Assembly: GCA_014654775.1 (NCBI GenBank)
Contig: JACVZW010000073.1
Coordinates: 124,001 to 188,000, forward strand
Direction: 5' to 3'
Length of the DNA stretch: 64,000 bases
Source of the DNA: Paracoccaceae bacterium
GTDB lineage: Bacteria > Pseudomonadota > Alphaproteobacteria > Rhodobacterales > Rhodobacteraceae
Positions 1 through 64,000 of this stretch are shown in pieces (position 1 is the stretch's first letter; each line of letters starts with the position of its first letter). The translations under genes and the position numbers were made by a program. The notes under the pieces were generated by a model that saw nothing but the letters and a program-made list of their open reading frames with translations, had not been told where the DNA came from and did not search any database.

Positions 1-1
1 A

Positions 2-910
2 TCGCTGGGCCTTGATATCGCGCTGGGGATCGGCGGGCTTCCGAAAGGCCGGATCATCGAGATCTTTGGGCCGGAATCCTCGGGCAAGACGACGCTGACG
101 CTGCATGTGGTGGCGGAAGAACAGAAGAAGGGCGGGGTCTGCGCCTTTGTCGATGCCGAACATGCGCTGGACCCGCAATATGCCAAGAAGCTGGGCGTCA
201 ATCTGGACGAGCTGCTGATCAGCCAGCCCGACACGGGCGAACAGGCGCTGGAGATCGTGGACACGCTGGTGCGGTCGGGCGCGGTAAGCCTGATCGTGGT
301 CGATTCGGTGGCGGCGCTGACGCCGAAATCGGAAATTGAGGGCGATATGGGCGACATGCAGATGGGCAGTCAGGCCCGTCTGATGAGCCAAGCGATGCGC
401 AAGCTGACGGCCTCCATCGGGCGGTCCAACTGCATGGTGATCTTCATCAACCAGATCCGCATGAAGATCGGCGTGATGTTCGGCAGCCCGGAAACGACGA
501 CGGGCGGCAATGCGCTGAAATTCTATGCCTCGGTCCGCCTTGATATCCGCCGCGTGGGGTCGATCAAGGACAAGGATGAGGTGGTCGGCAATTCGACCCG
601 CGTGAAGGTGGTGAAGAACAAGGTAGCGCCGCCCTTCCGCGAGGTGGAGTTCGACATCATGTATGGCGAGGGCATCTCGAAACTGGGCGAGTTGATCGAC
701 ATCGGCGTGAAGGCCGGGGTCGTGGAGAAGTCGGGCGCTTGGTATTCCTATGGCGACGAGCGGATCGGGCAGGGGCGCGAGAATGCGAAACTCTTCCTGA
801 AGCAGAACCCCGGCCTTGCGGCGGATATCGAGGACAAGATCCGCGCGGCGAACGGCTTGGACTTCACCGCCCCGGGCGGGGCCGCCGAGGATGACGTGCT
901 GGACATGTAA
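2..910 (+). CDS. recA: RecA recombinase, 5' end cut off by window edge
   Basis: ATP-dependent strand-exchange protein of homologous recombination and LexA-cleavage coprotease for the SOS response, cytoplasmic. The reading frame is open from the second base, so the start lies outside the window. The Walker A motif GPESSGKT is encoded at 68-91, followed by the [15 protein letters not shown] and [12 protein letters not shown] segments typical of RecA. By comparison with E. coli RecA about 43 N-terminal residues are missing; 302 residues are present. The C-terminus is short and acidic (AEDDVLDM), as usual. A strong terminator follows 28 bases after the stop, so recA probably forms its own transcription unit. 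Confidence 0.98.
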
Positions 911-937
911 ACCCTTTGACCGAATGGACAAAAGTAA

Positions 938-967
938 GGCCGGAACCGCTTGGTTCCGGCCTTTTTT
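938..967 (+). terminator. Rho-independent terminator of recA
   Basis: Perfect 10-bp stem GGCCGGAACC / GGTTCCGGCC with a GCTT loop, followed directly by six T residues. It lies just downstream of recA and upstream of alaS, so the two genes are probably transcribed separately. Confidence 0.95.
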
Positions 968-1061
968 CGCGGCCCGGGGCTGTGGCTGTGGACAGGGGCG
1001 GGTTGCAGGGCTAATTGGGGTGCCGAAACGGGTTTTCCGCCTTTGAAAGGGCCAATCCAGC

Positions 1062-3719
1062 ATGGCGTCGCTGAACGATATCCGATCGACCTTCCTCGAC
1101 TTCTTCCAGCGCAACGGGCACCGGGTGGTGGAGTCCTCCCCCCTTGTGCCGCGCAACGACCCGACGCTGATGTTCGCCAATTCGGGGATGGTGCAGTTCA
1201 AGAACTGCTTCACCGGGGTCGAGACCCGCGATTACAAGCGCGCGACGACCGCGCAGAAATGCGTCCGCGCGGGCGGCAAGCACAATGATCTGGACAATGT
1301 CGGCTATACCGCGCGGCACCATACCTTTTTTGAAATGCTTGGGAATTTCAGCTTTGGCGATTACTTCAAGGCCGAAGCCATCGCCTTTTCTTGGGAATTG
1401 CTGACCAAGGATTTCGGGATCGATCCGAGCAAGCTCTGCGTTACCGTCTATCACACCGATGACGAGGCGGCAGGCATCTGGAAGAAAGTGGCGGGGCTGG
1501 AGGATCACCGGATCATCCGCATCGCCAGCGACGACAATTTCTGGCGGATGGGGCCCACGGGGCCGTGCGGCCCTTGTACTGAGATCTTCTATGATCATGG
1601 CGACCACATCTGGGGCGGCCCGCCGGGCAGCGCGGATGAAGATGGCGACCGGTTCATCGAGATCTGGAACAACGTCTTCATGCAGAACGAGCAGTTCGCG
1701 GATGGCACGCTGCGGCCGTTGGACATGCAGTCGATCGATACCGGCATGGGGCTGGAGCGGATCGGGGCGCTGCTGCAGGGCAAGCATGACAATTACGACA
1801 CGGACCTGATGCGGTCGCTGATCGAGGCATCCGCCCATGCGACGAGTCAGGATCCGGACGGTCCGGGCAAGACCAGCCATCGGGTGATCGCGGATCACCT
1901 GCGGTCGGTGTCCTTCTTGATCGCGGACGGCGTGATGCCGTCGAATGAAGGGCGTGGCTATGTGCTGCGCCGGATCATGCGGCGGGCGATGCGGCATGCG
2001 CATATGCTGGGCGCGCAGGACCCGGTGATGTTCAAGCTGGTGCCCGCGCTGGTGCGGCAGATGGGCGGGGCCTATCCGGAACTGTCCCGCGCGCAGGCGC
2101 TGATCGAAGAGACGCTGCGGCTGGAAGAGACCAAGTTCAAGCAGACGCTGGACCGTGGGCTGAAGCTGTTGGATGAGGAATTGGGGCGGCTGCCGGAGGG
2201 GGCCGAACTGCCCGGCGGGGCGGCATTCAAGCTGTATGACACCTATGGTTTCCCGCTGGACCTGACGCAGGATGCGCTGCGCGAGAAGGGCCGCGCGGTG
2301 GATGTGCAGGGGTTTGAGGCCGCGATGGCCGAACAGCGCAGCAAAGCGCGGGCGGCTTGGGCCGGGACCGGCGAGGCGAAGGATGCGCGGATCTGGTTCG
2401 AACTGGCCGAAGCGCATGGGGTGACCGAATTCCTCGGTTATGACACCGAGACGGCAGAGGGCGTGATTGCTGCGCTTGTGCGCGACGGAGCGGCCATCGG
2501 CGCGGCCGAAAGCGGGAGCACCGTGCAGATCGTTGTGAACCAGACGCCCTTCTACGGCGAGTCTGGTGGTCAGGTTGGCGACGCGGGCTGGGTGCGGACG
2601 CAGACGGGTCTGGCCCATGTGACCGACACCAAGAAGGCGGCGGGCGTGTTCATCCATGTGGCCGAGGTGGTGGAAGGGTCGATCAAGACGGGCCAGCCTG
2701 CCAAGCTAGAGGTGGAGCACAAGCGGCGGTCGGCCATCCGGGCGAACCATTCGGCAACACACCTGCTGCACGAGGCGCTGCGGCGCGCGCTGGGGGATCA
2801 TGTGGCGCAGAAGGGCAGCTTGAACGCGCCGGATCGGCTGCGGTTCGACTTCAGCCATTCCACGGCCCTGTCGGGAACCGAGCTGGCGCAGGTCGAGGCA
2901 GAGGTGAACCAGTTCGTCCGCCAGAACAGCGCAGTGGAAACGCGGATCATGACGCCGGATGATGCACGGGCGATCGGGGCGCAGGCGTTGTTCGGGGAAA
3001 AATACGGGGAAGAGGTGCGCGTCGTCTCTATGGGCGTGCTGGACGGATCCGCCAAGGGCGCGGATGGGCGGACCTATTCGCTGGAACTCTGCGGTGGCAC
3101 CCATGTGGCGCGGACCGGGGATATCGGGGCGTTCGTGCTGCTGGGTGACTCGGCGTCCTCTGCCGGGGTGCGGCGGATCGAGGCGCTGACGGGTCAGGCG
3201 GCGTTGGAGCATCTTCGGATGCAGGATGCGCGGCTCGCGGATATCGCGACGGCGCTGAAGACCCCGGTTTTTGAGGTGGTGGACCGTGTCAAGGCGTTGG
3301 CCGAGGAGCGGCGGGCGCTTTTGAACGAGGTGGCGCAGCTGCGGCGCGAGTTGGCGATGGGCGGCGGGGCCAAGGGCGGTCCGGAGGCGAAAGAGATCGC
3401 GGGGGTGAAGTTCCTTGCGCAGGTCCTGTCGGGCGTGTCGGGCAAGGACTTGCCCGCGCTGATCGACGAGATGAAGGCGCGGATCGGATCGGGCGCGGTG
3501 CTGCTGATCGCGGATACGGGGGCGAAGCCTGCCGTGGCGGCGGGGGTGACGGCGGACCTGACGGCGCGGGTTTCGGCGGTGGCTCTGGTCAAGGCGGCGG
3601 CGGAGGCGATGGGCGGCAAGGGCGGCGGCGGGCGGCCCGACATGGCGCAGGCAGGCGGCGCGGATATCGCGCAGGCGGATGCGGCCATCAAGGCGGCAGA
3701 AGCCGTGATCGGGGGATAA
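1062..3719 (+). CDS. alaS: Alanyl-tRNA synthetase
   Basis: Charges tRNA-Ala in the cytoplasm. The 885-residue product has the usual order: class II catalytic core (starting [19 protein letters not shown] and including [15 protein letters not shown]), the editing domain with its [11 protein letters not shown] zinc-site motif, the second metal-binding element [15 protein letters not shown], and a glycine-rich C-terminal DHHA1-like domain ending in a [13 protein letters not shown] segment. Length is normal for the family. The ATG follows a purine-rich stretch (GAAAGGG). In many alphaproteobacteria alaS follows recA, as here. A DUF1330 gene starts three bases after the stop and is probably cotranscribed. 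Confidence 0.98.
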
Positions 3720-3722
3720 GCC

Positions 3723-4013
3723 ATGCCGACAGCCCTTTGGATTGCCCATGTGCATGTGACCGACACCGAGGCCTATGGCCGCTATGCCAAGGAGGCAGGC
3801 CCCGCCATCGCGGCGCATGGCGGCGTGTTTCTGGCTCGTGGCGGGCGCTATGTGCAACTGGAAGGCAATGACCGCGCCCGCAACGTGGTGGCGCGGTTCC
3901 CCAGCCTTGAGAAGGCGGTGGAATGCTACAACTCGCCCGCTTATCAGGCGGCGCTGGCCCATGCGAAGGGGGCGAGTGTCCGCGATCTGATGGTGGTGGA
4001 AGAGATCGAATAG
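3723..4013 (+). CDS. DUF1330 domain protein
   Basis: Small 96-residue protein that fits the DUF1330 family, a ferredoxin-like alpha/beta fold of unknown function. Characteristic features are the N-terminal WIAHVHVTDTEAYGRY strand-helix unit and the central GG-F-RGG segment followed by V-RFPS and Y-SP-YQ-A. It starts three bases downstream of alaS, so it is very likely cotranscribed with it. No catalytic residues are established for the family, and no function can be assigned from context. Confidence 0.88.
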   Translation: MPTALWIAHVHVTDTEAYGRYAKEAGPAIAAHGGVFLARGGRYVQLEGNDRARNVVARFPSLEKAVECYNSPAYQAALAHAKGASVRDLMVVEEIE

Positions 4014-4045
4014 GCCTTGCGCGGAACCTTGCGCATGCTGTGGAT

Positions 4046-4072
4046 AAAATGGCCCCTTCGGGGGCCGTTTTC
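4046..4072 (+). terminator. Terminator after alaS-DUF1330 unit
   Basis: Six-bp stem GGCCCC / GGGGCC closed by a TTCG tetraloop and followed by GTTTTC; an A-rich run precedes the stem. It lies about 35 bases after the DUF1330 stop codon. Confidence 0.8.
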
Positions 4073-4145
4073 ATGTTAATGTCATGGAAAACAAGAATCC
4101 GAGGCGGAGCATGTTGGTTTTCCTGAATTTCCGGGGGTGCATCTG

Positions 4146-4940
4146 ATGTGCCGCTGGGCTGCCTATGTGGGCGCGCCGATCTTTCTGGAAGAGATCGTGA
4201 GCCGTCCCGGCCATTCCCTGATCCATCAAAGCCATTGCGCCACGCAATGCCACACAGCGATCAATGCCGATGGTTTCGGTCTGGCATGGTATGGCGAGCG
4301 GGAGGAGCCGGGGCTTTACCGCGATGTCCTTCCGGCATGGTCGGACCCCAATCTGCGCAGCCTGACGGCGCAGGTGCGATCGGGGCTGTTTCTGGCGCAT
4401 GTGCGGGCATCGACCGGGACGGCGACCAGCCGGAACAACTGCCATCCCTTCACCGTGGGGCGGTGGAGTTTCATGCATAACGGGCAGATCGGGGGCTATG
4501 AGGCCTTTCGGCGGGATGCCGACATGATGATCCGCGAGGATCTTTATGCCCACCGGAAGGGCGCGACGGACAGCGAGGCGCTGTTCCTGATCGCGCTGGC
4601 CGAGGGGCTGGAGGATGATCCGCAGGGCGCGTTGCAGCGGGCGGCGGCGCGGGTGATCGCGCTGGCGCGCGAGAAGGGCGCGCTGCCGCATTTGCGCCTG
4701 ACCGCGGCCCTGTCGGATGGCGAACGGCTTTATGCGGTGCGCTATGCGACGGATGACCATGCGCCGACGCTCTATCACCGCTGGTCGGACCGGCGGCAGG
4801 GGCGGGCAGTGGTGTCCGAACCGCTGGAGCAGGATCAAGGCGACTGGATCGAGGTTCCGGCGGGCAGTTTCTGCACCTTTGAGGGCGCCGAGGTGAAGCT
4901 TTCGCCCTTCAATCCCTGTCCACTGCGTCTGGCGGCCTGA
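4146..4940 (+). CDS. Class II glutamine amidotransferase (YafJ/EgtC-like)
   Basis: A 264-residue N-terminal-nucleophile glutamine amidotransferase expected to hydrolyse glutamine through the amino group of Cys2. I chose the ATG that puts cysteine directly after the initiator (MCRWAAYVG); an in-frame GTG three codons upstream would bury the nucleophile. Other family signatures are the INADGFGLAWYG segment, the HVRASTGTATSRNNCHPF segment and the MHNGQIGG oxyanion/substrate region. The family includes YafJ and the ergothioneine enzyme EgtC, but no ergothioneine genes are adjacent, so the physiological substrate is unknown. A GGGGG ribosome-binding stretch lies just upstream. Confidence 0.9.
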   Translation: MCRWAAYVGAPIFLEEIVSRPGHSLIHQSHCATQCHTAINADGFGLAWYGEREEPGLYRDVLPAWSDPNLRSLTAQVRSGLFLAHVRASTGTATSRNNCHPFTVGRWSFMHNGQIGGYEAFRRDADMMIREDLYAHRKGATDSEALFLIALAEGLEDDPQGALQRAAARVIALAREKGALPHLRLTAALSDGERLYAVRYATDDHAPTLYHRWSDRRQGRAVVSEPLEQDQGDWIEVPAGSFCTFEGAEVKLSPFNPCPLRLAA

Positions 4941-5080
4941 AGGCCTTTACAATGCAGGAGAATTGACGGCACCTTCGGGCGCGTTAAGGTTTGTCACCTT
5001 GGCGCATCCGGGTGTCGGATGCGCGACATGTGCCACGGGTTCCGAGTGCCAAAGTCTTTGCGGCGAGGGGGGTTCTGGGC

Positions 5081-5962
5081 ATGGCAGCGCCGTTTCCGGA
5101 TTGGAATGACCTAAGAGATATCCTGCTGATCACGGATGCCGGCAGCCTGTCGGGTGCCGCGCGTCTGGCCGGGATCAGCCAATCGACCATGTCGCGCCGT
5201 CTGGCGGCGATCGAGGCGCATGGTCAGCCGATTTTCCTGCGCGACGAGATGGGCCGGATGAGTCCCAATGCGCGCGGCCTGGAGATGGTCGCCGCGGCGC
5301 GTGAGATGGCCGCGATCTATGACCGGGTGAAGGCGCGTCTCACGGATGCGCCGCCGCCCCTGCGCATCGCGAGTTGCGAGATGCTGTCACGGCTGTTCCT
5401 TGCGCCGCAGGTTCCGGCTTGGGCGCTGCGGGCGGACAGCGCGGCGGAGGTGTCGGTGCATGACGATGTTTATGGGCTGGACCCCGACACTTATGACGTG
5501 ATGCTGGCCCCAATGGCCACCGCGCCAGAGCGGAGCACGGGGCAGGTGCTGGGATGGCTTTCGATGGCGCTGTATGCGGCACCGTCCTATGTGGCGGCCC
5601 ATCGCATCCGTGGGCGTCTGGAGACGCTGGACGGGCAGGGGGTGATCCGCGCCTCGCGTGCCTTGGCTGATGTGGAGAGCTATCGCTGGCTGGTGCGGCT
5701 TGGCGGGAATGTCTCGCTGCTGTCGCCCAATGTGCCGACGATGATGGAGGCCTGCGCGGCAGGTCTGGGCATCGCGCTTTTGCCGCAGGAGTTGGCCGGG
5801 AATGATGCGCGGCTTTTGCCACTGGACGGTCCGAAGGCCCCGCCCTGCGAAATCTGGGCGGTGGCCGACAGCAAGACGGCAGCGGACCCGCGGATTGCAG
5901 GTTTCCTGAAATGGGCGCGCGGGCAGTTCCGCGCGACCCATGCTGACGCGCGGGCTGGTTAG
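5081..5962 (+). CDS. LysR-family transcriptional regulator
   Basis: A 293-residue DNA-binding regulator. The N-terminal winged helix-turn-helix is visible as DWNDLRDILLITDAGSLSGA followed by ARLAGISQSTMSRRLAAIE, and the rest matches a LysR effector-binding domain, including a FLKWAR ending. An in-frame alternative start 30 codons upstream adds an implausible tail, so I prefer the ATG that begins MAAPFPDWNDL, which has a GAGGGGGG stretch upstream. The stop codon overlaps the stop of convergent typA. LysR proteins often control a divergent neighbour; the upstream gene here runs in the same direction, so the target is unknown. Confidence 0.9.
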   Translation: MAAPFPDWNDLRDILLITDAGSLSGAARLAGISQSTMSRRLAAIEAHGQPIFLRDEMGRMSPNARGLEMVAAAREMAAIYDRVKARLTDAPPPLRIASCEMLSRLFLAPQVPAWALRADSAAEVSVHDDVYGLDPDTYDVMLAPMATAPERSTGQVLGWLSMALYAAPSYVAAHRIRGRLETLDGQGVIRASRALADVESYRWLVRLGGNVSLLSPNVPTMMEACAAGLGIALLPQELAGNDARLLPLDGPKAPPCEIWAVADSKTAADPRIAGFLKWARGQFRATHADARAG

Positions 5963-7776
5963 CCGTTCTTCGACTGCCGCTTGCGTTCATGCGGATCGAG
6001 GATGCGCTTGCGCAGGCGGATGATCTTGGGCGTCACCTCGACCAGTTCGTCATCGTCGATATAAGCGATCGCCTCTTCGAGGCTGAACCGGATATGGGGT
6101 GTCAGGCGCACAGCTTCGTCCGTGCCGGAGGCGCGGACGTTGGTGAGTTTCTTGCCCTTGAGCGGGTTCACCTCGAGGTCGTTGTCGCGGCTGTGTTCGC
6201 CGATGATCATGCCTTCGTAGACGTTTTCCTGCGGGCCGATGAACATGCGGCCACGGTCTTCAAGGTTCCAGAGCGCGTAGGCGACCGAGACGCCGTTTTC
6301 CATGCTGATGAGCACGCCCTGACGGCGGCCTTGGATCGGGCCCTTGTGCGGGACCCAGCCGTGGAAGATGCGGTTCAGGACGCCCGTGCCGCGCGTGTCG
6401 GTCAGGAACTGGCCGTGATAGCCGATCAGGCCGCGCGAGGGGACATGGGCGATGATGCGGGTCTTGCCGACGCCTGCGGGCTTCATCTCGACCAGATCGC
6501 CTTTGCGTTCGCCGGTCAGCTTGTCGATCACGGCGCCGGAATATTCGTCATCGACGTCGACGATGACTTCTTCCACCGGTTCCATGCGGGTGCCGCCGTC
6601 ATCCTTGAAGATCACGCGGGGGCGGGAGATCGACAGTTCGAACCCTTCGCGGCGCATGTTTTCGATCAACACGCCCATCTGGAGTTCGCCGCGACCGGAC
6701 ACTTCGAAGGCCTCGCCGCCGGGGGTGTCGGCCACCTTGATGGCGACGTTGGTTTCCGCCTCTTTCATCAGACGGTCGCGGATGACGCGGGACTGCACCT
6801 TGGTGCCGTCACGGCCTGCAAGCGGGCTGTCATTGATCCCGAAGGTGACGGTAATCGTCGGCGGATCAATGGGTTGCGCGGGGAGAGCGATGTCCACTTC
6901 CAGCGCGCAGAGCGTGTCGGCCACGGTGGCCTTGGTCATCCCCGCAAGGGTGACGATGTCGCCGGCAAGCGCCTCGTCAATCGCGGTCTGGGTCAGGCCG
7001 CGGAAGGCGAGGACCTTGGTTACGCGGAACTGTTCGATCCGGTCCCCCGTGCGGGAGAGGGCCTTTAACGTTTCGCCAACCTTTAGGCGACCGGATTCCA
7101 CGCGCCCCGTCAGGATGCGGCCGATGAAGGGATCGGCGGACAGCGTGGTGGCCAGCATCGAGAAGGGTTCGGACTGGCGCGCGATCTGTTTCGGGGCAGG
7201 CACGTGGCGAACGATAAGGTCGAACAGCGCGGTGAGGTCCTTGCGCGGGCCATCAAGGCTGTCATCGGCCCAACCGGCGCGGCCGGATGCGTAGAGATAG
7301 GGGAAGTCGAGCTGGTCGTCATTCGCGCCAAGATTGGCGAAAAGGTCGAAGACTTCGTTAAGGGCGCGGTCGGGCTCGGCATCCGGCTTGTCGACCTTGT
7401 TTAGCACCACGATCGGCCGCAGGCCGAGGGCGAGGGCCTTGGAGGTAACGAATTTCGTCTGGGGCATCGGGCCTTCGGCGGCGTCCACCAGCAGGACCAC
7501 GCCATCGACCATGTTCAGGATCCGCTCGACCTCGCCGCCGAAATCGGCGTGGCCGGGGGTGTCGACGATGTTGATGCGGGTGGTGCCGTGTTCCACCGAG
7601 GTGCATTTCGCAAGGATCGTGATCCCGCGTTCGCGTTCGATGTCGTTGGAATCCATCGCCCTTTCGGAAACGGCCTGATTGTCGCGGAAAGAACCGGACT
7701 GTTTCAGCAGTTCATCGACGAGGGTGGTTTTGCCATGGTCGACATGCGCGATGATGGCGATGTTGCGAAGCTCCAT
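5959..7776 (-). CDS. typA: Translational GTPase TypA/BipA
   Basis: Ribosome-binding translational GTPase involved in stress adaptation and late 50S assembly. The 605-residue product begins MELRNIAIIAHVDHGKTTLV with the G1 P-loop AHVDHGKT, then has the G2-G3 region RGITILAKCTS and DTPGHADFGGEVERIL and the G4 NKVDKPDA motif. Later it shows the elongation-factor-G-like domains and the BipA-specific C-terminus (DDELVEVTPKIIRLRKRILD). An in-frame TTG six codons upstream is possible, but the ATG follows a GAAAGAGA ribosome-binding site. It ends tail-to-tail with the LysR gene, with overlapping stop codons. Confidence 0.97.
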   Translation of the reverse strand: MELRNIAIIAHVDHGKTTLVDELLKQSGSFRDNQAVSERAMDSNDIERERGITILAKCTSVEHGTTRINIVDTPGHADFGGEVERILNMVDGVVLLVDAAEGPMPQTKFVTSKALALGLRPIVVLNKVDKPDAEPDRALNEVFDLFANLGANDDQLDFPYLYASGRAGWADDSLDGPRKDLTALFDLIVRHVPAPKQIARQSEPFSMLATTLSADPFIGRILTGRVESGRLKVGETLKALSRTGDRIEQFRVTKVLAFRGLTQTAIDEALAGDIVTLAGMTKATVADTLCALEVDIALPAQPIDPPTITVTFGINDSPLAGRDGTKVQSRVIRDRLMKEAETNVAIKVADTPGGEAFEVSGRGELQMGVLIENMRREGFELSISRPRVIFKDDGGTRMEPVEEVIVDVDDEYSGAVIDKLTGERKGDLVEMKPAGVGKTRIIAHVPSRGLIGYHGQFLTDTRGTGVLNRIFHGWVPHKGPIQGRRQGVLISMENGVSVAYALWNLEDRGRMFIGPQENVYEGMIIGEHSRDNDLEVNPLKGKKLTNVRASGTDEAVRLTPHIRFSLEEAIAYIDDDELVEVTPKIIRLRKRILDPHERKRQSKNG

Positions 7777-7855
7777 CGGGGAGATCTCTTTCAAAACTTT
7801 CTGCGGTTGCGAGGGGCCATACAGGGTTTGGGGCCTGTTGGCTAGGGTGGTCCTG

Positions 7856-8458
7856 TCAGGTGGCGATATAGCGGTCGCGCCTGTGGTTTATGGCGATGAC
7901 GAGGTTGACGACGGCTGCGCCGAGGAAGGACCACGCCACTATGGGCCAGGGCAGCAGAGTAAGGGCCACGGCGAAGAGAAGGGCGTCGAAGAGCAGTTGC
8001 GTATGGCCTGCGCGGAACCCGGTCCTGTCTTGCAGGTAGAGGGCGAGGATACCGATGCCCCCGAGCGAGGCGCCGTGGCGGAAGATGGCCAGCAGCGCCG
8101 CGCCCGAGACGAAGCCGAAGAGGATGGCGCCGAAGGCGGGGTTCAGCGTGGAGAAATCCACCCATCCCGGCATCAGCGCCGACAGCACTGATAGGGCAGC
8201 AACGGCGAGGAAGGTCTTGATCGTGAAGGGTAAACCCATCCGGCGGTAGCCGAACCAGTAGAAGGGAAGGTTGATGGCAAAGAAGACCGGGCCAAAGGGA
8301 ATGCCGCTGGCATAGGAGATCAGGACAGCGAGCCCCGCCGTCTGGCCCGTGATCATCCCCAGATGGGTGAGGATGACGATGCTGAAGGCCGCCATGGTAG
8401 CGCCGAAGGCAAGGCCTTGGGCATCTTCGATCAGGCTGTGGGTTTTCGGGTCGGTCAT
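7856..8458 (-). CDS. YitT-family membrane protein, copy 1
   Basis: A 200-residue polytopic inner-membrane protein with five or six hydrophobic segments. It resembles the YitT/DUF161 family in organisation, with N-terminal GMITGQTAGLAVLISY and central FGFVSGAALLAI glycine-rich helices and the C-terminal INHRRDRYIA tail. The family is widespread but its transport or signalling role is not settled. It lies 40 bases downstream of a clearly paralogous gene in the same direction, with the same length and ending, so the pair arose by tandem duplication and is probably one operon. Confidence 0.8.
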   Translation of the reverse strand: MTDPKTHSLIEDAQGLAFGATMAAFSIVILTHLGMITGQTAGLAVLISYASGIPFGPVFFAINLPFYWFGYRRMGLPFTIKTFLAVAALSVLSALMPGWVDFSTLNPAFGAILFGFVSGAALLAIFRHGASLGGIGILALYLQDRTGFRAGHTQLLFDALLFAVALTLLPWPIVAWSFLGAAVVNLVIAINHRRDRYIAT

Positions 8459-8498
8459 GGCGGGGGCTTATCGGCAGGCGCGGGCCTGCGCCAGAGGG

Positions 8499-9101
8499 TC
8501 AGGCGGCGATATAGCGGTCGCGGCGATGGTTGATGGCGAGGAAGAGCGAATAGGTCGCGGCGCCGAGGAAGGACCAGAGCAGGGTTTCGGGATCGAGGAT
8601 CAGGGCGGCGGCTGAGAAGATGACAACGTCCACGGCGAGTTGGACATAGCCTGCGGGGATGTTCCAGCGCTGTTGGATGATCAGGGCGGGGATGGCGAAG
8701 CCGCCGAAGCTACCGCCGTGACGGACCACGGCGAGGGCGGCGATGCCGAAGAGGATGCCGAAGAGGATGGCGGCGAAGGCAGGTTCCATCGGGCCAAGCA
8801 CCATCCAGCGCGGCAGGATTTCGGTCAGGGCGGCGAGGGCGGCGGTGGAGAGCAGGGTCTTGAGCGCGAAACGACCGCCCAGAACCCACCAACCAAGGGC
8901 AAGGAAGGGCAGGTTGATCGCGAAATAGACCAGCGAAAACGGGAGGTTGCCGGTATAGGCGATCAGAACCGCAAGCCCCGTGGTCTGGCCTGTGGCAAAG
9001 CCCATATGGGTGAGGATGTGGATGCCGAGGGCGGCCATGATGATGCCGAAGGCGATGCCTTGGATGTCTTCAAGGACGGAGTGGCGGCTTGGATCGGTCA
9101 T
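8499..9101 (-). CDS. YitT-family membrane protein, copy 2 (promoter-proximal)
   Basis: Second 200-residue YitT-like membrane protein, paralogous to its downstream neighbour. The two share the MTDP start, the GxxTGQTxGLAVLIxY helix, the FAINLPF helix and the INHRRDRYIA C-terminus. It has no recognisable soluble domain. As the promoter-proximal gene it follows a good sigma-70-type promoter covered by four phased GGTCA/TGACC half-sites, so the pair is probably tightly controlled by a repressor that is not encoded next door. Function is unknown; the YitT assignment rests on hydrophobic pattern and conserved glycines. Confidence 0.8.
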   Translation of the reverse strand: MTDPSRHSVLEDIQGIAFGIIMAALGIHILTHMGFATGQTTGLAVLIAYTGNLPFSLVYFAINLPFLALGWWVLGGRFALKTLLSTAALAALTEILPRWMVLGPMEPAFAAILFGILFGIAALAVVRHGGSFGGFAIPALIIQQRWNIPAGYVQLAVDVVIFSAAALILDPETLLWSFLGAATYSLFLAINHRRDRYIAA

Positions 9102-9124
9102 GGCTGCACCTGCGGGGACGGATG

Positions 9125-9165
9125 GGTCATAGCATGTGACCTTTATAGGGTCAAGTATGCTGACC
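9125..9165 (-). promoter_or_regulatory. Promoter with four phased half-sites upstream of yitT pair
   Basis: Read on the minus strand, a -35 TTGACC and a -10 TATGAC are separated by exactly 17 bases, predicting transcription from about 9119, some 18 bases before the start codon. Superimposed is GGTCA-N7-TGACC-N7-GGTCA-N7-TGACC: four half-sites alternating in orientation, each 12 bases from the next. The outer pairs make two 17-bp inverted repeats whose centres are 24 bases apart. This looks like a multi-dimer operator occluding the promoter. No regulator can be assigned. Confidence 0.7.
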
Positions 9166-9537
9166 TATACGCCGGATGTTGCGGAGGTGCATCAGGCCGG
9201 GCGGGTTGACCAGCGGGGGGGATTGCCCGGCGGGGCTGAGTCGGGGTAGCGGGTGTCATCCGCAACGCAAAAGATGGAGGGCGTGATGGTGAACATTGCT
9301 GGATCGTCACGGCGTGGCGGGATGTTCGGGCTGCGGGCTTTTGCCCGATACTGGCGCGTTTAGCGGTCTTTCGCCCGACCTTGGCCTTGTGTGAACAGGG
9401 CGCCTCAACCCTCTGACATTGCAGGATAACGGGTCGCTTTGCCCGGGGCATTTCCCGGTCTTTCGCGCCCGACTCCCGCCCCAACCCAACCTTCAACAGG
9501 AGCCGGATTCCCTGCTGGGCAGGGGCCGGGATAGGAC
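9166..9537. other. Intergenic stretch without a convincing gene
   Basis: About 370 bases between the yitT operator and the next small gene. The only candidate is a 25-codon frame at 9286-9363 (MVNIAGSSRRGG start, FARYWRV end) preceded by GGAGGGC. It is arginine-rich and could be a small protein, but nothing else supports it. Confidence 0.4.
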
Positions 9538-9774
9538 ATGGACCAGACACTGACCAAGGGGCAGGCGATGCCCCATTCCATCCATCTGGCGATTGCCGAA
9601 CATGGCGCGGGACGCGTTGTGGCGGTGGCGTTGCGGTCGTTGATCGGGGCGGTTTTCGCGCCCGTCGAGGCCGATGCGACCGATCGGCTGAGCGATCATC
9701 TGCGGCGGGATATCGGGTTGCCACCCCGGGGGAGCCCCTTGCCGGAGGCGCCGATGATCCCGCTGCGGTGGTGA
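9538..9774 (+). CDS. Small protein with a DUF1127-like C-terminal motif
   Basis: A 78-residue soluble protein of unknown function. Its C-terminal half carries RLSDHLRRDIGLP, resembling the L-x-x-R-DIGL core seen in many DUF1127 proteins of alphaproteobacteria; the rest does not match that family clearly. A weak GGGA stretch precedes the ATG, and a strong bidirectional terminator lies just after the stop, which supports real expression. DUF1127 proteins and their mRNAs are often linked to stress or RNA regulation in Rhodobacterales, but that link is only an inference here. Confidence 0.6.
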   Translation: MDQTLTKGQAMPHSIHLAIAEHGAGRVVAVALRSLIGAVFAPVEADATDRLSDHLRRDIGLPPRGSPLPEAPMIPLRW

Positions 9775-9776
9775 TC

Positions 9777-9811
9777 AAAAGGGGCCGGATCTTGCGATCC
9801 GGCCCCATTTT
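9777..9811. terminator. Bidirectional terminator between small gene and icd
   Basis: Perfect 11-bp stem GGGGCCGGATC / GATCCGGCCCC with a TTGC loop. It is flanked by AAAA on the left and ATTTT on the right, so it can terminate both the small rightward gene and leftward icd. Confidence 0.92.
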
Positions 9812-9874
9812 CGTTGTGCCCTGTTTTGTGCCGCAACCTGTGCAGCAAACTGTGGGCACAGAGCGCGCGGTGGA

Positions 9875-11089
9875 TTAACCCGCCAGCGCCTTGTTCATAT
9901 ATTCGTCCACCTTCTCCAGATAGCCCATGGTGGTGAGCCATTTCTGATCGGGGCCGACGAGGAGGGCGAGGTCCTTGGTCATCCAGCCATCTTCGACGGC
10001 CTGCACGGTGACCTTTTCCAGCGTGCTGGCGAAGGTCATCAGCGCCGCGTTGTTGTCGAGCTTGGCGCGGTGCTTCAGTCCGCCCGTCCAAGCGTAGATC
10101 GACGCGATGGAGTTGGTGGAAGTCTGCTTGCCCTTCTGGTGTTCGCGGTAATGGCGGGTGACGGTGCCGTGGGCGGCCTCGGCCTCCACGATCTTGCCAT
10201 CGGGGGTCATCAGGACGGAGGTCATCAGACCCAGCGAGCCGAAGCCCTGCGCCACGGTGTCGGACTGCACGTCGCCATCGTAGTTCTTGCAGGCCCAGAC
10301 ATAGCCGCCGGACCATTTCAGAGCCGAGGCCACCATGTCGTCAATCAGGCGGTGTTCGTAATGGATGCCCGCCGCCTTGAACTTGTCTTCGAATTCCTCG
10401 GCATAGACCTTGGCGAAGAGGTCTTTGAAGCGGCCATCATAGGCCTTGAGGATCGTGTTCTTGGTGGAGAGGTAGACGGGCCAGCCCTTCATGAGGCCGT
10501 AGTTCAGCGAGGAACGGGCGAAGTCGATGATCGACTCGTCGAGGTTGTACATCCCCATCACCACACCGGCACCGGGGGCGTTGAAGACCTCGCGTTCGAT
10601 CACCTCGCCGTCGTCGCCGACGAATTTCAGCGTGAGCTTGCCCTTGCCGGGGAAGCGGAAGTCGGTGGCGCGGTACTGGTCGCCAAAGGCGTGGCGGCCC
10701 ACCACGATGGGCTGGGTCCAACCGGGGACGAGGCGGGGGACGTTCTTGCAGATGATCGGTTCGCGGAAGATCACGCCGCCGAGGATGTTGCGGATCGTCC
10801 CGTTGGGGGATTTCCACATCTGCTTGAGCCCGAATTCCTCCACCCGCTGTTCATCGGGGGTGATGGTGGCGCATTTGACGCCGACGCCGTACTGCTTGAT
10901 GGCATTGGCGCTGTCGATGGTGATCTGGTCGTTGGTGCGGTCGCGCTCTTCGATCCCCAGATCGTAGTATTTCAGGTCGATGTCGAGATAGGGCAGGATC
11001 AGCTTTTTCTTGATGAAGTCCCAGATGATCCGGGTCATCTCGTCCCCGTCGAGTTCGACGACGGGGTTTGCCACCTTGATCTTGGTCAT
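9875..11089 (-). CDS. icd: NADP-dependent isocitrate dehydrogenase
   Basis: TCA-cycle enzyme converting isocitrate to 2-oxoglutarate with NADPH formation. The 404-residue length and the sequence ([20 protein letters not shown] start, then the [17 protein letters not shown] segment) identify the homodimeric eukaryote-like type II enzyme common in alphaproteobacteria. The catalytic and substrate region includes [12 protein letters not shown] and the tyrosine-containing YDGRFKD segment; later landmarks are [15 protein letters not shown] and [13 protein letters not shown]. The frame stays open far upstream, but the ATG with an AAAGGGCCAAGGG ribosome-binding region gives the family's normal start. 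It is divergent from the DUF2235 gene. Confidence 0.97.
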
Positions 11090-11247
11090 GCCCTTGGCCC
11101 TTTCGGAAAATGGATTCGGCTTGGGCGGTGCATAGAGCAAAACGCGGGCTTTGGAAAGGTTTGTATGCAACGGCATACCGAAATGTCGCGGACTTGACGG
11201 AACTCTCCCTGCGGTTGATCGTTCGAGAAAGAGTGAAAGGGTGGGTG

Positions 11248-12396
11248 ATGAAGAACGTGGCGATCTTTTGCGACGGAACTTGGAACAGCGCGGATGCGAC
11301 CGATCCGACGAATGTAAAGCTGCTGCATGATGCGGTGATGCCCGAAACGGCAGAGGGCGTGGTGCAGCGCGCGATCTATATTCCCGGTGTGGGGACAGGG
11401 CGGGAGAAGGCGGGGTATGTCGATTCCGCTCTTTACCGGCTGGGCGGGGGGGCCTTTGGCTGGGGCCTGAACCGCAAGCTGCGCGAAGCCTATGAGGCGG
11501 TGGTTCGGGATTACCGGCAGGGCGATCGGCTGTTCCTGTTCGGCTTTTCGCGCGGAGCCTACACAGCGCGGTCACTGGCGGGGCTGTTGCGCAACAGCGG
11601 CCTGCCGCCGGATGGGGACATGACCCGCGTGGAGGATGCGATGGCGCTGTATCGCAAGCGCAAGGCATCGTCGCATCCGGATGCGCCCGAGTCCCTTGTG
11701 TTCCGCATGGCCTATTCGCCGGGCTGGGCCACCAGCGCGACGGACCGGATGGTGCGGGGCGGGTCGGTGCCGCTGCTGGAGGTGGATTTTCTGGGGGTCT
11801 GGGATACGGTTGGGGCCCTTGGCGTGCCGAACCATCTGAAGATCGCGGCGTGGTTCAACGGGCGCTATCAGTTCCACGACCTGCGCCTGTCCAGCATGGT
11901 GAAAGCCGCGCGCCATGCGGTGGCCATCGACGAACGGCGCCGGACCTTTCCGCCGACCTTGTGGGAGAACCTGACCGATCTGAACGAGCGCGATCCGGGT
12001 GGAGATCAGCCCTATCGGCAGGAATGGTTTCCCGGCACGCATGGCGGGGTGGGGGGCGGGGGACCGATCCGGGGCCTGTCGAACGCGGCGATGCTGTGGA
12101 TGGCCGAGGGGGCAGAGCAGGCGGGGCTGCGCTTTTCGCCGCATTTCATGGCGACGGCGCAGGCGGCGGTGCGGATTTACGACCCGCTGGACAATCATGA
12201 TGGGCGCAAGGGATGGATCACGCGGTTGATGGAGCGCAACCCTGTGGACCGCGCCGCGCCGGGCGGCATCCATGCCGTGAATGCGGTGGCGAAGGAAAGG
12301 TGGAAGCGGTTTGAGTATCGGCCTGTGCCACTTCGGCCTTTTGCGCCGCGGCTTGACCCGCCGGTGATGCCGCAGGATTGGACGGATGCGGAATAG
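11248..12396 (+). CDS. DUF2235 domain hydrolase-like protein
   Basis: A 382-residue protein of the DUF2235 family, an alpha/beta-hydrolase-like fold that includes the type VI secretion phospholipase effectors of the Tle1 group. Visible features are the N-terminal [15 protein letters not shown], the nucleophile-elbow-like [14 protein letters not shown] (G-x-S-x-G) and the WDTVGALG segment. I chose the ATG preceded by AAAGGGTGGG; frames upstream lack a better start. No VgrG, immunity or secretion genes are adjacent, so an effector role is unsupported, and it is more likely a housekeeping DUF2235 protein of unknown substrate. Confidence 0.88.
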
Positions 12397-12414
12397 CAGG
12401 CGGGGGGCGCGGGA

Positions 12415-13005
12415 TCAGCCGAAAAAGGGGCGGACCCTGTCGCGGACCCAAGTCCATAGGCGCGGGGCGCCGCGTGCGATCTTGGTGCCCACGCGGGCAT
12501 CCAGTTGGTCGAGCGTGACGTTATAGGTGATCCAAGTCCCGCCGCCGGATTGCAGATTGGCCATCACAGGCTGCACCCGGTCGAGGGATTTGGCGAAGCG
12601 GGCGTCGGGGGTTTCGGCGGCCTCGAATTCATCCCAGAGGGCGCGGAAGCGCGTGGCGAGGTCGGGCGGCAGGAGGCCGAAGATGCGGTCGGCGGCGGCC
12701 TGTTCGGCCGCCTGCGTTTCGCTGGAGGCGTGGGCGGTGCCATTGACGGAATGGATGGGGACGTCGCCCACGTCGATCTCGACCAGATCATGGAGGAGGA
12801 GCATCTGGATGACGCGGGCAATATCGACACCCGGTTCGGCCTGATCGGCCAGCGTCAGCGCGTAAAGGGCGAGGTGCCAGCTGTGTTCGCCCGAATTCTC
12901 GGGGCGCGAGCCATCGCAGAGCGTGGTGGCGCGGAGGACGGATTTCAGGCGGTCCGCCTCGTTCAGGAAGGCGAATTGGGCGGCGAGGCGGTCGTCAGGC
13001 GTCAT
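12415..13005 (-). CDS. HD-domain phosphohydrolase (YfbR/HDDC2-like)
   Basis: A 196-residue metal-dependent phosphohydrolase likely to act on nucleotides. The HD signature is complete: ENSGEHSWH supplies the first histidine, LLLHDLVEIDVGD the HD pair and the downstream acidic residues, and LDRVQPVMANL the final aspartate. This pattern is closest to the YfbR/HDDC2 5'-deoxynucleotidase group, although the exact substrate is uncertain. I chose the ATG six codons inside the longer TTG-initiated frame. It is the last gene of a three-gene operon; a 15-base tandem duplication separates it from the gene before it. Confidence 0.85.
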   Translation of the reverse strand: MTPDDRLAAQFAFLNEADRLKSVLRATTLCDGSRPENSGEHSWHLALYALTLADQAEPGVDIARVIQMLLLHDLVEIDVGDVPIHSVNGTAHASSETQAAEQAAADRIFGLLPPDLATRFRALWDEFEAAETPDARFAKSLDRVQPVMANLQSGGGTWITYNVTLDQLDARVGTKIARGAPRLWTWVRDRVRPFFG

Positions 13006-13033
13006 CAATGGCCGCTGTATCAATGGCCGCTGT
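13004..13033. repeat. 15-bp perfect tandem duplication at operon junction
   Basis: ATCAATGGCCGCTGT occurs twice in direct succession. It spans the stop of the upstream hypothetical gene and the start of the HD-domain gene. Removing one copy would recreate a TGATG stop/start overlap like the one at the previous junction of this operon. Confidence 0.95.
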
Positions 13034-13283
13034 CTGGGCCGCGTGGGGCGGCGGGCGCGTCGCCGCCGCTGCGTTTGGCGGCGAGCGTGCGGGCAAGGAA
13101 GTCGCGCCCGCGTTTTTCGGCCAGTCGGACGCGGACCGAGGTCATGAAGGCCTCTTGCGTGGTGGGGCTAAGCTCGCCCAGCACCTTGGACATCTTTTCG
13201 TAGAAGCGGTCATCCCCCAGTTCGACCTGAGCCTCCAGAACGTCCTTGGCGAGGGCGTCGGCCAGATCCTCGATCACCCCCAT
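13020..13283 (-). CDS. Conserved-looking hypothetical protein, 87 residues
   Basis: I do not recognise a family. It is a small, soluble, largely helical protein (start MGVIEDLADALAKDVLEAQ, with SVRVRLAEKRGRDFLARTL near the end) rich in charged residues. Its start overlaps the stop of the upstream alpha/beta hydrolase as TGATG, so the two are translationally coupled. Its stop lies inside a 15-base tandem duplication before the HD-domain gene. Its position between a hydrolase and a phosphohydrolase does not reveal a function. Confidence 0.75.
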   Translation of the reverse strand: MGVIEDLADALAKDVLEAQVELGDDRFYEKMSKVLGELSPTTQEAFMTSVRVRLAEKRGRDFLARTLAAKRSGGDAPAAPRGPDSGH

Positions 13284-13942
13284 CAGCGGGAGCCTTCCGT
13301 CAGGCGGCGGCGGACATAGTCACTGACCGTTTCGATCATGGGCTTCATATGGGCTTCTTCGTCTTTGAAGAAGTGGTCCGCGCCCTCGATTTCCTTGTGG
13401 GTGATCGTGATGCCCTTCTGTTCGTGCAGCTTGTTCACCAATTGCTTGGTGTCCTTCGGGGGCGCGACACGGTCGGCGGTGCCGTTGATGATAAGACCCG
13501 AAGAGGGGCAGGGCGCGAGGAAGGAGAAATCGTACAGGTTCGCGGGCGGGGCAACGGAGATGAAGCCCGTGATTTCCGGGCGGCGCATCAGAAGCTGCAT
13601 CCCGATCCATGCGCCGAAGGAGAAGCCCGCGACCCAGCAATGCTTGGCGTTCTGGTTCATCGACTGGAGGTAGTCGAGCGCGGAGGCGGCGTCGGAAAGT
13701 TCGCCGATGCCCTGATCATATTCGCCTTGGCTGCGTCCCACGCCACGGAAGTTGAAGCGCAGGACGGTGAAGCCCAGATTGTAGAAGGCGTAATGCAGGT
13801 TGTAGACAACCTTGTTGTTCATCGTGCCGCCATATTGCGGATGCGGATGCAGCACGATGGCGATGGGCGCGTCACGGTCTTTTTGGGGGTGGTAGCGGCC
13901 TTCGAGACGGCCTTCGGGGCCTGCGAAAATCACTTCGGGCAT
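13283..13942 (-). CDS. Alpha/beta hydrolase
   Basis: A 219-residue cytoplasmic serine hydrolase without a signal peptide. The N-terminal LHPHPQYGGTMNNKVV segment and the downstream FNFRGVGRSQGEYD loop mark the family (COG2945-like, often annotated as a dienelactone-hydrolase-like or acyl hydrolase). The nucleophile elbow is GFSFGAW, the acid is likely in the GTADRVAPP segment, and the histidine is in GADHFF. The substrate is unknown. It is the first gene of a leftward operon with a hypothetical protein and an HD-domain phosphohydrolase. Confidence 0.88.
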   Translation of the reverse strand: MPEVIFAGPEGRLEGRYHPQKDRDAPIAIVLHPHPQYGGTMNNKVVYNLHYAFYNLGFTVLRFNFRGVGRSQGEYDQGIGELSDAASALDYLQSMNQNAKHCWVAGFSFGAWIGMQLLMRRPEITGFISVAPPANLYDFSFLAPCPSSGLIINGTADRVAPPKDTKQLVNKLHEQKGITITHKEIEGADHFFKDEEAHMKPMIETVSDYVRRRLTEGSR

Positions 13943-13993
13943 GCGTGTCGCGCCTGTCTTTCCTTGAGCGATTGTTGACGACTTCGCTCGGAC

Positions 13994-14012
13994 AACTTAG
14001 AACCATTCCAAA
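13994..14012 (+). promoter_or_regulatory. Candidate iron-responsive operator upstream of iscR
   Basis: Imperfect inverted repeat TTAGAA-CCA-TTCCAA inside the longer context AACTTAGAACCATTCCAAA, about 86 bases upstream of iscR. The same AACTTAGAA-N3-TTC-N-A core recurs inside the following cysteine desulfurase gene. I infer an IscR-type or other iron-responsive box; I have not verified it against the published Rhodobacter consensus. Confidence 0.5.
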
Positions 14013-14097
14013 GCGCTGCCCGGAGGGCGCGGTTCGGGGTCGGTCTGGACGTAATGGGCCGTAAACCCCGCGTCAATGATTTTGGAGAGGTGCCGCC

Positions 14098-14562
14098 ATG
14101 AAACTCTCGACCAAGGGACGCTATGCGATGGTGGCGCTGGCCGATCTTGCGCTGGCGAAAGGGGATGATCTTGTGTCGCTGGCCGAGGTGGCCAAGCGGC
14201 AGGACATCAGCCTGCCCTATCTGGAGCAGCTTTTCGTGAAGCTGCGCCGAGCGGGGCTGGTGGAGGCGGTGCGGGGGCCGGGGGGCGGCTATCGGCTGGC
14301 GCGCAGCCCCGATGCGATCCGCGTGTCGGATGTGTTGGAGGCGGTGGAGGAAACGGTGGATGCGCTGCATACCGGGGCGGGCGTGTCGGGCGGGCTGTCA
14401 GGGACCAAGGCGCAGAGCCTGACCAATAGGCTGTGGGAAGGGTTGAGCGCGCATGTCTATGTGTTCCTGCACCAGACGCGGCTGTCGGATGTGATCCGCA
14501 ACCAGATGACGCCATGCCCTGCCGTGCCGGCGCTGTTCCGGGTGGTGGACGAGGATGCCTGA
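14098..14562 (+). CDS. iscR: Rrf2-family regulator IscR with a single cysteine
   Basis: A 154-residue Rrf2 regulator heading the iron-sulfur operon. The winged helix-turn-helix is clear: MKLSTKGRYAMVALADLAL, then QDISLPYLEQLF and GLVEAVRGPGGGYRLAR. The three-cysteine cluster loop of classical IscR (around residues 92-104) is absent; instead the region reads TGAGVSGGLSG. The only cysteine is Cys140, in the MTPCPAV segment. This matches the unusual single-cysteine IscR described for Rhodobacter sphaeroides, reported to bind a cluster and repress iron-sulfur genes. A GGAGAGG ribosome-binding site precedes the ATG. A candidate operator lies upstream. Confidence 0.95.
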   Translation: MKLSTKGRYAMVALADLALAKGDDLVSLAEVAKRQDISLPYLEQLFVKLRRAGLVEAVRGPGGGYRLARSPDAIRVSDVLEAVEETVDALHTGAGVSGGLSGTKAQSLTNRLWEGLSAHVYVFLHQTRLSDVIRNQMTPCPAVPALFRVVDEDA

Positions 14563-14588
14563 GCGGATCGCCCGGACCTGTCGTTGCA

Positions 14589-14658
14589 GGGGGGCTGTCT
14601 GCCCCCCACGGGCCGCTGCGCGACCCTCCCCCCGAGGATATTTGAAGACAGAAGATGA
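14589..14658. repeat. Composite intergenic repeat, copy A
   Basis: A 7-bp G/C hairpin (GGGGGGC-TGTCT-GCCCCCC) is followed 20 bases later by a 31-base segment beginning CCCCCCGAGGATATTTGAAG. The identical 31 bases occur in inverted orientation at 45033-45063 with a similar hairpin at the same 20-base distance. It lies between iscR and the desulfurase gene. Confidence 0.9.
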
Positions 14659-14667
14659 AGGGGCAGG

Positions 14668-15702
14668 GTGGTGAGGTCGCGCCTTTATCTTGATTGGAAC
14701 GCGACGGCGCCTTTGCGGGATGAGGCGCGGGCGGCCATGATTGCGGCGATGGATGTGGTGGGAAACCCGTCCTCTGTCCATGCCGAGGGGCGGGCGGCGC
14801 GCGCGCTGGTGGAGCGGGCGCGGGCGCAGGTCGCGGCGGCGGTGGGCTGCAAGCCTGCGGAAGTGGTCTTTACCAGTGGCGCGACAGAGGCGGCGGCGGC
14901 GCTGGGACGTCTGCCCGTGGCGCGGGTGGAGGTGGACCCCACGGCGCATGATTGCTTGTGGTCGCAGCGGCGGGATGGGGAAGGGGCCCGTGCCATCGGC
15001 TGGGGCTATGCCAATAACGAGACGGGGGTGATCGTGGAGCCGCCCGAGCGCGAGGATGGCGCGCCCTTGATGCTGGATATCGTGCAGGCGGTGGGGAAGG
15101 TGCCCTTCTCTTTCGCCTGGAGCGGGGCGGAGATGGCGGTCATCTCGGCGCATAAGTTTGGCGGGCCGAAGGGGGTTGGCGCGCTGATCCTGCGGGACGG
15201 GGTGGAGACGCTGCCGGTACTGACCGGGGGCGGGCAGGAGATGGAGCGGCGGGCCGGGACCGAGAACATCGTCGGCATCGCCGGGATGGGCGCGGCGGCA
15301 GAGGCGGCGCAGCGCGATCTGGCGGCAGGGGTCTGGGACGAGGTGGCCCAACTTAGAAATATTCTAGAAAGCGCATTGTCCTCTGCGGCAAACAATACTA
15401 TTTCCGTCGGGAATGATGCGCCACGGCTGCCCAATACGCTGTGCCTGATCGCGCCCGGCTGGAAGGGCGAGACGCAGGTGATGGCGATGGACCTTGCCGG
15501 TTTCGCTATCTCGGCGGGATCGGCCTGTTCGAGCGGAAAGGTGCGGCCAAGCCGCGTGCTGCTGGCGATGGGGTTCGACGAGGGGCAGGCGGCGCAGGCC
15601 ATCCGCATCTCGATCGGTCCCGGGGTGACGAAGGACGAGGTGCTGCGCTTTGCCGATGTTTGGGGCGCGCAGTATCACAAGGCCCGGAACCGGGCTGCAT
15701 GA
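14668..15702 (+). CDS. Cysteine desulfurase, NifS/IscS class I, short form
   Basis: PLP enzyme expected to release sulfur from cysteine for iron-sulfur cluster assembly. Landmarks are the N-terminal YLDWNATAPLRDEAR, the PLP-phosphate segment FTSGATEAAAA, the ring-stacking histidine in PTAHDCLW, the ANNETGVI segment, the Schiff-base lysine in SAHKFGGPKGVGAL, and the catalytic cysteine in SAGSACSSGKV. At 344 residues it is about 40 shorter than IscS; the missing part lies between the GATEA and HDC motifs. Start is one of two adjacent GTG codons after AGGGG. It differs in class from sufS at the end of the operon. An AT-rich patch with rare AGA and CTA codons lies inside it. Confidence 0.92.
   Translation: MVRSRLYLDWNATAPLRDEARAAMIAAMDVVGNPSSVHAEGRAARALVERARAQVAAAVGCKPAEVVFTSGATEAAAALGRLPVARVEVDPTAHDCLWSQRRDGEGARAIGWGYANNETGVIVEPPEREDGAPLMLDIVQAVGKVPFSFAWSGAEMAVISAHKFGGPKGVGALILRDGVETLPVLTGGGQEMERRAGTENIVGIAGMGAAAEAAQRDLAAGVWDEVAQLRNILESALSSAANNTISVGNDAPRLPNTLCLIAPGWKGETQVMAMDLAGFAISAGSACSSGKVRPSRVLLAMGFDEGQAAQAIRISIGPGVTKDEVLRFADVWGAQYHKARNRAA
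15350..15370 (+). promoter_or_regulatory. Intragenic copy of the iscR-upstream motif
   Basis: TTAGAA-ATA-TTCTAG inside the desulfurase coding sequence, sharing AACTTAGAA-N3-TTC-N-A with the site upstream of iscR. The motif forces AGA and CTA codons in an otherwise very GC-rich gene and starts an AT-rich patch running to about 15412. It lies 390 bases before sufB and could be an internal operator or promoter; this is inference. Confidence 0.4.
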
Positions 15703-15759
15703 CTGGGAAGACATGACCTTGGAAGACTGGGGCGCAGGCCCCGCCGTGGAGATGAACCG

Positions 15760-17277
<1,518 letters not shown>

Positions 17278-17296
17278 GATGTGGGGATCCAAGCCG

Positions 17297-17608
17297 ATGA
17301 TCGTGACGACGACGCCCTCGGTCGAGGGATATCAGATCGCGGAATACCTTGGCATCGTGACGGGCGAGGCGATCATGGGCGCGAATATCGTGCGCGATCT
17401 GTTTGCCGGGATCACCGATATCATCGGGGGCCGGTCGGGCGCCTATGAGGCGAAGCTGGCCGATGCACGCGAGACGGCGCTGAGCGAGATGCAGGAGGCG
17501 GCGCGGGCGCGGGGGGCGAATGCCATCGTGGGCGTGGATCTGGATTACGAGGTCATCGGGCAGATGCTGATGGTATCGGCCAGCGGCACGGCTGTGCGGC
17601 TGGGCTGA
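17297..17608 (+). CDS. YbjQ/UPF0145-family protein
   Basis: A 103-residue soluble protein of the YbjQ/UPF0145 heavy-metal-binding-like family. It begins [19 protein letters not shown], the normal family start, and continues with [19 protein letters not shown] and a GGRSGAYE turn before an [17 protein letters not shown] strand. A start six codons earlier (17279, two bases after the sufB stop) is also possible, but the chosen ATG has a GGGGATCC ribosome-binding stretch at good spacing. The biochemical role is unknown. Its place in the suf operon suggests a connection with iron-sulfur or metal handling, which is inference. Confidence 0.85.
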
Positions 17609-17712
17609 CGGGCGGTTCCGCGCAATGCATGGGAATGCCATGATCTTTTCCAACTCCGGACATGGTTCCCGGTCAGGTTGCATCGCAGGTGCAGCTATAG
17701 CCGGTGATTTTT

Positions 17713-17961
17713 ATGGCCCTCGATCAGACGCAGACCTTCGACCCCAAGGCGGATTTCGCAAGCCGCATCGCGCGCATTCAGGCGGGCGGTCTGAACACGA
17801 ACAGGACGCTCTTTGTGGGGGATGCCGAGGCGCTGCCGTTGCCACCCGGGACATTCATGAAAAAGCGGCGCAAGTCGCGGATGGGGCCGGTCTTTGCGGT
17901 GCTGGTGATGGTGGCTGCGGGCGTGATTCTGACGAGCATGTCGTCGGTCAATCTTTTCTGA
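17713..17961 (+). CDS. Small single-pass membrane protein in suf operon
   Basis: An 82-residue protein I do not recognise. The N-terminal 55 residues are polar and probably cytoplasmic (ALDQTQTFDPKADFASRIAR). A KKRRKSR cluster follows, then one hydrophobic segment, GPVFAVLVMVAAGVILTSM, near the C-terminus, so a tail-anchored orientation with the basic cluster inside is likely. A GTG three codons upstream is an alternative start. It sits between a YbjQ-like gene and sufC, and a hairpin with a short T-run follows it. Conservation next to sufC in other genomes would decide whether it belongs to the pathway. Confidence 0.65.
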   Translation: MALDQTQTFDPKADFASRIARIQAGGLNTNRTLFVGDAEALPLPPGTFMKKRRKSRMGPVFAVLVMVAAGVILTSMSSVNLF

Positions 17962-18015
17962 CGGGCCGCGCGCCCGTTCACCGACAGGGGCCGCTGCGGC
18001 GGCCGAACAACAACC

Positions 18016-18062
18016 GGGGGCGTCGCGCGGCGACGGCCCCTTTTGCCATTTGGAACGGGGCC
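18016..18062 (+). promoter_or_regulatory. Competing hairpins before sufC (possible attenuator)
   Basis: GGGG-G-CGTCGC / GCGACG-GCCCC forms a stem followed by TTTT at 18041-18044, a weak intrinsic terminator inside the suf operon. The GGCCCC at 18035-18040 can alternatively pair with GGGGCC at 18057-18062, which contains the sufC ribosome-binding site. The two structures exclude each other. This is seen in sequence only. Confidence 0.4.
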
Positions 18063-18066
18063 TGCG

Positions 18067-18821
<755 letters not shown>

Positions 18822-18822
<1 letters not shown>

Positions 18823-20108
18823 TGGCGCTGCCGCAGGCGAAGCAGGACCAGCTTGCCGCGCGGATCGCGGGGCTGTCTTTCGCGCGTGAGGGATGGCTGG
18901 GTGCAGCCCGGGGCGAAGCGCTGGCGCGTCTGTCAGCGATGGGCCTGCCCGCGCGGCGGGATGAATACTGGCGCTATACGGACCCGACCAGCCTGACGGC
19001 GGTGGAGGCCCCGGCGGCAAAGGTCTTCGTGGCCGATGACGAAAGCCCGGTCTTCGATGCGATCGACCGGGTGAAGATCGTGTTTCGCGACGGGGTCTTT
19101 GATCCGGCGGCATCGGATGACCTGAAGCTGGCGGGGGTGGAGATTGAGCGTCTGGCCCGCGCCGGGGGCGCGCATATCCATTGGGCGCGCGATGTCTATG
19201 GCGTGCTGGAGGCGCGGGGGCAGGTGCCGGTGCAACGTCCGCTGGCGGCGCTGAATTCGGCCTTCGCAACGGATGGCGTGCTGATCCGGGTGACGGGGAA
19301 GGCGGCCAAGCCTGTTTCTCTGATTTATGTCCATGAATCAGAGACATCGGATGCGATCCTTCATCATTGCGTGAAGGTCGACTCCGGGGCCGAGATCACG
19401 ATTTTGGAGAACGGTCCGGCTGCGGCGCGGTTTTCCAAGGTGATGGAGGTGGAGGTGGCCGAGGGCGGCCGGTTCCACCACGTGCGGGCACAGGGGCGCG
19501 ACCATGAGCGCCGCGCCGTGACGCATATCTTCGCGCGGCTGGGGGCAGGGGCGCTGTTCAAGTCCTTTACCCTGACGGCCAACGGGGTTCTGACGCGCAA
19601 CGAGGCGGTGATCGAGTTGGCGGGAGACGAGGCGGTTGCCCATGTCGCGGGCGCGGCAGTTGGTGACGGCGCCTTTCACCATGACGACACGGTCTTCGTG
19701 ACCCATGCGGCAGAGCGGTGCGAAAGCCGTCAGGTGTTCAAGAAGGTTTTGAAGAACGGCGCGGTGGGGGTGTTTCAGGGCAAGATCCTTGTGAAGCCCG
19801 GCGCGCAGAAGACGGATGGCTATCAGATTTCCCAATCCCTCCTGCTGGATGAGGACAGCCAGTTTCTGGCGAAGCCGGAACTGGAAATCTATGCCGATGA
19901 CGTGAAGTGTTCGCACGGGTCCACCAGTGGGGCCATCGACGAGGTGGCGCTTTTCTATCTGCGGTCGCGCGGGGTGCCAGAGCGGGCGGCGCAGTCGCTG
20001 CTGGTGCTGGCCTTCCTTGCCGAAGCGATTGCCGAGATCGACGACGAGGCGATTGCCGAGGACATCCGGTCGCGGCTGGAGGGGTGGCTGGCGCGCCACG
20101 AGCGGTAA
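18822..20108 (+). CDS. sufD: Fe-S cluster assembly protein SufD
   Basis: SufB paralogue that completes the SufB-SufC2-SufD scaffold, needed for iron entry. The 428-residue product has the variable N-terminal half (PARRDEYWRYTDPTSL) and the conserved beta-helix C-terminus: GVFQGKILVKPGAQKTDGYQ, then DVKCSHGSTSGAIDEVALFY and LRSRGVPERAAQSLLVLAF. The start is the ATG overlapping the sufC stop. A YIP1-like membrane gene follows one base after the stop. Confidence 0.96.
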
Positions 20109-20109
20109 C

Positions 20110-20592
20110 ATGGCCGTCACGCTGGATATCCTGCGCGGCTGGCGCGATCCGCGCGGCCTGATCCGGCAAAAGCTGGGGCAGGGGGTGCGCGAGGATCGTG
20201 CGTTGGCCACGCTGATGGGGGCCTGCCTTCTGTTCTTCGTGGCGCAATGGCCGCGCCTGTCGCGCGAGGCTTTTCTGAACCCGGAGGTCCCGCTGGACGC
20301 GCGGATGGGTGGGGCGTTGATGGGATGGGTCTTCATCGCGCCGCTGCTGATGTACGCGCTTGCGGCGCTGGCGCATCTGGTGGCGCGGGCCTTCGGGGGC
20401 AGGGGGACGTGGTACGGGGCGCGGCTGGCGTTGTTCTGGGCGCTGTTGGTGCTGTCGCCGCTGGTGCTGTTGAACGGGCTGGTGGGCGGGTTCATCGGCA
20501 CCGGAACGGCTGCGACGGTGGTGGGTCTTCTGGTCCTCTTGGGTTTCCTGTACCTGTGGATCAGCATGGCGATCGAGGCGGAGCGGGCATGA
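20110..20592 (+). CDS. YIP1-family inner-membrane protein A
   Basis: A 160-residue protein with about four hydrophobic helices and a short basic N-terminal region (TLDILRGWRDPRGLIRQKL). The pattern resembles bacterial YIP1-domain membrane proteins. It starts one base after sufD and its stop overlaps the start of a second, similar gene (ATGA), so both are cotranscribed and coupled within the suf operon. A role in iron-sulfur assembly is not demonstrated by sequence; the placement is the only hint. Confidence 0.75.
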   Translation: MAVTLDILRGWRDPRGLIRQKLGQGVREDRALATLMGACLLFFVAQWPRLSREAFLNPEVPLDARMGGALMGWVFIAPLLMYALAALAHLVARAFGGRGTWYGARLALFWALLVLSPLVLLNGLVGGFIGTGTAATVVGLLVLLGFLYLWISMAIEAERA

Positions 20593-21173
20593 CCCTGACA
20601 TATGCGAATCTGGCCGCCCTCGTGCGGCTGACGCTGACGCAGCCCCGGGCTGCGGCCCAAGCCGTGATGCGGGTGCCGCTTCCCATGGCGGGGCGCTGGT
20701 CGGCGCTGCTGCTGATGGCAACGCTGTCGGCGCTGCTGATGCAGGTGCTGTCCCTGCTGTTGCCGCCCACGCTGGGGCCCGACGGGCAGGAGTTGCGGCC
20801 CGTGGGGCCACTGGTCTGGGCCGGGATGGTGACAGTGGGCATGATGATCACGGCGGGTCTGGCCCATTCGGTGGGCCGCTGGCGCGGCGGCAAGGGCGAG
20901 TTTCCTGATGCGGTGATCCTTGTCGCATGGCTGCAGTTCCTTCAGCTGCTGCTGGTCGCGGTGCAGATCGTGGTGATGCTGCTGCTGCCCATGCTGGCGC
21001 CGGTGATCGAAATCGGCGGGGTGCTGTTGTTCCTGTGGCTGCTGGTGAATTTCGTGGCCGAGATGCACGGTTTCCGGTCGCTGGGGCTGGTGTTTCTGGG
21101 CGTGATCCTCACCTTTGTGGGTGCGGTCTTCGCCCTAAGCCTCTTGATGATGTCGCTGGGGGTGGGACTTTGA
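20589..21173 (+). CDS. YIP1-family inner-membrane protein B
   Basis: A 194-residue polytopic membrane protein with about five long hydrophobic stretches, including FLQLLLVAVQIVVMLLLP and GLVFLGVILTFVGAVFALS. The N-terminal LAALVRLTLTQPRAAAQAVM segment is typical of YIP1-domain proteins in alphaproteobacteria. It overlaps the preceding membrane gene by four bases, and its own stop overlaps the TTG start of sufS. The two YIP1-like proteins may form a complex. Function unknown. Confidence 0.78.
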   Translation: MTLTYANLAALVRLTLTQPRAAAQAVMRVPLPMAGRWSALLLMATLSALLMQVLSLLLPPTLGPDGQELRPVGPLVWAGMVTVGMMITAGLAHSVGRWRGGKGEFPDAVILVAWLQFLQLLLVAVQIVVMLLLPMLAPVIEIGGVLLFLWLLVNFVAEMHGFRSLGLVFLGVILTFVGAVFALSLLMMSLGVGL

Positions 21174-22393
21174 CCTATGATGTTCAGGCCGTGCGCGCGG
21201 AGTTCCCGATCCTGTCACGGCAGGTGAACGGCAAGCCGCTGGTCTATCTGGATAACGGGGCGAGCGCGCAGAAGCCCCGCGCGGTGATCGAGGCGGTGAC
21301 GCAGGCCTATTCGATGGAATATGCCAATGTTCACCGTGGTTTGCATTATCTTTCGAACCTTGCGACCGAGAAGTATGAGGCGGTGCGGGGCATCGTGGCG
21401 CGCTTCCTGAATGCCGATCCTGAAGAGATCGTCTTCAATTCCGGGACGACAGAAGGGATCAACCTTGTCTCCTATGGCTGGGCCGCGCCGCGGTTGCAGG
21501 CGGGGGATGAGATCGTGCTGTCGATCATGGAGCATCACGCCAATATCGTGCCGTGGCATTTCCTGCGCGAACGGCAGGGGGTGGTGCTGAAATGGGTGGA
21601 GTGCGACGCGAAGGGTGACCTTGACCCGCAGGCGGTGATCGATGCGATCGGGCCGCGGACGAAGCTGGTGGCGGTCACGCATATGTCCAACGTGTTGGGC
21701 ACGGTGGTGGATGTGGCGGCGATCTGCCGAGGCGCGCGCGAGAAGGGCGTACCGGTGCTGGTGGACGGGTCGCAGGCGGCGGTGCATATGCCGGTGGATG
21801 TGCAGGCCATCGGCTGCGATTTCTATGCGGTGACGGGGCATAAGCTTTACGGACCAAGCGGTTCCGGCGCGATCTTCATCAAGGCAGAGCGGATGGAGGA
21901 GATGCGGCCCTTCCTGGGTGGTGGGGACATGATCCGCGAGGTCGGGCGCGATGCCGTGACCTATAACGACCCGCCGATGAAGTTCGAGGCGGGCACGCCG
22001 TCCATCGTGGCGCAGATCGGTCTGGGCGTGGCGCTGGAGTTCATGATGGGTCTGGGGATGGACAACATCGCCGCCCATGAACGTGCCTTGCGGGATTACG
22101 CGCGGGCGCGGTTGGCGGGGATCAACTGGCTGAACGTGCAGGGGAATTCCGACACGAAAGGGGCAATCTTTTCGTTCACCATGGCCGGGGCGGCGCATGC
22201 GCATGACATCTCCACCATCCTCGACAAGCGGGGGGTCGCGGTGCGGGCGGGCACGCATTGCGCGATGCCGTTGATGGAGCATATGGGCGTGGGCGCGACC
22301 TGCCGCGCGTCCTTTGGCCTGTACAACACCACGGATGAAGTGGATGCGCTGATCTCGGCGCTGGAGCTTGCGAACGAGCTGTTCAACGGCTGA
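21170..22393 (+). CDS. sufS: Cysteine desulfurase SufS, class II
   Basis: PLP-dependent cysteine desulfurase that feeds sulfur to SufBCD. The 407-residue product shows VYLDNGASAQKPRAVIEAV, the EYANVHRGLHYLSN segment, SGTTEGINLV, the Schiff-base lysine in TGHKLYGPSGSGA, and the class II active-site cysteine in RAGTHCAMPLMEHMG. No ATG lies near the conserved start; a TTG codon overlapping the previous stop (TTGA) and preceded by GGGGGTGGGA is the best start. No sufE, sufU, sufT or A-type carrier gene follows in this window; the operon ends and a tRNA comes next. Confidence 0.96.
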   Translation: MTYDVQAVRAEFPILSRQVNGKPLVYLDNGASAQKPRAVIEAVTQAYSMEYANVHRGLHYLSNLATEKYEAVRGIVARFLNADPEEIVFNSGTTEGINLVSYGWAAPRLQAGDEIVLSIMEHHANIVPWHFLRERQGVVLKWVECDAKGDLDPQAVIDAIGPRTKLVAVTHMSNVLGTVVDVAAICRGAREKGVPVLVDGSQAAVHMPVDVQAIGCDFYAVTGHKLYGPSGSGAIFIKAERMEEMRPFLGGGDMIREVGRDAVTYNDPPMKFEAGTPSIVAQIGLGVALEFMMGLGMDNIAAHERALRDYARARLAGINWLNVQGNSDTKGAIFSFTMAGAAHAHDISTILDKRGVAVRAGTHCAMPLMEHMGVGATCRASFGLYNTTDEVDALISALELANELFNG

Positions 22394-22451
22394 GGCGCGC
22401 GGGTTAGCGGTTGCATGTGCCGCGCGCTTTCGGTAAGGCAAGCGCAAGCGC

Positions 22452-22528
22452 GCACCCGTAGCTCAGCTGGATAGAGTGCTGCCCTCCGAAGGCAGAGGTC
22501 ACAGGTTCGAATCCTGTCGGGTGCGCCA
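22452..22528 (+). tRNA. tRNA-Arg (anticodon CCG)
   Basis: 77-nucleotide cloverleaf with encoded CCA. Acceptor arms GCACCCG and CGGGTGC pair fully; the D-arm contains AGCTCAGCTGGATAGAG; the anticodon stem CTGCC/GGCAG closes the loop CTCCGAA with anticodon CCG at 22486-22488; the T-arm is CAGGTTCGAATCCTG. It reads CGG codons, frequent in this GC-rich genome. Confidence 0.98.
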
Positions 22529-22703
22529 GTTTTCCCATGATAAAGGCGTGTAGGGGAGTTTTGCGGGGGCTGGTTTCTGCTCGGTCCGTTTATCTGATAA
22601 TCAATATTATGTCATATACTGTATGTGGCGGCATCGTGCTGGCATGATACGATGGCTTGCGCTAGAAGGCCCGCATCGCCCTTTTGGCATCGGAGGCTGG
22701 CCC
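22529..22703 (+). promoter_or_regulatory. AT-rich spacer and likely promoter region of rpe
   Basis: A markedly AT-rich stretch at about 22588-22625 contrasts with its GC-rich surroundings and holds the palindrome TTATC-T-GATAA and a TATACT hexamer at 22615-22620 that could be a -10 box; no good -35 is evident. Its position just after a tRNA gene could also reflect an old integration scar, but there is no integrase or repeated tRNA end. Confidence 0.35.
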
Positions 22704-23390
22704 ATGGAATTCTCGCGTGCGATCAAGATTGCCCCGTCGATCCTGTCGGCGGATTTCGCGAATTTCGGCGCCGAGTGCCGCGCGATCGAGGATCAGGGCG
22801 CCGATTGGGTGCATGTCGATGTGATGGATGGGCATTTCGTGCCGAACCTGACCTTCGGCCCGGCGATGTGCGCCGCGATCCGGCCGCATATCCGGGGCGT
22901 GATGGATGTGCATCTGATGATTGCGCCGGTTGATCCCTTTATCGAAGCCTATGCGGCAGCAGGCGCGGATGTGATCACCGCGCATCTGGAGGCCGGTCCG
23001 CACATTCACCGCACGCTTCAAGCCATTCGGAATACAGGGAAAAAGGCCGGGCTTGCACTGAACCCGGGAACCGGGATCGAGGCCGTTGCGCATCTGCTGG
23101 ACATGGTCGACCTGATCTGCGTTATGACGGTCAACCCGGGCTTTGGCGGCCAGAAATTCATTCATTCCCAAGTGGATAAGGTGCGATCCTTGCGCGCGAT
23201 GATTGGGGATCGGCCCGTGCATATTGAAATCGATGGCGGTGTGACGGTGGAGACCGCGCCGTTGGTCGCGGCTGCGGGCGCAGATGTGCTGGTGGCGGGA
23301 TCGGCCGTGTTCAAAGGCGGATCGGTGGCCAATCCGGCCCCTTACGGCGCGAATATCCGGGCGATCCGGGCGGCGGCGGAGGCGGCTTAG
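22704..23390 (+). CDS. rpe: Ribulose-phosphate 3-epimerase
   Basis: Interconverts ribulose 5-phosphate and xylulose 5-phosphate in the pentose phosphate pathway and Calvin cycle. The 228-residue TIM barrel starts MEFSRAIKIAPSILSADFAN and contains the catalytic DVMDGHFVPNLTFGP segment, the DVHLMI strand, TVNPGFGGQKF and IEIDGGV with its metal/catalytic aspartate. I chose the ATG with a GGAGG ribosome-binding site 9 bases upstream; the frame extends further but has no family similarity there. The TAG stop codon is the first triplet of a palindromic repeat. Confidence 0.97.
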   Translation: MEFSRAIKIAPSILSADFANFGAECRAIEDQGADWVHVDVMDGHFVPNLTFGPAMCAAIRPHIRGVMDVHLMIAPVDPFIEAYAAAGADVITAHLEAGPHIHRTLQAIRNTGKKAGLALNPGTGIEAVAHLLDMVDLICVMTVNPGFGGQKFIHSQVDKVRSLRAMIGDRPVHIEIDGGVTVETAPLVAAAGADVLVAGSAVFKGGSVANPAPYGANIRAIRAAAEAA

Positions 23391-23413
23391 GATGGGCAGA
23401 ATTGCCCATCCTA
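23388..23413. repeat. Palindromic repeat (TAGGATGGGCA type), copy 1
   Basis: Perfect 11-bp inverted repeat TAGGATGGGCA / TGCCCATCCTA with loop GAAT. Its first three bases are the rpe stop codon. Related copies are at 23433-23460 and 45826-45853. Confidence 0.95.
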
Positions 23414-23432
23414 CAGGCGTGGGCTGTCCGTC

Positions 23433-23460
23433 GTAGGATGGGCAGTTTTGCCCATCCTAC
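23433..23460. repeat. Palindromic repeat (TAGGATGGGCA type), copy 2
   Basis: Perfect 12-bp inverted repeat GTAGGATGGGCA / TGCCCATCCTAC with loop GTTT. The leftward DAO-family gene takes its TAG stop from this element. Together with copy 1 it forms a tail-to-tail intergenic region that could terminate both genes. Confidence 0.95.
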
Positions 23461-24629
23461 ACGATGGCGCGTTCCGCGAAGGGGCGGCCCTCTAGCATCC
23501 GTGTGACCGAAAGGTCCGACAGATCAAGGCTTTGCCAGTCGCCCTGCAGGATATGCTCGGCCACCCCCCGGCCCGCCGCCGGCGCCTGCTGCAGCCCGTG
23601 GCCTGAGAAGCCGTTGATCAGGTGCAGGTTCGGCAGCGCCGGATGCGGCCCGAGGACCGCATTCTGGTCCAGCACATTGTATTCGTAATGCCCTGTCCAA
23701 TGCCGGATCACCTTGACCGCGTCGAAGCCCGGCGCGCGATGCCAGAGGGCGGGCCAGATCACCTCGTCCCACAGATGCAGGTCGGGGTCGAAATCCTGCG
23801 CGTCGCAGGGGCCATCCTCGGCCGGAACGGTGGCGGTGATCCATTGGCGATGTTCGGGCCTGATCCAGTAATCCCGGTCGATCATCAGGGGCGCGTCGGG
23901 ATGGCGGGCATTGGGCGCGTCGATGACGAAGACCGTGCGCTTGCGCGGCTCGATGGCGATGTCGAGGCCCGCCATCCGCATCACCTGCGCGGCGCGGGGG
24001 CCTGCGGCGTTCACGGCGGCGGCGCAGGCGATGTGCCCCCCCTGCCCCAGCGTGACCCCGGTCACGCGACCCGCGGCGGTGGTGATCCCTGTCACCTCAT
24101 CCGTCAGGAAGCGCGCGCCTTGCATGCGGGCGGCGCTGCGAAAGCCGTTCAGGAGACCCATATTGTCAAAGAACCCTTCGTCGCGCGGGCCGAAGCTGGC
24201 CCCGGACAGGTCTTCGGTATTGAGCCACGGGAAGCGGGCAGCGGTCTGGGCGGGGGTCCAGATCTCGGTCGCGGCGCCGTGGTTGCGTTGGAGGGCGGCG
24301 ACATCGGTAAGCGTCGCAAGGCCTTCGGTCGTGGTGGCAAGGAAAAGATAGCCGTTTTCCCGCAATCCCAGATCGGGGATGCCGACATCCTGCCCCAGAT
24401 GGGTCTGAAAATCCTTGATGAAGCGGATGCCGAAGCGCGACATTTCCACATTCACCGGGTTGGTGAATTGCTGCCGGATCCCAGCAGCGGCAAGCGCGGT
24501 GGAGGAGCGCGCATAGGTCGGATCGCGTTCGACGACGAGAACGGAAAGGCCGGGTTGCATCCGGGTGAGCCAGAAGGCGACCGATGCGCCCATCACGCCT
24601 CCGCCGATGACCACCACATCCGCCTGCAT
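23457..24629 (-). CDS. FAD-dependent oxidoreductase, DAO family
   Basis: A 390-residue flavoprotein of the D-amino-acid-oxidase/sarcosine-oxidase-like family. The N-terminal dinucleotide-binding motif is VVVIGGGVMGASVAFWL, followed by VVERD for ribose binding and a SSTALAAAGIRQQF segment; near the C-terminus the FAD-contacting INGFSGHGLQQAPAAGRGVA is present. Family members oxidise amino acids or N-methylated amines, producing hydrogen peroxide or passing electrons on; the substrate cannot be chosen from sequence. The selected ATG follows GGGGGGAAGG and faces a divergent LuxR-type regulator gene. Confidence 0.92.
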   Translation of the reverse strand: MQADVVVIGGGVMGASVAFWLTRMQPGLSVLVVERDPTYARSSTALAAAGIRQQFTNPVNVEMSRFGIRFIKDFQTHLGQDVGIPDLGLRENGYLFLATTTEGLATLTDVAALQRNHGAATEIWTPAQTAARFPWLNTEDLSGASFGPRDEGFFDNMGLLNGFRSAARMQGARFLTDEVTGITTAAGRVTGVTLGQGGHIACAAAVNAAGPRAAQVMRMAGLDIAIEPRKRTVFVIDAPNARHPDAPLMIDRDYWIRPEHRQWITATVPAEDGPCDAQDFDPDLHLWDEVIWPALWHRAPGFDAVKVIRHWTGHYEYNVLDQNAVLGPHPALPNLHLINGFSGHGLQQAPAAGRGVAEHILQGDWQSLDLSDLSVTRMLEGRPFAERAIV

Positions 24630-24753
24630 GCCTTCCCCCCCGCGACTCGGCACCGCGGACTTTGACAGCGCCGCGCCCGCGTGGTTAGACAGGATTGGGG
24701 ACAAGAACAACCCGCGCCTGTGTTTGGGAAGGGCGCGGCGAGGGGATGGAAAG

Positions 24754-25548
24754 GTGAGCGAGGTACTTCCGCTTTTGGCGCGGATTGCCGAGGCCACGGC
24801 TGTGGGGCCAGTTTGGCAGGCAGCCACGGGCTATTTCGCCCGGCTGGGTTTCGGCAGGGTCAACTATGGCTATACGCGCTTTTTGAACGACAAGACGATC
24901 GGCAATCCGGAGGATGCGGTCTTTTTGACAACCGCCGATCCGGAATATGCGCGGCGTTATTTCGCGGGCGGGCTTTATGCGCGGACGCCCGCCTTCCGCT
25001 GGGCGCAGCAGAACACCGGGGCCAGCACTTGGAGTTGGGTCGGCGAGGCACTGGCACGCGGAGAGCTTTCGCCGGAAGAGGTGGCGGCGGTGCAGCAGAA
25101 CCTCGCTATGGGGATCTGCGCGGGCGTGACGGTGAGTTTTCCCGAAACCTCCACCCGCGCCAAAGGGGCGTTGGGGATGATCGCCGATCCGGGGATGGAT
25201 CACGCCATGGTCGAGCAGGTCTGGAGCGCGCGGCGCGACGAGATTCTGGCCGTGGCCAATATGATGCACTTGAAGATCGTCAACATGCCGGGGGCGAACC
25301 GGCGGCGGCCTCTGACCCAGCGACAGCGCGAGGCGCTGGAATGGGTGGCGGATGGCAAGACCGCACAGGATGTGGCGCTGCTGATGGATGTCTCGCCCGC
25401 GATGGTGGAAAAGCATCTGCGGCTGGCGCGCGAGGCTCTGGATGTGGAGACGACGGCGCAGGCGGTGGCGAAGGCTGCGCTTTTGAACATGATCTTCCAG
25501 AAAGAGGAGGGCGCGTCCCCCCTGCCCCCGGCAGCAGCCGCAAGGTAG
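24754..25548 (+). CDS. LuxR-type regulator with autoinducer-binding-like domain
   Basis: A 264-residue regulator: N-terminal autoinducer-binding-like domain to about residue 170, then a C-terminal LuxR helix-turn-helix (PLTQRQREALEWVADGKTAQ, then VSPAMVEKHLRLA). No luxI-type synthase is in the window, so it is an orphan receptor here. In the ligand pocket the usual tryptophan and the DP aspartate of acyl-homoserine-lactone receptors appear replaced (PEYARRYF, then YARTPAFRWA), hinting at another ligand. The GTG start follows AGGGGATGGAAAG. It is divergent from the DAO oxidoreductase, a possible target. Confidence 0.85.
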   Translation: MSEVLPLLARIAEATAVGPVWQAATGYFARLGFGRVNYGYTRFLNDKTIGNPEDAVFLTTADPEYARRYFAGGLYARTPAFRWAQQNTGASTWSWVGEALARGELSPEEVAAVQQNLAMGICAGVTVSFPETSTRAKGALGMIADPGMDHAMVEQVWSARRDEILAVANMMHLKIVNMPGANRRRPLTQRQREALEWVADGKTAQDVALLMDVSPAMVEKHLRLAREALDVETTAQAVAKAALLNMIFQKEEGASPLPPAAAAR

Positions 25549-25794
25549 GGAATCCCTGACTGGCCTTACCCAAGGTTAACTGATGATATGTTAACACGTT
25601 CCGCGAGTGGTGGCTTCGGCCCGGGACGGCCCATCGGAGGATCGGTGCGATTTTCGCCGGATCGGGTGGGTAGGTTCCCGCTCCCCTCCCCGGGGATTGG
25701 GGGCTTCAGTCGGACGGGCGGAAATTTCCCGCCGCCCGCAAGACGCCGGTCGGTGCGCCCGCTGCCTTATCCCCATGGCATGGCGCGCAGAGAT
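25549..25794 (+). other. Gene-free stretch with tandem GTTAAC sites and hairpins
   Basis: No convincing coding sequence. At 25575-25595 two GTTAAC palindromes are separated by nine bases. Further right is the hairpin CGGGCGG / CCGCCCG (around 25728-25750). The stretch ends at a strong intrinsic terminator, so it is either the 3' untranslated region of the LuxR-type gene or a small RNA gene. Confidence 0.4.
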
Positions 25795-25825
25795 ACGGTG
25801 CAGCCGCAAGGCTGCACCGTTTTTC
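25795..25825 (+). terminator. Strong rho-independent terminator
   Basis: Perfect 11-bp stem ACGGTGCAGCC / GGCTGCACCGT with a GCAA loop followed by TTTTT. It lies about 250 bases after the LuxR-type gene, with no gene in between. Confidence 0.92.
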
Positions 25826-25882
25826 TTTGTGCCGGAGGCGAGTGTTCCGCACGCTGCGTGATCTTGGCAGGATCTGAAACGG

Positions 25883-25910
25883 AAAAGGCCCGCCCCTTTC
25901 GGAGCGGGCC
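25883..25910 (-). terminator. Terminator of rpsB-tsf
   Basis: On the minus strand, GGCCCGCTCC / GGGGCGGGCC (one G-U pair) with a GAAA loop is followed by TTTT. It starts 24 bases after the tsf stop. Confidence 0.9.
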
Positions 25911-25933
25911 CTTTGTCCATGCAGAGCGGAAGA

Positions 25934-26830
25934 TCAGCCCTGAAGTGCCTTGGCGACTTCGGCGGCGAAATCTTCTTTCTCTTTCTCGATGCCTTCCCCG
26001 ACGGCCATACGGACGAAGGCCACAACCTCGACACCGGCCTCTTTCGCGGCCTGCGCCACGGTGACATCGGGGTTGATCACGAACTTCTGGTTCAGCAGCG
26101 TCGATTCCTCGAAGAACTTCTTCATCCGGCCCGGGATGATGTTGTTCTGGATGACGGCTTCGGGCTTCGGCTTGGCCGAGGCCGCGTTTTCTTCCAGCGC
26201 CTTGGCCGTTTGCACGGCCAGTTCACGGGCCACGACCTCGGGGTCCATGTCGGCTTCGGACAGCGAGACCGGCGAGGTGGCGGCGATATGCATCGCAATC
26301 TGCTTGCCGATGCCGCTGTCGGCGCCCTTCAGCGCGACGAGCACGCCAATCCGGCCAAGACCATCGGCGGCGGCGGTGTGGACGTAGGCCGCCACGCTGT
26401 CACCTTCGACGGCGGCCATGCGGCGCAGCGTCATGTTCTCACCGATGGTGACGATTGCATCGGTGAGCGAGGCTTCGACCGACTTGCCATTGAGCGCGGC
26501 GGTTTTCAGCGCGTCGATATCCGAAACGCCGAGGGCGGCGGTGGTGATGCCGCGCACGAGCGCCTGGAAATCGGCGTTCTTGCCGACGAAGTCGGTTTCC
26601 GAGTTCACCTCGACAGCGACACCCTTGCCGCCCGAGACGGCGACGCCGACAAGGCCTTCGGCGGCGACGCGGTCGGCCTTCTTGGCGGCCTTGGCGAGGC
26701 CCTTGGTGCGCAGCCAGTCGACGGCGGCTTCCATGTCGCCATTCGTCTCGGTCAGCGCCTTTTTGGCATCCATCATCCCCGCGCCGGTCGAATCGCGCAG
26801 TTCCTTCACCATTGCTGCGGTGATCGTCAT
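25934..26830 (-). CDS. tsf: Elongation factor Ts
   Basis: Guanine-nucleotide exchange factor for EF-Tu. The 298-residue protein begins [20 protein letters not shown], followed by [20 protein letters not shown] and the conserved [12 protein letters not shown] exchange loop. Length matches alphaproteobacterial EF-Ts. It lies 69 bases downstream of rpsB in the usual rpsB-tsf order and is followed by a strong terminator. Confidence 0.98.
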
Positions 26831-26899
26831 GTCAGACTCCTGAAATTCGAGAGTGACCCGGGAGGTATCCCCCCCGGGTAAATGCCACGTGACAGAGGA

Positions 26900-27658
26900 T
26901 CAGGCCTCGGCGATGGCCTCTTCCTCGGGCGCGGTTTCCAGCGCGCCGACGTCGATGCCCGCCGCGCCAAGCTGTGCGGACATGCCGTCCAGCGCCGCGC
27001 GGGCGATGAGGTCGCAGTAAAGCGCGATGGCGCGGGCGGCGTCATCATTGCCGGGGATCACGTAATCCACGCCCTTGGGCGAGCAGTTGGTGTCGACCAC
27101 GGCCACGACCGGGATGCCGAGCTTCTGCGCTTCGAGGATGGCGAGGTCTTCCTTGCCCACATCGATGATGAAGATCAGGTCCGGGGTGCCGCCCATTTCA
27201 CGGATGCCGCCCAGCGAGGCCTGAAGCTTGGCCTGCTCGCGTTCCATGTTCAGACGCTCTTTCTTCGTCAGGCCTTCGGCGCCATTGGCCATCAGCTCGT
27301 CGATCTGCTTGAGGCGCTGGATGGACTGCGAGACGGTCTTCCAGTTGGTGAGCGTGCCGCCCAGCCAGCGATGGTTCATGTAGAACTGGGCGCATTTTTC
27401 GGCGGCTTCGGCGATCGGCTTCTGGGCCTGACGCTTGGTGCCGACGAAAAGGATGCGGCCGTTCTTGGCGACGGTGTCGCGCACGACTTTCAGCGCCTGT
27501 TCCAGCATGGGAACGGTCTGGGTCAAGTCGAGAATATGGATGCCGTTGCGGTCACCATAGATGTACTGGCCCATCTTGGGGTTCCAGCGTGCGGTCTGGT
27601 GGCCGTAGTGAACGCCAGCTTCAAGCAGCTGACGCATGGAGAACTCGGGAAGAGCCAT
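26900..27658 (-). CDS. rpsB: 30S ribosomal protein S2
   Basis: Small-subunit ribosomal protein. The 252-residue product begins [20 protein letters not shown] and contains [32 protein letters not shown] and the C-terminal [20 protein letters not shown] segment, all diagnostic of S2. It has an acidic C-terminal tail. A hairpin whose base pairing is complete only in the RNA sense strand lies 66-90 bases upstream and could take part in autoregulation. It heads the rpsB-tsf operon. Confidence 0.98.
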
Positions 27659-27723
27659 GTCCTATTCCTTTCCGGTTTAGCCCTTGGCATCGCTGTCTTA
27701 CCCCTCTCGGGGCAACCGGCGGA

Positions 27724-27748
27724 CCTGACGGGATTTCTCCCCGCCAGG
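27724..27748 (-). promoter_or_regulatory. Hairpin in the rpsB leader
   Basis: On the transcribed minus strand CCTGGCGGG pairs with CCCGTCAGG around the loop GAGAAAT: nine pairs including one G-U, whereas the opposite strand would have an A-C mismatch. This bias fits an RNA structure in the rpsB 5' leader. A link to S2 autoregulation is inference. Confidence 0.4.
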
Positions 27749-27846
27749 CCCAAGCGAAGCCTGTGAAGTGCGCGCCGTTTAGGGGGTTTTGGCGCGGGAT
27801 GCAAGCGGGGTTGGGACTATCGGGCTGAAACGCCGGGCGAAGTCCT

Positions 27847-27884
27847 AAAATCTTCGAATTTTTTTGCAAATTTCTTCGAAGAAA
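27847..27884 (+). repeat. TTCGAA double-palindrome repeat, copy 1
   Basis: A 38-base element containing AAAATCTTCGAA and the palindrome TTTCTTCGAAGAAA joined by a T-rich TTGCAAA linker. An inverted copy at 32434-32475 differs at two of 38 positions. It lies just downstream of the small leftward membrane-protein gene. Confidence 0.9.
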
Positions 27885-27893
27885 CCTGCGCGT

Positions 27894-28076
27894 TCAGGAC
27901 GTGCGGCTGCGCAGCAAGGTAACGAGGAGCGTTGCGAGGCAGGCAAGGCCCAGAAGGTCGAGCATGCCATATTCGCGCGGAATGCCGTGCGCAAAGGTCG
28001 AGGCTTCGTATCCGGCGAACCAGCCTGACAATCCCCAGAACACCATCCAGACTGCGGCGCGTTGCTGCTGCGACAT
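27894..28076 (-). CDS. Small hypothetical membrane protein
   Basis: A 60-residue protein with two hydrophobic segments (AAVWMVFWGLSGWFAGYE and LLGLACLATLLVTLL) separated by a short HGIPREYGM loop, so probably two transmembrane helices. An AAGGGGG ribosome-binding site precedes the ATG at a normal distance, which supports it as a gene. I do not recognise a family. Its neighbours (rpsB downstream, a divergent sugar kinase upstream) give no functional clue. A TTCGAA double-palindrome repeat follows the stop. Confidence 0.65.
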   Translation of the reverse strand: MSQQQRAAVWMVFWGLSGWFAGYEASTFAHGIPREYGMLDLLGLACLATLLVTLLRSRTS

Positions 28077-28262
28077 GGCCTACCCCCCTTCCACGTCCAA
28101 CCACGGTGAAACAAATGGGATCGGGTCGCAGAGCAAACAAGGTGGGACGGCGGCGCGGGACTGTGCCGAAACCTCGTGGCAAAGTCCTCGTGCCGCATTT
28201 TGCGGGGGCGGGCGGTGGCGGCACGGGTTGAAAGCCCCTGCCCTTCGCCTCTAGATGGGCGC

Positions 28263-29159
28263 ATGAACACGCATCCCGACATCCTCTGCATCGGTTCGGT
28301 CCTGTGGGACATCATCGGCCGTTCCGCAATCGTGATGCGGCAGGGGTCGGACGTGCCGGGTCGGATCACCCGGCTGCCGGGGGGCGTGGCGATGAACATC
28401 GCGATGACGCTGTCGCGGTTCGGCCTGCGTCCTGCGGTGCTGACCTCCATCGGGCGCGATGCAGCCGGCGATGAACTGGTCGCCGCCTGCGCGCGGCTGG
28501 GTGTGGAGACGCGGTTCGCCTATCGGTCGGACGATCTGCCCACCGATCAATACATGGCGGTGGAAGGGGCGAATGGGCTGATTGCGGCCATTGCCGACGC
28601 CCATTCGCTCGAGGCGGCGGGGGAAAAGATCCTGCGCCCCTTGGCCGACGGGACGCTGGGCACGGAAGCCGCGCCTTGGGGTGGCATGATCGCGCTGGAT
28701 GGAAACCTGACCGTGCATCTTCTGGCGGAAATCGCCGCATCGCCCCTCTTTGCTGCGGCCGATCTGCGCGTGGCACCCGCCAGCCCCGGCAAGGCGGAAC
28801 GTCTGATCCCGCTTATGTCGCACGGGCGGGCGGTGCTATACGTCAATCTCGAAGAGGCGCGGCTGATCGGGCATGAGGCTTATGACAGTGCGGGCGCGGC
28901 GGCAGAAGGTCTGCTGGCGCGCGGCGCGGCGCGGGTTCTGGTCACCGATGGCGGGCGGGCCTGCGCGGAAGGCACTCAGGGCCAAGGCGTGATCGTCGAT
29001 CACCCGCCACAGGTGATGGTGACGCGGGTCACGGGCGCGGGCGACACCTTCATGGCCGCCCATGTGGTGGCCGAACGGCGCGGCGCGGATCGGGCAGCGG
29101 CCCTTGCCGCCGCGATCCGGGCGGCTGCCACCTATGTCAGTGGGGAGACACCGGCATGA
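28263..29159 (+). CDS. psuK: PfkB-family kinase, probable pseudouridine kinase
   Basis: A 298-residue ribokinase-fold kinase. The N-terminal DILCIGSVLWDIIGRS and the GGVAMNIAMTLSRFGLRPA motif mark the PfkB family, and the C-terminal VTRVTGAGDTFMAAHV carries the catalytic aspartate and anion hole. The substrate is inferred from context: pseudouridine-5'-phosphate glycosidase is encoded two genes downstream in the same operon, so this enzyme most likely phosphorylates pseudouridine, giving the glycosidase its substrate. The stop overlaps the next gene's start as ATGA. Confidence 0.88.
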   Translation: MNTHPDILCIGSVLWDIIGRSAIVMRQGSDVPGRITRLPGGVAMNIAMTLSRFGLRPAVLTSIGRDAAGDELVAACARLGVETRFAYRSDDLPTDQYMAVEGANGLIAAIADAHSLEAAGEKILRPLADGTLGTEAAPWGGMIALDGNLTVHLLAEIAASPLFAAADLRVAPASPGKAERLIPLMSHGRAVLYVNLEEARLIGHEAYDSAGAAAEGLLARGAARVLVTDGGRACAEGTQGQGVIVDHPPQVMVTRVTGAGDTFMAAHVVAERRGADRAAALAAAIRAAATYVSGETPA

Positions 29160-29737
29160 GCAGGTTCACGCGGATGACATGGCTGAACCCGCCCGAAGAG
29201 GCGGTGGAGGTTCCGGGCGGGATCGAAGTCGTGACCGGCGAGAGGACGGATTTCTGGCGCGAGACCTTCTACGGGTTTGTCCGCCACAACGGGCATTTCC
29301 TATGGGAATCCGTGCAGGGGGATTTCACAGCGGAAGTGACCATCTCGGGGAAGTACCGCGCGCTTTACGATCAGGCGGGGCTGATGATGCTGCTGTCGGA
29401 TCAGCACTGGATCAAGTGCGGTGTGGAGGTGAATGACGGCGTGCCAGTCTTTTCGACGGTGGTGACGAACCTGCGGTCGGACTGGGCGACGATGCCCCTG
29501 CCCTTTGATCCCACGACGGTGCGGCTGCGGCTGAGCCGTCACGGCGATGCGGTGCGGGTGGATGTGGCGCGGCCCGAGGGCGGCTGGTGGCTCGCGCGGT
29601 TGGGATACATGCCCGCAGGCCTGCCCGCCAAGGTGGGGATCATGGCTTGTTCGCCGGAACGGGCGCGGTTCCGGGTGGTGTTCCGCGACTATCGCTGTGG
29701 CCCGGCCATCGCGCGTGATCTGCATAACGGAGAGTGA
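29156..29737 (+). CDS. DUF1349 domain protein in pseudouridine operon
   Basis: A 193-residue protein of the DUF1349 family, a concanavalin-like beta-sandwich. It is recognised by TDFWRETFYGFVRHNGHFLW, the YDQAGLMMLLSDQHWIKCG segment and VVTNLRSDW. Some DUF1349 proteins resemble carbohydrate-binding or regulatory proteins, but no activity is established for this group. It overlaps the kinase gene by four bases and ends one base before psuG, so all three are translationally coupled. This suggests an accessory role in pseudouridine or nucleoside breakdown. Confidence 0.88.
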   Translation: MSRFTRMTWLNPPEEAVEVPGGIEVVTGERTDFWRETFYGFVRHNGHFLWESVQGDFTAEVTISGKYRALYDQAGLMMLLSDQHWIKCGVEVNDGVPVFSTVVTNLRSDWATMPLPFDPTTVRLRLSRHGDAVRVDVARPEGGWWLARLGYMPAGLPAKVGIMACSPERARFRVVFRDYRCGPAIARDLHNGE

Positions 29738-29738
29738 G

Positions 29739-30650
29739 ATGGATGTGCTGACCTTTGCGCCCGAAGTGGCCGTTGCGCTGCAGAAGGGCGCGCCAGTGGT
29801 GGCGCTGGAATCCACCATCATCACCCATGGGATGCCCTTTCCGCAAAATCTGGAAACCGCGCAAAGGGTCGAGGCCGAGGTCCGCGCCCATGGTGCGGTG
29901 CCCGCCACGATGGCGGTGATTGAGGGGCGCATCCATGTCGGGCTGACAGAGGGGGAACTTTTGTCCCTGGCGCAGGCGAAGGGGGTTGCAAAGCTGTCAC
30001 GCGCCGATCTGGCGGCTTGTCTTGCGACAGGCGGCACCGGGGCCACGACGGTGGCCGCCACGATGATCTGCGCGCGGCTGGCGGGGATTTCCGTCTTTGC
30101 CACGGGCGGGATCGGCGGCGTGCATCGCGGGGCGGAAACGAGTTTCGACATCAGCGCCGATCTACCGGAACTGGCGCAGACGGCGGTGACGGTGGTGGCG
30201 GCCGGGGCGAAGGCGATCCTTGACCTGCCCAAGACGCTGGAATGGCTGGAAACGGCGGGGGTCCCGGTCATCGCCTTTGGGCAGGATGCCTTTCCGGCCT
30301 TCTGGTCGCGCGAGTCCGGGTTGAAGGCGCCCTTGCGGATGGACCGAGCCGAGGACATCGCGGCGGCAGCACGGATGCGGGCGCGGCTGGGGCTGCCCGG
30401 CGGGCAGCTTGTGGCCAATCCGATTCCGGCAGCGGCCGAGATCCCGCGGGCCGAGATCATGCCGGTGGTGGAGGCCGCATTGGCCGATGCGGCAGCGCAA
30501 GGGATCGCCGCCAAGGCGGTGACGCCTTTCCTGCTGCAGCGCATCTTCGAATTGACGGAGGGGCGGTCGCTGGAGGCCAATATCGCCCTTGTTCTGAACA
30601 ATGCGCGGCTGGGGGCTGCGATTGCGGGGGCCATGGCGCGCGGGGCGTGA
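29739..30650 (+). CDS. psuG: Pseudouridine-5'-phosphate glycosidase
   Basis: Cleaves the C-glycosidic bond of pseudouridine 5'-phosphate to uracil and ribose 5-phosphate. The 303-residue product shows VVALESTIITHGMPFPQNLE, TMAVIEGRIHVGL, the SRADLAACLATGGTGATTVA segment, FATGGIGGVHRG and the C-terminal NIALVLNNARLGA, all typical of PsuG. The conserved glutamate, lysine and aspartate region is intact as far as can be seen. Start and stop are consistent with a 300-residue family. It ends the psuK-DUF1349-psuG operon. Confidence 0.95.
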   Translation: MDVLTFAPEVAVALQKGAPVVALESTIITHGMPFPQNLETAQRVEAEVRAHGAVPATMAVIEGRIHVGLTEGELLSLAQAKGVAKLSRADLAACLATGGTGATTVAATMICARLAGISVFATGGIGGVHRGAETSFDISADLPELAQTAVTVVAAGAKAILDLPKTLEWLETAGVPVIAFGQDAFPAFWSRESGLKAPLRMDRAEDIAAAARMRARLGLPGGQLVANPIPAAAEIPRAEIMPVVEAALADAAAQGIAAKAVTPFLLQRIFELTEGRSLEANIALVLNNARLGAAIAGAMARGA

Positions 30651-30712
30651 AGGTTCGGGTTGTGCGGGCCGCGCGCTGTTCCTAGATTGGCGGGAACAAG
30701 GGAACCGGGGCA

Positions 30713-31390
30713 ATGAGCGAAACATCACCGCCGCGGCGCAGCCTTCTTGGCGCGCTGCGGGCGAGCTTTCTGACGGGACTGGTCGTCGTCCTGCCCACGG
30801 GGTTGACCCTGTGGCTGATCTGGTCGGTCGTGGGCTGGCTGGACGCGTGGATATTGCCGCTGATCCCCGCGGCCTATCAGCCCGAGGAAATTGTGCATCG
30901 GGTCTTTGGACCGGATGTGTCTTTCCCGCTGCGGGGCGTGGGGGTGGCGGTCTTCCTTGTCTTCACCGTCCTAATCGGCTGGATGGCACGGGGGTTTCTG
31001 GGCCGGACGCTGATGGGTCAGGCCGAGCGGTTCGTCGACCGGGTGCCCGTGGTGCGGTCGGTCTATGGCGGGCTGAAGCAGATCACCGAAACGGTTTTCG
31101 CGCAGAAGGAAAAGACCTTCGACCGGACCTGTCTGGTGGAGTTTCCGCGCCCCGGCGTCTGGGCGGTGGGTCTTGTCGCCTCTTCGCCCAAGGGCGAGAT
31201 CGCGGCGAAGCTGCCGGGCGACATGATCGCGGTGTTCGTTGCGCTGACCCCGCTCACCTCCGGCGTGCTCATCTACGTTCCGCGCGAGACGGTGATCTTT
31301 CTGGATATGAAACCGGACGAGGCGGCGAAACTGGTCGTGTCGGGCGGGCTGGTCTATCCGGCGGCGAAAGAGCCGCTGATCTCCAAGTGA
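30713..31390 (+). CDS. DUF502 membrane protein
   Basis: A 225-residue inner-membrane protein of the DUF502 family, with two N-proximal transmembrane segments (ASFLTGLVVVLPTGLTLWLI and VGVAVFLVFTVLIGWMAR) and a conserved soluble domain: DRVPVVRSVYGGLKQITETV and the VFVALTPLTSGVLIYVPRE segment. Function is unknown. It ends one base before the stop of the convergent patatin gene; no terminator fits between them, so transcription may overlap. Confidence 0.92.
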   Translation: MSETSPPRRSLLGALRASFLTGLVVVLPTGLTLWLIWSVVGWLDAWILPLIPAAYQPEEIVHRVFGPDVSFPLRGVGVAVFLVFTVLIGWMARGFLGRTLMGQAERFVDRVPVVRSVYGGLKQITETVFAQKEKTFDRTCLVEFPRPGVWAVGLVASSPKGEIAAKLPGDMIAVFVALTPLTSGVLIYVPRETVIFLDMKPDEAAKLVVSGGLVYPAAKEPLISK

Positions 31391-31391
31391 C

Positions 31392-32408
31392 CTAGGCCAG
31401 CAGCGCGTTGAGATCGAGGCTGCCGCGTTGGCCAAGATCGCGCCCGTGGCTGGCAAGGAAGGCATCGGTCGCGGCGCGGCCTGCATCATGCAGGCGCGTG
31501 ATCAGGCCGGGATTGGGCGAAAGCTTGGTGCCCGCAGAGAGTTCCGTCATCAGGGCGTCATCGGCGATCAGGTGCAGAAGCACATCCTTCATCTGCCCCC
31601 GCTCCATCCGGCCTTCGGCGATCAGCCGTTTCACGAACTTGATCGCGCGCAACTCGCCCAGAAGGGCGGCGTGGAAGCTGATCTCGTTGATGCGGTTCTG
31701 GATATCCAGCGGGGACATCGGCACGGCGTCCCGGAGCCATGGATTGATCGAGACGATGACGATGTCGTCGGGCAGATCAGGGGCGTAAAGCGGGTAAAGC
31801 GGCGGATTGCCGGAATAGCCGCCATCCCAATAGGTTTCGCCCTCGATCGTGACGGCCTGAAAGACGGTGGGCAGGCAGGCGGAGGCCAAAAGCGCCTCGG
31901 GCGTGAGGTCGTCCCCTTCGAAGACGCGGATGCGGCCCGTGCGCACATTGGTGGCGCCGACGAAGAGGCGCGGGCCCGCACTGGCGCAGACCCCGGAGAA
32001 ATCGAGGCGGCGGACGACCGGCTCCAGCGGGTTTTCCCAGAACGGACCCCAGCCATAGGGGGACCAGACCTGCGCCGCGAGGCCTTGAGGCGAGACGGGG
32101 AAGGCCGTCTCCACCGCTTCGGTCAGCGCGCGCGAGGCGGTCCAGAAGGGCTGCATCCAGCGCGCCATGCGGAAATCACCCACATTGGCGACTTGCGCCC
32201 AGAGCGCGGCGAGACTGTCCTTCGCACCCTGCCGCCCGCCTGCGATCATCCCCGCCTTGAAGGCCGCCGCATTAAGCGCCCCGGCCGAGGTGCCGGACAA
32301 GGCGGCGACTTCGATCCCCTCCTCGTCCAGCAGGCGGTCAAGCACGCCCCACGTGAAGGCGCCATGCGCGCCGCCGCCTTGTAGGGCGAGGTTGAGGCGG
32401 ATGGTCAT
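31392..32408 (-). CDS. Patatin-like phospholipase
   Basis: A 338-residue serine lipid hydrolase of the patatin family. The oxyanion-hole motif is LALQGGGAHGAFTWG, the nucleophile elbow is ALSGTSAGALNAAA (G-x-S-x-G), and the catalytic aspartate lies in YWDGGYSGNPPL (DGG). No signal peptide is visible, so it is probably cytoplasmic or membrane-peripheral. The frame stays open for 31 codons upstream through a TTCGAA palindrome repeat; the chosen ATG (MTIRLNLALQGG) gives the family's normal N-terminus. Confidence 0.92.
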   Translation of the reverse strand: MTIRLNLALQGGGAHGAFTWGVLDRLLDEEGIEVAALSGTSAGALNAAAFKAGMIAGGRQGAKDSLAALWAQVANVGDFRMARWMQPFWTASRALTEAVETAFPVSPQGLAAQVWSPYGWGPFWENPLEPVVRRLDFSGVCASAGPRLFVGATNVRTGRIRVFEGDDLTPEALLASACLPTVFQAVTIEGETYWDGGYSGNPPLYPLYAPDLPDDIVIVSINPWLRDAVPMSPLDIQNRINEISFHAALLGELRAIKFVKRLIAEGRMERGQMKDVLLHLIADDALMTELSAGTKLSPNPGLITRLHDAGRAATDAFLASHGRDLGQRGSLDLNALLA

Positions 32409-32433
32409 GCGAGGAACCCTGCCGGGCTGGGCC

Positions 32434-32475
32434 AAATTTCTTCGAAGAAATTTGCAAAAATCTTCGAAGATTTTT
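32434..32475 (-). repeat. TTCGAA double-palindrome repeat, copy 2
   Basis: Two perfect palindromes, AAATTTCTTCGAAGAAATTT and AAATCTTCGAAGATTT, separated by GCAA. The reverse complement matches the 27847 copy at 36 of 38 positions. It lies between the patatin start and the bdhA stop. Confidence 0.9.
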
Positions 32476-32478
32476 CCA

Positions 32479-33252
32479 TCACAGCGCCGTCCATCCGCCA
32501 TCCACGCTGATCGTGGTGCCGGTCACCTGATCGGCATAGGGCGAGCAGAGATAGAGAACCGTGCCGCCGATCTGTTCGCTGGTGGCAAATTGGCGAGAGG
32601 GTTGACGCAGCAGCATCACGTCGCGGATCACCGTGTCCCGGTCCATGTTGTGCACCTTCATCTGGTCAGGGATCTGCGCCTCGACAAGGGGGGTTAGGAC
32701 ATAGCCGGGGCAGATGGCGTTGCAGGTGATCCCCTGCCCCGCCGTTTCCAGCGCGACGGTCTTGGTCAGGCCCACGACGGCGTGTTTGGAGGCGACATAG
32801 GCGCTTTTGTAGGGGCTGGCGGTAAGGCCATGGGCGCTGGCGATGTCGATGATCCGGCCCCAGCCCTTGGCGCGCATGCCCGGCAGGGCGGCGGCGATGG
32901 TGTGGAAGGCGGAGGAGAGGTTGATCGCGATGATCTGGTTCCACTTGTCGATGGGAAACTCTTCAACCGGGGCGACGTGCTGGATGCCTGCATTGTTCAC
33001 GAGGATGTCGCAGGCGCCCGCCTTTTCGATCAGCCCGCGGCAGTCTTCGGCCTTGGACATGTCGGCGGCGATGTAGCGCGCAGTGACGCCATGATCGGCG
33101 GCGATCTGCGCGGCCAGCGCGTGATCCTCGGGCCGGTCGGTAAAGCTGTTGAGGACGACATCGGCCCCGGCCTTTGCCAGTTCCACGGCCACGCCCAGAC
33201 CGATGCCGGAATTCGATCCGGTGATGATCGCGGTTTTGCCCTTCAGGTCCAT
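32479..33252 (-). CDS. bdhA: 3-hydroxybutyrate dehydrogenase (SDR family)
   Basis: NAD-dependent short-chain dehydrogenase converting D-3-hydroxybutyrate to acetoacetate, part of polyhydroxybutyrate/ketone-body use. The 257-residue product has the cofactor motif TGSNSGIG (residues 11-18), the NNAGIQHVAPVEEF segment, the catalytic serine in IDIASAHGLTASPYKSAY with the YVASK dyad, and the BDH-like GTTISVDGGWTAL ending. The chosen ATG follows GGGGGACGAG; longer in-frame starts bury that site. Upstream on the same strand lies a possible small RNA or attenuator ending in a strong terminator 93 bases before the start. Confidence 0.92.
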   Translation of the reverse strand: MDLKGKTAIITGSNSGIGLGVAVELAKAGADVVLNSFTDRPEDHALAAQIAADHGVTARYIAADMSKAEDCRGLIEKAGACDILVNNAGIQHVAPVEEFPIDKWNQIIAINLSSAFHTIAAALPGMRAKGWGRIIDIASAHGLTASPYKSAYVASKHAVVGLTKTVALETAGQGITCNAICPGYVLTPLVEAQIPDQMKVHNMDRDTVIRDVMLLRQPSRQFATSEQIGGTVLYLCSPYADQVTGTTISVDGGWTAL

Positions 33253-33344
33253 CTCGTCCCCCATTTGCTGCAGGTGCAAAGCTATGCCTGCTGCGGGGGC
33301 GAAATCCAGCCCTGATGCATCCGCATCGCGGGGGCGTGATGCAT

Positions 33345-33372
33345 AAAAAAACGCCGGCCAGAGGCCGGCGTT
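33345..33372 (-). terminator. Strong minus-strand terminator upstream of bdhA
   Basis: On the minus strand AACGCCGGCC / GGCCGGCGTT with a TCT loop runs into seven consecutive T residues. No protein gene lies upstream on this strand within reach, so it must end an RNA starting in the 33.4 kb region. Confidence 0.9.
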
Positions 33373-33419
33373 CAGTTATTGAGGCAGGTTTCATACAGGC
33401 AAGAAACCTATCGAGCAGT
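33345..33419 (-). ncRNA. Candidate small RNA or bdhA leader attenuator
   Basis: A compact leftward unit of about 75 nucleotides. The likely promoter is TATATA (33426-33431) with a weak -35 TTGGAT 17 bases upstream (33449-33454). The transcript would contain a hairpin AGGTTTC / GAAACCT with a ten-base loop and then the strong terminator, with no open frame of note. It is either an independent small RNA or a premature-termination leader of bdhA, which starts 93 bases beyond the T-run. Not recognised as a known RNA family. Confidence 0.5.
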
Positions 33420-33425
33420 GCCCTC

Positions 33426-33454
33426 TATATACGCGCCCTCTTGCCGGTATCCAA
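33426..33454 (-). promoter_or_regulatory. Putative promoter of the bdhA-upstream RNA
   Basis: Minus-strand hexamers TTGGAT and TATATA with a 17-base spacer. The -35 matches consensus at only three positions; the -10 at four. The spacing and the downstream hairpin-terminator unit are the main support. Confidence 0.4.
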
Positions 33455-33532
33455 GCTAAAAGTTTGAAAAGGCAGGCAAGCAGGTCTAGGGTTCGGGCAA
33501 AGAAAAACGACAGTGGCGGGAGTGTCGCGGAA

Positions 33533-35344
33533 ATGGGAACGGTGAATTTCACAGCACTAAGGGCGATGGCGGTAGCGGCGGTGTGCAGTCTGCTGCCGCT
33601 GGCGGCACAGGCCGATACGCATGGCATAGCTATGTATGGCAAGCCTGCCTTGCCCCCGGATTTTGTGTCCCTGCCCTATGCAAACCCGGATGCGCCCAAG
33701 GGCGGGCGCATCGTTTTCGGGGAAAGCGGAGGCTTTGATTCCCTCAACCCCTTCATCGTGAACGGCATCGCCCCGGCGGGGATCAGTGCGCATACGATCG
33801 AGACGCTGCTCGGCCGATCCTATGACGAACCCTTCACCCTTTACGGCCTGCTGGCCGAATCGGTGGTGACCGATGACGCCCGGACCTTCGTGGAATTCAC
33901 CCTGCGGCCCGAGGCCCGATTCTCGGACGGCAGCCCGGTCACGGTGGAAGATGTGATCTGGTCCTTTGAGACGCTGGGCACACAGGGCCAGCCCCGCTAT
34001 GCCGCCGCCTATGGCAAGGTGTCGACGGTCGAAAAGGTGAGCGAGCGCGGCGTGCGCTTCACCTTCAACACCGAAGACCGGGAACTGCCCCTGATCCTTG
34101 GCCTGCGGCCGATCCTGAAGAAGGCGCAGTGGGAGGGGAAGGATTTCACCGTCTCGTCGCTGGAGCCGATCATCGGGTCGGGCCCCTATGTGGTCGCGGA
34201 ATTGGAAGCGGGGCGGTTCATCACTTACGCCAAGGACCCGGACTGGTGGGGGGCGGATCTGGCCTTCAACCGGGGTCAGCACAATCTGGATGAAATCCGC
34301 TACGACTATTTCGGCGATGCGGGCGTTGTGTTCGAGGCCTTCAAGGCGGGCGAGATCACCTCTTGGCGCGAAACCAACCCGGTGAAATGGGAACAGCAGT
34401 ATGATTTCCCGGCGGTGATGGCGGGGGATGTGGTGAAGTCGGTCATCCCGCATTCGCGCCCCTCGGGGATCGAAGGCTTCGTCTTCAACACGCGGCGGCC
34501 CCTCTTTCAGGATTGGCGGGTGCGCGAGGCGCTGATCACCGCCTTCAATTTCGAACTGATCAACCAGACCCTGAACGGCGGCATCCCGCCGCGCATCCAG
34601 AGCTACTTCTCCAACTCGCCCTTGGGCATGACGCCCGGCGCGCCCGCCGAAGGCCGGGTTGCGGAACTGCTGGAGCCGTTCAAGGCGGACCTCCTGCCCG
34701 GCGCGTTGGAAGGCTATACCCTGCCCGTGGGTGATGGGTCCGAGGCAAACCGTGGCGCGATCCGCACGGCGACGGCCCTGTTGGAAGAGGCGGGCTGGAC
34801 CGTGCAGGACGGCGTGTTGAAGAACGCGGCCGGTGAACCCTTCGCCTTCGAGATCGTGCTGGTGAACGGGGCGACCGACATCATCAACGCGGCCACGATC
34901 TATGTGGAAGGGCTGAAGCGGCTGGGCATCGAAGCGACGCTGACGACCATCGATTCGGCGCAGTACAAGGAACGGACGACGAATTACGATTTCGACATGA
35001 CGCACTATATCCGTTCCGTGTCGCTGTCGCCGGGGAATGAGCAGACGCTCTACTGGGGGTCGAAAGGCGTGACCGAACCCGGCACTCGGAACTGGATGGG
35101 CATGAATTCGCCTGCCGCCGAGGCGATGATCGCCACCATGGTTGCCGCGCGCAACCCGGACGATTTCATTGCCGCCGTGCAGGCCTTGGACCGTATCCTG
35201 ACGAGCGGGCGCTATGTCATTCCGATCTGGTATTCGGATGTGTCGCGCCTTGCGCATCGGAAGGAGTTGAAGTTCCCCGAGCGCCTGCCGCTTTATGGCG
35301 ACTGGCCGGGCTTCCAGCCGGAGGTCTGGTGGTATGAGGAATGA
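33533..35344 (+). CDS. Periplasmic peptide/solute-binding protein, family 5
   Basis: A 603-residue extracellular solute-binding protein for an ABC importer of the oligopeptide/dipeptide type. A signal peptide (MAVAAVCSLLPLAAQA) precedes the mature DTHGIAMYG. The family-5 signature region is visible in DAPKGGRIVFGESGGFDSLN, then SDGSPVTVEDVIWSFETL and FVFNTRRPLFQDWRVREAL. The chosen ATG gives a normal signal peptide; a longer in-frame start adds 23 basic residues. This subgroup (close to YejA) usually sits with two permeases and an ATPase; none follows here, so it works with subunits encoded elsewhere. Confidence 0.93.
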   Translation: MGTVNFTALRAMAVAAVCSLLPLAAQADTHGIAMYGKPALPPDFVSLPYANPDAPKGGRIVFGESGGFDSLNPFIVNGIAPAGISAHTIETLLGRSYDEPFTLYGLLAESVVTDDARTFVEFTLRPEARFSDGSPVTVEDVIWSFETLGTQGQPRYAAAYGKVSTVEKVSERGVRFTFNTEDRELPLILGLRPILKKAQWEGKDFTVSSLEPIIGSGPYVVAELEAGRFITYAKDPDWWGADLAFNRGQHNLDEIRYDYFGDAGVVFEAFKAGEITSWRETNPVKWEQQYDFPAVMAGDVVKSVIPHSRPSGIEGFVFNTRRPLFQDWRVREALITAFNFELINQTLNGGIPPRIQSYFSNSPLGMTPGAPAEGRVAELLEPFKADLLPGALEGYTLPVGDGSEANRGAIRTATALLEEAGWTVQDGVLKNAAGEPFAFEIVLVNGATDIINAATIYVEGLKRLGIEATLTTIDSAQYKERTTNYDFDMTHYIRSVSLSPGNEQTLYWGSKGVTEPGTRNWMGMNSPAAEAMIATMVAARNPDDFIAAVQALDRILTSGRYVIPIWYSDVSRLAHRKELKFPERLPLYGDWPGFQPEVWWYEE

Positions 35345-35354
35345 GGAGCGGGCG

Positions 35355-35471
35355 ATGAAGAAGGCAGTCGTGATGCTGGCCCTGCTGGCGGCGCTGGCGG
35401 GCTGTGCAACGATCGAAGGCGCGGGTCAGGACATTTCCTCCGGCGCGCGGGCGGTCGGAAATCTGTTCTAG
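35355..35471 (+). CDS. Entericidin-like small lipoprotein
   Basis: A 38-residue lipoprotein: MKKAVVMLALLAALAGC forms a signal peptide with lipobox LAGC, and the mature peptide CATIEGAGQDISSGA matches the entericidin A/B pattern. Entericidins are tiny outer-envelope lipoproteins linked to stress and stationary phase. The ATG is preceded by GAGGAGCGGGCG, starts ten bases after the solute-binding-protein gene, and a terminator follows the stop, so it is probably the last gene of that transcript. Confidence 0.85.
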   Translation: MKKAVVMLALLAALAGCATIEGAGQDISSGARAVGNLF

Positions 35472-35499
35472 GGATGCCCTTCGGGGCAGGGTTTCGCAG

Positions 35500-35525
35500 G
35501 GCCGGGCCGCAATGCCCGGCCTTTT
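35500..35525 (+). terminator. Terminator after entericidin-like gene
   Basis: Stem GGCCGGGC / GCCCGGCC with a six-base loop, followed by TTTT, 28 bases after the lipoprotein stop. Confidence 0.85.
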
Positions 35526-35540
35526 GCTAGCAGGCAGCCG

Positions 35541-36164
35541 TCAGACCAGCGAAGTCACCCAGAGGATCGTCGCATCCTCTTCCGACAGGCTGATCACGTT
35601 ATGCCCCATGGACGCGTCGTAATAGGCGCTGTCGCCGCGCCGCAGGTCCACAGGTTCGTAGAATTCGGTGTAAAGGCGGATGACGCCGGTGAGGACATAA
35701 AGGAATTCCTCGCCGTCATGGCGGACCCAGCCATCGAATTCCTCAACATCGCGGGCGCGGATGCGGGCGCGGTAGGGCAGCATCTGCTTGCGCGTCAGGT
35801 GCCCTGCCAAAAGCTCATGTTCATAGGTGGCCGTGGCATGCCCCTGCCCTTCGCCCTGTTTCGTCACCGCCATGCGGCCCGACACTTGCGCCTTGGAGGG
35901 CGGGGTAAACAGCTGCGGGACAGAGATGGCCAGCCCTTCGGCCAGTTTCTTCAGCGCCTCATAGGTGGGCGACATCTGGCCATTCTCGATCTTGGACAAG
36001 GTAGAGCGGGCAAGACCGGCCTGCGTGGCCGCCTGCTCCAACGTCCAACCGCGCGCCTTGCGCAGATCGCGCACCCGTTCGCCTAGGTTCAGGGGGGCGA
36101 CATGCGCCTCGGCCCCACTTTCGCGGGCGATGCGGATAAGGGATTTGGGGTCTGATCCGGCCAT
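35541..36164 (-). CDS. XRE-family regulator with cupin domain
   Basis: A 207-residue regulator combining an N-terminal HTH_3 domain (LGERVRDLRKARGWTLEQAA and GLARSTLSKIENGQMSPTYE) with a C-terminal cupin sensor domain (GEEFLYVLTGVIRLYTEFYE and DSAYYDASMGHNVIS). Such XRE-cupin proteins bind small metabolites such as amino acids, polyamines or sugars and often regulate a neighbouring catabolic operon. Here the divergent gene 63 bases away is an acyl-CoA ligase, a plausible but unproven target. Confidence 0.92.
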   Translation of the reverse strand: MAGSDPKSLIRIARESGAEAHVAPLNLGERVRDLRKARGWTLEQAATQAGLARSTLSKIENGQMSPTYEALKKLAEGLAISVPQLFTPPSKAQVSGRMAVTKQGEGQGHATATYEHELLAGHLTRKQMLPYRARIRARDVEEFDGWVRHDGEEFLYVLTGVIRLYTEFYEPVDLRRGDSAYYDASMGHNVISLSEEDATILWVTSLV

Positions 36165-36227
36165 GAGGGGGGATTACTTGGTCGGGCGCGCGCTTGCAAC
36201 GGCGGCGTGGGCGGCTAGAACCGCGGG

Positions 36228-37754
36228 ATGCTGTCCGAGATCGACCTTTCCCCTTGGCCCCCCTGCCCCGCGCCCTTCAACATGGCGCGGCATGTGCTGG
36301 AGGCGTCCTGCGCCCGCTGGCCTGACCGTATGGCGCTGCAGATCATCTCGCCCAAGGGGGCGGAGCGCTGGAGCTATGCCCGGCTGATGGCGGCGGTGCG
36401 GGGTTGCGGCACAGGGTTTCTGGCGCATGGGCTGCGGCCCGGGGACCGGGTGCTGCTGCGGCTGGGCAACGAGGTGGCCTTTCCCGTGGCGTTTCTCGGC
36501 GCGATCGCGGCGGGGCTGGTGCCCGTGCCCACATCCGCGGCGCTGACGGGGGCCGAGATTTCGCGCATGGCGGCGGTGGTCGCGCCCGCGCTGATCGTGG
36601 CGGGGGACGGTGTTGCGCTGCCCGACCCGCTGCCCTGCCCTGTCGTGATGGCGGCCGAGGTGCTGGGCTGGGAAGGCCAACCTGCCTGCGACTGGGACAT
36701 GGGCGATCCCCGGCGGCTGGGCTATGCGGTCTTCACCTCCGGCACCTCGGGCCGGGCGCAGGCAGTGGGGCATGCGCATCGGGCGATCTGGGCGCGAGGG
36801 ATGATGCATCGCGGCTGGGAAGGGATCGGCGAGGCCGACCGAGTGCTGCATGCAGGGGCCTTCAACTGGACCTATACGCTGGGCACGGGATTGATGGACC
36901 CTTGGACAGTCGGCGCCGTGGCGATGGTCCCGGCAGCGGGGGTTGAGGCGGCGGCGTTGCCTTTGCTGATGAAGCGCTTCGATGTGACCGTCTTTGCCGC
37001 CGCGCCCGGGGTCTATCGCCAGATGCTGCGCGCGCCGATGCCGCCCTTGCCAAAGCTGCGCCACGGCCTGAGTGCGGGCGAGGCGATGGGGGCCGACTTG
37101 CGCGCGGCATGGGAGGCCGCAACGGGCCGCGCGGTGCATGAGGCGCTGGGGATGACGGAGGTGTCCACCTATCTCTCTGGTTCGCCAGAGCGGCCGCAAT
37201 TGCCCGGGACGGCCGGATGGGTGCAGCCGGGGCGACGGCTGGCTGTGCTGGGCGAGGATGGGATCCCTGTGCCGCGGGGCGAGGTCGGCGTGCTTGCGCT
37301 GCATCGGTCCGATCCAGGGTTGATGCTGGGCTATCTCGGGGATGAGGCGGCGACGGCAGCCCGGATGCGCGGCGACTGGTTCATGACCGGCGATCTGGGT
37401 GAGATGACGGCGGAAGGCGCGGTCATCTTCCGGGGCCGGGCGGATGATCTGATGAACGCGGGCGGGTTCCGGGTATCGCCACTGGAGGTGGAGGCGGCAA
37501 TGGCCTCTTGCCCCGGCCTGATCGATTGCGCCGTGACGGAGGTGGAGGTGAAGCCCGGAGTTCGGGTGATCGGCTGCTTTTTCGTCAGTGACGACCCGAT
37601 TGCGGAGGCCGCGCTGGCGGCCCATGCCGAGGGGCTGTTGGCGCGGTGGAAACAGCCGAGACTCTGGCTCCGGCTTGACGCCCTGCCCCGATCCGCCAAC
37701 AACAAGCTGAACCGCCGCGCCCTGCCGGGCCTTCTGCCGAAAGGGACACCATGA
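36228..37754 (+). CDS. AMP-dependent acyl-CoA synthetase/ligase
   Basis: A 508-residue adenylate-forming enzyme expected to activate a carboxylic acid to its CoA thioester. The P-loop-like A3 motif is FTSGTSGRAQAVGH, where the usual lysine is not in the standard place. A5 is EALGMTEVSTYLSG, the A7/A8 hinge region is TGDLGEMTAEGAVIFRGRAD, and A10 is LPRSANNKLNRRAL with its catalytic lysine. The overall pattern is closest to benzoate-CoA-ligase-like or short/medium-chain acid ligases. Its stop overlaps the following DsbA-family gene (ATGA). Divergent from an XRE-cupin regulator. Confidence 0.88.
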   Translation: MLSEIDLSPWPPCPAPFNMARHVLEASCARWPDRMALQIISPKGAERWSYARLMAAVRGCGTGFLAHGLRPGDRVLLRLGNEVAFPVAFLGAIAAGLVPVPTSAALTGAEISRMAAVVAPALIVAGDGVALPDPLPCPVVMAAEVLGWEGQPACDWDMGDPRRLGYAVFTSGTSGRAQAVGHAHRAIWARGMMHRGWEGIGEADRVLHAGAFNWTYTLGTGLMDPWTVGAVAMVPAAGVEAAALPLLMKRFDVTVFAAAPGVYRQMLRAPMPPLPKLRHGLSAGEAMGADLRAAWEAATGRAVHEALGMTEVSTYLSGSPERPQLPGTAGWVQPGRRLAVLGEDGIPVPRGEVGVLALHRSDPGLMLGYLGDEAATAARMRGDWFMTGDLGEMTAEGAVIFRGRADDLMNAGGFRVSPLEVEAAMASCPGLIDCAVTEVEVKPGVRVIGCFFVSDDPIAEAALAAHAEGLLARWKQPRLWLRLDALPRSANNKLNRRALPGLLPKGTP

Positions 37755-38401
37755 TCCGCCTTGATATCTTTTCCGATCCGGTCTGCCCGTGGTGCCTGAT
37801 CGGCAAGACGACCCTTGACCGCGCGCTGGAAAGCCGCCCCAACCATCCGTTCCGGATCGAGTGGCATCCCTTCCAATTGAACCCCGACATGCCCAAGGGC
37901 GGCGTGGATCAGGTGGAGTATCTGGCGGGCAAGTTCGGCGGCAAGCAGCGGGCCATTCAGGCCATGCTGCAGGTGGCGGAGCATGCCAAGAAAGCCGGGG
38001 CTGAGATCAACATGGACAAGGTCACGCGCCTGCCCAACACGCTGGATGCCCATCGGGTGATCCATTGGGCGGGCATCGAGGGCAAGCAGACGCCAATGGT
38101 GGCGCGGCTGTTCCGGGCGCATTGGCGGGATGGAGAGGATATCGGCGATCCCGCAACGCTTGCCCGGCTGGCGGGCGAGGTGGGGCTGGACGGGGCGGCG
38201 GTGGCGCGGCTGCTGGCATCGGACGCCGATGCCGAGGATATCGCGGCGCGGGATTACGATGCGCGGAAGAAGGGCGTCAGCGCCGTGCCCACCTTCCTGA
38301 TCGCCCAACACTATGTCGTGTCGGGCGCGCAGCCTGTCGAGGTCTGGCAGCAGGTGACTGACGAGCTGGTCGAGAAGCTGAAGGACGAAGCAGGGTCCTG
38401 A
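37751..38401 (+). CDS. DsbA-family oxidoreductase (FrnE-like)
   Basis: A 216-residue thioredoxin-fold protein of the DsbA/FrnE family. The active-site CPWC occurs in IFSDPVCPWCLIGK, the cis-proline loop in KGVSAVPTFLIAQHYVVSGA, and the helical insertion lies between them. No signal peptide is present, so it is cytoplasmic, as for FrnE. Alternative: a 2-hydroxychromene-2-carboxylate isomerase relative, which normally lacks the CxxC pair present here. It is translationally coupled to the acyl-CoA ligase. Confidence 0.9.
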   Translation: MIRLDIFSDPVCPWCLIGKTTLDRALESRPNHPFRIEWHPFQLNPDMPKGGVDQVEYLAGKFGGKQRAIQAMLQVAEHAKKAGAEINMDKVTRLPNTLDAHRVIHWAGIEGKQTPMVARLFRAHWRDGEDIGDPATLARLAGEVGLDGAAVARLLASDADAEDIAARDYDARKKGVSAVPTFLIAQHYVVSGAQPVEVWQQVTDELVEKLKDEAGS

Positions 38402-38403
38402 AA

Positions 38404-38432
38404 CCCCGCGTCCCGGTCTTGACCCGGGGCCT
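38404..38432. repeat. GC-rich imperfect palindrome
   Basis: CCCGGTC-TT-GACCCGGG forms a hairpin with one bulged base, embedded in CCCCGCGTCCCGGTCTTGAC. This resembles the short CCGGGTC-type palindromes scattered through alphaproteobacterial genomes. It may also end transcription of the preceding gene, though no T-run follows. Confidence 0.6.
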
Positions 38433-38564
38433 CCGTCTCTACCCTCAGCGCGGCGCCGGGTCAGGTCCGGGGCGGGTTTGCCCGAAGCCTCTGTGCGCTC
38501 CATCTCGCAGCCCTGTGCGCAGGCGGCGGTGGTCCGCTCTGCCTTGCCGTGCTAAGCGGCGTGG

Positions 38565-39779
38565 ATGGCCCAGACAGACACACTCACACCCGCGCCCCGC
38601 ATGGGGCAGACCGAATTCATCGTGCTGATCGCGGCGCTCTTCGCGACCATCGCCTTTTCCATCGACGCGATGCTGCCCGCCCTGCCCCAAATCGCGGCGG
38701 AGCTGTCGCCGGATACGCCCAACGCGGCGCAGCTGATCCTGACCTCTTTCGTGTTGGGCATGGGGATCGGGACGCTGTTCGCGGGCCCTCTGTCCGATGC
38801 CTTCGGCCGCAAGCCGGTGATCCTTGCCGGGGCCGCGCTTTACTGCGCGGCGGCGCTGGTGGCCTATCTGGCCCCCACGCTGGAAGGGGTGCTGATCGCA
38901 CGGCTGTTGCAGGGGCTGGGGTCGGCCGGACCGCGCGTCGTGTCGCTTGCGCTGGTGCGCGACCTGTACAAAGGGCGCGAGATGGCGCGGGTGATGAGCT
39001 TTGCCATGATGATCTTCACGCTGGTGCCCGCAATAGCGCCCTTCATCGGACAGGGGATCATCTGGGTGGCGGGCTGGCGGGGCATTTTCCTTGCCTTCGT
39101 AGCCTTCTCGGCCCTGTCGATGCTGTGGTTCTGGCTGCGCCAGCCCGAGACGATGCCGCGCGCCGCGCGCCGCCCCTTGCGGTGGAAAAGCCTGCAGGCC
39201 GCCTTTGTAGAGGTGCTGTCGCATCGGGTGGTGGTCGTGTCGATTGCCGTGCAAACCCTTGTCTTCGCCTGCCTCTTCGCCACCCTGTCGGCGACGCAGC
39301 CGATCCTTGATCAGGTCTATGGCGAGGGAGAGCGGTTCCCGATCTGGTTCGCGCTGATCGCGCTTGTGTCGGGGACGGCCTCGCTGATCAATGCAAGGCT
39401 GGTGGTCGGGTTGGGGATGCGGCGGATGATCACCGTATCATTGGCAGCGCAGGTGGTGTTCTCAGCCCTGATGCTGGCGGCAAAGGCGGGGGGCGTCTGG
39501 CCCCCGGCGCTGACCTTCCCGGCGCATCTGCTGTGGACAACGGGCGTGTTCTTCATGACAGGGCTGACCATCGGCAACTTGAATGCTCTTGGGTTGGAAC
39601 CCGTGGGGCATGTGGCGGGAATGGCGGCGAGCGTCATCGGGGCGATTGCGACGGTGGCCTCGGTCGTCTTGGCGGCACCCGTGGGGCTTATGTTCGACGG
39701 GACGGCCTATCCGCTTATGGCCGGGGTGGCTGTTTTTGCGGCGCTGGGTTGGGGATTGATGCGGATGATCCCCCGGTAA
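38565..39779 (+). CDS. MFS drug-resistance transporter, Bcr/CflA type
   Basis: A 404-residue 12-helix inner-membrane antiporter. The N-terminal QTEFIVLIAALFATIAFSID and the MLPALPQIAAEL segment, the loop-2/3 signature GPLSDAFGRKPVILAG and the helix-5 region FTLVPAIAPFIGQGIIW match the Bcr/CflA (DHA1) drug-efflux group. Substrate unknown. The TAA stop is one base before a palindromic repeat that also provides the stop of the convergent mfd gene. Confidence 0.92.
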   Translation: MAQTDTLTPAPRMGQTEFIVLIAALFATIAFSIDAMLPALPQIAAELSPDTPNAAQLILTSFVLGMGIGTLFAGPLSDAFGRKPVILAGAALYCAAALVAYLAPTLEGVLIARLLQGLGSAGPRVVSLALVRDLYKGREMARVMSFAMMIFTLVPAIAPFIGQGIIWVAGWRGIFLAFVAFSALSMLWFWLRQPETMPRAARRPLRWKSLQAAFVEVLSHRVVVVSIAVQTLVFACLFATLSATQPILDQVYGEGERFPIWFALIALVSGTASLINARLVVGLGMRRMITVSLAAQVVFSALMLAAKAGGVWPPALTFPAHLLWTTGVFFMTGLTIGNLNALGLEPVGHVAGMAASVIGAIATVASVVLAAPVGLMFDGTAYPLMAGVAVFAALGWGLMRMIPR

Positions 39780-39803
39780 GGTGCGTGCGAGCACGCACCC
39801 TAC
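39780..39803. repeat. Palindromic repeat (GGTGCGTGC type) between MFS gene and mfd
   Basis: GGTGCGTGC-GA-GCACGCACC followed by CTAC. The element sits directly after the transporter stop codon, and its CTA supplies the mfd TAG stop on the opposite strand. Confidence 0.9.
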
Positions 39804-42800
39804 GCCTTGGGCTTCACCACCTTCTCGGCCAGATCCTTGGCGATGGCGAAGGCACCCTTGATCCGGTCGCCTTCCGTCTTCCAGTCGCGCAGCAGCACGA
39901 TCTTGTTGCCCTGCACCCGCGCCGCCGGATCGGCCTTGATGACATCCACCAGACCTGCCGGATTGGCGAATTTGTCATTGTGGAACTGCACCGTGGCCCC
40001 CTTCGGCCCGGCATCCAGACGGCTGATCCCGGCGCGTTTGCACATCGACTTGATCCGCATGATCAGAAGAAGCGTGTTCACCTCTTTTGGCAGCGGACCG
40101 AAACGGTCGATCAACTCGGCCGCGAACCCTTCCAACTCCACCTTGGTGGTCAGGCTGGTGAGGCGGCGGTACAGGCCGAGCCGGATGTCGAGGTCGGGGA
40201 TGTAGTCCTCAGGGATCAGGACCGGGACGCCCAGATTGATCTGTGGCGCCCATTGGTCATCCAGTGCCGCAGGCCCAGCCAATTCGCCCGACTTCAGCTT
40301 GGCAATCGTTTCCTCCAGCATCTGCTGGTAAAGCTCATAGCCGACTTCCTTGATATGGCCCGACTGTTCTTCGCCCAAAAGGTTCCCCGCCCCGCGCAAG
40401 TCGAGGTCGTGCGAGGCAAGGTTGAAGCCCGCACCCAACGAGTCGAGCGAGCCAAGCAGGCGCAGTCGCTTCATCGCCTGCGGGGTCAGCGGCGCGCGGG
40501 GTTTGGTGGTCAGGAAGCAATAGGCGCGCGTCTTGGCACGGCCGACACGGCCCCGGATCTGATAAAGCTGGCTCAGGCCGAACATGTCGGCCCGGTGGAT
40601 GATCATCGTATTGGCGGTGGGGATGTCGAGGCCCGATTCCACGATGGTGGTGGAAAGCAGCACGTCATACTTGCCATCGTAAAACTCGTTCATCCGTTCA
40701 TCGAGATCCCCCGCCGCAAGCTGGCCATGGGCGATGATATAGGTCGCCTCGGGGACATGGGTCTTCAGGAAATCCTCGATCTCGGGCAGGTCCGCGATGC
40801 GGGGCACGACGATGAAGCTTTGCCCGCCGCGATAGCGTTCGCGCAGCAGCGCCTCGCGCAGGGTGACGGGGTCGAATTCGCTGACATAGGTGCGGATGGC
40901 GAGGCGATCGACGGGCGGTGTGGCGATGATCGACAGGTCGCGCACCCCGGTCAGGGACAGTTGCAGCGTGCGCGGGATGGGCGTGGCGGTCAGGGTCAGG
41001 ACGTGAATCTCTGACCGCATCTCCTTCAAGCGTTCCTTATGGGCCACGCCGAAATGCTGTTCCTCGTCGATGATCAACAGGCCCAGCGATTTGAACCTTA
41101 TGTCCTTGGCAAGCAGCGCATGGGTGCCGACGCAGATATCCACGGTGCCATCGGCCAGCCCTTCGCGCGTGGCCTTCGCGTCTTTCGCCGAGACGAAGCG
41201 GGAGAGCGGCTTGACCGAGATGGGAAAGCCCCGGAAGCGTTCGGCAAAGCTGCGGTAATGCTGACGTGCGAGCAAGGTGGTCGGGCAGACCACCGCCACC
41301 TGCATGCCCGCCAGCGCCGCGACAAAGGCCGCGCGCATGGCGACCTCGGTCTTGCCGAAACCCACATCGCCCACGATCAGTCGGTCCATCGGGCGGCCCG
41401 ATTCCAGATCGGCCACCACATCCGCGATGGCAGAGAGTTGATCGTCGGTTTCCTGCCAGGGGAAGCGGGCGGCAAAGGCCTCCCACAGAGAATGCGGCGC
41501 CTCAAGGATCGGGGCATGGCGCAGCGCGCGTTCGGCGGCGATGCGCATCAGGCGGTCGGCGATCTCGCGGATGCGTTCCTTGAGCTTTGCCTTCTTGGCC
41601 TGCCACGCGCCGCCGCCGAGACGGTCGAGCAGCCCCTCTTCATGGCCGTAGCGCGACAGCAGTTCAATATTCTCGACCGGCAGGTAAAGCTTTGCCCCTT
41701 CGGCATATTCCAAGGCCACGCAGGCATGGGGCGCGCCGAGGGCGGTGATCGTCTCGATGCCGAGATAGCGGCCAACCCCATGTTCCACATGGACGACCAG
41801 ATCGCCGGGGGTCAGGCTGTCCACCTCGCGCAGGAAGTTCTCGGCTTTGCGCTTGCGCTTGGGTTTGGCCACCAGACGGTCGCCCAGCACATCCTGTTCG
41901 GAAATCACCGCAAGGCCCGGCGCGGTAAAGCCCGCCTCCAGCGCCCAGACCATCAGGAACAGCCCGCCCTGGCCTTCGGGCACGTCCCGCAGGTCCTTGA
42001 TCCGCCGCGCGCCCGCCACGCCCTGATCGGCCAAAAGCCCCTCAAGCCGTTCGCGCGCGCCTTCCGACCACGAGGCGATGATGACCTGCCGCTCTTGCAA
42101 CAAGTCCTTCAGATGCGCCGCCAAGGCCCCGAATAGGCTGATGTTTTCCTGTTGGCGTTCAGGGGCGAAATTGCGCCCCATGCGCCCGCCTGCATCAAGA
42201 ACGCCGGGGCCGGGCGATTGCGGATTGGGGGAAAGCTGGATCACGCGATGGGGGGCGGTGGCCGCCTCCCATGCCGCATCGTCAAGATAAAGCAGACCCG
42301 GCGCACAGGGCTTGTAGACGCTGTCGAGACGCCCCTTGGCCCCCATTGCTTCGCGCCGGGCGTCATACTGGTCTTCGATCCCCTCCCAGCGGGCAAGGCG
42401 GGCGGGGGTGATCTGGTCGTCCAGCATCACCGTCGCGCCGGGCAGATAGTCGAAGATCGTCTCGAGCCGGGCATGGAAGAAGGGCAGCCAATGCTCCATC
42501 CCCTGATGCTTGCGGCCCGCGCTGACCGCCTCATAGAGCGGGTCTTCAGACCCGCCCGCCCCGAATTCCAGACGGTAGTTCTGGCGAAAACGGGTGATCG
42601 CGGCCTCGTCGAGGATCACTTCCGACATCGGCGCAAGGTCGATGGCAGCGAGTTTCTCGGTCGTGCGCTGGGTTTCGGGATCGAACCGTCGCGCGCCATC
42701 CAGCACATCGCCAAAGAAATCCAGCCGGATCGGCGTGCGGCTGCCCGGCGGCCACAGATCCACGATGCCGCCACGGATCGCGTAATCGCCCGGTTCGGCC

Positions 42801-43243
42801 ACGGTGGAGGTGGGCGAGAAACCCATGCGGGACAGAAACGTCTTCAGCCGCGCCTCATCCACCCGGTCCCCCACTCGGGCGGAAAAGGAGGAGGTGCGGA
42901 TCACCTCGCGCGCAGGCAGGCGCTGGGTCGCGGCATTCAGCGTGGCAAGCAGGATGAAGGGCCCCTTGATCCCATCAGCCAGAGCCGCGAGCGTGGCCAT
43001 GCGGCGCGCAGACAGCGCCGGGTTGGGCGAGACGCGGTCATAGGGCAGGCAATCCCATGCCGGGAAATCCAGCACCAGCGCGCCGGGGGCCATGACCGAC
43101 AACGCGGCCGCCATCGCCTCGGCCCTCTTGTCGTCGCGCGCGATGTGCAGGATCGGCGCACCCTTCTCCAGCTCGCGGGCGAGCAGACGGGCGTCATAGC
43201 CTTCGGGCGCGCCGCCAAGGAGGATGGAGGTCGGTGTCAGCAT
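39800..43243 (-). CDS. mfd: Transcription-repair coupling factor Mfd
   Basis: ATP-dependent translocase that removes stalled RNA polymerase and recruits UvrA. The 1147-residue protein has the UvrB-homology region at the N-terminus (PAWDCLPYDRVSPNPALSAR), the polymerase-interacting domain (TPGDLVVHVEHGVGRYLGIE), a helicase domain with Walker A DVGFGKTEVAMRAAF and Walker B IIDEEQHFGV, motif III TLTATPIPRTLQLSL, the RVGRAKTRAYCFL motif VI, and the C-terminal regulatory domain. Length matches the family. A small membrane-protein gene lies 49 bases upstream on the same strand. Confidence 0.98.
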   Translation of the reverse strand: MLTPTSILLGGAPEGYDARLLARELEKGAPILHIARDDKRAEAMAAALSVMAPGALVLDFPAWDCLPYDRVSPNPALSARRMATLAALADGIKGPFILLATLNAATQRLPAREVIRTSSFSARVGDRVDEARLKTFLSRMGFSPTSTVAEPGDYAIRGGIVDLWPPGSRTPIRLDFFGDVLDGARRFDPETQRTTEKLAAIDLAPMSEVILDEAAITRFRQNYRLEFGAGGSEDPLYEAVSAGRKHQGMEHWLPFFHARLETIFDYLPGATVMLDDQITPARLARWEGIEDQYDARREAMGAKGRLDSVYKPCAPGLLYLDDAAWEAATAPHRVIQLSPNPQSPGPGVLDAGGRMGRNFAPERQQENISLFGALAAHLKDLLQERQVIIASWSEGARERLEGLLADQGVAGARRIKDLRDVPEGQGGLFLMVWALEAGFTAPGLAVISEQDVLGDRLVAKPKRKRKAENFLREVDSLTPGDLVVHVEHGVGRYLGIETITALGAPHACVALEYAEGAKLYLPVENIELLSRYGHEEGLLDRLGGGAWQAKKAKLKERIREIADRLMRIAAERALRHAPILEAPHSLWEAFAARFPWQETDDQLSAIADVVADLESGRPMDRLIVGDVGFGKTEVAMRAAFVAALAGMQVAVVCPTTLLARQHYRSFAERFRGFPISVKPLSRFVSAKDAKATREGLADGTVDICVGTHALLAKDIRFKSLGLLIIDEEQHFGVAHKERLKEMRSEIHVLTLTATPIPRTLQLSLTGVRDLSIIATPPVDRLAIRTYVSEFDPVTLREALLRERYRGGQSFIVVPRIADLPEIEDFLKTHVPEATYIIAHGQLAAGDLDERMNEFYDGKYDVLLSTTIVESGLDIPTANTMIIHRADMFGLSQLYQIRGRVGRAKTRAYCFLTTKPRAPLTPQAMKRLRLLGSLDSLGAGFNLASHDLDLRGAGNLLGEEQSGHIKEVGYELYQQMLEETIAKLKSGELAGPAALDDQWAPQINLGVPVLIPEDYIPDLDIRLGLYRRLTSLTTKVELEGFAAELIDRFGPLPKEVNTLLLIMRIKSMCKRAGISRLDAGPKGATVQFHNDKFANPAGLVDVIKADPAARVQGNKIVLLRDWKTEGDRIKGAFAIAKDLAEKVVKPKA

Positions 43244-43292
43244 GGCGCGTGACTTAACCGCAGGGGCGGCGGCGTCAACGCCTTTCGGCGGT

Positions 43293-45024
<1,732 letters not shown>

Positions 45025-45032
45025 GCCCGCCC

Positions 45033-45102
45033 TCATCTTCTGTCTTCAAATATCCTCGGGGGGTGAGGCGCGGTACGCGCCGAGGGGGGCAGAGGCCCCC
45101 CC
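45033..45102. repeat. Composite intergenic repeat, copy B (inverted)
   Basis: The first 31 bases are an exact reverse complement of 14628-14658. Twenty bases further on a hairpin of the GGGGGG / CCCCCC type follows, mirroring copy A. A small hairpin GGCGCG-GTA-CGCGCC fills the spacer. It lies just after hemB. Confidence 0.9.
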
Positions 45103-45264
45103 TGCCCGGCCTGCCGCAGAGCGCGGACCGCAGAAGAAAGCGCTGACTCGGCAAGGCTTTGCCACCCGCCCCCAGAGGGCATGACAGGCGGGATCAAAGG
45201 CTATATCCTTGGCATTGAGCGGGGTCGAACGAGAACCCCGCCACGGGCAAGAGAGGGCGGTTTC

Positions 45265-45822
45265 ATGGATCGGATGACAAGACGGGCGGTTCTTGCCGGA
45301 GCCGGGGCGAGCGTGATGCTGACCGCGGCCTGCGGCAATGGCGTGGGGTCCAACGGCGCCCAGCAGATCGATGCGCGGGTCGAGGCAACCAAGAGTTTCC
45401 TCTTCCAGCGCTATCCGGGCACCCGCGATCTGGCATCGCGGGCGGCAGGCGTGCTGTATATGCCGCTGATCACGGAAGCGGGGTTCTTCGTGGGCGGCGC
45501 TTATGGGCGCGGCGCGCTGCAAATCCGGGATGTGACGGTGGATTATTACTCGTCCACCAAGGCAAGCTACGGGCTGCAGATCGGCGCGCAGCAATATGCC
45601 CATGCGCTGTTCTTCATGACGGATGCGGCGCTGGCAGAGTTTCGCGCCTCGACCGGCTGGGCGGCGAGCGCCGATCTGAAATACGCCACGCCCGAACAGG
45701 GCGCGAGCATCGGCAAGGAAACGACCGAGATTGACCCCGTCGTAGCGCTGGTCTTCGGTCAGCAGGGCCTGATCGCCGGGGCGACGCTGGCCGGCGTGAA
45801 ATACACGCGCATCATTCCCTGA
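45265..45822 (+). CDS. SYLF/YSC84-domain lipoprotein
   Basis: A 185-residue envelope protein of the SYLF (YSC84-like, DUF1666-type) lipid-binding family. The N-terminus MTRRAVLAGAGASVMLTAAC forms a signal sequence, possibly twin-arginine-like because of TRRAVL, ending in lipobox TAAC at Cys23. The SYLF domain shows AAGVLYMPLITEAGFFVGGA, YGRGALQIRD, YYSSTKASYGLQIGAQQY and a VFGQQGLIAGATLAGVKYT ending. A GAGAGGGCGG ribosome-binding site precedes the ATG. Function unknown beyond phosphoinositide/lipid binding in eukaryotic relatives. Confidence 0.88.
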   Translation: MDRMTRRAVLAGAGASVMLTAACGNGVGSNGAQQIDARVEATKSFLFQRYPGTRDLASRAAGVLYMPLITEAGFFVGGAYGRGALQIRDVTVDYYSSTKASYGLQIGAQQYAHALFFMTDAALAEFRASTGWAASADLKYATPEQGASIGKETTEIDPVVALVFGQQGLIAGATLAGVKYTRIIP

Positions 45823-45825
45823 CCT

Positions 45826-45853
45826 GTAGGATGGGCAGGATTGCCCATCCTAC
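45826..45853. repeat. Palindromic repeat (TAGGATGGGCA type), copy 3
   Basis: Perfect 12-bp inverted repeat GTAGGATGGGCA / TGCCCATCCTAC with loop GGAT, four bases after the SYLF lipoprotein stop. Same family as 23388-23413 and 23433-23460. Confidence 0.95.
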
Positions 45854-45977
45854 GCCAAGGGTGACGCCCGGCGGGGGCGCCGCCGGGCCGTCCCCTTCCG
45901 GGCCGCCGCTGCATTGCCCTTTGGCCGGTGATGGACTAGGAAGCCATGCGTTTCCCGTCCCAAAGAACAGGGCCTGA

Positions 45978-48446
45978 ATGTACCTCGTCTTCCGCTGGAT
46001 GTTGCGCCTGTTCACGGGCCTGATCGCGCTGACGCTGGTTGCGCTGGTGATCCTCTACTATTTCCTGTCGCGCTCGCTGCCCGATTACAGCGAGGGCTTC
46101 ACCATCGAGGGCATCACCGCCCCGGTGGAGATCGTGCGCAACAACGACAACGTCCCGCATATCTTCGGGGCGACGGACGAGGATGTCTATTTCGCGCTGG
46201 GCTTTGCCCATGCGCAAGATCGGCTATGGCAGATGACGATGCTGCGCCGCACCGTGCAAGGGCGGCTGTCCGAGGTCTTTGGCGAGCGGACGCTGAAGCT
46301 GGACGAGTTGCTGCGCCGCTATGACCTGTACACCCTCGCCCTGCAATCGGTGGAGGCGCAGGACGAGCCCACGACCCGCGCGCTGGACGCCTATGCGCGG
46401 GGGGTGAATGCGTGGATCACCCAGGTGAACGAGGATGCGCGGGGGCGCGGGGCGCCGGAACTGTTCCTTTTCTCAAATGAAATCGCGGCTTGGCAGCCCG
46501 CCGATTCCATCGCCATCCTAAAGCTGATGGCGCTGCAACTGTCGGGGCAGATCGAGACCGAGGTCCTGCGCGCGCGCGTGTCGCTGATGCTGCCCGAGGC
46601 GCGGCTGCGCGACATCCTGCCGGATGATCCGGGTCAGGGCATCATGGCGCTGCCGGATTATGCCGCCATCGTTCCGGGTGCGCCGGGCGGGATGGAGCCG
46701 ATCCGCCGCGCCTCTGCCGACCCGCTGTCGCCCTTTCCAACCCGCGAATTGGCTGGGGCCTCGAACGCATGGGCGGCGGCCCCGGCAAGAGCGGCTGCGG
46801 GCGGCACGTTGCTGGCCAATGACCCGCATCTGGGCTTCACCGCGCCGACGGTGTGGTATCTGGCGCGGCTGGAACTTGCCACGGGTGGGGTGATCGGCGG
46901 CACGATCCCGGGCATCCCGGCCGTGCTGCTGGGCCGGTCGGAGCGGCTGGGCTGGGGGCTGACCTCCAGCTATCTGGATGATCAGGACCTGTTCATCGAA
47001 GAGGTGAACCCCGAGAACCCGGAACAGTACCGCACGCCCGATGGATGGGCGGACTTCGTCACGCGCCGGTCGATCATCACGGTGAAGGATGCAAGCCCCG
47101 TCACCATCACCCTGCGCTGGACGGAGAACGGGCCGGTGCTGCCCGGGACGCATTACGATCTGGCCTCGATCACGCCGCCGGGGCATGTGGTTTCGCTGTC
47201 TTGGACGGCGCTGAACGGGGCCGACACGTCGATGACGGCGGCGATCCGCACGATGCAGGCGGGCAGCGTGACCGAGGCGATGGAGGCAGGGCGGCTTTAC
47301 ATCGCGCCCGCGCAGAACGTGATGCTGGCCGATCAGCGCGGGATCGCGCTGCAGGTCGTGGGCGCCATGCCTGCGCGGGACCCGGCGCATCAAAGCCAAG
47401 GGCGGATGCCATCGCCCGGTTGGATCGCCGCGAACCGCTGGCAGGGCATCCTGCCCTACGAGACGAACCCGCGTGAGATGAACCCGGTTTCGGGCCTGCT
47501 TGGCAATACCAACAACAAGACGGTGGACCGGCCCTTCCCCGAACATGTCAGCTTTGACTGGGGTGACACGCAGCGCATTCAGCGCTGGCTGACGCTGATG
47601 AAGGCGCGCGAGGTGCACACGCGCGAAAGCTTTATCGAGGCGCAGTTGGATACCGTGAGCTTTACGGCGCGGTCCCTTCTGCCGCTGATCGGGGCGGATT
47701 TGTGGTTCACGGGCGAGGCTGCGCCCGAGGGCACGCCGGAACGGCTGCGCCAGCGCGCGCTGGAAATCCTTGCCGCATGGAACGGCGAGATGAGCGAGCA
47801 TCTACCCGAGCCGCTGATTTATCAGGCATGGGTGCGGGCCCTGCAAGAGCGGCTGATCCGCGACGAGATGGGGCCGATGGCCGATGAATTCACCCATATC
47901 CAGCCGCTGTTTCTGGAGCGGGTTTTCCGCAACGTGGACGGGGCGAGCGTCTGGTGCGACGTGGTGCAGTCGGCGGCGGTGGAAAGCTGCACGGATCTGG
48001 CGCGGATCGCGCTGGATGAGGCGCTGCTGGAGTTGGTCGAGACCTATGGGCCCAACCCCGAAAGCTGGCGTTGGGGGGATGCGCATCAGGCCACGCATGA
48101 CCATCCGGTGCTGGGGAACCTGCCGCTCCTGCGCTATTTCGTGAACATCCGTCAGTCGACCAGCGGGGATGACCACACCCTTCTGCGCGGCAAGACCAAG
48201 GGCGAGGGGCCGGAACCCTTCCTCAACGTGCACGGTGCGGGCTATCGCGGGGTCTATGATTTCGCTGACCCGGATTCGTCGGTCTTTATCTCTTCGACCG
48301 GGCAGTCGGGGCATCCGCTGAGCCGGTTCTACGATGATCTGGGAGAGCTGTGGCGGCGCGGGGAATATGTGCCCATGTCGCTGGACCCGGATCTGGCCCG
48401 GGCGGCGGCGGTCGGGGTGACAGTGCTGACCCCGGCGACCGAATAA
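45978..48446 (+). CDS. Penicillin acylase family amidase
   Basis: An 822-residue N-terminal-nucleophile hydrolase precursor. The N-terminus has a membrane/signal segment (FTGLIALTLVALVILYYFL). The alpha chain continues to the maturation site ELAGA|SNAWAAAP, where Ser262 becomes the nucleophile of the beta chain after autoproteolysis; the LLANDPHLGFTAPTVWYLA segment follows, and NNKTVDRPFPEH and DHTLLRGKTKGEGPE lie in the beta chain. Family members hydrolyse penicillins, acyl-homoserine lactones or other N-acyl compounds; the substrate is unresolved. An orphan LuxR-type receptor elsewhere in the window is not adjacent and gives no real support for quorum quenching. Confidence 0.92.
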   Translation: MYLVFRWMLRLFTGLIALTLVALVILYYFLSRSLPDYSEGFTIEGITAPVEIVRNNDNVPHIFGATDEDVYFALGFAHAQDRLWQMTMLRRTVQGRLSEVFGERTLKLDELLRRYDLYTLALQSVEAQDEPTTRALDAYARGVNAWITQVNEDARGRGAPELFLFSNEIAAWQPADSIAILKLMALQLSGQIETEVLRARVSLMLPEARLRDILPDDPGQGIMALPDYAAIVPGAPGGMEPIRRASADPLSPFPTRELAGASNAWAAAPARAAAGGTLLANDPHLGFTAPTVWYLARLELATGGVIGGTIPGIPAVLLGRSERLGWGLTSSYLDDQDLFIEEVNPENPEQYRTPDGWADFVTRRSIITVKDASPVTITLRWTENGPVLPGTHYDLASITPPGHVVSLSWTALNGADTSMTAAIRTMQAGSVTEAMEAGRLYIAPAQNVMLADQRGIALQVVGAMPARDPAHQSQGRMPSPGWIAANRWQGILPYETNPREMNPVSGLLGNTNNKTVDRPFPEHVSFDWGDTQRIQRWLTLMKAREVHTRESFIEAQLDTVSFTARSLLPLIGADLWFTGEAAPEGTPERLRQRALEILAAWNGEMSEHLPEPLIYQAWVRALQERLIRDEMGPMADEFTHIQPLFLERVFRNVDGASVWCDVVQSAAVESCTDLARIALDEALLELVETYGPNPESWRWGDAHQATHDHPVLGNLPLLRYFVNIRQSTSGDDHTLLRGKTKGEGPEPFLNVHGAGYRGVYDFADPDSSVFISSTGQSGHPLSRFYDDLGELWRRGEYVPMSLDPDLARAAAVGVTVLTPATE

Positions 48447-48570
48447 GGTCCGATCCCCGCGACACGGCTGCCCGGGGACGGCCTCTGCCGCCGCGCGCCC
48501 TTGACCTTTGCCCCCTGCGCAACACCATTGCGCAATAAAATTACGCGACGGCAGGGATCAAGGAAAAAAG

Positions 48571-49392
48571 ATGACCGGTGCATTCGACCCATGGGTGGGT
48601 CGGGTCGAAGAGGCCCGTGACAGGATCAGCGCGCGGCAGGCGCGGCAGATGGCGGCCACGCTTGGGGTGCAGATAGAGGCGACGGAGGGGGCGATGCTGC
48701 CTCCGCTCTGGCACTGGATGGGCTGGACGCCCGAGGCACCGATGGCCGAGCTTGGAACTGACGGGCATCCCGCGCGCGGCGGGTTCCTGCCGCCTGTGCC
48801 GCTGGAACGGCGGATGTGGGCGGGCGGACGCCTGCGCTTTCACGCGCCGCTGCGGATCGGGGAAGAGATGTTCCGCCGGTCGGAGATTACGAAGGTTTCG
48901 GAAAAGACGGGAAATACGGGAAGTATGGTCTTTGTCACCGTGCGGCATGACGTGCATGGCGCGGCGGGATTGGCCATCGAGGAAGAGCAGGACATCGTCT
49001 TTATCGCGATGCCGGATCGGTTCACCCCACCCCCGCCGGTGGCCGCCCCCGCGCCGGATTGGCGCGAGGATGTGGCGGTGGATGAGGTGCGGCTGTTCCG
49101 CTTTTCCGCGCTGACCTTCAACGCGCATCGCATCCATTTCGACCTGCCCTATGCGACCGGGGTCGAGAAGTACCCGGGGCTGGTGGTGCATGGCCCGCTG
49201 CAGGCGATGCTGCTGATGGAGGCGGGGCGCGCACGGCACGGCGGCGGGGTACCCGCGGGATACAAGTTCCGCGGGGTGCGACCCGCCTTTCATTTCGACG
49301 CGCTGTCCCTGCAGGGGCTGGGCAACGGGCTGGCGACGGTGAACGGGGATGGGTTGGTCTGCATGCAGGCCGAAATGGCGTGGGAGGGCTGA
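48571..49392 (+). CDS. MaoC-like hydratase, probable mesaconyl-C4-CoA hydratase (Meh)
   Basis: A 273-residue double hot-dog hydratase of the FAS1-like/MaoC dehydratase family. The first half is degenerate (PPLWHWMGWTPEAP); the second carries the catalytic region RFSALTFNAHRIHFDLPYAT and YPGLVVHGPLQAMLL, where the N-x-H and D-like residues of MaoC enzymes are expected. Paired with a family III CoA transferase two bases downstream, it resembles the Meh/Mct pair of the 3-hydroxypropionate cycle: 3-methylfumaryl-CoA hydratase giving citramalyl-CoA. The ATG follows AAGGAAAAAAG. Assignment is by analogy. Confidence 0.75.
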   Translation: MTGAFDPWVGRVEEARDRISARQARQMAATLGVQIEATEGAMLPPLWHWMGWTPEAPMAELGTDGHPARGGFLPPVPLERRMWAGGRLRFHAPLRIGEEMFRRSEITKVSEKTGNTGSMVFVTVRHDVHGAAGLAIEEEQDIVFIAMPDRFTPPPPVAAPAPDWREDVAVDEVRLFRFSALTFNAHRIHFDLPYATGVEKYPGLVVHGPLQAMLLMEAGRARHGGGVPAGYKFRGVRPAFHFDALSLQGLGNGLATVNGDGLVCMQAEMAWEG

Positions 49393-49394
49393 CG

Positions 49395-50630
49395 ATGGCG
49401 GGCGTGCTGGCAGGGATGCGGGTGGTGGAGGGTTCGGCCTTTGTGGCGGTGCCTTTGGCGGGGATGACGCTGGCGCAGATGGGGGCGGATGTGATCCGCT
49501 TTGATCGGCCGCAGGGGGGCTTGGACGCCCATCGCTGGCCGGTGACGCGGGACGGGACCAGCCTGTTCTGGGCGGGCCTGAACAAGGGCAAGCGGTCGCT
49601 GGCGGTGGATATGGCCCGCCCCGAGGGGCAGGAGATCATCACCGATCTGATCTGCGCGCCGGGGCCGGATGCGGGTTTGTTCCTGACCAATCTGCGGGTG
49701 CGGGGCTGGATGGATTACCCCGCGCTTCAGGCCCGGCGGGAAGACCTGATCATGGTCAGCCTGACCGGCACGCGTCGGGGGGAGCCTGCGGTGGATTACA
49801 CGGTGAACCCCAGCTTGGGCTTTCCGATGGCGACGGGGGCCGAAGGATCGGCGGAGCCCGTGGCGCATGTGCTGCCGGCATGGGATTGCATCGCGGGCGG
49901 CATGGTGGTGAACGCCCTTCTGGCGGCAGAGCGGCACCGGCTGCGCACAGGGCGCGGTCAATTGGCGGAACTGGCGCTGAAGGATGTGGCGGCGGCGATG
50001 CTGGCCAATCTGGGGATCGTGGGCGAGGTCGTGGCCAATGGCGTGGACCGGCCCAAAGCGGGCAACAGCCTGTATGGCGCCTATGGGCAGGACTTCGTGC
50101 TGGCCTGCGGGCGGCGCGTGATGGTGATCGGGTTGACCGACCGGCAGTGGCGCGGGTTGGTCAAGGTGCTGGGTCTGGCGCAGGCGGTGGCTGATCTGGG
50201 CCAGCGGATGGCACTGGACCTGTCGCAGGAAGGTGACCGCTGGCTGGCACGCAAAGAGATCACGGCGCTGTTCGCACCGTGGTTCGCGGCGCGGCGGCTG
50301 GACGAGGTGGGGCCGCTGTTCGACGGGGCGGGGCTGACCTGGTCGGTCTTCCGCAGCTTTGCCGAAGCGGTGCATGAGGACCCGGATCTGTCGCCCGACA
50401 ACCCGATGGTGTCGATGATCCACCAGCCCGGCGTGGGCATGCTGCCCGTGCCGGGATCGCCCGTGACCTTTTCCGATCTGGCGCGGATGGGCCCGGCCCC
50501 CGCGCCGGTGCTTGGCGAACACACCGAAGAGATTCTTGGTGATGTGTTGGGGCTCGGGTCCGGGCAGATCGGCAAACTGATGGACACGGGCGTGGTGTCG
50601 CAGGGGATCGCGCCGAAGCGGGCGGCCTGA
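49395..50630 (+). CDS. Family III CoA transferase, probable mesaconyl-CoA isomerase (Mct)
   Basis: A 411-residue CaiB/BaiF-type CoA transferase. The N-terminal LAGMRVVEGSAFVAVPLAG and the ADVIRFDRPQGG segment are typical; the catalytic aspartate is most likely Asp164 in VLPAWDCIAGGM, consistent with Mct (2-methylfumaryl-CoA isomerase), which moves CoA between the two carboxyls of mesaconate. Length and pairing with a MaoC-like hydratase two bases upstream support this. I chose the ATG starting MAGVLAGMRV; an earlier in-frame start overlaps the hydratase gene. The exact substrate remains inferred. Confidence 0.75.
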   Translation: MAGVLAGMRVVEGSAFVAVPLAGMTLAQMGADVIRFDRPQGGLDAHRWPVTRDGTSLFWAGLNKGKRSLAVDMARPEGQEIITDLICAPGPDAGLFLTNLRVRGWMDYPALQARREDLIMVSLTGTRRGEPAVDYTVNPSLGFPMATGAEGSAEPVAHVLPAWDCIAGGMVVNALLAAERHRLRTGRGQLAELALKDVAAAMLANLGIVGEVVANGVDRPKAGNSLYGAYGQDFVLACGRRVMVIGLTDRQWRGLVKVLGLAQAVADLGQRMALDLSQEGDRWLARKEITALFAPWFAARRLDEVGPLFDGAGLTWSVFRSFAEAVHEDPDLSPDNPMVSMIHQPGVGMLPVPGSPVTFSDLARMGPAPAPVLGEHTEEILGDVLGLGSGQIGKLMDTGVVSQGIAPKRAA

Positions 50631-50645
50631 CCCCCTGCGACGGCC

Positions 50646-51485
50646 TTAGGCAAGGGCCGCGGCAACCGTGTCAGCCATGGACGTGGTCGGGCGGCCTATC
50701 AGGCGCGACAGTGTGCGGCTGTCATCGAAAAGCGCGCCCTGCCCTGCCTGCACATCGCTGTCGGCAAGGACATGGGCGAAGCCTTCGGGAAGGCCGAAAG
50801 ACTGCAGGATGCCCGCATAGGTGGCGGGCGGCAGGTCGTTATAGGGGATCACCTTGCCCGTCTGGCGCGACACCTCGGCGGCGAGGTCGGCATAGCTGTA
50901 GCCCGTGTCGCCGGCGAGTTCGTAGGTTTTTCCCTCATGCCCCTGCCCTGCGGCCGTGGTGGCGATGGCTTCGGCATAATCGGCCCGCGCGGCGGCAGAA
51001 AAGCGGCCCTCCCCTGCGGACCCGATCAGCGCGCCCGCTGCGATGGCCCCGGCGAGGCTACCGGTATGGTTTTCGGTGTACCAGCCGTTGCGCAGGATCG
51101 TGAAGGCAAGGCCCGACGCACGGATCGCCTCTTCCGTCGCCTTGTGATCGGCGGCAAGCAGCATGGGCGAGGTGTCGGCCCGCAAGAGCGAGGTGTAGAG
51201 GATACGCCCCACCCCTGCGGCCTTGGCCGCCGCGATGACATTGCGGTGCTGGCCCACCCGGTCGTCGAAATCGTTGGAGGAGATGAGGACCAGCGTCGTC
51301 ACCCCGGCCAATGCGGGGGCAAGGGTTGCGGAGTTCTTGTAATCGAAAGCGCGGGCTTCGGTGCCAAGATCGGCGGCTTTGGCCGGATCGCGCACCAGTG
51401 CGACGGGCGCGTGGCCCCGCGCCTTTAGGGCGGTGATGGCAAGGCGGCCAAGCTGGCCGGTGGCTCCGGTAAGGGCGAGGGTCAT
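50646..51485 (-). CDS. NmrA-like NAD(P)H quinone oxidoreductase (QorB type)
   Basis: A 279-residue atypical short-chain dehydrogenase of the NmrA-like/QOR2 group, thought to reduce quinones with NADPH. The cofactor motif GATGQLGRLAITAL opens the protein; further markers are RILYTSLLRADTSP and FTILRNGWYTENHTGS, with the characteristic asparagine/tyrosine context in place of the usual YxxxK. It faces a divergent HxlR regulator gene across a 101-base intergenic region with repeated half-sites, the arrangement known for qor2/qorR pairs that respond to reactive quinones or oxidants. Confidence 0.9.
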   Translation of the reverse strand: MTLALTGATGQLGRLAITALKARGHAPVALVRDPAKAADLGTEARAFDYKNSATLAPALAGVTTLVLISSNDFDDRVGQHRNVIAAAKAAGVGRILYTSLLRADTSPMLLAADHKATEEAIRASGLAFTILRNGWYTENHTGSLAGAIAAGALIGSAGEGRFSAAARADYAEAIATTAAGQGHEGKTYELAGDTGYSYADLAAEVSRQTGKVIPYNDLPPATYAGILQSFGLPEGFAHVLADSDVQAGQGALFDDSRTLSRLIGRPTTSMADTVAAALA

Positions 51486-51527
51486 GTGAGGCTCCTGTTC
51501 TGGTTGCCCGGCAGAGATGGCGCCTTT

Positions 51528-51563
51528 ACTTACTAAACGGAAGTACGTACATTTTTGTAAGTA
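51528..51563. promoter_or_regulatory. Operator-like repeats between qorB-type and hxlR genes
   Basis: Inverted half-sites ACTTAC (51528-51533) and GTAAGT (51557-51562) flank two more related elements, AAGTAC and GTAC (51541-51550). The AT-rich stretch contrasts with its surroundings and lies between the two divergent start codons. It is likely the binding region of the HxlR regulator and the shared promoter zone. Confidence 0.55.
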
Positions 51564-51586
51564 TCAACTTTTTTCGGATTGCCGCG

Positions 51587-51961
51587 ATGAAGGACCTTCC
51601 CCCCCCACCCGGGGATCTTGCGCCGAACGTTCTGCACCCGCTGTGCCCGTCACGGCAGGTGTTGCAGATGCTGACCAGCCGCTGGGGCGCGCTGATCCTT
51701 GTGGCGCTGGCGGGGCGCACATTGCGCTTTTCGCAGCTGCGGCGGGAGTTGGGGGATGTCAGCGAACGGATGCTGGCCCAGACCCTGCAAGGGCTAGAGG
51801 CGCATGGCATGGTCCGGCGGGTGGCCCATGACGTGGTGCCGCCCCATGTGGAGTATTCCCTGACCTTGATCGGGGACGAGGCGGCGGGTCTGGTGCGCGG
51901 TCTTGCCGGATGGGTGGAGCGGCGACTCCCGGACATCCTGTCGGTGGCATCGCAGCGGTGA
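51587..51961 (+). CDS. HxlR-family redox-type regulator
   Basis: A 124-residue winged-helix regulator of the HxlR family: a cysteine near the N-terminus (HPLCPSRQVLQ), helices LTSRWGALILVALAGRTLRF and SQLRRELGDVSERMLAQTLQ, and the wing HDVVPPHVEYSLT. HxlR proteins such as QorR, YodB and HypR sense quinones or disulfide stress through a conserved N-terminal cysteine; Cys19 fits that position. It is divergent from a QorB-type reductase it probably represses. Confidence 0.92.
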   Translation: MKDLPPPPGDLAPNVLHPLCPSRQVLQMLTSRWGALILVALAGRTLRFSQLRRELGDVSERMLAQTLQGLEAHGMVRRVAHDVVPPHVEYSLTLIGDEAAGLVRGLAGWVERRLPDILSVASQR

Positions 51962-51968
51962 CGTCGGA

Positions 51969-52017
51969 CCGGGGGCCAGCCCCCGGACCCCCGGAGTATT
52001 TCTTGCCAAGATGAAAG
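51969..52017. repeat. Composite intergenic repeat, copy C (diverged)
   Basis: Perfect hairpin CCGGGGGC-CA-GCCCCCGG followed by CCCCCGGAGTATTTC and CTTGCCAAGATGAAAG. It shares the CCCCCG-x-x-G-x-TATTT ... AGATGAA pattern with copies A and B but has a different middle and a shorter spacer. It lies in the convergent region between hxlR and hflX. Confidence 0.75.
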
Positions 52018-52033
52018 GGGGCAGGCAGCGCGA

Positions 52034-53290
52034 TCAGCCGAGGTCGCGATAGCGCTTTTCCTGCCGCGCCGTCCAGCGGACGGTTACGGCAAAGCCCGTG
52101 TCGGTGGGGGTTTCCGAAAGGACCACGCCTTCGGCATGCAGCCAAGCGCGGCGGCGGCCATCCGTGAAGGGGACGGCGAGAAGGCGTTCAGTCTTTTCCT
52201 CGTCGAAGGCGGCGGAAATGGCGTCGAGAAGGCGCGGGATGCCCTCTCCCGTCAGGGCCGATACGGGAAAGACACCCTCGCGCGTGGCGGCCTGCACCGT
52301 CAGCGCCTCGCGCTGGCTGGCATCGACGAGGTCGAGCTTGTTCCAGATTTCGAATTGCGCAGTGGCGGGGCCGACGCCGAGGGATTGCAGGATCTCGGCC
52401 ACGTCGGCGGCCTGTTCGTTCGTTTCCGGATGCGCGATGTCCCGGACATGGAGGATGAGATCGGCCTCCAGCACCTCTTCCAGCGTGGCGCGGAAGGCGG
52501 CGACAAGCTGGGTGGGCAAGTCCGAGATGAAGCCCACGGTGTCGGACAGGATGATCTTGCGCCCCGAGGGCAGCGTGATGCCCCGCATCGTCGGGTCGAG
52601 CGTGGCGAAAAGCATGTCCTTGGCCAGAACCTCGGCCCCGGTGGCGCGGTTGAAAAGCGTGCTCTTGCCTGCGTTCGTATAGCCCACCAGCGCCACGATG
52701 GGAAACGGCACCTTGCGACGGGCGGCACGGTGCAACTCGCGCGTCTTGACCACCTTGTCGAGTTGCCGTTTCAGGCGGATCACCTGATCGTCGATGGCGC
52801 GGCGGTCGCTTTCGATCTGCGTCTCGCCGGGGCCGCCGACGAAGCCGAAGCCGCCCCTCTGGCGTTCGAGGTGGGTCCATGCCCGCACAAGCCGAGAGCG
52901 TTGATAGCTGAGCGCGGCCAGTTCCACCTGCAGCACGCCTTCGCGGGTTCGGGCGCGGTCGGCGAAAATCTCAAGAATGAGGGAGGTGCGGTCGAGCAGC
53001 TTCAACCCCCATTCCTTTTCGAGGTTGCGCTGCTGGATGGGCGAGACGGGGCCGTCGACAAGGACCAGTTCGACCTTCGACTCGGCGAATTTCGCTTTCA
53101 GTTCCGCCACCTTGCCCGAGCCGAACAGCATGCCGGGATGGACACGCGGCAGGCGCACCACCTCGGCCCCCAGAACATCGAGATCGGGCAGAGCAGCGGC
53201 AAGGCTGACCGCCTCGGCCAGTCCGTGTTCGGGCAGGCGCCGCCGACCATCCTGCCGGATGTCGGGATGCAGCACATAGGCGCGAGTCAC
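52034..53290 (-). CDS. hflX: GTPase HflX
   Basis: Ribosome-associated GTPase that splits stalled ribosomes. The 418-residue form has the HflX N-terminal domain (AEVVRLPRVHPGMLFGSGKV and LVDGPVSPIQQRNLEKE), the coiled-coil segment TREGVLQVELAALSYQRSRL with GGFGFVGGPGETQIE, and a GTPase domain with P-loop VGYTNAGKSTLFNR and switch II LSDTVGFISDLP. The listed GTG start has no ribosome-binding site. A CTG 29 codons upstream overlaps the hfq stop (CTGA) and follows AAGGCGAAGA, so the real start may lie there. Confidence 0.95.
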   Translation of the reverse strand: MTRAYVLHPDIRQDGRRRLPEHGLAEAVSLAAALPDLDVLGAEVVRLPRVHPGMLFGSGKVAELKAKFAESKVELVLVDGPVSPIQQRNLEKEWGLKLLDRTSLILEIFADRARTREGVLQVELAALSYQRSRLVRAWTHLERQRGGFGFVGGPGETQIESDRRAIDDQVIRLKRQLDKVVKTRELHRAARRKVPFPIVALVGYTNAGKSTLFNRATGAEVLAKDMLFATLDPTMRGITLPSGRKIILSDTVGFISDLPTQLVAAFRATLEEVLEADLILHVRDIAHPETNEQAADVAEILQSLGVGPATAQFEIWNKLDLVDASQREALTVQAATREGVFPVSALTGEGIPRLLDAISAAFDEEKTERLLAVPFTDGRRRAWLHAEGVVLSETPTDTGFAVTVRWTARQEKRYRDLG

Positions 53291-53373
53291 GGGAATCGCG
53301 GTGGAACGGTCGCGCGAGTCCCGCCCCTTCAGCAGGGGGAGATCGGCATCATCCTCTTCCGGTAGCTCGGAAA

Positions 53374-53607
53374 TCAGTCTTCGCCTTCATAAAGATTGAT
53401 CGGCGCGCCCGGCATGATGGTGGAGATCGCATGCTTATAGACAAGCTGCGACTGGCCATCGCGGCGCAGGAGAACGCAGAAATTGTCGAACCAGGTGATC
53501 ACACCCTGCAACTTGACGCCGTTGATCAGGAAAATCGTGACGGGAACTTTTGCCTTCCGCACGTGATTGAGAAAAGCATCCTGCAAATTCTGTTTGTCGC
53601 CGGCCAT
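53374..53607 (-). CDS. hfq: RNA chaperone Hfq
   Basis: Hexameric Sm-like RNA chaperone that anneals small RNAs to target mRNAs. The 77-residue protein contains Sm1 ([20 protein letters not shown]), the FDNFCVLL strand, and the [10 protein letters not shown] Sm2 motif. It lacks the long unstructured tail of gammaproteobacterial Hfq, as usual in alphaproteobacteria. It lies upstream of hflX, a classical hfq-hflX order; the intervening 83 bases may include the true hflX start. Confidence 0.98.
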
Positions 53608-53779
53608 TTTTTGACTTTGCCTTTGTTATGGTCTTGTTCGCGCGGCCGGATTTCCCGCTCCCTCGATCGGGAAAAGTTCCGGCTGGGAAAGTATGTAACG
53701 GGATGCAGACAGTTTCCAGCCCAAAAACAGGGTTCTGGCCACCTGTTACCACCCTGTCACGGGCGACAACCGACCTGGA

Positions 53780-55300
53780 TCAGCGCCGCCAGCCATCCGG
53801 GGCAAGCAGGACGAGGATGGCCAGAAGTTCCAATCGCCCGACGACCATGGTCACGGCAATGATCGCCTTCGCGGCCATCGAGAGGGGGGCAAGCGCGATA
53901 GGCGCAGTCCCGGCCACCTCGGACAGAGGCCCAGTGGTGCTAAGCGCGCCGAGCGTGAGGATCAGTGCCGGTTCGAAATCGATCCCCGCAAGGGCCAGCG
54001 CGGCCACCGCGACGGCGATGGACAGCGCAAAGAGCATGAAGAAGATCCACGCCAGATAGGCCCCTTCACGGCGCAGGCGACGGGCGGTCTGCCCGGCCCC
54101 ACCCACCGAATTGGGGTGGATCAGCTTTTCCAGCTCGCGTTGGCCGTGGCGGAAAAGGGCATAGACGCGCAAGAGCTTCACGCCTCCCGCCGTGGTGGCG
54201 ATGCCGCCGCCAAAGATGGCCAACCCTGCAAGGATAAGGCCGGGCGTTTCCAGCCCCGACCAGTTTCGGGCGGCGACCCAGTCCGCCGATGTGAAGCCCG
54301 TGGTGGTGAGGAAGGAGAGCGTCGTGAAAACGGCGCCCCAAAGCGCGCGCAGCGCGGCCAGTAGGTCGGCCTCCCCTGCCCCAACCCCGACAGCCGCAAG
54401 CCAGTGGCGCAGAAAAAGCAGCAGCGGGACGATCGCCAAAAGGACCAGCGCCAGCCGAAGCTCGGGGTCGCGCCAGAGGCGGGTGTCGCGGTCATGGACC
54501 AGGGAGCCCGGCCAGAGGCGGCGCGTGATTCCCGCGAAAAGCACAAGGAAGATCGCCAATTCGCCATAGAAAGTGCCGCCCTCGACGGGCAGCCCCTCAC
54601 CCGGGCTGATCCCCGAGGTGGAGACGGTGGACATCGCATGGATCAGCGCGGGAAAGTTGGCGTGCCCCGCCATCAACAGCAAGACCCAAAGCGCCAGGGT
54701 GACCCCGGCATAGACGGGCAGGATCGTGGCGGCCTGCTGCGCCACGCGGCGCGCGGGATCGGCGGTTTCGGTGATCTGCGACAGGCCTTCGGCGCCGCGC
54801 CCGGGAACCCGGCCCGACAGGACCTCGATCCCGCCCAGTGTCATCGGCGCGAGGATGGCCACAGCGGCGACGAGGATGAAGAGCCCCCCCATCCAGCCCA
54901 CCTGCGCCCGCCACAGATGGATAGAGGGCGGCAGACGCGCGGGATCGTAAAGGGTCATGCCCGTGGTCGTGAAGGACGAGACCATCTCGAACCACGCATT
55001 GACGAGACTGGTGTCGGGCAGCGCCTGCACGAAGGGAATCGCCATCATCACGGGCAGCACCGCATAGCCTGCGACAAGGGCCATGAGGTTGGCGCGCGCG
55101 GGGTTGCGGGCGCGGCGGTTGACGGTGGCCAGACCGATCATCGCCGTCAGGATCAACAGGATGATGGCGGCGTAGAAGAAGGCCCGGCCCGTTTCGTGGT
55201 CGCGCAGGATCACCGCATGGGCGGCGGGCAGCAGCATGGACAGCGCCGTGATCCCCATCAGGAGAACGAGCAGCGGCAGTTCCGACAGCCGCCGCAGCAT
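53780..55300 (-). CDS. trkH: Potassium uptake membrane subunit TrkH
   Basis: Ion-conducting membrane subunit of the Trk potassium uptake system. The 506-residue protein has repeated membrane-pore-membrane units; selectivity-filter-like loops are visible as SSFTTTGMTLYD, STVSTSGISPGE, SFLTTTGFTSAD and LGALSTTGPLSE, giving four pore repeats. I chose the ATG at MLRRLSELPLLVLLMG because it overlaps the trkA stop (TGATG). With trkA directly upstream in one operon, the channel and its nucleotide-binding regulator are made together. Confidence 0.96.
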   Translation of the reverse strand: MLRRLSELPLLVLLMGITALSMLLPAAHAVILRDHETGRAFFYAAIILLILTAMIGLATVNRRARNPARANLMALVAGYAVLPVMMAIPFVQALPDTSLVNAWFEMVSSFTTTGMTLYDPARLPPSIHLWRAQVGWMGGLFILVAAVAILAPMTLGGIEVLSGRVPGRGAEGLSQITETADPARRVAQQAATILPVYAGVTLALWVLLLMAGHANFPALIHAMSTVSTSGISPGEGLPVEGGTFYGELAIFLVLFAGITRRLWPGSLVHDRDTRLWRDPELRLALVLLAIVPLLLFLRHWLAAVGVGAGEADLLAALRALWGAVFTTLSFLTTTGFTSADWVAARNWSGLETPGLILAGLAIFGGGIATTAGGVKLLRVYALFRHGQRELEKLIHPNSVGGAGQTARRLRREGAYLAWIFFMLFALSIAVAVAALALAGIDFEPALILTLGALSTTGPLSEVAGTAPIALAPLSMAAKAIIAVTMVVGRLELLAILVLLAPDGWRR

Positions 55301-56676
55301 CAGAAGAAATCGATCGAGACCTGCAGGAGGCGTTCGACCTCGCGCACGTCCTTGGCCATGGCGAAGAGGGCGATGATGTCGCCCGATTCGATCCGGGTGT
55401 CGCCCGTGGGCTTCACGACCTTGTCTCCCTTCATCAATGCGCCGACGAGGACACCTTCGGGAAACTCGATCTCGCGGATCAGGCGGCCGGCGAGGGGCGA
55501 GGTGGACAGGACCTGCGCCTCGATCATCTCGGCCTCGGCATCGCCCAGCGAATAGATCGCCCGCACCTTGCCATGGCGGATGTGGCGCAGAATCGACGAG
55601 ACGGTGGTGGCACGCGGGTTGATATAGGCGTCGATGTCCAAGGGGCCCATCAGCGGCGCAAGCGTCGGATCGTTGACCAAGGCGATGGACATGGGGCAAC
55701 CTGCCTGCTTGGCGCGGACAGCGACAAGGAGGTTCGTCTTGTCGTCATCCGTCACGGCAAGGACAGCATCGGCACGGTCGATGGCGGCCTCGAGCAGGAT
55801 ATCCATATCCATCCCGTCGCCATTGAGGACGATGGTGCGTTCAAGGCTGTCGGCGGCGCGTTCGGCGCGGGCGCGGTTCTTTTCGATGATCTTGGCGCGG
55901 ACCCGGTCGGTGCGCGCCTCAAGCGCACGCGCCACGCCAAGGCCCACATTGCCGCCCCCGATGATGACGACGCGTTCCTGTTTCTTGGTCTGCTTGCCGA
56001 AAATCTCCAGCGCGCGGTTCACGTCTTCGGAATGGGTGAAGACGTAGATCTGATCTTGCGCGAACAGCTGGTCGCCCGGTTCCGGGGCAAAAAGACGGCC
56101 GTCGCGGCGCACGCCCACGACAATGGCGCGCAGGGTGGAGAACAACTCGTTCAACTGCCGCAGCGGCGTGTCCAGAACAGGGCAATCCTCATCCAACTGG
56201 ATGCCCAGAAGCTGGGCCCGACCCAGCATGAAGCTTTCGGTGTCGAAGGTGGCGGGCGCGGCAAGGCGCTGCAGCGCGGCCTCGGCCACCTCGCGTTCGG
56301 GGCTGATCACCACGTCGATGGGAAGGTGATCGCGGCGATAGAGATCGGAATAGATCGCATCCAGATAGGATTGCGCCCGCAGGCGGGCGATCTTGCGCGG
56401 GATAGAGAAGATGGCATGGGCGACCTCGCAGGCGACCATGTTCACCTCATCGGAATGGGTGGCGGCGATGATCATATCGGCATCGCGGGCACCGGCCTTT
56501 TCCAGCACGTCGGGGTAAGAGGCGAAGCCCACCACCCCTTGCACATCCAGCGTATCCGTGGCCCGGCGCACAAGATCGGCGTTGACGTCGACAAGGGTGA
56601 CGTCGTTGCGCTCCCCCGACAACTGGCGGGCGATCTGCCAACCGACCTGCCCTGCCCCGCAGATGATCACCTTCAT
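55300..56676 (-). CDS. trkA: Trk potassium uptake regulator TrkA
   Basis: Cytoplasmic NAD(H)/ATP-binding ring protein that gates TrkH. The 458-residue product contains two RCK_N/RCK_C modules: the first begins MKVIICGAGQVGWQIARQL with the Rossmann motif, the second at VVIIGGGNVGLGVARALEA. The ending RIESGDIIALFAMAKDVREV is typical. A GGAGGCAGG site precedes the ATG. The stop overlaps the start of trkH. It is transcribed downstream of ntrX, as in other Rhodobacterales. Confidence 0.97.
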   Translation of the reverse strand: MKVIICGAGQVGWQIARQLSGERNDVTLVDVNADLVRRATDTLDVQGVVGFASYPDVLEKAGARDADMIIAATHSDEVNMVACEVAHAIFSIPRKIARLRAQSYLDAIYSDLYRRDHLPIDVVISPEREVAEAALQRLAAPATFDTESFMLGRAQLLGIQLDEDCPVLDTPLRQLNELFSTLRAIVVGVRRDGRLFAPEPGDQLFAQDQIYVFTHSEDVNRALEIFGKQTKKQERVVIIGGGNVGLGVARALEARTDRVRAKIIEKNRARAERAADSLERTIVLNGDGMDMDILLEAAIDRADAVLAVTDDDKTNLLVAVRAKQAGCPMSIALVNDPTLAPLMGPLDIDAYINPRATTVSSILRHIRHGKVRAIYSLGDAEAEMIEAQVLSTSPLAGRLIREIEFPEGVLVGALMKGDKVVKPTGDTRIESGDIIALFAMAKDVREVERLLQVSIDFF

Positions 56677-56740
56677 GCCTGCCTCCGGTTCATCGCCCGC
56701 CTTGATTGGCAGATGGGGGGGATCGGGTCAATGGCGGGGG

Positions 56741-58165
56741 TCAGACCTCTTCGCCCTCGTCCTCGTCCATCTCTTCGTCCAGACGCGCCATGCGCCCCCC
56801 GGCCTTGGAGGTGGTGACGACGCCCAGCGATTTCAGTTTGCGGTGCAGGGCCGAGCGTTCCATCCCAACGAAGCTGGCCGTCCGGCTGATATTGCCGCCG
56901 AAACGGTTGATCTGGGTGAGGAGGTATTCGCGTTCAAAGACCTCGCGCGCCTCGCGCAAGGGCAGGGTCGCCATCGCGCCGCCAAGGACAAGGCGCCCGG
57001 TATCGCCTTCGGGGGCATCCTGTCCGGGCAGTTCGCGCGCCTCGATCGGCCCCGTGCCATCGCCAAGGATCAGGACCCGTTCGATCACGTTGCGCAACTG
57101 CCGCACGTTGCCGGGCCAAGACATGGTCTGCAAAAGAGCCTCCGCCTCGCCCGACAGCGGGCGCTGCGGCAGGCCTTGCGAGCGGTGGAACATGTCGATG
57201 AAGTGGCGGGTCAGATCGGGGATGTCCTCGCGGCGATCCTCCAGACTGGGCACGGCGATCGGAACGACATTGAGGCGATCGTAAAGCTCCTGCCGGAAGC
57301 GGCCCGAAGCGATCTCGGTGCGCAGGTCGCGGGTGGTAGAGGAGATCACGCGCAGGTCGACACGGACCTTGTCGGTGCCTCCGGCCCGGGTGAACTGCTG
57401 TTCCACCAGAACGCGCAAAATCTTGGACTGGGTGCCCACCGGCATGTCAGCCACCTCGTCGAAATAGACGACGCCGCCATGGGCTTGTTCCAGAAGGCCC
57501 TTCTCCACCCCGCGTTCCGTGGTTTCGCGGCCAAAGAGCACCTCTTCCATCCGTTCCGGTTCGATCGTCGCGGAAGAGACAGAGACGAAGGGGGCGCTCG
57601 CTCGGTTGGAATGGGCGTGGATAAAGCGGGCGGCCATTTCCTTGCCCGATCCGGCAGGACCCGTCAGCATCACGCGCCCGTTCGACTTCGTCACCTTTTC
57701 CAGCTGTGATTTCAGGGCCTTGAAGGCGGGGCTTGATCCAAGCATCTCGGCCGAGGTGACGTCCTTGCGGCGCAACTCGCTGTTCTCGCGGCGCAGGCGC
57801 GAGGTTTCCATCGCGCGAGATACGACAACCATCAACTGATCGATGTTGAAGGGCTTCTCGATGAAGTCATAGGCGCCCTGCTTGATGGCGGCGACGGCTA
57901 TCTCGATATTGCCATGGCCCGAAATGATCACGACCGGCACATCGGGATTGTCGCGCTTGACGGTTTTCAGGATGTCGATGCCGTCCATCCGGCTGTCCTT
58001 CAGCCAGATATCGAGGATCATCAGCGCGGGCGGCTCAGTGTTGATCTCGGCCATGCAATCGTCGGAATTGCCGGCAAGGCGGACGGAGAACCCCTCGTCC
58101 TTCAGAATATCGGCGATCAATTCGCGGATGTCTTTTTCATCATCTACAATCAGGATGCTGCTCAT
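56741..58165 (-). CDS. ntrX: Nitrogen-responsive regulator NtrX
   Basis: Response regulator paired with the membrane kinase NtrY. The receiver domain has phosphoacceptor Asp52 in LMILDIWLKDS and the conserved lysine in DFIEKPF. The AAA+ domain has Walker A GPAGSGKE and Walker B YFDEVADMP, but the segment where GAFTGA should lie reads MEEVLFGRETTERGVEKGLL, so sigma-54 contact is unlikely, as typical for NtrX. The C-terminus has a Fis-type helix-turn-helix (RTASFVGMERSALHRKLKSL) and an acidic tail. It starts three bases after ntrY. Confidence 0.96.
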   Translation of the reverse strand: MSSILIVDDEKDIRELIADILKDEGFSVRLAGNSDDCMAEINTEPPALMILDIWLKDSRMDGIDILKTVKRDNPDVPVVIISGHGNIEIAVAAIKQGAYDFIEKPFNIDQLMVVVSRAMETSRLRRENSELRRKDVTSAEMLGSSPAFKALKSQLEKVTKSNGRVMLTGPAGSGKEMAARFIHAHSNRASAPFVSVSSATIEPERMEEVLFGRETTERGVEKGLLEQAHGGVVYFDEVADMPVGTQSKILRVLVEQQFTRAGGTDKVRVDLRVISSTTRDLRTEIASGRFRQELYDRLNVVPIAVPSLEDRREDIPDLTRHFIDMFHRSQGLPQRPLSGEAEALLQTMSWPGNVRQLRNVIERVLILGDGTGPIEARELPGQDAPEGDTGRLVLGGAMATLPLREAREVFEREYLLTQINRFGGNISRTASFVGMERSALHRKLKSLGVVTTSKAGGRMARLDEEMDEDEGEEV

Positions 58166-58168
58166 GGT

Positions 58169-60445
58169 CTATCCCCCCTGTGCGGCCAGCGCCGCGGGTT
58201 TACGGGTACGCACTTTCGGGGCGCGCGGCAGCCGAATCTCGGCCATTGCCCCGGGTCGGTCATTGCCTTCGAAAACAGGCGCATCAAGGAGGGCGAGCGT
58301 GCCGCCATGTTCCTCGATGATCTTCTTGACGATGGGCAGGCCAAGGCCGGTGCCCTTTTCGCGGGTGGTCACGTAAGGTTCAAACAGCCGCGCGCGGTCG
58401 GGCGGCAGGCCGATGCCATTGTCCATGATGCGGATGATGGCGGCATCGGGTTCGGCGGTGAATGTGATGCGAATCTCCGGTCGGTGACCGGGCGGCGCGC
58501 CCTTTTCGTGAAGCGTTTCAATGGCCTCGCCCGCGTTCTTGATCAGGTTGGTCAGCGCTTGGCTGATCATCGTGGCGTCCAGGTCCATCACCACGGGTTC
58601 GTTCGGGAACTGTGTGACGAAGGCCACGCCGGGCTGGCCGTTTTCCTGCAGCAGCGCCGCGTCGCGCACCAGCGTCGTCAGGTCATTCTCGCGCCGGTCG
58701 GGTTCCGGCATGCGGGCGAATTTGGAAAACTCGTCCACGATGCGGCGCAGGTCATTGGTCTGGCGGACGATCACGTCCGTGTACTGATCCAGATCGTCGG
58801 GTTCAGCCACCTGCGGGCGGAACTTGCGCTTGATGCGTTCGGCGGACAGGGCGATGGGCGTGAGAGGGTTCTTGATCTCATGCGCGATACGCCGGGCCAC
58901 ATCGCCCCAGGCCGCCATGCGCTGGGCACTGACAAGGTCGGTCACATCGTCGAAGGCGACGACATACCCCTCCAGCCCGCCCTCCTCGTTCCGGCGTTCG
59001 GACATGCGCACGAGCAGGCTTTCCAGCTTGCCCTTGCGGGTGAGGCGGACCTCTTCCTGCGCGGCGGGGCTGCCGCTTTCCAGCAGGCGACCGAAGAGCG
59101 GGCCGAATTCGGGGACGGCAACGGCAAGGGCGGTGTCGGCCCCTCCCCCCATATCAAGCAGCCGCTCGGCGGCGCGGTTGGCGAAATCGATCCGCCCGTC
59201 GGAATTCAGCCCGATCACCCCGGCGGTGACATTGGACAGCACGGAATCAAAGAGGCGACGCCGCGCCTCGGTCTGGCTGTGGGAATCGACCAGCGCCTCG
59301 CGCTGACCCTTCAGTTGCCGCGTCATGCGGTTGAAAGACCGGCCGAGGGAGGCGATTTCGTCATCCCCCTCTTCCTCGCGCACCTGCACGTCCAGATTGC
59401 CCTCCCCCACTCGTTCGGCCGCCTCGGCCAGACGGCCCACGGGGCGCGACAGCCGTTCCGCGAACCACAGGCCCAGCCAGACGGCCGCAAGAATAAGGAT
59501 CAGCGCGAAGCCGAGGTAAAGCAGGCCGAACTCAAACAGAAGGCGCCCACGTTCGGATTCAAGCTGGTGATACAGCGCCACGGTTTCCCGCGTGCCGTCC
59601 AAAAGCGAAAGGATGGACCCGTCCACCGTGCGCGAGACGTAAAGATAACGGTCTGCATAGGCGTCAAGGTGGATCAGCGCGCGGAATTCGTTGTTGCCCC
59701 AATCTTGGATCAGCACGGTTTCGCCCGCGCGGGCGCGCTGCAGGTCTTCCCCCGAGGGCTGTTCGAAATCGAAGAGATACGAGCGTTCGCCCCGCGTCAT
59801 CAATTCGCCCGCGCCGTCGATCAGATAGGCTTCCTTCAACCCGCGCTGGATGGTGGCCTGCGCCTGCGTCAGGACCGGGCGCATCTGGCTGTCATCCACA
59901 AAGAACATGGATTGCTTGAAGAGGTTGAGTTCCCGCGCCAGTGCCTCGGCATCGGTGATCAGGTCCTGACGATGCTCTTCCTCATAGGCTTCGGCCGCCG
60001 AGAGCGAGGAACCGACGACAGAGCGGACACGGTCGGAGAACCAGCCTTCAAGCCCGAAATTCACCGTGATGACAGCAAAGACGGCGACGAGGACGGTGGG
60101 GATCAGGGCCACGACGGCGAAGACCACGGTAAGTCGCATATGCAGACGCGATCCGGCAGACCTGCTGCGCCTGTCCGCGACCATCCGCGCGACGCGGGCC
60201 AGCACCAGCGTGGCCACGACCAGCACGTAGACAAGATCCGCCAGCAGGATCAGCCGCAGCGCGGGCGAGTTGCCGCCCTGCGACAAGGGACCCAGCGCAA
60301 GGAAGGTCCCTACGGCCAGAAGCGGGCCGAGGAAGACCAGACCGAAGGTCATGGCATTCTGGACCTGCCGCTGACGCCGCAGGCGAGAGAACCGCGCCCA
60401 GGTGTTGCTGCCGACGCTGCGATGCACGCCGAACGATCCCTTCAT
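58169..60445 (-). CDS. ntrY: Nitrogen-sensing membrane kinase NtrY
   Basis: A 758-residue histidine kinase with four predicted transmembrane helices. Two lie near the N-terminus (AMTFGLVFLGPLLAVGTFL, ILLADLVYVLVVATLVLA) and two bracket a periplasmic domain (LTVVFAVVALIPTVLVAVFA, LLFEFGLLYLGFALILILAA). A HAMP segment, a PAS domain and the kinase core follow, with phosphoacceptor His522 in [15 protein letters not shown] and ATP-binding motifs NLIKNAGEAIE, IRIMDNGIGLP and GTGLGLPIV. It phosphorylates NtrX and may cross-talk with NtrC. ntrX follows three bases after. Confidence 0.96.
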   Translation of the reverse strand: MKGSFGVHRSVGSNTWARFSRLRRQRQVQNAMTFGLVFLGPLLAVGTFLALGPLSQGGNSPALRLILLADLVYVLVVATLVLARVARMVADRRSRSAGSRLHMRLTVVFAVVALIPTVLVAVFAVITVNFGLEGWFSDRVRSVVGSSLSAAEAYEEEHRQDLITDAEALARELNLFKQSMFFVDDSQMRPVLTQAQATIQRGLKEAYLIDGAGELMTRGERSYLFDFEQPSGEDLQRARAGETVLIQDWGNNEFRALIHLDAYADRYLYVSRTVDGSILSLLDGTRETVALYHQLESERGRLLFEFGLLYLGFALILILAAVWLGLWFAERLSRPVGRLAEAAERVGEGNLDVQVREEEGDDEIASLGRSFNRMTRQLKGQREALVDSHSQTEARRRLFDSVLSNVTAGVIGLNSDGRIDFANRAAERLLDMGGGADTALAVAVPEFGPLFGRLLESGSPAAQEEVRLTRKGKLESLLVRMSERRNEEGGLEGYVVAFDDVTDLVSAQRMAAWGDVARRIAHEIKNPLTPIALSAERIKRKFRPQVAEPDDLDQYTDVIVRQTNDLRRIVDEFSKFARMPEPDRRENDLTTLVRDAALLQENGQPGVAFVTQFPNEPVVMDLDATMISQALTNLIKNAGEAIETLHEKGAPPGHRPEIRITFTAEPDAAIIRIMDNGIGLPPDRARLFEPYVTTREKGTGLGLPIVKKIIEEHGGTLALLDAPVFEGNDRPGAMAEIRLPRAPKVRTRKPAALAAQGG

Positions 60446-60528
60446 GACAAGGGGTCGATTCCCCCGCTATCCACATCTTGTGGTCCCCCACACGCTGCGG
60501 CACGGGAAACACGCTTGATGTTGCGGTT

Positions 60529-61893
60529 TTACATCAGCTTGCGGCGGCGTGTCACGCGGATATCGAGATCGGTGATCTTCTTGCGCAAAGTATTGCGATT
60601 GATGCCCAGAAGGTCGGCGCATTTCGCCTGATTTCCCGCCGTGGCGTCCAGCGCGATCTCGATCAACGGCATCTCCACCTCGCGCAGAATGCGCTGATAG
60701 ACGCCGGCGGGGGGCAACTGGCCGCCATGCAGATCGAAATACCGCTTAAGGTGCCGCGCGACCGAGGCGGACAGCTTTTCCCCCTCGCCGCCGCCCTTCA
60801 GCGGTTCCATCGCGGGCTGGTTGCCCAGCACCGCCTCCACCTCAGCCTTGGAGATTTCGTTCTCCGACGAGGTCACCATCAGGCGGCGCAGCGTGTTTTC
60901 CAGCTGGCGCACATTCCCCGGCCATGAATAGGCGCGGATCAAGTCGCGCGCGTCGTTCGACAGACGCCGCAGGCTGCCATAGTCGCGCTCGCTCCGAGCA
61001 AGGAAATGCTCGGCCAAGAGCGGGATGTCGTCCACCCGTTCCCGCAGCGCGGGCACATGCAGCGTGACGCCGGACAGGCGATAGAACAGGTCCTGACGGA
61101 ACTGCCCCCCCTCCATCCGGGCGGACAGGTCGCTTTGCGACGTCGCCATGATGCGTGGCGCATTGTCGCCCGCCAGATCGAGCATACGGACGATGCGCGC
61201 CTGCATCTCGTCGTCGTAATCGGCGATCTCGTCAAAGACGAGGCTGCCGCCGCGTGCCCGCGACATCAGCGCCGAAGGGCCGTCCATCCCCGCCAGATCG
61301 GATGCCTGCGCCACCACGAAGGGCTGCGACCGGCGGTCCGAGAAATCATGGATCGCCTTGGCGATCAGGCTTTTGCCAGTGCCCGATTCCCCGGTGATGA
61401 GGACCGCGAGGTCGGTGTTCATCACCCGCGCCACAAGGCGGTACAGCGCCTGCATGGCGGTGGTCCGCCCCACCAGCGGCAGGTCATCGCCCGCCTCGCG
61501 CGGCTGGACCGGACGCGCGGGCGCGCGGCGCTTCTGTTCCAACGCCCGGGCGGAGCGTTTCATCAGATCGGGCAGGTCGAAGGGCTTCGGCAGATAGTCG
61601 AAGGCCTCCGCCTCGGCCGCCTGAATGGCGGTCATGATGGTGTTCTGGGCCGAGATCACGATGACCGGTAGACCCGGCCGCATCTTCGAGATGCGGGGAA
61701 GTGCATCGAGCCCGTTCCCATCGGGCATGATCACGTCTGAGATGACGAGATCCCCCTTCCCTTCCTCGACCCAGCGCATCAGGGTCATCAGGCTGCTGGT
61801 CGCATGGACCTTGCAGCCGGCCCGCGTCAGGGCCTGTGTCAGAACAGTGCGGATCGTGCGGTCGTCATCGGCAACGAGGACGGTCCCATCCAT
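60529..61893 (-). CDS. ntrC: Nitrogen regulator NtrC, lacking the GAFTGA loop
   Basis: Response regulator phosphorylated by NtrB. The receiver domain has acidic residues 9-11, phosphoacceptor Asp53 in [11 protein letters not shown] and lysine in YLPKPFD. The AAA+ domain retains Walker A GESGTGKS and Walker [12 protein letters not shown], but the residues between them ([17 protein letters not shown]) have no GAFTGA loop. This matches Rhodobacter capsulatus NtrC, which activates sigma-70 promoters. A Fis-type helix-turn-helix ends the protein ([20 protein letters not shown]). The ATG overlaps the ntrB stop (TGATG). Confidence 0.96.
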
Positions 61894-62996
61894 CAGGCTT
61901 TCTCCTTCTTGTCCTTCGGCACCATGGGAAGGGACACGCGGAAGACGGTGCGCCCGGGCACCGAATCCACGGAAATCCATCCGTCATGGTCTGAAATGAT
62001 CTTTGAAACGAGGGCGAGCCCCAGCCCCGTGCCGTTCTCGCGGCCCGAAACGAAGGGTTCAAAAATGTCGGCGGCGATCTCGGGCGGGATGCCCGGACCG
62101 TCATCCACGATTTCGATCTGCAGGGGCAGCGCGGCCGGACGGCCATCCTTGCCCCGGATGCGCAGCGACAGGTCGTAGAACGTGTGCAGGCGGATCGTCG
62201 TCCCCTCGCCAGCCCTCTGGCAGGCCTCGGCCGCGTTCTTGATGAGGTTGAGAAAGACCTGCATCAGTTGATCGGGATCGGCATAGGTGGGCGGCAGCGA
62301 GGGATCGTAATCCTCGACGATCTGCATATGCGCGGCAAAACCCACCATGGCCGATTTGCGCGCCCGGTCGAGCGCGTCGTGGATATTGACGGGGCGGCGT
62401 TCCGGCGGGCGCAGATTTCCGAACTGTTCCACCTGTTCCAGCAGCTTCACGATGCGCCGCGTCTCTTCCACGATCAGATCGGCCAGTTCGCGATCCTCGG
62501 GCGGCAGGTTCATGCCGATCAGCTGCGCTGCGCCCGAAATGCCCGCCAGCGGGTTCTTGATCTCATGCGCCAGCATCTCGGCCATGCCGATGGCGGATTT
62601 GGCGGCGGATTTCACCTGCATGGCGCGACCCAGTCGGTCGGCGATGTCGCGGGGCGAGATGATCAAAAGGATCACCTCGGCATTGTCATGCATCGGCGCG
62701 ACTTGGATGTTGCACTGGACCGGCGCACGTTCGCCGGTGGTCACGTCCACATCGTTGATGAAGAGGGGCGACTGGTTCACCCGCGCCCGCGCCAAAGCCT
62801 CGTCCATCGGCGCGTCGATGGACAGGCGATCAAAGGCCGGTTGCCCCATCAGCGACCGCGAAGAAGCATTCAGGAAGATCTCGCCCGCCGGATTGACCTC
62901 GGCGATCCGGTTGTCGGGACCGATCAGCAGCGCAGGCAGCGGCAGCGAGGCCCAGACGACACCCGGCACCGGGTATGGCGTGCGATAGGGGGTCAT
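61893..62996 (-). CDS. ntrB: Nitrogen sensor kinase NtrB
   Basis: Soluble PII-controlled histidine kinase/phosphatase for NtrC. The 367-residue protein contains an N-terminal PAS domain ([20 protein letters not shown]), the phosphoacceptor His144 in [15 protein letters not shown], and the catalytic domain with N-box [10 protein letters not shown], the [10 protein letters not shown] segment and GTGLGLALV. It overlaps dusB by four bases (ATGA) and ntrC by one, forming the coupled nifR3-ntrB-ntrC module known from Rhodobacter capsulatus. Confidence 0.97.
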
Positions 62997-63979
62997 GCGG
63001 CCACCTGTTTTCGCGCCGTATCGGCAAAGGCCTGCCGGATCAGGCGCAGCACCTGCGCCGGGTCCTCCGATGTCAGGACGGCGTGGCGCGGGGCATCGCC
63101 CTCGACCCCGTCAAGATACCAGCCCAGATGCTTGCGCGCGCAACGCAGACCAAGTGAGGGGCCATAGAAGGCCAGCATCGCCTCATAATGTTCGGCGACA
63201 AGGTCAGCCAGTGCCGCGCCTTCGGGGATCACCGGCGCGGGCGTGCCGTAAAGGGCATGCGCGATTTCCGCCAGCCGCCATGGCGCACCCTGCGCCCCGC
63301 GCCCCACCATCACCCCATCGGCCCCGGACAGGGCCAGCGCCTGCCGCGCGGTCCCCGCATCCACGATATCGCCATTGGCGATGACAGGGATGGAAACGGC
63401 GTCCTTCACCCGCGCGATGGCGGCCCAATCTGCCGATCCCTTGTAGAACTGGTTCCGGGTACGACCGTGGATCACGATCATCCGCACCCCCGCGCCTTCG
63501 GCCCTGCGGGCCAATTCCGGGGCGTTCAGCAGGCTGTCGTCCCAGCCGAGCCGCGTCTTCAGCGTGACAGGAAGGTTGACCGCCTTCACCACGCTTTCGA
63601 TCAGCTCCAGCGCAAGGTCGAGATCACGCAGCAGCGCCGATCCGCACAGGCCGGTCGTCACCCGCTTGGACGGGCAGCCCATGTTGATGTCGATGATGCG
63701 GGCCCCGTTCGCCTCCATCAGGCGCGCGGCCTCTGCCATCCAATAGGGATCGCGGCCTGCCAGTTGAACGGAGGTCGCCTGTTCCTCAAGCCCAAGCTCG
63801 GCGCGGGCACGGGCTTCGGGCTGCGCCTGCACCACCTCTTGGCTTGCGACCATCTCGGACACGACGAGGCCCGCCCCGAAGCGCGCGACAAGGCGGCGAT
63901 AGGGAAGATCGGTGATCCCCGCCAACGGTGCGAGAAGCACGGGCGGCGCGATCGTCTGGGGTCCGAGGCAGAGGGCCAA
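62993..63979 (-). CDS. dusB: tRNA-dihydrouridine synthase DusB (NifR3)
   Basis: FMN-dependent enzyme reducing uridine to dihydrouridine in tRNA. The 328-residue TIM barrel shows LAPLAGITDLPYRRL, VQLAGRDPYWMAEAA, the signature DINMGCPSKRVTTGLCGSAL with the catalytic cysteine, VTLKTRLGWDD and VIHGRTRNQFYKG. It begins with a TTG codon nine bases after AAGGA; no ATG is available in the 21 bases of upstream window. In Rhodobacter capsulatus this gene is nifR3, first gene of the ntrBC operon. Confidence 0.96.
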   Translation of the reverse strand: MALCLGPQTIAPPVLLAPLAGITDLPYRRLVARFGAGLVVSEMVASQEVVQAQPEARARAELGLEEQATSVQLAGRDPYWMAEAARLMEANGARIIDINMGCPSKRVTTGLCGSALLRDLDLALELIESVVKAVNLPVTLKTRLGWDDSLLNAPELARRAEGAGVRMIVIHGRTRNQFYKGSADWAAIARVKDAVSIPVIANGDIVDAGTARQALALSGADGVMVGRGAQGAPWRLAEIAHALYGTPAPVIPEGAALADLVAEHYEAMLAFYGPSLGLRCARKHLGWYLDGVEGDAPRHAVLTSEDPAQVLRLIRQAFADTARKQVAA

Positions 63980-64000
63980 TTGCCTGTTCCTTGTGCAGAT

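Follow-up and report, generated by a model that had tools for sequence, protein, structure and literature searches.

Closest described systems and the yitT locus

In Bacillus subtilis, AexB (YvjA) is an aromatic amino-acid exporter with five transmembrane (TM) segments and a cytoplasmic PII-like cap, and the accessible part of its description names no regulator of aexB (PMC13170310). The YczE and YitT families have DUF161 domains in common, and MocR (YczR) proteins are given as regulators predicted for YczE, a membrane family with DUF161 like YitT (PMC4944035). In E. coli, Lrp controls gltBDF (PMC1784095) and also the leucine exporter leuE (cited in PMC13170310), as stated in the accessible parts of these sources. 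The locus analysed here lies in a stretch of 64,000 nucleotides, hereafter the window, and comprises two genes of the YitT family, yitT1 and yitT2, flanked by typA and icd (Table 1). Both products gave profile matches to PF02588, a domain of five TM segments (107.9 bits for YitT1 and 87.6 bits for YitT2, with a cut-off of 24.3), and share 53% identity. The gene yitT2 is placed 40 bases downstream of yitT1, and the two are presumably co-transcribed. The order in which the tandem paralogues lie between icd and typA (window 7856-9101) recurs in many of the family loci examined.

AexB, which we take to be a member of the DUF161/YitT (PF02588) family, and YitT1 both have five predicted TM segments and probably belong to the same family; a statement joining AexB with the YitT family was not found in the open-licence literature. 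The two differ in the PII-like cap, which the profile search did not find in YitT1. MocR (YczR) regulators are defined for yczE genes, and no gene for one was recognised next to yitT. The OxyR-type sites of LysR-family tetramers consist of four alternating half-sites with 7-base spacers and T-N11-A dyads, and the array upstream of yitT1, known here from sequence alone, is similar in all these respects. It differs from OxyR sites in having GGTCA instead of ATAG, a repeat of 12 instead of 11 bases and, in many relatives, a single dyad. The regulon proposed below also resembles that of E. coli Lrp, in that one amino-acid-linked regulator would act on both glutamate synthase and an exporter.

Table 1. 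Positions of the genes, dyads and putative promoter elements in the window
Feature	Position	Strand	Remarks
yitT1, YitT-family membrane protein of 200 aa, first gene downstream of the array	8499..9101	-	PF02588, E 5.8e-31
yitT2, second YitT-family protein	7856..8458	-	PF02588, E 9.8e-25
Promoter-proximal dyad GGTCATAGCATGTGACC	9125..9141	.	overlaps putative yitT1 -10; matrix 23.2 bits
Distal dyad GGTCAAGTATGCTGACC	9149..9165	.	overlaps putative -35; matrix 24.5 bits
Putative -35, TTGACC	9149-9154	-	from sequence; inside the array
Putative -10, TATGAC	9126-9131	-	from sequence, inferred; 17 bases from -35
LysR gene	4991-5962		nearest helix-turn-helix (HTH) gene recognised
IscR-like gene	14098-14562		

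The array and its conservation at yitT genes

The plus strand at 9125-9165 reads GGTCATAGCATGTGACCTTTATAGGGTCAAGTATGCTGACC, corresponding to GGTCA-N7-TGACC-N7-GGTCA-N7-TGACC on the minus strand. The four regular, alternating half-sites described in the first-pass annotation were present exactly as stated, starting at 9125, 9137, 9149 and 9161 with a period of 12 bases and spacers of 7 bases. The interval assigned to them there, 9119-9165, was correct at its end and started 6 bases too early. The array lies 23 bases from the ATG of yitT1. The sequence of the TTGACC/TATGAC pair with its 17-base spacer within the array was also confirmed, as a putative promoter, and its hexamers overlap the second and fourth half-sites counted in gene orientation. 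Both dyads of the window contain T-N11-A, the dyad that characterizes the box of LysR-type regulators.

A chance origin had been called very unlikely, and the counts were in agreement with this. Exact GGTCA-N7-TGACC dyads occurred twice in the 64 kb window, with a shuffle mean of 0.06 and no shuffle out of 100 containing two; the expectation from base composition for the four-half-site array was ∼1e-7 per window and 8e-6 per 4.5 Mb. The whole genome contained 13 dyads vs 4 for the reversed control pattern. Eleven of these, other than the array's own, were inspected by eye; nine lay within long reading frames, one was part of a hairpin beside a gap-like gene and one lay ∼28 bases before a start (L004), and all eleven were dropped. 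Single dyads with up to two mismatches were no commoner in the window than expected (30 found vs 28.5), and hence weak single matches carry no meaning.

A scoring matrix was built from 60 yitT dyads only, with the gltD and IOR sites described below kept outside the training. In the window, only the two dyads of the array exceeded 5.2 bits, which was the score of the next-best position. Random sequence yielded matches of at least 15 bits once in 4 Mb of window-like and 13 times in 4 Mb of promoter-like composition. Matches of 19.7 to 21 bits were observed inside genes (L137, L155, L165, and L233), and four pattern matches of 15 to 20 bits had no assigned target (L218, L220, L231, and L248). As high scores thus occur elsewhere too, a site was considered credible only in combination with promoter position and conservation. 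The pattern matches at L155 and L165, in genes for substrate-binding proteins, were rejected as coding coincidences.

Conservation upstream of yitT orthologues, named beforehand in the first-pass annotation as the point on which its reading could fail, was evaluated and borne out at 80 yitT loci of named genomes, nearly all of which are Rhodobacteraceae or Rhodobacterales by label. The yitT genes were sorted by their identity to both window proteins, with one gene skipped at a contig end, and a dyad was defined by a score of at least 15 bits. A dyad was present at 32 of 32 yitT1-type genes, a count that is partly circular since yitT dyads were the training set of the matrix, vs 17 of 80 other yitT genes; the remaining 63 lacked it. 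Two dyads were found at 20 of the 32 yitT1-type genes, 17 times at 24 bp and three times at 25 bp. Within the genus, the exact array was present in 8 of 19 genomes including the window's own, with 23 to 34 bases between array and yitT1 start in all eight, and G006 formed a ninth case with two mismatches. The extended form TAGGTCA-N7-TGACCTA, allowing one mismatch, was found in 3 of the 19 genus genomes, in two of them at yitT1. Of the 18 aligned, matrix-selected arrays with 24 bp spacing, all retained TTGA and 17 retained TTGAC.

Across the 80 loci, the upstream region carried a pair of dyads at 24 bp or, in 3 loci, at 25 bp, a single dyad, or none. In many of the single-dyad relatives, it is the dyad overlapping the -35 that is kept; loci of the Roseobacter, Limimaricola, and Pseudotabrizicola types have a single dyad (GGTCA-N7-TGTCC and similar) that seems, on visual inspection, to sit between the -35 and -10 elements. 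Since a single convergent dyad is conserved alone, the binding unit appears to be the convergent dyad GGTCA-N7-TGACC, and since many relatives have only one, the four-site array is not essential. Neither the single dyad as the unit nor the 25 bp spacing in three loci had been foreseen in the first-pass annotation. The proposal of two dimers is compatible with the sequence, as dyad centres 24 bp apart would fit two dimers or one tetramer.

At six loci with altered gene order (L065, L068, L069, L071, L080, and L088), the yitT2-like gene has no dyad, and the dyad belongs instead to a second yitT-like gene of greater divergence. Of eight yitT loci on plasmids, one scored above 15 bits (Sinorhizobium pSymB, 23.1). 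The neighbors of yitT differed among the eight plasmid records, one of which is unannotated, and no regulator was shared among them. A weak site of 13.3 bits was also observed on a Paroceanicella plasmid (L148, 4811-4833), ∼100 bp ahead of a gene of the MarR family that adjoins yitT.

Sites of the same motif at gltD, IOR and other genes

A looser form of the pattern, with matches in 19 of 19 genus genomes among the matches listed and most of the 15 places examined lying inside genes, led to gltD, which encodes the glutamate synthase small subunit (profile match). The upstream region of gltD was readable in 17 of the 19 genus genomes, and all 17 loci carried a proximal dyad of at least 22.4 bits; the other two genomes were G004, with two recognisable gltD sites, and one whose contig ended too early. 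The window's own genome has three sites, of 22.4, 17.9, and 14.5 bits. In the family, gltD matches were obtained in 274 of 295 genomes, and a site of at least 15 bits was present upstream in all 45 genomes read, comprising the 28 nearest and 17 further loci that were hand-chosen (two of them for lacking LysR, with G261 left out). When the 17 loci of the genus were combined with the 28 nearest of the family, all 57 pairs of sites lying no more than 80 bp apart had spacings of 33, 41 or 73-75 bp. Such a phased pair was present in 37 of these 45 loci, with up to three copies at 33/41/74 bp. Such spacings come close to whole turns of the helix, and at the level of sequence, geometry of this strictness is strong evidence of function. 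Additional sites of 14.5 to 25.1 bits were located just past the 3′ side of gltD (L326, L328, L332, L335, L337, L342, and L348) and perhaps serve gltB or another neighbor. A gltD match was absent in G075 and G132; in G132, a family genome that is 97% complete, neither gltD nor a match to the LysR protein considered below was detected.

A search of the 295 family genomes with the one-dyad pattern yielded matches at 43 places, distributed over 42 genomes, vs 1 for the reversed control. Thirty of the 43 places were read: 21 were intergenic between a LysR gene and an indolepyruvate ferredoxin oxidoreductase (IOR) gene, two lay at a GntR/aminotransferase pair, one each at yitT and gltD, two were coding coincidences and three had no assigned target. 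The pattern was derived from yitT, so that these IOR matches were selected by it. The IOR gene was assigned to its family by profile, from a partial piece that stayed below the full-length cut-off. Twenty LysR loci were also taken from the top of the list of LysR matches in the family, outside the pattern matches, 18 of them linked to IOR and two to murI; a site of at least 17.7 bits was present in 16 of the 18 IOR-linked loci and absent in two. The gltD and IOR sites scored as high as the yitT sites on which the matrix was trained, and the motif is thus common to the three targets. The site is not confined to yitT, which the first-pass annotation had not foreseen.

The two sites at L163 and L177 (about 1460-1521) are both located between a gene for a GntR/FCD regulator and one for a class I/II aminotransferase, and this pair is possibly a further member of the regulon. 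The L177 aminotransferase and the L163 GntR protein matched MocR models only below the cut-off. Among 10 further plasmid loci, two scored above 15 bits, namely, an Azospirillum gltD site (15.7 bits) and a 17.7-bit site in the LysR locus of an Octadecabacter plasmid. The latter site is located where a gene for acetolactate synthase begins (L380, 105-127). No site of at least 15 bits was found at the plasmid gltD of Paracoccus jeotgali or at the plasmid IORs of Sinorhizobium and Bradyrhizobium. A 23-column sequence model, run on eight genus genomes at E up to 1, recovered gltD, yitT1 and, beyond these, a single small gene of G007. As it missed known sites, including the gltD of the window's own genome, this search says little about further targets. 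A strong site directly precedes the start of a small gene (MDY..TIPAP..), with 32.6 bits in L240 (G007:C1:549944) and 28.9 bits in L243 (G001:C229:4724), and the same site sequence occurs in G018.

Candidate regulators and the proposed regulon

As the first-pass annotation had noted, no regulator gene adjoins the array, whose neighbors are yitT2, typA, and icd, and no regulator was found to track the dyad in the 80 loci with flanks of up to 4 kb. The LysR gene listed in Table 1 was rejected as the regulator for poor tracking: genes of its type were found at seven dyad loci and one dyad-less locus (L073) and were absent from the examined flanks of 43 dyad loci. The IscR-like gene was rejected too, being near 11 dyad loci and 11 dyad-less ones; the best score upstream of its copy in the window was -7.7 bits, with no site in its own promoter.

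The protein regarded as the most likely regulator, tentatively and at somewhat below even chances, is the LysR protein encoded divergently from IOR (in the window's genus, divergently from murI). Matches at E 1e-60 or better were obtained for it in 288 of the 295 genomes of the family and in 258 of the 260 of good quality, a few of these matches being much weaker, and a clear orthologue was present in 18 of 19 genus genomes. The search for a regulator gene that carries the same site, suggested in the first-pass annotation, had a mixed outcome. The site is found in the LysR-IOR intergenic region in the 16 of 18 loci noted above; in murI-linked LysR regions, a dyad was found in 0 of 18 genus and 0 of 2 family loci, and the AsnC loci (below) and the iscR-like gene were also negative. 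The site therefore seems to be a property of the IOR promoter and not a sign of LysR autoregulation. All five LysR-negative genomes that were read keep their gltD dyads, namely, G004 and G201 (96% complete) and G064, G070, and G237 (64 to 86%). Five of the seven LysR misses in the family fall in genomes under 87% complete; assembly gaps may thus explain the misses, and the retained gltD sites neither reject nor support LysR.

The same regulon could instead be governed by a protein of the Lrp/AsnC family, which we consider unlikely. The phased sites are of the Lrp-type mode of action, the target set is Lrp-like, and the 1.5 Mb genus genome G004 keeps six AsnC genes along with its two gltD sites. 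However, unlike the Lrp regulon, none of 29 AsnC loci from three genomes carried a strong dyad, the best match being 11.2 bits; these loci were scanned whole, with starts located for only 2 of the 29, and autoregulation, though usual, is not obligatory. In 3 of 3 plasmid loci, IORs of a second type, linked to AsnC, had no match of at least 8 bits, and the arms of 4-7-4 with T-N11-A have the look of a LysR-type box. The Lrp consensus is, moreover, unlike the GGTCA-N7-TGACC motif. A quite unlikely reading retains the regulator and reverses its sign, so that yitT1 would be activated. Two dyads with T-N11-A are also the layout of LysR-type activators, and the gltD sites are far enough upstream for activation, whereas at yitT1 the putative -35 and -10 are themselves covered by the dyads, and some single-dyad relatives have theirs within the promoter spacer (by eye).

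That yitT1 has a dedicated repressor of its own, with the likeness to the gltD and IOR sites due to convergence only, is improbable. Dyad number and spacing do differ, being 24/25 bp at yitT and 33/41/74 bp at gltD, but the yitT matrix scores gltD and IOR like its training sites, random sequence rarely reaching 15 bits, and the absence of a tracking regulator in the flanks of up to 4 kb at the 80 loci, with IscR evenly divided, also argues against it. It is highly improbable that the half-sites are nothing but the hexamers TTGACC and TATGAC plus chance, with no operator. The putative -35 and -10 do overlap two of the four half-sites; however, the upstream GGTCA halves are kept though they lie outside any promoter consensus, column identity over 18 matrix-selected arrays was 93% for half-sites vs 60% for spacers, and the dyad of some lineages is apparently placed wholly between the -35 and the -10 (elements assigned by eye).

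The array is, on sequence grounds, probably an operator pair of one conserved amino-acid/nitrogen regulator of the Rhodobacteraceae acting on yitT, gltD, and IOR; with the motif common to the three, it would be the yitT branch of this regulon. Bound to the two dyads, the regulator would cover the -35 and -10 and repress yitT1-yitT2, a sign suggested by position only, and an amino-acid signal would relieve the binding. The same protein may occupy as many as three phased dyads ahead of gltD, probably as an activator, and one dyad in the IOR promoter, probably as a repressor, resulting in a feast/famine type of switch. Given the likeness to AexB and the co-targets IOR and glutamate synthase, the best guess for the role of YitT1 is export of amino acids; by this analogy, YitT1 is probably an exporter, most likely of surplus, perhaps aromatic, amino acids. 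It is possible, although doubtful, that an undescribed LysR-type feast/famine regulator encoded beside murI/IOR fills in Rhodobacteraceae the role that Lrp has in enteric bacteria, switching glutamate synthase on via three phased dyads and aromatic breakdown and the YitT exporter off, with the same dyad serving an activator at one promoter and a repressor at the others.

A description of the GGTCA-N7-TGACC motif or of a yitT/gltD/IOR regulon was not found in the open-licence literature, which is weak evidence of novelty. These observations place an isolated pattern in a hypothetical regulon defined by a sharp motif, with glutamate synthase and aromatic amino-acid breakdown as likely co-targets. 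They provide a testable function for YitT proteins, listed in Pfam as uncharacterised, and would open the control of ammonium assimilation through gltD in this large family to direct test.
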